A stretch of DNA of 32,408 nt, taken from positions 1 through 32,408 of the forward strand of contig JAKCEX010000012.1 in NCBI GenBank assembly GCA_023539395.1, in the 5' to 3' direction. How positions within the stretch are numbered: position 1 is the stretch's first letter; each line of letters starts with the position of its first letter. Source of the stretch: Candidatus Geocrenenecus arthurdayi (GTDB taxonomy: Archaea; Thermoproteota; Nitrososphaeria_A; Caldarchaeales; Wolframiiraptoraceae). This document shows positions 1-32,408 of this stretch, one piece after another. A program made the position numbers and the translations under genes. The notes under the pieces are model-generated. The model was not told the DNA's origin and ran no database searches. It saw only the letters and a list, made by a program, of their open reading frames with translations.

Positions 1-2
1 TA

Positions 3-701
3 CAGCAGTCTCCCTTAGTTGCAGGTGGATGCAAAGAACTTCTTAAGAACCTTACCTTAAGACTAGATATATTAGAAAAAGAAATCTTTAATTTAAATAA
101 GACTAGAAGTGAATCACTACAAAAACTAAGCCAGCTCCATGAGGAATTAAATAAATTTAGGCAGAGACAGCAAGAGATCAATCAAACAATAAACGAGCTT
201 GAGAACCAGCTTCAAAGAATGGATACTGAAAGAAGAGAATTAGAAGGTAGATTGAATGCTAATATCGGCGGAGATAAGGAGAGAGAGAAAATTAGGGGAA
301 GACTTCAAGAACTATTCAAGGAAATCGATAAGTTAAACGAGAGAAGAAGAGAATTTAATGAATTAATGAATGAGGTTAGAAATAGAATTGAGAAGCATCT
401 TAAAGCAATAGAAGAATTAAGGAATGCTACACAACGTTTCATGGAGGAAATTGGCAAGAAGATTAGGGAACGTGAAGAAGTATCTAGAATTATAAGAGAG
501 CTTAAGGAAAAATGTAGCGGAGGAAATAAAACGGTAATTAAAACATATATTACGAAGTCTCTGCTAGAAAAGAAGCTAGAATTCTCAGAGAAGGAGCTTG
601 AAAGATTAGAGATGAAGATAGAGATACTATCGAATTGGTTGAATGAAACCAATGATAGAATATCTCAATTCTGCCAACAAACCACTCAAGAAAAACCATG
701 A
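3..701 (+). CDS. Coiled-coil protein, 5'-truncated by the window edge
   Basis: The frame of ORF 219..701 is open back to nt 3 (QQSPLVAGGCKELLKNLTLRLDILEKEIFNLNKTRSESLQKLSQLHEELNKF...), so the Met at 219 is probably internal. Heptad-rich E/K/R/L composition. Confidence 0.75.
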   Translation, partial: QQSPLVAGGCKELLKNLTLRLDILEKEIFNLNKTRSESLQKLSQLHEELNKFRQRQQEINQTINELENQLQRMDTERRELEGRLNANIGGDKEREKIRGRLQELFKEIDKLNERRREFNELMNEVRNRIEKHLKAIEELRNATQRFMEEIGKKIREREEVSRIIRELKEKCSGGNKTVIKTYITKSLLEKKLEFSEKELERLEMKIEILSNWLNETNDRISQFCQQTTQEKP

Positions 702-775
702 CGCACTGAAAATAGTTAAAGCATCTTCATAAATAAAGATAACACTAATAAACTAACCATAAGAATTGATTCCCG

Positions 776-1795
776 ATGAAGAGAGTCAAGTATAAAACCA
801 CACCCCTACTAATCATAATCCTCAGCTTGGCATACTTCTCTAACATCGTTAGCCCAGTATATTCTACTAACTTCGAAAGCAATACTTACATAATTAAACT
901 GATGAGAGATGGTTCAGCAGTTTGGATTATTGAATCATCAATATTTATTAGCTCCGAAGAAGATTTACAGGCTTTCATGAGTTACGTAAAAAATTTTGAT
1001 AAATATAAAGAAGAGATACTGGAAAACTTCACGCAGAGAATCCAGAAGATTGTAAGTGATGCTTCTAGATACGTTAATAGACCTATGAGAGCTGAAGACT
1101 TTAATGTATCAGTACAGGTTGTAGATACTCTGGCTGGTAAACTAGGTAAATTAATCTATATGTTTAGATGGGTTAGCTTTTCTGAAGTTGAAGATGAAAA
1201 ACTAATTGTTGGAGATGTGTTTATAGGAGGATTCTACTTATATGAAAGTGATTCTCTAACGATAATAATTCCAGAAGACTATTTAATCGTTGAAGTTTAT
1301 CCACCGCCCGATAAGAAAGATTACAGAGAAGTTACATGGTTTGGGAAAAAGCTATTCCCCGAAAAGACACCGCATATTAAGACTTCTCCTAAGACCGTTA
1401 TTGAAGAAACTTTAACTGAGGAAACTGAAATCTCTAAGGTTTCTCCAACAATCATTACTTCTGAGAGGCCACCTCTATTCGGTGAACTGGGAGCATTCTG
1501 GCAATCTATGCTAACATACTCTTTTATCATACTGATACTATTTATAGTAATAATCGCTGTTATACTTCATAGTAAGAGGAAAGAGAGAAGGTTTAACGTG
1601 AAAGATGCTGATCAAGTTATCGAAGTACTTAGAGAGATGGGGGGTTCAGCTTTCCAAAAACAGATAGTTGAGAGAACAGGATTCTCTAAAGCAAAGGTAA
1701 GCGAGATCTTATCTGCATTAGAGAAGAATGGGGTTATTGAGAAGGTTAAGATAGGGCGTTCACAGCTAATAGTAATGAAGAAGATGAAGCAGTAA
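776..1795 (+). CDS. Membrane-anchored protein with N-terminal signal/TM, extracytoplasmic domain, one TM helix and C-terminal winged-HTH
   Basis: Hydrophobic N-terminus (TTPLLIIILSLAYFSNIV), TM at SFIILILFIVIIAVIL, then a MarR/ArsR-like wHTH (DQVIEVLREMGGSAFQKQIVERTGFSKAKVSEILSALEKNGVIEKVKIGRSQLIV). Confidence 0.8.
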   Translation: MKRVKYKTTPLLIIILSLAYFSNIVSPVYSTNFESNTYIIKLMRDGSAVWIIESSIFISSEEDLQAFMSYVKNFDKYKEEILENFTQRIQKIVSDASRYVNRPMRAEDFNVSVQVVDTLAGKLGKLIYMFRWVSFSEVEDEKLIVGDVFIGGFYLYESDSLTIIIPEDYLIVEVYPPPDKKDYREVTWFGKKLFPEKTPHIKTSPKTVIEETLTEETEISKVSPTIITSERPPLFGELGAFWQSMLTYSFIILILFIVIIAVILHSKRKERRFNVKDADQVIEVLREMGGSAFQKQIVERTGFSKAKVSEILSALEKNGVIEKVKIGRSQLIVMKKMKQ

Positions 1796-1902
1796 CACTC
1801 TATACATTAAGCTATCAATTTACTCTCTAAATAAATCTGAAAGATGTTTGTTCTGTGAGATTTATGAAAAACTTAAAGCTTCACTTTAATCTTAAATGAG
1901 GG

Positions 1903-2409
1903 GTGGATTGTTTGCCTAAGCATCCGAGGTCTCCCAGCTCTGCAAAGTATAAGGCTAGAGTCGGTTATGAAGGTGAGTACTATCTTGTCCAGAAGTTTAT
2001 CTCTGCAGGTGATGGATTCTATGCTGTTAGAACTCCTGGTAGCGGAACTGGGAAAATGGCTAAACCAGACATAATCGCTACGGATGATGGAGAGCTCCTA
2101 GCCATTGAAGTAAAATCTACGAGGAAAAAATACGTTATGCTTAATCAAGACCAGGTAAATAGACTCTTAGAGTTCTGTAAAAGGTTTATAGTTAAGTGTC
2201 CAAGATGTGGTGAAGAGATTAGAGCTAAGCCAATTCTAGCAGTTAGATTCCTAAATAGAGGATGGAAGTTTATTGAAATCCCCAGAGATTGGAGAGGACC
2301 TATTATCGTAAGAGTCGACGAGGCTTCTCCAAAACTTTTACAATCTTCTCCTTCCCACTCTGACGTTGAGGCTGGAAGCTCTTCTCCAAAGAAGAAAGCT
2401 CTAAAATGA
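1903..2409 (+). CDS. hjc: Archaeal Holliday junction resolvase Hjc (GTG 1903 or TTG 1912 start)
   Basis: Motifs GYEGEYYLVQKF, VRTPGSGTGKMAKPDIIA, LLAIEVKSTRKKYVMLNQDQVNRLLEFC match the archaeal Hjc nuclease fold (E, PD, ExK). Confidence 0.9.
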   Translation: MDCLPKHPRSPSSAKYKARVGYEGEYYLVQKFISAGDGFYAVRTPGSGTGKMAKPDIIATDDGELLAIEVKSTRKKYVMLNQDQVNRLLEFCKRFIVKCPRCGEEIRAKPILAVRFLNRGWKFIEIPRDWRGPIIVRVDEASPKLLQSSPSHSDVEAGSSSPKKKALK

Positions 2410-2698
2410 ATTGATTTAGATAATGGCTGAATGTTGGAGCATTTTTAACCCATTTCCTCTCACTAGGCTTTGATAGGTATCCTAGATCTGCAAGATTCTG
2501 TAGTAATGTTCCAACAGACCTCCTTTTCTGACGGCTTTCAGAGATGTCTCTTGGAAGAAGATTAACTACGTCTGTTAAAGTGAATACTCTATTCTCTATA
2601 GTGGATAGAGAACCCAATACTTGTACAACTTCATCTATAGTTAGTTTCCTAACCTTCCATGAAAGCATCTTTATAATTGGGTTATCAGACTTCCCCAA
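2303..2698 (-). CDS. Small protein with winged-helix-like region, unknown function
   Basis: 131-aa ORF 3 nt downstream of the 2702..4339 gene on the same strand; helix-rich segment ENRVFTLTDVVNLLPRDISESRQKRRSVGTLLQNLADLGYLSKPSERKWVK. Its 3' end overlaps the 3' end of hjc. Confidence 0.6.
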   Translation of the reverse strand: MGKSDNPIIKMLSWKVRKLTIDEVVQVLGSLSTIENRVFTLTDVVNLLPRDISESRQKRRSVGTLLQNLADLGYLSKPSERKWVKNAPTFSHYLNQFILELSSLEKSFQPQRQSGKEKIVKVLEKPRRLLR

Positions 2699-2701
2699 TT
2701 T

Positions 2702-4339
2702 TCATTCACCCCTAACCTTCTTAAGTATCATATCAGCTGGAATATCATAGGTTTTATCACACTTTCCACATTTAAATCTAAGCTTCCAATTCTTAGAAGA
2801 TAATTCTTCAAGCTCGCTTTCAAAGGGTAGATTCACGATAGTTTGTTCCTTACAGTAGATACAGGTTACTCTAGCCTTCTTACCCTCAGCTGTAGTCTTT
2901 AATTCTACTGTAGCCCCTTCTGGAGAGATAGCTGTTAGAATGCTCCGAGCTTCAATTTTCTTATCTTCTACTGGTCTAGATACTTCTATCCTACTTTTCT
3001 CTTCAATACTTCTTCTGAGAGATGCAATCTCCTCTTCAAGAGCAACCCTTTTCTCACTTAATAGTTTCAATTCCTTCTCTACTCTTTCAAAAACCCATCT
3101 TGGAACAAAATCCTTCTTGAGATAGGGCATTACAAGATCTATCAAGGTCTTTCTAACTCTTTCAAGGAAGTAGGGTTCAAGGGGCTTCTGAGCTATTGCT
3201 TCACCTTTCTTAATCTTTATCAATTTCTGAATATGCTGTGAAAGTAATTCAAGATCCTCGATGGCTCCTCCTTCAGGATCTTGTAACAACTTTAGGATAG
3301 AGTAAGCTGCCGCCATCTCCCCATCAAGTAAGTCGATAAGTGATTCCTTACTCTTAATTTCTCTCTCTAACATCTCTACTTTTCCTAGAAGTTCTCTGTG
3401 TCTAGAAAGTATTTCTTTAGTTGATGCTTCAACGCCAGTAAGTTCTGATAACTCTTTCTTCAATGTTTCAACCTTCTCTTCTAAATCCTCTAACTCATTC
3501 CTCTTCTCTTGAAGTAAACGATTCACTTCATTTATATCAAACTTTATGTTCATTAATTCTTCTATTTCCCTCCTTAACCTATCTACTTCTTCTCGGTATC
3601 TAGAAAGCTCAGAGAGAATGCTATCTCTTTCAGTAGATAATCTTTCAATATCATTCTTTAGATTTTTTAATCCATCTATAAGCCCGTATTCTTCTTTTAA
3701 GAGGTTATCTAAGTTTTCTCTTTCTTGAATTATCTTCTGGAGAGACTCTCTAGCTTCTAATAGTTCTCTATTTATTTTATCTAATTCTAGAGATAGGTCT
3801 TCGTATTTAGAGACATATGAGATTATCTTATCAGCATCATATTTTTGGTTTCTAAGATTCTTCAAGAATTTTGTGGCCCTATCCAAGTCTTCTAAGTCTA
3901 GACCATTCTTTTTTAATTCTTCAATGATAGAGATTATGTTCTTTGTTGTTTCAAGTGTGATATTGTACTGCTCCATGTATAGTTTTAAGTCTTCTTCTAT
4001 CTTCTTCCTCTTTTCTATTAGCTGCTGGATAGCATACCTAGTTTTTACTTCTTCTCTGCTTAGTTTCTCGTAATCTCTAACTAGTGTAGTATATGTCTTA
4101 TGATGTTCTTTCTCTAACTTCCTTAATCTAAGAGCATGATTAATGTATCTCTGAAGAGTCTTCTTATCCCATCCTAGACTATCTAGCAACTCTACTAACT
4201 CTTTCATCCTATCTTCAGATAAGAATAATTCAGGCTTTCTAGCTTCAGGAATAGCTATAACTACATCAAATTCTTCATTGAGCGTTTTACTTTCCTCTAC
4301 TTCCTTCTCCTGCTTCTGCTCTGTCAAAATTAGACTCAA
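2702..4339 (-). CDS. Long coiled-coil protein with C-terminal zinc ribbon (CxxC...CxxC)
   Basis: 545 aa of heptad-rich sequence ending in VTCIYCKEQTIV...LRFKCGKCDKTYDIP. Confidence 0.8.
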   Translation of the reverse strand: MSLILTEQKQEKEVEESKTLNEEFDVVIAIPEARKPELFLSEDRMKELVELLDSLGWDKKTLQRYINHALRLRKLEKEHHKTYTTLVRDYEKLSREEVKTRYAIQQLIEKRKKIEEDLKLYMEQYNITLETTKNIISIIEELKKNGLDLEDLDRATKFLKNLRNQKYDADKIISYVSKYEDLSLELDKINRELLEARESLQKIIQERENLDNLLKEEYGLIDGLKNLKNDIERLSTERDSILSELSRYREEVDRLRREIEELMNIKFDINEVNRLLQEKRNELEDLEEKVETLKKELSELTGVEASTKEILSRHRELLGKVEMLEREIKSKESLIDLLDGEMAAAYSILKLLQDPEGGAIEDLELLSQHIQKLIKIKKGEAIAQKPLEPYFLERVRKTLIDLVMPYLKKDFVPRWVFERVEKELKLLSEKRVALEEEIASLRRSIEEKSRIEVSRPVEDKKIEARSILTAISPEGATVELKTTAEGKKARVTCIYCKEQTIVNLPFESELEELSSKNWKLRFKCGKCDKTYDIPADMILKKVRGE

Positions 4340-4481
4340 ATATATGTTTTCTCCGTGGGATTTATATGTTATTCCTTGCTTAGACTCCTTCTTATCATAG
4401 GTATCTCTCCGTATTATTGGAAGATTACACTATAGTTTCAAGTAGGCTTTGATAGACTTTTTGTTCTTGCCATTTATCTGT

Positions 4482-4907
4482 TTAAGTTCTAGTTCTAGGT
4501 TTTCTAAATCCAGTTATTCTTGATGGTCTTGACCGTCTTTCCCCATATCCTACCTGTCTTTCAGATAGATTATTCTCTGTATTTACTTCATTCAACTCTA
4601 CGCTAGAAGTTTCTATAGTCCCGAATCTTCCTAAGTTTAACTGCATTCTACCTCTAAAGAGTTTAATGAACCCATTTACGATTCTTACTACATCTCCTTC
4701 ATTTACCTTATCTACTTTATCATCCCACAGCACTAGGTTTATTGCTCCAGTCTCATCAGCTATCAATGCTTCACTTAATCTATGTTCCGTCCTATCGTAC
4801 TGCGATGAAACAATTCTTTCAGGCGATTTACTTACCACTTTCGCAACAAGATTTACACCACGTGAACGTGGTGTAAGCTCTCCTATCTTAACCAAGTTTT
4901 CTACCAT
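4482..4907 (-). CDS. ssb: Single-stranded DNA-binding protein, crenarchaeal-type single OB fold
   Basis: IGELTPRSRGVNLVAKVVSKSPERIV...SEALIADETGAINLVLWDDKVDKVNEGDVVRIVNGFIKLFRGRMQLNLGRFGTI resembles Sulfolobus-type SSB; R-rich C-terminal tail. Confidence 0.85.
   Translation of the reverse strand: MVENLVKIGELTPRSRGVNLVAKVVSKSPERIVSSQYDRTEHRLSEALIADETGAINLVLWDDKVDKVNEGDVVRIVNGFIKLFRGRMQLNLGRFGTIETSSVELNEVNTENNLSERQVGYGERRSRPSRITGFRKPRTRT
4853..4876. repeat. Perfect inverted repeat TTACACCACGT-GA-ACGTGGTGTAA
   Basis: ttacaccacgtgaacgtggtgtaa: 11-bp arms, 2-nt spacer, in the 5' coding part of ssb. Confidence 0.85.
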
Positions 4908-4947
4908 TCTTAACTCCTCGATTAATTGGCTATACTTGTTTTAGAGA

Positions 4948-4957
4948 ATATTTAAGT
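4948..4957 (-). promoter_or_regulatory. Archaeal TATA-box candidate for ssb
   Basis: aatatttaag (minus strand CTTAAATATT) about 45 nt upstream of the ssb ATG, with GGAG next to the start. Confidence 0.5.
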
Positions 4958-5074
4958 ATTTTGGTTTTTAACGGATCACACAAATCTTTTTCAATTATTC
5001 TCTCTCATCCTGTATGCTTTTCCTCTATTTTTGGAGAGTCTTCAAAATCCTAGGATTCAATCTTCTGGTTATAC

Positions 5075-5833
5075 TTAGATCTGCTTTGCATGGCTGTATA
5101 ATGCCATGGCAAGGTATAGATATACCCATAGCCAGATTAATTCAAGTGGATGACCCTCCCAGATTAATCCTAGTAATTCTAGATAGTAATAAGAAATTTC
5201 TACTATGCCAAGGAGGATAAAGCTTATTGAGATTAGCATCCACGATATCCATATTCGCCCTCCAAAGAATATTACTGCACCCATTATGGCTAGGATGATT
5301 AACACTGAATCAAATATTGGATAAATGATTGCTAGTACTGCTTCAATAAGATTGTTACTTGACATTAAAGCTTCAGGGATTACCAATAAGCTTGTAACTA
5401 TTACTACGATTAACCCTGCTGTAAATGATATTGAGATGACCCTCCTATTGAATGCATCTTTAAAGACGTTTAGGTAAGAGATTAAACCAAGATATAATGG
5501 TGGATAACCCAAGACATAGAAGATGTCTGCAGCTGATGGAAACGGTACTTCTACTCCGTATACAAGTACGTAAATCGCCCAGGCAACTTCTCCCAAGAAC
5601 CAGAATAGTAATCCTAAGAAGAAAGTAAACATAGAGTAGCCTATTATACTCTTTAACCCATAATTCTTCATAGCTGTATAAGCAGATAAGGCTGGTATGA
5701 GAGCATATACTGGAAAGATAATATTTGAAGCAGTTACTATGAATTCTCTATTAAAGTATCCGTAGACATAGATTACGAGAGAGGCGAATGCCAAGACAAT
5801 ACACAGAAGGTAGAATTTCTGTAGCTCCAGCAT
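5075..5833 (-). CDS. Multi-pass membrane protein (about 7-8 TM), resembling stand-alone 7TM sensor modules
   Basis: Regular hydrophobic segments; motif FPSAADIFYVLGYPPLYLGL is reminiscent of N-terminal sensory domains of some kinases/GGDEF proteins. Confidence 0.65.
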   Translation of the reverse strand: MLELQKFYLLCIVLAFASLVIYVYGYFNREFIVTASNIIFPVYALIPALSAYTAMKNYGLKSIIGYSMFTFFLGLLFWFLGEVAWAIYVLVYGVEVPFPSAADIFYVLGYPPLYLGLISYLNVFKDAFNRRVISISFTAGLIVVIVTSLLVIPEALMSSNNLIEAVLAIIYPIFDSVLIILAIMGAVIFFGGRIWISWMLISISFILLGIVEISYYYLELLGLIWEGHPLELIWLWVYLYLAMALYSHAKQI

Positions 5834-6070
5834 TACATTCTTGAGATAGCTGAACCTCTAAGATAAACTTTGTCTCTAATACTCTAAGTTGAATCGAGGG
5901 TTTCAACAATAATATATTCTCAGATAGTGCATGATATCAAAGTATAACGATTTACTATGGATGGGTAATATGTTTGTTTACGTTATCATACGCGTGGTGT
6001 CTGGGTAAGCATTTTATCAACGTCCATCCTTATATAAGACCAGCTTTTTAGTATGTCTTGGTATGCATCC

Positions 6071-6566
6071 ATGGAGAAGATAGGGTTCTTGAAAGAAATT
6101 GTTTTTGAGAAGATTGGCAGGATCCATTCCGTTGATGAGGTTGAAGAAATTGGCGATAAGGTTAAGGTTAAAGCTAGTGAAAGAGAGTAACAGCGTAGAA
6201 GTTACAGCGTTGGTTAACAGCGGGTTTGAAACACTTGAACCAGAGATACTTGTACCATCAGATATTGCGAGAAACCTATCCCTGTATCCTCAACTCCCAC
6301 AAGGAGCAATGGTAAAAGAGTATAAGCTTGCAGATGGTAGTTCTTCAAAACTCATAAAGATATCGAAGATAATCTCCGTCTACGCTGTAGAAGAAGACAG
6401 AATGATAGGTCCAGTTGAGTCTTCATTGACTATAGCTGAGAAAGCTGAAGAACCTCTTATCAGTGATAAACTCGCCGGTAAGCTGGGAATCGTTGCTTTA
6501 GATTTCGGGGAGGGACTTTGGTGTTTTAAAGACGAAATTGGCAGAGTTACGAGGAAGTCGAGATGA
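6071..6566 (+). pseudogene. Retropepsin-like aspartic-protease-fold protein interrupted by a +1 frameshift
   Basis: Frame from ATG 6071 (in-frame ATG also at 6053) encodes MEKIGFLKEIVFEKIGRIHSVDEVEEIGDKVKVKASERE*. The next frame continues KESNSVEVTALVNSGFETLEPEILVPSDIARNLSLYPQLPQGAMVKEYKLADGS... The tracked start at 6099 gives an implausible basic N-terminus. Confidence 0.6.
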
Positions 6567-6739
6567 TACTCCAGTATAGTTATTTCTTACGATTTTTAGA
6601 AATATTTTAAGCTCCACAAACTATTAGCTCATAGAATATGGTGCATCATCCATGCTTGAAGATATAGCCACAGCAAGCGATGATGCATTGCATATAACGT
6701 TAATAATTTTCCACTTCATTTTGAATTAAATGTTCAGAG

Positions 6740-7048
6740 TCAACCTATAAGCATTCTACTTATTTTTGGTACTGGCCTTGGAGGCATCATACGGCAGGAG
6801 TTGTTTAAACGCCTAGCACTCCTCAAGAATATCTGTGCATAGTTGATGAAGATCAACAGTATCCGTAGGTATTAGAGAGGGCTTAGATTAGAGTATAGAC
6901 ATGAGAAGTTCTTCAGACATATCAAGGAGAAGATGATAATATTCCACCATAAGCTATGCAACAGAAACAATATACAGGAAGTCATAACCTCAAATTATCC
7001 CTAAACCTATCCACAATATACTACAGAGCCACAGTAATAGGAAAGTGA
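6740..7048 (+). pseudogene. Degenerate DDE transposase remnant (IS6-like archaeal IS, C-terminal part)
   Basis: Broken-frame translation: YLFLVLALEASYGRSCLNA* / VDEDQQYP*VLERA / RGLRLEYRHEKFFRHIKEKMIIFHHKLCNRNNIQEVITSN / KLSLNLSTIYYRATVIGK*. This resembles the usual ASYGRS...VVDxGPWYxWxLERLGLEYRHE...RFFRYLKERT..FHHKLSARNHIQ... order. Confidence 0.6.
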
Positions 7049-7091
7049 GTGAAAACTATTATTCTGACGCTGATATCATACTGTCTAGATT

Positions 7092-8726
7092 CTATTCTCT
7101 GATAACTGCTTTCAGTGTTTCTATAGTTTTATCTATCCCCATATCCCATAGATATGGCCCTAGTCTCGGACCATAATCTCTTCCTAAGAATATCTGGTAG
7201 AGTTTCTTAAAGAATTCTGGTGGATTGATACTATGCTTTCTAGCTAATGTGAAGATTGTATTTTGTATTTCATTGGGTGATCTTGCTTGGGAGATGGCAT
7301 CAATTAGTTCTAGGATTGCTTTTCTCTCCACGCTGGTTAGAGTAATTGGTTCCTTCTTAACTACTCCAAAATCTCTAGCATAATTCATTGCTAACCTGAT
7401 CTTCTTAAGCTCTCTCTCCTCTATCCTATAACCATATTTGGAAAGCCTACTAATAATGAATTCTTCTTTCTTGTCTTCAGGGGCAACTAGTGATAAGTCA
7501 ACTATAAGCGAGTAGGGGATATGTGCTGAAGGCTTAGAAGGTGGTTTAAGAAGATTAGAGTATAGGTAAAGTCCTTTAAGCTTCTCTCTCTCCATTAAGT
7601 TATCTATCTTTACTTTATCGAAGTATACGTCTTCGAGATAATCTAGTTCATCCATCATTCTAGGTATCGTCTCGTAGGAGATAATCCTCGTACCTACAAC
7701 TCTCTTAAAGAAGAGGAGGAGAAGACTTTGAGGTAGACCATACTTATACCATTCCTGGGGAGTGAAGACGTTTCCTGCAGACTTAGATATCTTTCTACCT
7801 GATTTATCTAGAAATAACTCATATCTAATATGCGTTGGAGGTTCATATCCTAGAATATTCTTTGAAACCCAATCATTCACTTTAACGGAGTCTGCTATAT
7901 CTTTACCATACGCTTCAAACCTAATATCTAGAGCTAACCATCTTGCAGCAAACTCTGTCTTCCATGCAAGTTTACCATCATCTCTCTTAATATCTGCTAC
8001 ACCTTCATATCCGCATCCATTATACCATTTACCTTTAATCTCAACACCATTACATTTATAATATACAACTCTTTTCTCAGGATCATATTTGTATGATTGA
8101 GTAGTGTATATTCTTCCACAGTTTCTACAGATAGCAAAGTATGGTAAAACTTTAAGATATTTCTCCTGCCCCGTGAATTCAGCTATAATCCTGCCTATCT
8201 TATCTGAGTTTAATAGTATCTTGTGGATGGCTTCTGATAGGATTCCAGTAGCGTAAGCTTCTCTACCAGACTTGAATACATATTCAACGCCTGCGTAGTC
8301 TAATGCTTCTCTAAGCATTCCACTTGTATGCTCTGAAAATGAACCATGGCATCCGAATGGGTCAGGTATACTTGAAACAGGCATCAATAAGTATTCTTCA
8401 AGATTTTTTGGGAATCCCGCAGGCACTCTTCTTAAACCATCCATATCATCTGTGAAAGCAATCGATTCAGCTTTGTACCCCATCTCTCTCAAGGCCATTA
8501 CTATTCCATAAGCTCTTACAGCATCAGCCATACTACCTATGTGGGGTATACCTGAAGCTCCGAGACCACTCTCAGTCCTAATGATATCTAAACTTCTACC
8601 TAGCGCTTCCTCCCTCTTAATCAACTCATATGCAATCTTATCTATCCATGTACCATGCCCTATTACTGGTGGATTTAAACTAGCTTTACTACCTCTTGTA
8701 TTGATTCCACCTAATCTTTCACCCAT
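7092..8726 (-). CDS. lysS: Lysyl-tRNA synthetase, class I
   Basis: Class I signatures SGIPHIGSMADAVR (HIGH-like) and KISKSAGNVFTP (KMSKS-like); full-length 544 aa archaeal LysRS-I architecture. Confidence 0.93.
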   Translation of the reverse strand: MGERLGGINTRGSKASLNPPVIGHGTWIDKIAYELIKREEALGRSLDIIRTESGLGASGIPHIGSMADAVRAYGIVMALREMGYKAESIAFTDDMDGLRRVPAGFPKNLEEYLLMPVSSIPDPFGCHGSFSEHTSGMLREALDYAGVEYVFKSGREAYATGILSEAIHKILLNSDKIGRIIAEFTGQEKYLKVLPYFAICRNCGRIYTTQSYKYDPEKRVVYYKCNGVEIKGKWYNGCGYEGVADIKRDDGKLAWKTEFAARWLALDIRFEAYGKDIADSVKVNDWVSKNILGYEPPTHIRYELFLDKSGRKISKSAGNVFTPQEWYKYGLPQSLLLLFFKRVVGTRIISYETIPRMMDELDYLEDVYFDKVKIDNLMEREKLKGLYLYSNLLKPPSKPSAHIPYSLIVDLSLVAPEDKKEEFIISRLSKYGYRIEERELKKIRLAMNYARDFGVVKKEPITLTSVERKAILELIDAISQARSPNEIQNTIFTLARKHSINPPEFFKKLYQIFLGRDYGPRLGPYLWDMGIDKTIETLKAVIRE

Positions 8727-8764
8727 CTTATTCTATAAAAATTTGTTTCTACTTGTTCTTATGT

Positions 8765-9658
8765 TTACTTAATCCGCTTACCGTAAACGCATCTTGAGGC
8801 TTCATCATATTCTACTAGGAATCCTGCTTGCCTCATCCTTTCTATTACTCCTCTCCATATCTTCTTTCCAGAATGTACTCCGGGCTGCCCAACATAATGG
8901 ACTATCCTTCCATTAGGCTTTAATGCTCTAGCAAGCTTAAGGTAGAATTCAAGACTATATAATTCTCCTGCAATAGATATTCTCGGAGGGTCATGTATAA
9001 TTATATCAAAGTATTCTGAATATTCTTCAATACCTTCTACTACGTCTCCATGATATATCTCTATCTTTTCATCTTCCAACCATTTAGACCAAGGATTTAA
9101 AGTTGCTATACTTAATACATTTTCATCAACTTCAAATGTTACTATTCTGCATGCACCTTTTCTCAAGGATTCTATAGCAGTATATCCTAGACCCATACAT
9201 GTATCAAGAACTCTACAGCATTTGAGACGCCCTAGTAGCGATATCTTCATCTTTGCGTCAATATCGGGGGTAACATCTCTGATTCTATGCATGTGTATCC
9301 CATCTATTTCTAGTGTTGGTGGATGAAGCCATTTTACGAAGACAAGCTTATAGAAGTGTTTTTCAGCGATATGTATTGGTAAGAGCTCCCCACCTTCAAT
9401 GTAGTATATATCCCTCTCCCTATCAGCAATCTTCTCAAGCTTACTCCATTCTATAAGCTCTCCTCTAACCTCTATACCTTCACTTGTTAACTTACAGATT
9501 TCTCTAGATAATCCCAAGTCTAGAGAAACTTCTATAGATTTAGCTTTACAATCCTTAGCTTTAAGAATCTCTGAAATTACAGGATAACACAAAGTGGGCT
9601 TACCAGCCCAGTGAAACCTGACTAGTCTAAGGCTACTCTTCGTCAAGGCATCCTCCAT
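8765..9658 (-). CDS. Predicted archaeal SAM-dependent methyltransferase (COG2521-like)
   Basis: VLDTCMGLGYTAIESLRKGA motif I, TFEVDENVLSIATLNPWS, IIIHDPPRISIAGELYS, GRIVHYVGQPG. Confidence 0.8.
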   Translation of the reverse strand: MEDALTKSSLRLVRFHWAGKPTLCYPVISEILKAKDCKAKSIEVSLDLGLSREICKLTSEGIEVRGELIEWSKLEKIADRERDIYYIEGGELLPIHIAEKHFYKLVFVKWLHPPTLEIDGIHMHRIRDVTPDIDAKMKISLLGRLKCCRVLDTCMGLGYTAIESLRKGACRIVTFEVDENVLSIATLNPWSKWLEDEKIEIYHGDVVEGIEEYSEYFDIIIHDPPRISIAGELYSLEFYLKLARALKPNGRIVHYVGQPGVHSGKKIWRGVIERMRQAGFLVEYDEASRCVYGKRIK

Positions 9659-9716
9659 TTTACAGTATCCCCTTAAGCTTAATTATTTATTATCTCCAGC
9701 AATGATTATTTAATAG

Positions 9717-10514
9717 ATGAGGAGGGGTATCATTATTTCAAAGATTGACCCTGTATCGATGGGTGTTGCTCAGATTCTAATAGAGTCATTTGATTTCAAG
9801 CTTAATGGAGGAGTCTATAGGAGGGGAGATATTGAGATACACTTCATAGATGAGAAGCATATTTACGCTGAAATGATCGGGGAGAAGCTTGGAATAGACC
9901 TAGCAGTATTTCCATCATCTCATAAATCTGAGAAAGGCATACAAGCTTTTCTCACCCACCCCGTTGGAAATTGGAAAGATGAGGCCCTCTATGGTGGAAT
10001 ACCTAGGAAACTCTCTAAGACTAGCGGTTTAATGCTTAGAAACTCTCTACAAACTCTAATGGAAGAGGCAGATAGACTCCATATACATGGGTGGGATGTG
10101 AGACTTGAAGTTACACATCATGGTCCATACACAGAGACCCCATCCGTCTTTATAGAAGTAGGTGGAGGCGATGATTTCAATCTAACTAGGAGGGAACTAG
10201 AGGTTGTGGCCACTGCAACATATAAAGCTGCTACCACAGATATACGTAAGGATGTGGAAGTAGCTGTAGGGTTTGGAGGAGGCCACTACGCTCCCACATT
10301 TACAAAGCTTGTAGCTAGTGGTGAGTATATCATAGGCCATATGTGCCCAAAGTATGCTCTACCTATAGATGAAGTAATGGTTAAGGAGGCAGTAGAGAAG
10401 AACGTGGAAAAAACAACATACGCGTTAATAGATTGGAAGGGAGTATCATCGGATCATAGAAGAGAACTCCTCATCATGCTTAAAAGACATGATTTAGAGA
10501 TAACTAAGGTTTAA
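9717..10514 (+). CDS. dtdA: D-aminoacyl-tRNA deacylase, archaeal type (DtdA/DTD2)
   Basis: LEVTHHGPYTETPSVFIEVGG, VAVGFGGGHYAPTFTKL, IGHMCPKYALP motifs typical of archaeal/plant DTD2. Confidence 0.9.
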   Translation: MRRGIIISKIDPVSMGVAQILIESFDFKLNGGVYRRGDIEIHFIDEKHIYAEMIGEKLGIDLAVFPSSHKSEKGIQAFLTHPVGNWKDEALYGGIPRKLSKTSGLMLRNSLQTLMEEADRLHIHGWDVRLEVTHHGPYTETPSVFIEVGGGDDFNLTRRELEVVATATYKAATTDIRKDVEVAVGFGGGHYAPTFTKLVASGEYIIGHMCPKYALPIDEVMVKEAVEKNVEKTTYALIDWKGVSSDHRRELLIMLKRHDLEITKV

Positions 10515-10548
10515 TATCTAGATTACCTGATCCTGATTTAAAACAATG

Positions 10549-10561
10549 CTTTTAAATAAAA
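10549..10561 (+). promoter_or_regulatory. TATA-box promoter for the COG2522-type regulator
   Basis: cttttaaataaaa centred about 30 nt upstream of ATG 10584, consistent with a near-leaderless transcript. Confidence 0.55.
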
Positions 10562-10583
10562 GCTATGAATTCTTCATATTGGG

Positions 10584-10958
10584 ATGCAGCTTCCTTCAGA
10601 AATAGAAGCTAGATACGTTCTCCCTGCTCTTAGAGCATTAGTAGCTAAGAAGCTTGTCTTAGAGAAGGGGTATACTCAAGAGAAGGCTGCTAGAGCTGTT
10701 GGTGTAACACAAGCAGCTATCAGTAATTATATTAGAGGTGTTAGAGGGTTCAGGATATACTGGGAGAACAACCCAATAGTTCTTAAGTATGTTGATAAGA
10801 TTGTAGAGTTAATAGTAGGTAAGAGCGACCCCAAAGAGATAACCAGAGAATTCAATCAGATGTTAACAGAATTAAGGAAAGCCGGCGTTCTTTGTAGACT
10901 GCATAAGAATGTTGAACCATTCGTAGATATAGATGAATGTAATGTGTGCTTTGAATAG
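10584..10958 (+). CDS. HTH transcriptional regulator (COG2522-type) with C-terminal CxxH/CxxC motif
   Basis: GYTQEKAARAVGVTQAAISNYIRGVRG HTH; CRLHKN...DIDECNVCFE. Confidence 0.85.
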   Translation: MQLPSEIEARYVLPALRALVAKKLVLEKGYTQEKAARAVGVTQAAISNYIRGVRGFRIYWENNPIVLKYVDKIVELIVGKSDPKEITREFNQMLTELRKAGVLCRLHKNVEPFVDIDECNVCFE

Positions 10959-10973
10959 CCCTGGTGGATCTAG

Positions 10974-11264
10974 ATGGTTAGGATAACTGTTAAAGCCTTT
11001 GCAACTATTAGGGAAGCTATAGGAGAATTTGGAAAAATATCACTTGAGTTTCCAGAACAAGTAACAGTGAAGAACTTAATAGAAGTTTTATCTAAGAATT
11101 TCGGTGAAAGATTTAATTCAGAAGTTCTAGATGATAATGGGCTGCCTAAGAAGACTATAAAGATATTTGTAAATGGTAGGGATATAGAATTCCTAGATGG
11201 GTTATCTACAATTCTTAAGGATGAAGATGAAGTAGCATTAATTCCACCTATAGCTGGTGGATAA
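10974..11264 (+). CDS. moaD: MoaD/ThiS-like ubiquitin-fold sulfur carrier
   Basis: KAFATIREAIGEFGKISLEF...DEDEVALIPPIAGG with terminal Gly-Gly. Confidence 0.88.
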   Translation: MVRITVKAFATIREAIGEFGKISLEFPEQVTVKNLIEVLSKNFGERFNSEVLDDNGLPKKTIKIFVNGRDIEFLDGLSTILKDEDEVALIPPIAGG

Positions 11265-11572
11265 ACCTATCTTCAAAGAATAGATTATATGAAGAAAAAC
11301 TACGGTGGACCCTCTTACATTTAATTTAACCCTGGCATGACACTGATTTCTCCGCTTCTCTACATGAGCTTTAATCATGACTCATATCTTAGCATAATAG
11401 AAGAATTATTCATGGGAGTCGTGATGTCTTCTAAAATAATCGAATCCCAGTAAGATTTAGAGGCTGCTCCTCTAATTACGGCATCTACTGTTTCTCATCC
11501 GAGATGAGGTGGAAGATGTATTCTGAAATATAATTTTAAATTATCTTAATTTGTTGATTCTTCTGGTTTTCT

Positions 11573-12319
11573 ATGAAAGCTCTTAGTATGAGGGAAATTG
11601 AAAGATATGATAGGCAGATAAGAATCCGTGAACTGGGTGTGGAGGGACAGCTTAAGCTTAAAAATTCTAGAGTTCTAGTAGCTGGAGTTGGTGGATTAGG
11701 AGGTATCGCTACAATGTATCTAGCTGCTGCTGGAGTTGGATTTATTAGAATAGTAGATGAAGGAGTGCTAGAATTAAATAACTTGAATCGTCAAATACCA
11801 TACTCTGAGAAGGATCTTGGAAGACTTAAAGTCGAAGCTGCTGCTGAAAGACTCAAGTCTCTTAATTCAGATATCACCATCGAACCTATCCCAGAGAAGA
11901 TTACTTCTGAAAATGTAGATGAGTTACTAAGAGATATAGACTTAGTTATTGATGGATTGGATAATTTCAAAACAAGATTAATAATTAACGATAAGTGTAT
12001 CGAGTATAGAATACCATTCATCCATGGAGCAATATATTCTTTTGAAGGTAGATTAATGACGGTTATCCCTGGAAGGAGTCCATGTCTCCGATGCTTGATA
12101 CCTTCAGCTCCACCAGAATATGATACTATACCCGTTATAGGTCCTATACCTGGAGTAATAGGGTGCCTTGAAGCTCTTGAAGCAGTAAAGATAATTACAG
12201 GTGTAGGTAAACCATTCACTGATAGTATACTGATATTTGATGGACTGAATCTTGAATTTACATCTATACCTATAGCTAGGTCTCCTAGATGCCCAGCATG
12301 TTCTATTCTTACCGACTAG
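11573..12319 (+). CDS. moeB: MoeB/ThiF-family E1-like adenylyltransferase
   Basis: RYDRQIRIRELGVEGQLKLKNSRVLVAGVGGLGG, LNRQIPY, IDGLDNFKTRLIIND, CLRCLIPS, CxxC (CPAC). Confidence 0.88.
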   Translation: MKALSMREIERYDRQIRIRELGVEGQLKLKNSRVLVAGVGGLGGIATMYLAAAGVGFIRIVDEGVLELNNLNRQIPYSEKDLGRLKVEAAAERLKSLNSDITIEPIPEKITSENVDELLRDIDLVIDGLDNFKTRLIINDKCIEYRIPFIHGAIYSFEGRLMTVIPGRSPCLRCLIPSAPPEYDTIPVIGPIPGVIGCLEALEAVKIITGVGKPFTDSILIFDGLNLEFTSIPIARSPRCPACSILTD

Positions 12320-12339
12320 AAAAAAAGGGAGGGTTAAGG

Positions 12340-14172
12340 TTAGATTATTCCAAGTTGTTTGAGACGTTCTTCCGGTATAGTTCCATCTATGTTCCATCCA
12401 TGCTTCTTATAGTATTCATCTAGAAGCTTGTTCAATGTTGCTTCATCTATTACATGACCTTTTGACGGGCCACTAGGAGATGGCTCAGTCATGAACCTCT
12501 TCGGAAGCCTATCATCTTTTCTGGATAGACCATGTAGTTGGTTAAAGTATCTTTCCTGAGTCCAGATCCTCTCACCTATGTCTAGAACATCATCTGTACT
12601 TATATCCCATCCAGTATAAGCCGAGAATAAGGCTGCGTAATCTTCAAGTCCAAGAGCGAATGTACTGAATTTACATAGATCAAGGCTATCTACGAATGCG
12701 AATAGCCTCTCCAATAAATGTACGAGTTCTACTTTATTCTCTACTGCAAGCGGGTCAGTCTTGTATGGTATCCCTAGAATCTCAGAAGCAGGCGTATAAG
12801 CTCTTAAGTGACATGCACCTCTATTTGAAACCGCGTATCCCAGTGCAAACCCCTTCAAACCCCTGGGATCATATGCAGGAATACATTGACCTTTAACAGC
12901 CATTGCTAAATCTGGGTCTCCAAGTAACTGAGCGGCTTTAGCTCCTCCTTCAGCTAGAGTGTTTCCCAAGTCAGTCTCTCTATACGTAAGCCTCTTAGTG
13001 AGTTCTACAAATTTATCTATGTCTCCCCATTTTATACTCTCTTTAATTAGTCCTCTCTCAGAAGCTTCTGCAGCTACAGCGAGTGTAGCTCCAAGCTCTA
13101 TGGTATCTACCCCATAGAGGTTTGCTAAGTAATTTAGGTAGGAGACTGCTTCAATGTGTCCAACGCCTATCATTGCTCCTAGAGACCATACTGTTTCATA
13201 TTCGGGGCCCTCGGACTTGTGTTTGAATTTTCCATCAAATACTTGTACTTCTCTTTTACATGCTACTGGGCATGCATGGCATGTAGGTGTATTCTTTAAT
13301 ATCGTACCTCTTAGGTTTTCTCCCGAGATATAATAGGCGAATTCAAACATTGTATCTTTAGCATTCCTAGTAGGCCATGCACCGATCTCATTAACAAGAT
13401 TAACTAGTACGGATGTTCCATATACGGATAATCCACCTTTCTTAGGCCCAGTAATAGGGCTTTCATTAATCTTCTTTAAAGCCTGCTGTCTTGCTTTCTC
13501 AAATTCATCTGGTCTAGCTGGTTTAGGCATATCTTTTTCCTCACCTAGTATTGCTAAACATTTAACCTTCTTCGACCCCATCACTGCTCCCATACCAGTT
13601 CTACCCGAGGCTCTGCCCATCGACTGCCTGCCATAGTGCATTATGTTTGCAAAATTCACTTTATTCTCTCCAGCTGGTCCTATACCATAGAATTGTACAT
13701 CTTCACCGTGCTTCTCCCGTAGCATGCGATATGCTTCTTCAGTTGTCTTACCCCATAGGTTCGAAGCATCCTCGATGGATACTGTCTTATCTTTTACAAG
13801 TAGGTAGACTGGTTTATCGCTTGCGCCTGTGAGTACTACTCCATCGAATCCAGCCCATTTTAGTGTTGCGCCAGCCCATCCTCCTGCATGAGCGTCTCCG
13901 AAGATGCCTGTAAGAGGCGATCTGGATACTGCGCATATCCTACCACTCATAGGTGTGAGTGTCCCAGTTAGCGGTCCATTCATTATTGCTAGTACATTTT
14001 CTGGTGAGAGGGGATCTTTACCGACAGCATGCTTAAGAATTATTCTACCTCCAAGCCCTCTTCCCCCAATAAACTTCCTAGCTTCTTCTTCATCTACTTC
14101 TTGATATTCAACTTTCTTATTCGTTAGGTCTACCCAGGCAATTCTATTTGCATATCCCCCTGCCTTTACCAT
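12340..14172 (-). CDS. aor: Aldehyde:ferredoxin oxidoreductase (tungstopterin enzyme)
   Basis: GGRGLGGRIILKHA, MSGRICAVSRSPLTG, CHACPVACKREVQ, DSLDLCKFSTFA; 610 aa, typical AOR architecture. Confidence 0.93.
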   Translation of the reverse strand: MVKAGGYANRIAWVDLTNKKVEYQEVDEEEARKFIGGRGLGGRIILKHAVGKDPLSPENVLAIMNGPLTGTLTPMSGRICAVSRSPLTGIFGDAHAGGWAGATLKWAGFDGVVLTGASDKPVYLLVKDKTVSIEDASNLWGKTTEEAYRMLREKHGEDVQFYGIGPAGENKVNFANIMHYGRQSMGRASGRTGMGAVMGSKKVKCLAILGEEKDMPKPARPDEFEKARQQALKKINESPITGPKKGGLSVYGTSVLVNLVNEIGAWPTRNAKDTMFEFAYYISGENLRGTILKNTPTCHACPVACKREVQVFDGKFKHKSEGPEYETVWSLGAMIGVGHIEAVSYLNYLANLYGVDTIELGATLAVAAEASERGLIKESIKWGDIDKFVELTKRLTYRETDLGNTLAEGGAKAAQLLGDPDLAMAVKGQCIPAYDPRGLKGFALGYAVSNRGACHLRAYTPASEILGIPYKTDPLAVENKVELVHLLERLFAFVDSLDLCKFSTFALGLEDYAALFSAYTGWDISTDDVLDIGERIWTQERYFNQLHGLSRKDDRLPKRFMTEPSPSGPSKGHVIDEATLNKLLDEYYKKHGWNIDGTIPEERLKQLGII

Positions 14173-14237
14173 AACATAGAAAATATGTTGGCCAGGGGAT
14201 ATATTGTTTACTCAATCATTGAGGTCACGGTATTACC

Positions 14238-16193
14238 CTACCCAAATATCTTCCGACCAGTCTCAGGGCATGTCTTATAATAGGGTATTTCTTCAAGTTT
14301 CCTGTGGAATGATTCGCTTCTCAAGGTTTCTATAAACCTCTCTACGCTTTCTTTTGATAACCTATCTTTCCTGACTGCAAAGTCAAAGTATTCTTCTGCT
14401 AGTGGGATGAAATCTAATCCATAGAGTTCTGCAACGTATCCTACAGCTATCCCTACATCAGCTCTCCCTTGAGCAACTGCAGAAGCCACGGCTGTATGCG
14501 TTTTAACTTCGTAAGTATACCCTCTAATCTTCTTCTCAGGTTCTCCTACTCCAAGTTCTGATAACTTTATGTCTAGAAATGTTCTGACACCTGAGCCTTT
14601 TACTCTATTTACAAATATGACGTCTTCTCTTAAGATATCTTCTATTTTCTTGATATTCTTAGGGTTTTCCTTAGCTATTACGAGACCTATTGTTCTTATG
14701 TATCCTCTGTAGATCTCCACCTCATTCTCTAAACCCATCTTCCTAGGCATGTGGATATTATATTTACGTGTTTCAGGGTCTAGTAAATGCGTTCCAGCAA
14801 TATCTGCTTCACCCCTCTTTAATGCTCTCCAACCTGAGAATGAGCCTACATTAACCTGTTTAGCATCCCATAATCCAGCTTCATCTAGAAGAATGCTGAG
14901 AGCTGGACAATTACTTCCAACGATAGAGATGCTGGGAATCTTCAATGGTTGGAATAGTTTCACTGCAACTTCTTCATCTTCAGATAGATATTGTTTCTCT
15001 TCTTCAATATCTATGAAGCCATCAGCTATTGATAATGTTGTAGCTGCACCAGAATCTCCTAATACTGGGTAGGCTATGAGCCCCTCCGCTGAGCTTAATA
15101 CCTGGACTGGGATGAGATGTCTTCTACCTTTTCCCGTCTCAATTCTTATAGGTATCTTTGCTTTAACAATATTTTCTTCTCCAAAACTCTGCATCCCCAT
15201 CATCTTCATAATGATAGGTTTAGCTAGAACCATGAATACCATCATAGCTGAGAGGGGGAATCCAGGTAAACCTATCAGTAGCTTATTATCTTCTGTAGCA
15301 GCTATAACGGTAGGTTTACCTGGCTTAATCTTTAACCCATGTATGAGTACTCCTCCAAGTTCTTCGAATACTCTATAGATTATATCTCCAAACCCAGCCG
15401 AAGTACTACCTGAAGTTACAATTATATCGTATTTTTCTAATGCTTTTTCGATGGATTTCTTGATAACTATATAGTTGTCAGGTAAGATACCGTGGAAATC
15501 AACTTTTACACCTAAATCTTTCAACATTGCTGATATAGCATGACTGTTAACATCATATATTTTGCCTGGCTTGAGCTTCTCTGATATGGGAATTAACTCA
15601 TTACCTGTTGAGAATATAGCTACTCTAGGTGTAGCATAGACTTTAACCTCACTGCATCCCACAGCTGCTAGAGCACCCATCTCCCTAGGACCTATTCTTC
15701 TACCTCTCCTCAATATCAAGTCTCCAATAGATGCATCAGACCCTGTTTGCGCAATATTCTCCCCTGGAGATACACCTCTATAAACCAGTATGTCTCCGTC
15801 TTCAGTTTTAGTATACTCTACCATGACTACAGCATCTGCTCCACGAGGTATCGGTGCACCTGTAGATATCTCTACGCATGTTCCCCTATAAATCTCTATA
15901 TTTGGTATGTCTCCGACCTCAACTTTACCTAATAGTTTTAGCTTAGCAGGGTTTGCTTCATCAGCATTGTATGTGTCTTCAGCTATAACTGCATACCCAT
16001 CTACTGTACTCCTATCAAATGGTGGGGAGTCAACACGTGCATAAACATCTTCTGCAAGGATACGACCGTAAGCATGGTGTAGTGGGACAGACTCTATACC
16101 TAGAGGTTTAATCCCTCCCATTTTTTCATCAATAATTCTAAGAGCTTCTTCGAGAGATACAAGTTTATGGAAAACTAACGCCATCCTATTCAC
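14238..16193 (-). CDS. moeA: MoeA-like molybdopterin molybdotransferase fused to a C-terminal periplasmic-binding-protein-like domain
   Basis: N-terminal MoeA (DSPPFDRSTVDGYAV, EISTGAPIPRGADAVV, STGNEL, TSGSTSAGFGD, GLPGFPLSA). C-terminal IVGSNCPALSILLDEAG...RGEADIAGTHLLDPETRKYN...GRADVGIAVGYVAELYGLDFIPLAEEYFDF. Confidence 0.92.
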   Translation of the reverse strand: MNRMALVFHKLVSLEEALRIIDEKMGGIKPLGIESVPLHHAYGRILAEDVYARVDSPPFDRSTVDGYAVIAEDTYNADEANPAKLKLLGKVEVGDIPNIEIYRGTCVEISTGAPIPRGADAVVMVEYTKTEDGDILVYRGVSPGENIAQTGSDASIGDLILRRGRRIGPREMGALAAVGCSEVKVYATPRVAIFSTGNELIPISEKLKPGKIYDVNSHAISAMLKDLGVKVDFHGILPDNYIVIKKSIEKALEKYDIIVTSGSTSAGFGDIIYRVFEELGGVLIHGLKIKPGKPTVIAATEDNKLLIGLPGFPLSAMMVFMVLAKPIIMKMMGMQSFGEENIVKAKIPIRIETGKGRRHLIPVQVLSSAEGLIAYPVLGDSGAATTLSIADGFIDIEEEKQYLSEDEEVAVKLFQPLKIPSISIVGSNCPALSILLDEAGLWDAKQVNVGSFSGWRALKRGEADIAGTHLLDPETRKYNIHMPRKMGLENEVEIYRGYIRTIGLVIAKENPKNIKKIEDILREDVIFVNRVKGSGVRTFLDIKLSELGVGEPEKKIRGYTYEVKTHTAVASAVAQGRADVGIAVGYVAELYGLDFIPLAEEYFDFAVRKDRLSKESVERFIETLRSESFHRKLEEIPYYKTCPETGRKIFG

Positions 16194-16254
16194 CTTTAAA
16201 GTATCTTAAAAGGTTAATATTTCTATATCCTAAATAATCTTTTTTACACCCTAA

Positions 16255-17553
16255 TTAAGTTTGGTTGCCATGTATTACTGGATCGAATAATTCTACTTCT
16301 ACTTCTTCTCCTTCATCGTATCCTTCTAGGTTTTCAGGGATAACTAATAATCCATTAGCTTCTGTTAATGTTGAGATTAACCCTGACCCAGTCAATCTTA
16401 ATGGTTCAACAATATAGCTATCTCCATACTTTACTAATCTTACTCTAACGTAGCTCCTCATGCCTGAGAGTGATGCTACCCGTCTTTTAAGTCTTCCAAC
16501 AATCTTCGGGGATGGCTCACTTCTGGTACCTAGCAGCGCTTCTATAGTTGGTTTCACGAATAGGTTAAAACCTATTAAAGCTGCCACTGGGAAGCCTGAG
16601 AGCATGAATACAAGCTTATCTCTAACTAATCCAAAGCCAGTGGGTTTACCAGGTCTCATAGCCAACCCGTGTACCAATACTTTCCCGATGAGATTGACAG
16701 CTAAGAATACTAAATCTCTTCTACCTATGCTTGTCCCACCAGTAGTTATTAAAGCATCACAATTCTTTAAGCCATCTTCAATCTTCTCTGATATTAATTC
16801 AACATCATCTTCAACTGTACCTAGGTCTACTGGTTCTCCTCCACATGAACTAATCAGCGCTTTCAACATAATCTTTGAGCTATTAACTATTTTCCCAGGC
16901 TTAAGTTCTGAACCTAGCTCAACAAGTTCACTTCCAGTAGAAAGTATTCCTATTCTAGGTTTTGAGAAAACCTTTACATGGCTAATATTGAGGGATGCTA
17001 GAGCACCTATATGCCAAGGCTTAATCCTCGTACCACGCTTCACTACTAGTTCTCCCATCTTAAAGTCTTCCCCTTTTCTTGATACATTCTGGAAAGGATG
17101 AACCTGTTTATACACTTCTACTAATCCTGGTTTAATCTCCTTGGTATCCTCCGCCATTATTACAGCATTAGCATTAAGAGGCAGTGGAGCGCCAGTTGCC
17201 ACTTCTACTGCTTCACCTTTATCAATCCTGAGGGAGCCCGGCTCATCTCCAGGCATTAGAGAGCCTACAATCTTTAACTCTATCGGATTAGATGGAGAAG
17301 CACTGAATGTATCTTCAGCTATGACTGCATATCCATCTACAGCGCTACGGTCAAAAGACGGGATATCGAATGGAGCATAGATATCTTCTCCACAAACTCT
17401 ACCATGCGATTCTAGTAATGGAAGAACTTCAGTATCTTTCTTTTCCTGCTTCTCTAGTACCTCTCTTAATATTTGGAGAGCTTTCTCAACGCTTGTTAAT
17501 CTCTTAAATCCCTCCATCTCCAACTTCATTGCTTCATCTACCCTAGGTTTCAT
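16255..17553 (-). CDS. moeA: MoeA, molybdopterin molybdotransferase (second paralog)
   Basis: FDIPSFDRSAVDGYAVIAEDTF, EVATGAPLPLNANAVIMAEDT, STGSELVELG, TTGGTSIGRRD, GFPVAALIGFN. Confidence 0.92.
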   Translation of the reverse strand: MKPRVDEAMKLEMEGFKRLTSVEKALQILREVLEKQEKKDTEVLPLLESHGRVCGEDIYAPFDIPSFDRSAVDGYAVIAEDTFSASPSNPIELKIVGSLMPGDEPGSLRIDKGEAVEVATGAPLPLNANAVIMAEDTKEIKPGLVEVYKQVHPFQNVSRKGEDFKMGELVVKRGTRIKPWHIGALASLNISHVKVFSKPRIGILSTGSELVELGSELKPGKIVNSSKIMLKALISSCGGEPVDLGTVEDDVELISEKIEDGLKNCDALITTGGTSIGRRDLVFLAVNLIGKVLVHGLAMRPGKPTGFGLVRDKLVFMLSGFPVAALIGFNLFVKPTIEALLGTRSEPSPKIVGRLKRRVASLSGMRSYVRVRLVKYGDSYIVEPLRLTGSGLISTLTEANGLLVIPENLEGYDEGEEVEVELFDPVIHGNQT

Positions 17554-17655
17554 AGTTCTAAGTTAAAAAATTTCACAGTAATATCAATAGTCCTTATAAC
17601 TAGAAAAGATATAATATTGAAATGTAGCCTCTAGATAATATTATGTGGGGAGAGA

Positions 17656-18186
17656 TTGAAGAGATTCAATCTAATTGTTACAACTTTTAGGAGGCAGGAA
17701 GCTATTGCAGCTTCTGAGCTTAGAGACCTTCTGACGTATCTAGGGGATAAAGAACCTGAAGTTGAGATGACTAAGATTTCAGGTCTTATAACAGCTTCAA
17801 CAAGCCTAGACCCATTCTACGTTATAGAGAAGGTTAGAGAGATATTATCGAGTGAGCCTTGGAGGATTAGCAGTCTTCTAAGATTTATACCAGTTGAAGA
17901 AGTTGTCTCAACTAAAATTGAGGATATTGCAGAAGCAGCTGGTAAACTATCTAGTAAGATTCCTAGAGAATCTTCTTTCAGGATAACAGTCGAGAAGAGA
18001 CATACATCTCTCTCAAGCCAAGATATTATAAAAGCCGTGGCAGAAAAAATCGAGAGGAGAGTAGACCTTAAGAATCCAGATTACATTGTATTGATAGAAG
18101 TCTTGGGCGGAGTAACAGGGGTCTCAGTGATAAAACCCGAGCAGATAGTAAGTTCGATGAAGCATGAAAAATCAGAGCATATTTAG
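17656..18186 (+). CDS. THUMP-domain protein (TTG start)
   Basis: FNLIVTTFRRQEAIAASELRDLL...TTSLDPFYVIEKVREIL...SFRITVEKRHTSLSSQDIIKAVAEKI...NPDYIVLIEVLGGVTGVSVI; upstream GGGGAGAGA SD-like. Confidence 0.82.
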   Translation: MKRFNLIVTTFRRQEAIAASELRDLLTYLGDKEPEVEMTKISGLITASTSLDPFYVIEKVREILSSEPWRISSLLRFIPVEEVVSTKIEDIAEAAGKLSSKIPRESSFRITVEKRHTSLSSQDIIKAVAEKIERRVDLKNPDYIVLIEVLGGVTGVSVIKPEQIVSSMKHEKSEHI

Positions 18187-18258
18187 CAAATTAATTACAT
18201 ATGTTCATGTGGCCAGAATAAAGTTCAACTACTTTTCATTTATGAGGGTGATGTATAG

Positions 18259-18375
18259 ATGCAAGCTACATTAAATGATACTATGATAGATTTTCGGGGA
18301 ACCTACCTGTATTACTTCTTGAGACCACATGATTTTAGATGGCCACTTCTGACGATTGATATCTTACAGTACTAG
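18259..18375 (+). CDS. Possible 38-aa small ORF
   Basis: MQATLNDTMIDFRGTYLYYFLRPHDFRWPLLTIDILQY*, ending 5 nt before the start of 18381..18947; below the ORF-track cutoff. Confidence 0.25.
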   Translation: MQATLNDTMIDFRGTYLYYFLRPHDFRWPLLTIDILQY

Positions 18376-18380
18376 AAAAT

Positions 18381-18947
18381 ATGCTTCATAGGAATTTAAC
18401 TCATAAAATTTTACCTGAGATACTCCTATATATTTGGGAGGAGAAAAATAGTTGGATGATGGAGGAATTTAGGAAGAAGCTTGGAGAAGCAAGTACTTTC
18501 GGAGAGATATTTGAGCTTGTAAAGAAAGCGGTAAAGAAAACTATTGGGCTTCATAGAGCTGGTTTAGAACTAGTCTTAATGGACCTACCAAATAATATAG
18601 GTGCAATGCATGAAGTTGGAAGCAACGTGATTATAATGAATGAAGCTCTACTAGAAGCATTTCTCCAGATCGCTAGGAACAAGATTGAAGTAAACTCATA
18701 TGTTTTCGTTATTCTTCTCCACGAATACCTTCATAGCTTAGGATACGTAGATGAAGAAGAAGTAAGAGTATTAGTTAAGAGAATAGTAACAGAAGTGTTA
18801 GGTGAAGATCATATAACATACCATCTTGCTACAAACTCATTGTTTGAATTATATCCTGAATTACAGATGATTGGACCTGGAAGAATAGGGAGAGATACGA
18901 AAATCGTTAAGGACTTTGATAGAGAAAGCACACACTATATTGGCTGA
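18381..18947 (+). CDS. Zincin-like putative metallopeptidase (HExxH)
   Basis: VILLHEYLHSLGYVDEEEVRVLVKRIVTEVLG contains HEYLH. Confidence 0.65.
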   Translation: MLHRNLTHKILPEILLYIWEEKNSWMMEEFRKKLGEASTFGEIFELVKKAVKKTIGLHRAGLELVLMDLPNNIGAMHEVGSNVIIMNEALLEAFLQIARNKIEVNSYVFVILLHEYLHSLGYVDEEEVRVLVKRIVTEVLGEDHITYHLATNSLFELYPELQMIGPGRIGRDTKIVKDFDRESTHYIG

Positions 18948-18967
18948 AACCTTATATTGTATTAGAA

Positions 18968-19933
18968 CTAGATTGTTGGAGACCCTCGGATGCTCTTTAT
19001 CTCAATGTATCTCTTAGCTATTTTTAATGCTTTTTCAACTACTTTCATTGAGTCTTCTCCGAAGACATAGGTATTAGGTTCTAGACCATAGCCTCCTCTA
19101 TCAAATACTACATCTAGGCTGCCTGCTTTCTTAAACTCCTCCGATATAGATTCTATAACTAGTTCTTCCATGTCTCTACCTACAATAATATTTTTCTCCG
19201 TCTCTGAATATCTTAAACCAAGAGATCTTACTGCTTCTTCAACGACTTCATCAAACTTTAGGTTTATTACTGAATTCACATTATGTGAGTACTTCTTCAC
19301 TGTCAATAGTACTCTTGCTAGATGTCTAGACCCCCCGAATTCAGGTCTACTAACAGCCTTAGGTCTATCACGTAGCACTACTATCCTTCCAGGGATGCCT
19401 GCAATATCTTCTATTGTCTTAGCATCTTTAACTGATTCAACAATGTTTACAGCTACTTGAGGCATTACATTTACAAAATATCTTGCTTCTTCAATCATCT
19501 TTACAGCTCTCTCTAATCTAGCAAGTACTTGGGCTCTCTCAGTATCTTGGAGCTCTATCTTCTTTAAACAGATCTCACAAGTAGAAAGTTGAGGATACAT
19601 CTCTCTATGATAATTGCAGAAGACGCCTCTAGATAGTGAATCTAACCAGAAAGAATACAGTGTTAGAGTAGCTCTAACTGGATCATGGGGAATATCTCTA
19701 GTGATTAGTTTAGTTAAAGAAGTTATTTCATCCACGCTTAACCCCATATCTACTAGTGATTTAACATATGTATCCTTAGGTTTCGAAAGGATCTGACTTA
19801 TAGCAGACTGGGATAAACCTAGGATAGATGCAATCTTTAGTTGGCTATACCCTGTAGAATAAAGTTCATAAGCTACCAATCCCCTGATAGCAGGTAAGAA
19901 GGTCTTAGCCATCATCTCACATGGAGGCATCAT
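18968..19933 (-). CDS. thiR: ThiR-like regulator: COG2522-type HTH plus C-terminal ThiN-like domain
   Basis: GYSQLKIASILGLSQSAISQILSKP HTH; CNYH...CEIC; C-terminal ThiN-like FGGSRHLARVLLTVKKYSHNVNSVINLKFDE...LDVVFDRGGYGLEPNTYVFG. Confidence 0.82.
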   Translation of the reverse strand: MMPPCEMMAKTFLPAIRGLVAYELYSTGYSQLKIASILGLSQSAISQILSKPKDTYVKSLVDMGLSVDEITSLTKLITRDIPHDPVRATLTLYSFWLDSLSRGVFCNYHREMYPQLSTCEICLKKIELQDTERAQVLARLERAVKMIEEARYFVNVMPQVAVNIVESVKDAKTIEDIAGIPGRIVVLRDRPKAVSRPEFGGSRHLARVLLTVKKYSHNVNSVINLKFDEVVEEAVRSLGLRYSETEKNIIVGRDMEELVIESISEEFKKAGSLDVVFDRGGYGLEPNTYVFGEDSMKVVEKALKIAKRYIEIKSIRGSPTI

Positions 19934-20067
19934 CTCCCTCCACCACCCACTAGATAAGACATACTTCCTTTTATTTTGAATTAAAGTTGGAGTATGAGAA
20001 GGTAATGTTGGGTACGCTGTAGAAATAAAAAACTTAAGTAAAAGTTGGGATAGTCATTGTTGAAGAA

Positions 20068-21225
20068 ATGACAAAGAAACAAGAAAATTCTAATGAAAGA
20101 AACTGTAAAACTGTAGCAATAAGTATAGGTGTAGTTTCTGGAATAATCGCCTCTCTTTGTTGTTTAGGACCAGTTTTCATTATTCTACTAGGGCTAAGCA
20201 GCCTCAGCGTAGCCATCAGTATAACCCAGTATAATCCATACTTTCTCATATTAAGCTTCATCTTTATGGCTGGTGCAATCTGGGTTTACTTAAGAAAAAA
20301 GAATCAAGGATGCTGTAATCTTAATGTAATAAAGAAAAATAGGAACTTCATATCTTTAGCAGCTATAACGATGGTTCTCTTCTATGTAGTAGCTCTTTAC
20401 GTTTTATTGCCAGCCATTACCCCTCACATCTATGGTATCGCCAGTAAAAATGTAGGAATACAAACTTCAGAAAAACTCAGACAAGTTACCTTAGAGATAT
20501 ATGGAATAACGTGTCCTAGCTGTGTTAATGCAATAGAATCATTATTAAAGCAGAAAGAAGGCGTAGTCAACGCAAGCTTTAACTATTTTCAGGGTATTGG
20601 TGAGGTAGTTTATGATCCATCAAAGATAACCATTGATGATATAGTAAAAGCTATCCAGCCCTACAGGGTAACATTAATCGAAGATAAGGAGTTTAGCAGA
20701 AGGCAAGAGACAGCTATTCAAAGCTTTGTCCAGGCACTACCGCAAGCAACATATACAATCACTGAAACCAGCGTAAAAACAGATTCCATGACCACAACGG
20801 TAGCTACCGAGACTAGTACAAAGTTTCCAAAAGCACCCAGCTTCCAGCTTAGAGAATATGGCTCAGACAGGATTGTAATGCTAGAAGACTTTAAAGGCAA
20901 GCCAGTATTCCTAGAGTTCTTCTCACCATACTGTCCAGTCTGCTTGTCCATGATACCTATAGTCGAGCAGCTATACGAGAAGTATAGAGATAAAATAGTA
21001 TTCGTAATAATATCTTACGGTGATGTGGGAGAGGTGAAAGACATTTATGAGATTAAACCGATAATACTTGTAGATGATGGGAAAGTATTCGCGAAGTATG
21101 GTGTGAGAAGTGTGCCGAAATTCTATATACTCGATAGAGAGCACAGGATTATATGGAGTGGAGCTGGGAAAATGGATATCGAAGAGCTTGAGTTAGCTCT
21201 TAGAAGCATCTTTAAAACTGAGTAG
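20068..21225 (+). CDS. Three-domain fusion: MerT-like membrane domain, heavy-metal-associated (HMA) domain, TlpA/thioredoxin-like domain
   Basis: MerT-like GIIASLCCLGPVFIILLGLSSL and three TM helices; HMA VTLEIYGITCPSCVNAIESLLKQKEGVVNASFNYFQGIGEVVYDPSKITIDDIVKAI; Trx APSFQLREYGSDRIVMLEDFKGKPVFLEFFSPYCPVCLSMIPIVEQL...YGVRSVPKFYILD. Confidence 0.88.
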   Translation: MTKKQENSNERNCKTVAISIGVVSGIIASLCCLGPVFIILLGLSSLSVAISITQYNPYFLILSFIFMAGAIWVYLRKKNQGCCNLNVIKKNRNFISLAAITMVLFYVVALYVLLPAITPHIYGIASKNVGIQTSEKLRQVTLEIYGITCPSCVNAIESLLKQKEGVVNASFNYFQGIGEVVYDPSKITIDDIVKAIQPYRVTLIEDKEFSRRQETAIQSFVQALPQATYTITETSVKTDSMTTTVATETSTKFPKAPSFQLREYGSDRIVMLEDFKGKPVFLEFFSPYCPVCLSMIPIVEQLYEKYRDKIVFVIISYGDVGEVKDIYEIKPIILVDDGKVFAKYGVRSVPKFYILDREHRIIWSGAGKMDIEELELALRSIFKTE

Positions 21226-21459
21226 CACCTCCTATATATGTCCTTGATATCTCTTTTCTATCCCCCTAAGCCTAGGAAAAGGTAAAAAGACTTCAAGCAA
21301 TCCATAAAATCTACATACATGTGAGATACAGACTATGAAATATTCTGAAACAAACTCTTTCGGAATGAAGCTGAGTTGTAAGCTAGCAAGACCTCACGGC
21401 ATTATTTATGGCCCACGGCGGGTTATATGGCTTGAAGCGAAACCCCCCTTTCTTCTCTA

Positions 21460-21483
21460 AGTATATTACTTAGTATATTACTT
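21460..21483 (+). repeat. 12-bp perfect tandem duplication of a TATA-like element (AGTATATTACTT x2)
   Basis: agtatattacttagtatattactt; lies 53 nt upstream of the S14 start. Confidence 0.75.
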
Positions 21484-21535
21484 AAATAATGCTGGTCCTT
21501 TTTGATGGGATGATTGAAGGAGGTTTCGTAGCGGG

Positions 21536-21697
21536 GTGAAGCATAAGCCACCGAAGGATAGGAAGTTCGGTAAGGGAGTTGTGAAGTGTAAGAGGTGCGG
21601 AACGACTGTAGGAGTTATTCGAAAGTATAAACTCTATCTATGTAGGAGATGTTTCAATGAGGTAGCACCAAGCTTAGGCTTCAAAGTCTATGAATAA
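21536..21697 (+). CDS. rps14: Ribosomal protein S14 (zinc-binding type), 53 aa, GTG start; absent from the ORF track
   Basis: (V/M)[52 protein letters not shown]: archaeal S14 with CxxC...CxxC. Confidence 0.93.
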
Positions 21698-21880
21698 ACT
21701 TTGCATACTATAACTGGCTCAAAGTAAGCATTAAAGACCTACTATCTATGTAATAGGTATGTCTAGAGTTTTAGGCAAGCTCCCTACTGAGGAAGAATTT
21801 AACTTCTTTCATTTCTTCATTCTTTAGCAGCGAATAATTAATTAGATAGTACAGTTATTTGCAGGTTTAGGATTGATGAA

Positions 21881-22267
21881 ATGAGTAGAGACTTGGTTTC
21901 AGGGCTCTTCACAACATTACAGAATAATGAAGCTGTAAGGAATAGAGAGTGTATCTACCCAGCTAGTAAGCTTATAGCGAATATTCTCCGAGTGCTTCAG
22001 AGGCATGGGTATATAGGTGCATTTGAATATATTGAAGATGGTAGAGGTGGGAAGTTCAGGATACAATTACTGGGTAGGATTAACCGCTCTGCTCCTATAA
22101 GGCCTAGATATAGTGTAAAGAAAAATGAATATGATGAATGGGAGAAAAGATATCTCCCAAGTAGGGATATCGGAATATTAATAGTCTCAACAAACAAGGG
22201 CGTATTCTCACACCTAGAAGCTAAGAAGATGAATATTGGTGGGAAACTCATAGGTTACGTCTACTAG
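21881..22267 (+). CDS. rps8: Ribosomal protein S8
   Basis: SRDLVSGLFTTLQNNEAVRNRECIYPASKLIANILRVLQRHGYIGAFEYIEDGRGGKFRIQLLGRINRSAPIRPRYSV. Confidence 0.93.
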   Translation: MSRDLVSGLFTTLQNNEAVRNRECIYPASKLIANILRVLQRHGYIGAFEYIEDGRGGKFRIQLLGRINRSAPIRPRYSVKKNEYDEWEKRYLPSRDIGILIVSTNKGVFSHLEAKKMNIGGKLIGYVY

Positions 22268-22276
22268 AGGTGATGA

Positions 22277-22828
22277 ATGGGGTTGTCTCTCATAATAAAG
22301 GAAGTAGAAATCCCTGAGGGTGTACAAGTAGAAGTTTCTAGCCCAGCTATCATCAAGGTTAAGGGAAGACTTGGAGAACTAGTTAGTAATCTTTCACATA
22401 CTGGAGCTAGGATTGAGCTAGATGGAAGAAAGATCGTAATCAAGTATCTAGGGAAGGGGAAGAGAGCTAAATCGATGATTGGAACTGTTACTTCATCGAT
22501 AAAAAACATGTTCACAGGAGTTACAGAAGGATACACATATAAGCTTAAGATAGTATCAACACACTTCCCCATAAACATAAAAGTTCAAGGAGATACAGTA
22601 ATCATAGAAAACTTTATTGGAGAAAGATATACTAGGAAAGCTAAGATAGTTGGAGCGGATACCAAGGTTAAGGTCCAAGGCGAGGATATAATAGTATCGG
22701 GGATAGATAAACAAGCAGTAGGGCAGACTGCAGCTAATATAGAAGCTGCAACAAGAGTTAGAAGAAAAGACTTAAGAAAATTCCTCGATGGAATATACTT
22801 ATTTGAAAAGAAGGTGGGTATAGATTGA
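22277..22828 (+). CDS. rpl6: Ribosomal protein L6
   Basis: IPEGVQVEVSSPAIIKVKGRLGELVSNL...TGVTEGYTYKLKIVSTHFPINI. Confidence 0.93.
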   Translation: MGLSLIIKEVEIPEGVQVEVSSPAIIKVKGRLGELVSNLSHTGARIELDGRKIVIKYLGKGKRAKSMIGTVTSSIKNMFTGVTEGYTYKLKIVSTHFPINIKVQGDTVIIENFIGERYTRKAKIVGADTKVKVQGEDIIVSGIDKQAVGQTAANIEAATRVRRKDLRKFLDGIYLFEKKVGID

Positions 22829-23286
22829 GCCCAGTTAGAATCCCTAAGAAGATTAGAGAAATGAAGAATAGACGTCCAGAGTTTGCACGTCAAGAAAGTT
22901 GGAAGTATGTTAGGTTGAAGCCTAACTGGAGGAAGCCTAGGGGGAAAGATAGTAAGATGAGGCTCCAGAAGAGTGGTGCTCCACAACTCGTAAGAGTTGG
23001 ATATAGAACCCCACGGAAGTATAGGAATCTCCATCCAAGCGGATTCAAAGAAGTACTTATTCATAGAGTTGAAGATCTTGAAGGCTTGGATCCCACAATA
23101 TACGCTGTGAGGATTGCAAGCTCAGTAAGCAAATTGAAGAAGATCAAGATAATTGAGGAAGCTGAGAAGAAGGGTTTAAAGGTACTGAATCCAATAACTA
23201 TAACGGTTCCCGAAGCTGAGAAACCAGAGATAATCTCTCCAGAAGAGATTAAAGAAGAAACTAAAGAAAGTAGTGAAGTGAAGTAA
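22825..23286 (+). CDS. rpl32e: Ribosomal protein L32e (TTG start overlapping the L6 stop)
   Basis: RPEFARQESWKYVRLKPNWRKPRGKDSKMRLQKSGAPQLVRVGYRTPRKYRNLHPSGFKEVLIH. Confidence 0.93.
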   Translation: MSPVRIPKKIREMKNRRPEFARQESWKYVRLKPNWRKPRGKDSKMRLQKSGAPQLVRVGYRTPRKYRNLHPSGFKEVLIHRVEDLEGLDPTIYAVRIASSVSKLKKIKIIEEAEKKGLKVLNPITITVPEAEKPEIISPEEIKEETKESSEVK

Positions 23287-23287
23287 G

Positions 23288-23743
23288 ATGACGACTAAGC
23301 TGGAACTTCAAAAGAGACTTGCAGCTAAGCTATTGAAGTGCGGTGAGACTAGAGTTAGATTCGACACGGAGAGGATAGATGAAATATCTGAAGCTATTAC
23401 TAGAGAAGATATTAAGAGGCTGATTAAGGATGGCGCAATCTACAAAGTTCACTCAAAAGGAGTAAGTAGGGTTAGAGCGAGAGAAAGAGAAGAGAAGGGG
23501 AGAAGCAGAGGTTACGGAAGTAGGAAGGGTGGTAAATATAGTATAGTCTCGAGAAAAGAGAAGTGGATGCTTAAAGTTAGAGCTCAGAGAAGGAGATTAA
23601 AAGAATTGAAAGAGAAGAAGCTTATTGATGTTTTAACATATAGGAGGATCTACAAGATGGTTAAAGCAGGAGCATTCAAATCTACATCTGATATGCTAGC
23701 CTACTTGGAAGCAAATAAACTTATTAGGAGACCACTTCTATGA
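23288..23743 (+). CDS. rpl19e: Ribosomal protein L19e
   Basis: LELQKRLAAKLLKCGETRVRFDTERIDEISEAITREDIKRLIKDGAIYK...GRSRGYGSRKGGKYS. Confidence 0.93.
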   Translation: MTTKLELQKRLAAKLLKCGETRVRFDTERIDEISEAITREDIKRLIKDGAIYKVHSKGVSRVRAREREEKGRSRGYGSRKGGKYSIVSRKEKWMLKVRAQRRRLKELKEKKLIDVLTYRRIYKMVKAGAFKSTSDMLAYLEANKLIRRPLL

Positions 23744-24327
23744 GCAGATTAAAGATCCTAAAGAGGAGACCTCCTAGAAGGAGGAGAGAAGGGGTTACAG
23801 ATTATAGAGTACGTCTAAAACTCGTTAAATCAAATCTCCCGAGGCTAGTTATTAGGAAGAGTAATAGATACATAATAATTCAATTAGTTGAGTCTAGGGT
23901 GGGCGGCGATAAGACGCTTATAACAGTAACTTCTAAGCATCTTCTAGATTATGGTTGGAGAGCAGGTACTAAGAATCTACCAGCAGCTTATCTTACAGGA
24001 TTTCTAGCAGGCCTACTAGCTAAGAAGAAAGGTGTAGAGAAGGCTGTAGTCGATATTGGGTTATACACTCCTGTAAGTGGGTCGAGGATTTTTGCTGCTG
24101 TTAAAGGATTCACAGATGCAGGTATAGATGTAAAGGTAGGCGGTGAGAAACTGCCTAGAGAGGAAAGAATAAAAGGTACACATATACAAGAATACTATCA
24201 GATGATTAGGGAGAGGAACATCGAGACAATACAGTTTTCTAAATCTCCAGAAGATGTCTATACTAGATTAGCTGAGCATTTTGAAGAAGTTAGAGAGAAG
24301 ATTGCACAGAGAGTTGGAGGAGCATGA
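23740..24327 (+). CDS. rpl18: Ribosomal protein L18
   Basis: [39 protein letters not shown]...[23 protein letters not shown]. Confidence 0.93.
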
Positions 24328-24947
24328 GTACTTCAAGTGAATGGGTTCCAAAGACTAAGATAGGTAGAATGGTAGCTCAGGGGCAGATAACTTCAATAGA
24401 TGAAATATTTGCAAACCACTGGAAAATAGCTGAACCAGAGATTGTTGATGCTCTACTACCTGGATTGGAACAGGAAGTTATAGATATAAAGCTCGTGCAG
24501 AAGCAGACGGATGCAGGTGAACGTAGCAGGTTTAAAGCAATCGTAGTTGTAGGTAATAGAGATGGATACGTTGGGCTTGGAATGGGAAAATCTGTTCATG
24601 TAGTCTCAGCAATCGAGAAAGCTATCAAGAATGCTAAGATGAATCTAATCCCAGTTGTTAGAGGATGCGGAAGCTGGGAGTGCTCATGCGGTACAGAGCA
24701 TAGTCTACCAACTAAAGTTGAAGGAAAATGGGGGAGTGTGAGGATACAGCTTCTACCTGGTCCTAGAGGTTTAGGGATAGTCGCTGGAGAAACAGCAAAG
24801 ATAGTTTTAGAGTTAGCAGGAGTAAAAGATGTCTGGACTAGAACTTTCGGTGAAACTAGAACAACACTATCTTTTGCAGGAGCAACATACGTAGCCTTGA
24901 AAAATACTAACAAGATAGTGCTCCCAACCTTGTGGAGACAGCTTTAA
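24324..24947 (+). CDS. rps5: Ribosomal protein S5
   Basis: [27 protein letters not shown]...CGCGxEHSLP-like segment [41 protein letters not shown]. Confidence 0.93.
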
Positions 24948-25099
24948 GATAGGGAGTCTGCGCCTAAAACACCTAGTTAGCGTTCCATCTAGCATAAGAA
25001 CTTCCGCAAATGTATTCTTCCTATCTGTATATAGAATAGATTACTGTTTCTAATGAAATTTATTAAAAACTTCAGTAATCTAGCTGTAGGCTCTATGGG

Positions 25100-25600
25100 A
25101 TGAGTATAGGTATGTCGGCAAGTAGTAACGTGGGATGCTATCTTGTCATTAGGATTAAGGGAAGTGTAAAAGCTAGTCGAGAAGAATTAGACACTCTTAA
25201 AATGCTTAACTTACCTAGAGCAAACTATGCTGTATTTGTTCCGAGAGACCCTAGTTTTGAAGGAATGTTGAAGAAAGTAGTACACTACGTTACTTGGGGG
25301 GAGCCGACGCTAGAAACTGTAAAAAGACTCTTAAAAAGAGCTGAATTCAATGGAAGAATAAAATTGAAGAGTGAGAATATAGCCAAGCTAGGCTACAGTA
25401 GCCTGGATGAACTTGCAGAGAAGATATTGAAAGGAGAGGTAACATTAAGTAAGCTAAGAGATAAAGGACTTAAACCCTACCTGAGACTACACCCTCCAAA
25501 GAAGGGGTTCAAGAAAACAGTCAAGAAGCCTTTTAATGCAGGAGGAGAATACGGGTACCGTGGAGAGAAGATAAATGAGCTTGCCATTAGGATGTCTTAA
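25100..25600 (+). CDS. rpl30: Ribosomal protein L30
   Basis: YLVIRIKGSVKASREELDTLKMLNLPRANYAVFVPRDPSFEGMLKKVVHYVTWGE...LRLHPPKKGFKKTVKKPF. Confidence 0.92.
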   Translation: MSIGMSASSNVGCYLVIRIKGSVKASREELDTLKMLNLPRANYAVFVPRDPSFEGMLKKVVHYVTWGEPTLETVKRLLKRAEFNGRIKLKSENIAKLGYSSLDELAEKILKGEVTLSKLRDKGLKPYLRLHPPKKGFKKTVKKPFNAGGEYGYRGEKINELAIRMS

Positions 25601-25666
25601 AAAGCTGTGTAGTCTAGTATCTTGAAATTCTTATTAATCGCTGAGATGTTAGGATGGTGAGAATAA

Positions 25667-26113
25667 TTGCCTACAAGGTTTAGGAAGGTTAGGAAGAGGA
25701 GGGGTAGTAGGACTCACGGCTGGGGTCAAATAGGTCAGCATAGGAAGACTGGAGCAAAGGGTGGACGTGGAGAAGCTGGAAAACATAAACATAAGTGGAC
25801 GTGGGTACTAAGATATGATAGAGACTACTTTGGGAAGCATGGATTCTTCAGACCAAATAGAAGAGAAGTTAAATCTATGAACCTGCTACAATTAGCAACT
25901 GTTATAGAAAACTTAGAGGAGCAAGGTCTACTGAAGACCGTAGATGATAGAATAGTTGTAGACTTGAATTCTATGGGCGTTAAAAAGATAATCGGTGGAG
26001 GAAGAATCAATAGACCCCTAGTCGTAATTGTTGAGAACTGGACTAAGACAGCCGAGGAGAAGATTAGAGAGGCTGGAGGAGAGATAATTAGACCAGGAGA
26101 AGCAAAGGTGTAG
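25667..26113 (+). CDS. rpl15: Ribosomal protein L15 (TTG start)
   Basis: RFRKVRKRRGSRTHGWGQIGQHRKTGAKGGRGEAGKHKHKWTWVLRYDRDYFGKHGFFRP. Confidence 0.93.
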   Translation: MPTRFRKVRKRRGSRTHGWGQIGQHRKTGAKGGRGEAGKHKHKWTWVLRYDRDYFGKHGFFRPNRREVKSMNLLQLATVIENLEEQGLLKTVDDRIVVDLNSMGVKKIIGGGRINRPLVVIVENWTKTAEEKIREAGGEIIRPGEAKV

Positions 26114-26117
26114 GAGA

Positions 26118-27551
26118 TTGCCTAGTGCAAAAGAATTAGTTAAGGAAATCGGTAGGTATTTCCCAGAGGTTGCGAAACCTGTTAGAAAGCTTAGCTTGGG
26201 AGAGAGGTTTCTCTGGACTGGGTTAGTCTTAGTCATATATGTACTGATGAGTCATACTTTCCTCTATGGTGTACCACAAGCTGCTAAACTCTCACAGCAA
26301 AACCCGATTATACTAAACATAATATTCGCACAACGTATGGGAACACTGACAACCCTTGGGATAGGACCTATAGTTACATCAGGTCTCATACTCCAGCTAC
26401 TAGTAGGTGCACAGATAATAAAACTAGACTTATCTAAATCTGAAGATAGAGCAGTATTCACAGCTGCAAGCAAGATATTCGCTGTAGTTGTAACCGTGTT
26501 TGAGGCAGCGGTATTTACCTTCTCTGGTATGCTGGGACATATGGATTTCAACACCCAGATACTTGTATTTCTACAGCTTGTTGCAGCAACAACATTGATA
26601 TTATTAATGGATGAGCTTGTACAGAAAGGCTGGGGGCTGGGAAGCGGTGTAAGCTTATTTATAGCTGTAGGCGTAGCTGAAACAATTATTGTAAGCCTCT
26701 TCTCACCAATAATACTTCCAGATGGATACTATCAAGGAATAATCTTAGCATTAATCCAGGCGGGCATATCAGGGGAGCCTATAACACCTCTAATAGTGAG
26801 AGGACAGTTCCCAGATATTTTAGGGCTAGCGAGCACGTTTCTACTGTTATTCTTGATAATCTACTTAGAGGCCATCAGAGTGGAAGTCCCTATCCAGTAT
26901 GCGAGATACTCAGGTTTCGCTGCGAAATACCCAATCAAGTTCCTGTATGTTTCAAATATCCCTGTTATCTTTGCTTCCACCGTATTCACAAATATATACT
27001 ATCTCTCAAGCATAGTCTGGAGCAGGTTTAACATGGATAATAGCAACCCGTTCCTAAACATCATCGGCATGTTTAATTCTACCCTCTATATTCAAGATAG
27101 AATGCTAACGCCTATAGGTGGACTTGCATACTATGTTACTTCACCATACAGCATATACGGTGTGATGCATGACCCTGTCAAGTCTACTGTATATGCTTTG
27201 ATAATGATTGGTTTCTGCCTACTCTTCGCTAAGTTCTGGGTAGACATAGGAAGATTATCTCCAGAACAAGTTGCAGACCAATTGGTAAAAGCTGGTATGC
27301 AGGTTCCAGGGTTCAGGCGTGCACCATCCACTATAGCTAAGATAATCGAGAGATACATCTCCACCGTGACTGTACTTGGAGCTTTAGTAGTTGGAACAGT
27401 AGCAGTTTTCGGAGACTTCTTCAACGTGTTTGGTGGAGGCATAGGTATACTCCTTATGACTGGAATACTCTATCAATACTACCAGATACTGGTAAGAGAA
27501 AGATTAACTGAGATGTATCCAGCTCTAGGAAGATTGCTTGGAGAAGAATGA
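26118..27551 (+). CDS. secY: Preprotein translocase subunit SecY
   Basis: Multi-TM, QRMGTLTTLGIGPIVTSGLILQLLVGA, ELVQKGWGLGSGVSLFIA, MQVPGFRRAPSTI. Confidence 0.93.
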   Translation: MPSAKELVKEIGRYFPEVAKPVRKLSLGERFLWTGLVLVIYVLMSHTFLYGVPQAAKLSQQNPIILNIIFAQRMGTLTTLGIGPIVTSGLILQLLVGAQIIKLDLSKSEDRAVFTAASKIFAVVVTVFEAAVFTFSGMLGHMDFNTQILVFLQLVAATTLILLMDELVQKGWGLGSGVSLFIAVGVAETIIVSLFSPIILPDGYYQGIILALIQAGISGEPITPLIVRGQFPDILGLASTFLLLFLIIYLEAIRVEVPIQYARYSGFAAKYPIKFLYVSNIPVIFASTVFTNIYYLSSIVWSRFNMDNSNPFLNIIGMFNSTLYIQDRMLTPIGGLAYYVTSPYSIYGVMHDPVKSTVYALIMIGFCLLFAKFWVDIGRLSPEQVADQLVKAGMQVPGFRRAPSTIAKIIERYISTVTVLGALVVGTVAVFGDFFNVFGGGIGILLMTGILYQYYQILVRERLTEMYPALGRLLGEE

Positions 27552-27634
27552 CCTCATAAAATATTCATAATCTTATCATCCTAACGTTTAATATTGTTTA
27601 TTAAGTAGATGACTACTAATCTAAGCAGGAGAGC

Positions 27635-28120
27635 ATGGACCCTCTCATTCAAATCCTCATATTAGCTGTCTTGGTAAGCTTAGTCACAAACCTTATTCGG
27701 AGGAAATTAATCTCTAGAGAAGATACTTTAAAGATGGCTGAATCCCAACTCTACAAGAAGAGCCTACTCGAAGCTAGAAGGAGAGGAGATGAGAAGCTTA
27801 TCCAGAAATTAATGAAAAAGCAGGAGTATTATCAGAAGATAGATGCACAGATAGCTAAAAAGAACATCATAACATTATTTGCAACCTTGGCAGTATTCTA
27901 CTTAGCATATATTCTTTTGGAACAAGTTTATGGAAACGGTTCCGTAGCCAATCTACCTGCTGATCTAATAATCCCATTCATATCTGAAGGTAACCAATTA
28001 ACAGTTGCAGGATGGTTCATAATCTCCCTAATAGCAGCTGGATTACCAATATCAAAGATACTAGGCTTGGGTGGAGTACCTGAGCTAACTAAAGAAGCTG
28101 AGAAGAAAATCAAAGAATAG
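27635..28120 (+). CDS. DUF106/EMC3-TMCO1-like membrane protein (Oxa1 superfamily)
   Basis: N-terminal TM, cytoplasmic helical hairpin (KLISREDTLKMAESQLYKKSLLEARRRGDEKLIQKLMKKQEYYQKI), further TMs; position after secY is typical. Confidence 0.85.
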   Translation: MDPLIQILILAVLVSLVTNLIRRKLISREDTLKMAESQLYKKSLLEARRRGDEKLIQKLMKKQEYYQKIDAQIAKKNIITLFATLAVFYLAYILLEQVYGNGSVANLPADLIIPFISEGNQLTVAGWFIISLIAAGLPISKILGLGGVPELTKEAEKKIKE

Positions 28121-28200
28121 CATTAAGCTCATAGCATAATATTGAATTAGCGATTTGATTAAAATAAAATAGTGGATTAACGTATTCTTCTGTTAAGAGT

Positions 28201-28473
28201 ATGAGGCGAAGTCTTAGGACTAGGTCTAGGAAGAGGAAGTATGTTCGAACATTAGGTGGGAGGTCCGTTGTGCATTTTGAAGATGAGAAGAGAGACTTCC
28301 ATCATTGTGCGAGGTGTGGTGCTATAATCCATGGTATACCGAGAGAGAAGGATTACAAGCTATCCCATAGCGAGAGAACCGTTGAGAGATACTATGGAGG
28401 TGTACTCTGCCAGAATTGCTTAGACCAATTGATTAGAGATAGAGTATACCTTGAGTGGGTAAAATCTCAGTGA
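28201..28473 (+). CDS. rpl34e: Ribosomal protein L34e
   Basis: RRSLRTRSRKRKYVRTLGGRSVVHFEDEKRDFHHCARCGAIIHGIPR...VLCQNCL. Confidence 0.92.
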   Translation: MRRSLRTRSRKRKYVRTLGGRSVVHFEDEKRDFHHCARCGAIIHGIPREKDYKLSHSERTVERYYGGVLCQNCLDQLIRDRVYLEWVKSQ

Positions 28474-28493
28474 ACGGACAACTCATACATAGA

Positions 28494-29072
28494 TTAGATT
28501 TTGAAGTATTCTTTTACAGCTTGTGAAACTATCCTATAGACTCCAATTATGCTTAGATTACTTGTATCGAGTACTAGGTGGAATGGTGAATAATCTTTCC
28601 CAATCTCTACACCATATAATCTTCTATATATTTCAGCACTATCAATGTCTCTCTTCTTCAATAGCTGTCTAGCTTCTTCGGGTTCAACGTGGCTCCTCTT
28701 AACAAGCCTTTTTACTCTAACATCTTCAGAAGCTTTTAACCATATATTAAATCCATGAGGGTAAAGCCATGGAAGTATCCAGCTATCTATCACTACACCT
28801 CCTTTCTCAGCATATTCTATTAGCTTCTGGTCTACAAGCTTATCGAACTCAGGGTTGGACACCCTCTCTTCTAAGAATCTTAAACCTTCTTCTGTCTCCC
28901 ACCAAGCTTTCCCAATAGGATTGTAGCCTCTCTCTTTAGCAAGCATTTTTAGCCCATCTCCACCTGAGACATACTTGAGTTTGAAAGCTCTCGCAAGCTT
29001 TCTTCCTAAAGTACTCTTACCTGTTGCTGCGAAACCGCTTATACAGATAACTATCTTCTTCTCCATATTCAA
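28494..29072 (-). CDS. cmk: Cytidylate kinase, archaeal type
   Basis: Walker A ICISGFAATGKSTLGRKLA; VVIDSWILPWLYP; VKRLVKRSHVEPEEARQLLKKRDIDSAEIYRRLYG. Confidence 0.87.
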   Translation of the reverse strand: MNMEKKIVICISGFAATGKSTLGRKLARAFKLKYVSGGDGLKMLAKERGYNPIGKAWWETEEGLRFLEERVSNPEFDKLVDQKLIEYAEKGGVVIDSWILPWLYPHGFNIWLKASEDVRVKRLVKRSHVEPEEARQLLKKRDIDSAEIYRRLYGVEIGKDYSPFHLVLDTSNLSIIGVYRIVSQAVKEYFKI

Positions 29073-29240
29073 TAAAATTCAACGCGATTATATTAATATT
29101 CAAATCATGTGAGATTAACAATAAACCTTACTTTCTATATAATGCAATGTTCTCTTACTCCCTTCTTATCTAAGAGTATTTTAATAAGCTTGCCTTGTAA
29201 AAGACTCCAGAAGCTTTGGTTGAAATAGTAGTAATATTTT

Positions 29241-29561
29241 ATGGATGGAGGGGGATTGATGAAAGAAGAAATTGGTAGGATTGTAGTGAAGACTGCTGGT
29301 AGGGAAGCTTCTAAGAAATGTGTCATAGTCTCAGTGGTAGACAAGAATTTCGTTCTCGTTACAGGTCCGAAGAGTTTAACCGGGGTAAAGCGGAGGAGAG
29401 TAAACGTATCCCATTTAGCATTCACCCCTCACAAGATAGATATTAAGGAGAATGCAACCGATGACGAAGTATTAAAGAAGCTTGAAGAAGCAGGATTGAT
29501 AGATTATATGCGCGAATACGTACGGGTTCACCCTAAAGCTTTACCATTGACTACATCATAG
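29241..29561 (+). CDS. rpl14e: Ribosomal protein L14e
   Basis: EIGRIVVKTAGREASKKCVIVSVVDKNFVLVTGPKSLTGVKRRRVNVSHLAFTPHKIDI. Confidence 0.92.
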   Translation: MDGGGLMKEEIGRIVVKTAGREASKKCVIVSVVDKNFVLVTGPKSLTGVKRRRVNVSHLAFTPHKIDIKENATDDEVLKKLEEAGLIDYMREYVRVHPKALPLTTS

Positions 29562-29669
29562 TGGAGAGACTAATCATCTAGACTCATAGAAATTAGAATT
29601 GGTTGGAAGAGCACTTTATTTTTAGAATAATTAATATTGTTCTTAGAGTATTTGCGTTATGGAGCCTAG

Positions 29670-30680
29670 ATGAGTAGTGATATTGTTCCACCTTGGATGA
29701 TTGAATCAAAGATTCTGGTAAGGATCGATGTAGAGAGTAATCCATCTTTTGGTGAAGACCCCTACAATAGACCTCTTAATAGACATATTAAGCTTGGAGT
29801 GATAAATCTTGATAAACCTAGAGGACCTACAAGCCACGACGTTACAAGTAAAGTTAAGTCTCTACTTGCTGTTGAGAGAGCAGGTCATGGTGGAACACTT
29901 GACCCAGCTGTTTCAGGTGTTTTACCAATCCTACTTGATGATGCTACAAAATGCTCTGGAGTAGTTATGAGCGGTGGGAAAGAATACGTATGTGTTATGA
30001 AGCTTCATGGTGACATCTCAGACGTTGAGCTGAAGCATGCTATCAAGATGTTTACAGGGGATATATACCAGCTTCCACCGGTAAGGTCTAGTGTTGCGAG
30101 AACAGTTAGAGTTAGAACAATCTATAGTATAGACCTACTTGAAAGAGATGGAAGATATGTTTTAATGAGGATAGCTTGTTCAGGTGGAACGTATATTAGG
30201 AAACTATGCTATGACATTGGTCTATATCTTGGTATAGGTGCACATATGCAGGAGCTTAGAAGGGTTAGAGCTGGACCTTTTACTGAGAATACAGCTGTAA
30301 CATTACTTGATTTGTATGAAGCAGTAGAAAAATGGAGGGGTGGTGATGAGTCTATGTTAAGAGAGATCATTAGACCTGTTGAGGAAGCTGTAAAACATAT
30401 ACCAAAGATATACTTGCTTGATTCAGCTATAGGTGCAGTGTGTAATGGTGCTAACTTAGCTGTTTCAGGAATCGCAAAGCTGGAAGATAGTGTGAAGAAG
30501 GGTAGAACAGTCGCTCTCATGTCTCTTAAAGGAGAGCTCGTAGCTCTCGGAGTTAGCAGGATGAATGCTGAGGAAATACTAGAAGCAGAACATGGGATAG
30601 CAGTAGATACAGAAAGAGTAATCATGGAGAAGGGGCTATACCCACCAATATGGAAACATGGAGAAAGGAGAAGAAGATAA
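29670..30680 (+). CDS. cbf5: tRNA/rRNA pseudouridine synthase Cbf5 (H/ACA RNP catalytic subunit, TruB family)
   Basis: LDKPRGPTSHDVTSKVK, GHGGTLDPAVSGVLPILL, GTYIRKLCYDIG, C-terminal PUA GIAVDTERVIMEKGLYPPIWK. Confidence 0.93.
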   Translation: MSSDIVPPWMIESKILVRIDVESNPSFGEDPYNRPLNRHIKLGVINLDKPRGPTSHDVTSKVKSLLAVERAGHGGTLDPAVSGVLPILLDDATKCSGVVMSGGKEYVCVMKLHGDISDVELKHAIKMFTGDIYQLPPVRSSVARTVRVRTIYSIDLLERDGRYVLMRIACSGGTYIRKLCYDIGLYLGIGAHMQELRRVRAGPFTENTAVTLLDLYEAVEKWRGGDESMLREIIRPVEEAVKHIPKIYLLDSAIGAVCNGANLAVSGIAKLEDSVKKGRTVALMSLKGELVALGVSRMNAEEILEAEHGIAVDTERVIMEKGLYPPIWKHGERRRR

Positions 30681-30707
30681 AATTAACGATTATGAACCAG
30701 GAGTAGT

Positions 30708-31135
30708 CTAGCCTGACTTTTCTCTAAGATAGAGTTCTAGAATTCTAGGGAAGATTTCTGCCTCTTCTTTCTCATAATGTAAGTCTATGAGTTTTCTAAG
30801 CTCCTTGATTATATTTACTCCTGATTGAGGGCTGTCCAGTAGGTTGATATATTGATGAACAAAATTAATGATAAGCTTATGCTGCTGGAAAACCTCAATT
30901 ACATCTTTACAATCTTCTCTACCGAGGAGTCACAGCGCTTCTTTTAAAATTATAGCTTCTTCATCAATTATGTGCTGTTCAATGTGGGTCCTTAATTCAT
31001 CTACTAAATTTCTCGTTTCAGTATAATCGCCCTTTATGGGAGTTGCTCTATTCTTGAAAGTTTTTCTCTTGATTTTTTATGCTCGTCTATTAAGAGCTTG
31101 ATGAGGGATGGTAATTCGAGTTGACGTGGTCTCAC
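30708..31135 (-). pseudogene. Hemerythrin HHE-domain protein, interrupted by one frameshift and one in-frame TGA
   Basis: Minus-strand reading from GTG 31135: VRPRQLELPSLIKLLIDEHKKSREKLSRIEQLP* / frameshift / IKGDYTETRNLVDELRTHIEQHIIDEEAIILKEAL[TGA]LLGREDCKDVIEVFQQHKLIINFVHQYINLLDSPQSGVNIIKELRKLIDLHYEKEEAEIFPRILELYLREKSG*. Confidence 0.78.
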
Positions 31136-31228
31136 ATTAAGACTTCCATAGCAAGTTTATATTAAAATTGCTTGACCTACTTAGGTAATTGTAGAGCTTA
31201 CTTTATTGTTTTAGCTGGTTCTACTCTA

Positions 31229-32408
31229 CTAAGTTATTGATAATAGTGTTAATACTTCTGAATCTTTTCTAATGTTTTCTATCCTGCAGTACTCGTTTGG
31301 TTTATGAGCCATTCTATCTAGTGTAGACCAGACGACTGCTGGTATATTCTTAGCTCTTAGGAAAGCAGCACATGTTCCTCCACCTATCCCGATTATCTTA
31401 GCATCGATATTCCTTGCTAATTTGAGAGCTTTAGATAAATTGTTTACAATAGGAGATTCGGTAGATGTTGGAGGCGGGGACTCCCACTTCATTACTTCTT
31501 CAACATCTATCTTTACACCGTAGATCGATTCGAAGCTTCTGCATGTTTTCTCTATTACATCTAGAACTTCCCTCAGACTATAGCTTGGGATTATCCTAGA
31601 ATCAAAATAAAATACATCTGTTCCAGGCACAGTATTAATATTATCTATGTTCTGTTCTTTCTTTGTAGGTTCAAAGGTTGATGTCGGCGGGGTAAAGATC
31701 GGGTCTATCTTGCTGAATTTTTCATGTAGTATTTGGTCGAGTGTTGATGCTAGGCGGATTCCGATTCTATGAGCATTAATACCTTCATGGGGGAAAGCAG
31801 CATGTGCTTGTATTCCATGTATTGTGAATCTAAGCCATAGAATGTGTTTTTCAGCAACCTCTATCTCAGACCCATCTGGTGCACCATAATCTAAGACTAC
31901 TGCTTCATCTTCTTCCTTGAAGAATCCCTTCTCAACAAGGTATTTTAATCCATATGTGCTTCCAGCTTCTTCATCTGCTGCGAAAACTAAACCTAGATTC
32001 TTCTTCGGCGTTAACTTAAGCTCTCTAATGATCTTCACTGTAAGTAGCATAGATGCAATCGCCTGACCATTATCTTCAGCTCCTCTACCATAGATTCTAC
32101 CATTCTTTATTACTGGCTTAAATGGGTCTGTCTCCCAAAGCTTTACATCACCTTCAGGCACAGTGTCGATATGGGCTACTAACCATAAAGTTCTACTTCT
32201 ATCTTCACCATTAATCAATGCTAGAATATTCGGTCTAACTCCTTCTTCTACTCTACTATCTGGAACATCGATCTTCTCAACCTTATCCAGACCATATTTA
32301 GCTAAGATATTCAAGATCTTCTCAGCTCTTTTTACTTCACCTAAACCACCACCTAAAGGATTTACAGCAGGAATCTCTAAGATTTCAATAAAAGACTTCA
32401 AGACTTCA
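31229..32408 (-). CDS. M20-family metallopeptidase (ArgE/DapE/ACY1-like), probably running off the right edge
   Basis: LWLVAHIDTVPEGD, GRGAEDNGQAIASML, FAADEEAGSTYGLKYLVE, GIGGGTCAAFLRAKNIPAVVWS. The frame upstream of the TTG at 32401 is still open at the edge. Confidence 0.85.
   Translation of the reverse strand, partial: EVLKSFIEILEIPAVNPLGGGLGEVKRAEKILNILAKYGLDKVEKIDVPDSRVEEGVRPNILALINGEDRSRTLWLVAHIDTVPEGDVKLWETDPFKPVIKNGRIYGRGAEDNGQAIASMLLTVKIIRELKLTPKKNLGLVFAADEEAGSTYGLKYLVEKGFFKEEDEAVVLDYGAPDGSEIEVAEKHILWLRFTIHGIQAHAAFPHEGINAHRIGIRLASTLDQILHEKFSKIDPIFTPPTSTFEPTKKEQNIDNINTVPGTDVFYFDSRIIPSYSLREVLDVIEKTCRSFESIYGVKIDVEEVMKWESPPPTSTESPIVNNLSKALKLARNIDAKIIGIGGGTCAAFLRAKNIPAVVWSTLDRMAHKPNEYCRIENIRKDSEVLTLLSIT

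Follow-up and report, generated by a model that had tools for sequence, protein, structure and literature searches.

We have identified an archaeal gene that encodes a MerT-like three-helix membrane domain, an HMA domain, a linker rich in Thr and a thioredoxin (Trx) domain of the ResA/TlpA type, in this order, in a single polypeptide of 385 residues. The gene lies on the plus strand at 20068-21225 of the window, which is the whole stretch of 32,408 nucleotides that was analysed (bases 1-32408 of contig C50). MerT-HMA fusions are already known (MerTP) and exported thioredoxins are common, and only the third domain of this protein is new. The two halves of the fusion have traceable, separate origins, and metal handling and exported disulfide chemistry would be joined by it in one chain. 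We consider it about an even chance (roughly 0.5) that the protein is a MerTP-type handler of a soft thiophilic metal that carries an exported Trx partner on a tether, and that the fusion arose in one species.

Domain architecture of the fusion protein

The open reading frame is continuous, starting with ATG at 20068, containing no stops and ending with TAG at 21225, and the order MerT, HMA, linker and Trx over the complete frame is given by sequence, Pfam and NCBIfam. A sequence-only reading of this DNA had proposed a three-domain fusion of 385 residues, and this fusion is confirmed as real by the intact frame and by Pfam matches to MerT, HMA and Redoxin/AhpC-TSA/thioredoxin; the motifs that it quoted (SLCCLGP, GITCPSCVNA and SPYCPVC) are all present. 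The cysteines of the protein are residues 13, 31, 32, 82, 83, 149, 152, 289 and 292, and every metal-binding cysteine expected of MerTP is retained.

The MerT-like domain covers residues 14-113 (20107..20406, plus strand) and was delimited by PF02411, hydropathy and charge count, the hydrophobic stretches lying near residues 22-40, 57-75 and 95-113. When the N-terminal 136 residues were searched alone, PF02411 matched with 35.7 bits (E 1e-8); the score was 35.5 bits in the six-frame genome search and 32.8 bits on the whole 385-residue chain, the last just under the gathering cut-off of 32.9 bits. MerT similarity of the N-terminal region, on which the sequence-only reading had staked its claim beforehand, is seen in the profile match as well as in an archaeal MerT-HMA homologue from genome G537. 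As in MerT, three transmembrane helices are found with a vicinal cysteine pair in the first, Cys31-Cys32 in SLCCLGP (20158..20163, plus strand), which is identical in the G537 homologue. A second MerT-type pair, overlooked in the earlier reading, is Cys82-Cys83, in the loop that connects helix 2 with helix 3 (20311..20316, plus strand), of which only Cys83 is retained in the G537 homologue. The spacing of this pair is unlike that of classical MerT. Lys and Arg number six in the loop from helix 2 to helix 3, four at the N-terminus and zero in the loop between helices 1 and 2; by the positive-inside rule, the domain would be oriented N-in/C-out, with the HMA and Trx domains outside.

The HMA domain, at residues 141-198 (20488..20661, plus strand), matches PF00403 (E 1.6e-9), carries its CxxC as CPSC at 149-152, and shows the beta-alpha-beta-beta-alpha pattern in the predicted model. 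Together, the first two domains match the NCBIfam MerTP fusion model (NF033556) over residues 21-197 with E 1.6e-27. On the one hand, the protein resembles MerTP in having a MerT three-helix domain followed by HMA. On the other hand, its 96 bits (96.3) fail the curated equivalog cut-off of 180 bits, the nearest plasmid MerTP proteins are only about 21-26% identical, and the fusion has an extra C-terminal Trx and no mer operon. Two further families are similar in part: the MerT/CopZ fusion-like heavy metal transport selenoprotein (NF045683) shares the order of MerT and HMA, and the UxxU metal-binding (seleno)protein (UxxU_metal_bind, NF041115) is the best single-HMA model of NCBIfam, at 50.8 bits. 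However, the fusion falls well below the cut-offs of both, has cysteine instead of selenocysteine, and carries the Trx domain that they do without.

A Thr/Ser-rich linker, seen in the sequence at residues 211-253 (20698..20826, plus strand) and with low pLDDT at 224-249, leads to the Trx domain at residues 255-381 (20830..21210, plus strand), which was assigned by Pfam, the AlphaFold2 model and Foldseek. Pfam matches to Redoxin, AhpC-TSA and thioredoxin cover residues 255-370 with E values from 3e-11 to 6e-8, and Foldseek gave as the best PDB matches ResA and similar thiol-disulfide oxidoreductases of the exported kind, with TMt values of 0.81-0.89. The profile match, the CxxC, the cis-Pro and the fold are those of the ResA/TlpA type; the active-site CPVC at residues 289-292 (20932..20943, plus strand) was placed from the sequence and an alignment with 26 relatives. 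In the AlphaFold2 model, built from 22 sequences, pLDDT is mostly 92-98 for Trx and about 71-89 for HMA, the MerT helix bundle is moderate, and the linker is disordered. The placement of the domains relative to each other is not resolved at a pTM of 0.45, so that the model gives no answer on whether the cysteine pairs face each other, and a separate model restricted to MerT-HMA was not good enough for use (pLDDT 62).

A species-specific insertion between thiR and rpS14

The gene occupies a species-specific interval (19934..21535, plus strand) of 1602 bp, compared with 192-244 bp in three congeners (G001, G003 and G004), where the same neighbours flank a gap with no comparable gene. In a fourth congener, G002, this arrangement is not kept in the stretch read. 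Upstream lies a divergent ThiN-domain regulator gene of the thiR type (18968..19933, minus strand; PF10120 E 3.9e-47), 66-79% identical in the congeners, and downstream lies rpS14 (21536..21697, plus strand), followed by rpS8 (PF00410) and the rest of the spc operon. The reading frame is distant from the window ends, and the locus is a species-specific insertion, not a contig-end product. At the insertion borders, no mobile element was recognised and only short repeats of chance type were seen; GC3 is 0.31 in one half of the gene versus 0.42 in the other, a sample too small to use.

A join of separate genes during sequencing had been named beforehand as a finding that would count against the fusion. 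The genome was assembled in 82 contigs, and an artefact of assembly could in this case have joined two genes. However, the gene lies in a single contig with both flanks collinear with the three congeners, two false joins plus a linker in the right frame, all within 1.6 kb, would have to be assumed for a chimera, and the Trx half is of the genus type, yet only 41-43% identical to the resident paralog. We therefore consider an artefact extremely improbable and the least likely of the rival explanations. Elsewhere in the same window, two adjacent moeA-type genes (14238-17553, minus strand) were seen, the first of which has an extra C-terminal domain that, by eye, resembles a periplasmic-binding-protein-like module.

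Separate origins of the two halves

The Trx half belongs with the genus. When 27 Trx proteins were placed in a maximum-likelihood tree, the fused Trx grouped with five zf-TM-Trx proteins of the genus in a six-row clade supported at 100/99, within which the order is partly unresolved. All five species of the genus have this protein, which consists of zf-C2H2, one membrane helix, a Thr/Ser-rich linker similar to that of the fusion and the Trx domain, and a VKOR gene directly adjoins it (L002:1276-2372, L006, L007, L009 and L010). The source genome keeps its own zf-TM-Trx-VKOR pair, on contig C56. Considering the position in the genus clade together with this retained pair, the fused Trx is, as judged from the tree, an additional copy of the exported disulfide partner native to the genus, minus the zinc finger and the membrane helix. 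By the same comparison, the module was not acquired with the transporter and derives from the organism's VKOR-linked Trx family. Its likeness to exported thioredoxins of the ResA/TlpA/CcmG type, and especially to the zf-C2H2-TM-Trx proteins, covers the fold and the ancestry of the C-terminal part; however, the fusion has MerT-HMA in place of the zinc finger and membrane helix, CPVC instead of CxHC, and thiR and rpS14 as flanks with no adjoining VKOR. A C2H2 zinc finger N-terminal to the membrane helix of an exported Trx is odd in itself, and the VKOR-linked Trx of the congener G001 (L010:172-834) has CGHY, its second active-site cysteine being lost.

The third motif residue is His in 23 of the 26 Trx relatives (C-x-H-C, or CGHY in G001) and Val in the fusion, which retains both cysteines and the cis-Pro. 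VKOR oxidises exported Trx-like partners and passes the electrons to quinone (PMC4555120). Among thioredoxins, a third-position His is associated with the high-potential DsbA type, and its introduction into an archaeal Trx increased the potential by 66 mV (PMC4395160). As the motif was not the chief determinant of Trx potential in the same study, inference from CPVC is weak.

These data bear on a rival explanation, in which the fused Trx is still an oxidase-side partner of VKOR and MerT-HMA is a borrowed anchor, with metal handling secondary or lost. The closest relatives of the Trx are indeed VKOR-linked, both cysteines and the cis-Pro are kept, and the ancestral anchor has been swapped for another membrane segment. 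However, MerT and HMA retain all of their metal-binding cysteines, a MerT-HMA unit occurs alone with an arsR gene in G537, the fusion no longer has the oxidase family's typical His, and the organism retains an intact Trx-VKOR pair of the ancestral type. We regard an oxidase-side role as unlikely.

The MerT-HMA half has a different distribution. PF02411 exceeded its cut-off in one of the 44 genomes of the class and in one of the 398 genomes sampled across the phylum, in both cases the source genome. Among 257 genomes of another class, one real relative was found (G537; 28.3 bits), a protein of 230 residues (L087:1141-1833, minus strand) that is the nearest front-half relative found, with 37% identity over 203 residues and a BLASTP E value of 1e-45 in a single comparison. 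On the one hand, it resembles the fusion across MerT and HMA, with CC in helix 1 and CPSC in HMA. On the other hand, it ends after HMA with no Trx, has one loop cysteine, and adjoins an arsR gene that is absent at the fusion. Its gene overlaps this ArsR-family HTH gene (PF01022, E 2e-17) by 4 bp, forming a two-gene arsR-merT-HMA operon (L087:1141-2141; G537:C1, about 497144-498141, minus strand), and merA was not recognisable among the ORFs read within about 8 kb. The other seven genomes of its order are without a MerT-HMA gene. We take the G537 locus to be a MerT-HMA module that is linked to ArsR and otherwise stands alone.

A third class, represented by 400 genomes, gave just weak matches to other Cys-bearing membrane proteins. 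The plasmid MerTP proteins are distant (Runella 21% and Hymenobacter 26% identity), and this distance together with the sparse occurrence indicates, at the level of sequence, that the front half is an archaeal MerT-HMA subtype of scattered occurrence, likely spread by lateral transfer. Weak matches in G022, G039, G215, G628, G645 and G887 (about 24 bits or lower) were judged on reading to be other membrane proteins, and that in G252 contains a stop. In G022, which is of the same order as the source genome, a weakly MerT-like membrane protein with a SYSCCAAG segment is encoded immediately 5' of a Trx gene (WCPSC) of the same orientation (L081:4425-5757), which may be a parallel case of a CC membrane protein paired with Trx. 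A weakly MerT-like membrane family of 275-291 residues with PCC(A/G)APGYMP and GCPTCAGS was seen in three genomes of one genus (L088, L089 and L090).

The complete order of MerT, HMA and Trx was absent from the plasmid records, viral contigs and genomes searched, where the fusion occurs in one species, and it was not found in literature searches of open-licence papers. A scan of genome contigs, made with a single-sequence query of low reach, gave as its sole match a weak HMA match in a Bacillus, and the viral contigs held no relative of the fusion protein. Orthologs may exist outside the sets searched. As no ortholog with the same three domains was found within them, selection on the fusion is not measurable. 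In this situation, it has to be weighed whether the fusion is young, near-neutral and limited to one lineage, with independent domains or a decaying Trx: the fusion is confined to a single species and its Trx branch is the longest of the genus clade (1.16). However, the frame is intact, the CxxC, the cis-Pro and the cysteines of HMA and MerT are all kept, and the Trx fold is modelled with high confidence, and we consider near-neutrality unlikely.

Possible function of the fusion

The sequence-only reading had noted no merA, merB or merR nearby, and none was seen among the neighbouring ORFs of the window. It had also supposed a stand-alone module, which agrees with the lack of merA beside the gene and with the identity of the sole strong MerA match in the genome as an LpdA-type protein. 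The genome-wide search for mer genes covered MerA, and no credible mercuric reductase was found in this genome, which is 94% complete. The best TIGR02053 match (358.9 bits, cut-off 454) was rejected as a lipoamide dehydrogenase (LpdA-like), as its gene lies between lipA and lipB and the C-terminal cysteine pair is missing, the protein ending in ...FKPIHMLVK without CC.

In classical systems, MerT and MerP move Hg(II) inward via Cys-to-Cys transfer. Considering that Hg(II) import would be harmful without MerA, handling of Cu(I) or Zn(II), or sensing and sequestration, would be as likely as mercury resistance. The arsR overlap in G537 points to a metal- or thiol-responsive role for MerT-HMA. Two archaeal MerT-HMA proteins without a recognised adjacent merA, one with arsR and one with an added Trx, suggest from their gene content a metal-handling role outside mercury reduction. 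The roles of MerT and MerP in mer systems were reviewed in a 2012 survey (PMC3466566), which found MerT in no archaea and MerP in a single archaeon and argued that differences in the cell wall make membrane and periplasmic mer functions unexpected in archaea.

As a MerTP-type metal handler, the protein would act as a stand-alone unit whose cysteines are probably held in the reduced state by the Trx, within a compartment where disulfides are formed. Cys149 and Cys152 of the outward-facing HMA domain would bind the metal; from there it would pass to Cys31-Cys32 of helix 1 and be received by Cys82/Cys83 at the inner face. As this organism forms disulfides outside the cell, the HMA and MerT cysteines exposed on that side would be prone to oxidation, and the Trx, flexibly tethered outside the membrane, would act in the same compartment as the VKOR-Trx pair and keep these cysteines reduced, for which a Trx without the oxidase-type His would be suited; alternatively, it may release mixed disulfides and metal adducts. 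Such a protein could have originated when a sporadic-type archaeal MerT-HMA gene was joined, in one species, to a copy of the ectodomain of the genus's VKOR-linked Trx, which would then have lost the His from its motif. Counting against this explanation are the lack of an ortholog with all three domains, the weakness of the inference from CPVC and the moderate confidence of the modelled membrane part; in addition, no dedicated reductant for the extracellular Trx was identified, and the G537 homologue has kept just one of the two loop cysteines.

That single loop cysteine also bears on a possible DsbD/ScsB-type relay of thiols across the membrane, in which the MerT cysteine pairs would carry reducing equivalents rather than metal out of the cytoplasm to the outer HMA and Trx. 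By analogy only, cysteine pairs in a membrane helix, an inner loop, an outer soluble domain and Trx resemble the DsbD layout, in which a membrane Cys pair, an extracytoplasmic Cys-pair domain and Trx are held in one chain. However, MerT is known as a Hg(II) transporter, the membrane domain, MerT-like in the fusion, has no detected homology to that of DsbD/ScsB, with no DsbD/CcdA similarity in Pfam and NCBIfam searches, and the G537 homologue has just one loop cysteine. We consider a relay of this type quite unlikely. The related idea of a non-homologous archaeal counterpart of DsbD/ScsB, in which a relay on a MerT scaffold would move reducing equivalents or metal-thiolate to the extracellular Trx, is also quite unlikely.

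In another contig of the source genome (G000:C51, L003:633-1698), a polytopic membrane protein of 227 residues, CcdA-like by eye and with no Pfam or NCBIfam match, is followed by an HMA protein of 74 residues (CAGC), which is possibly a second membrane-plus-HMA pair in this organism.
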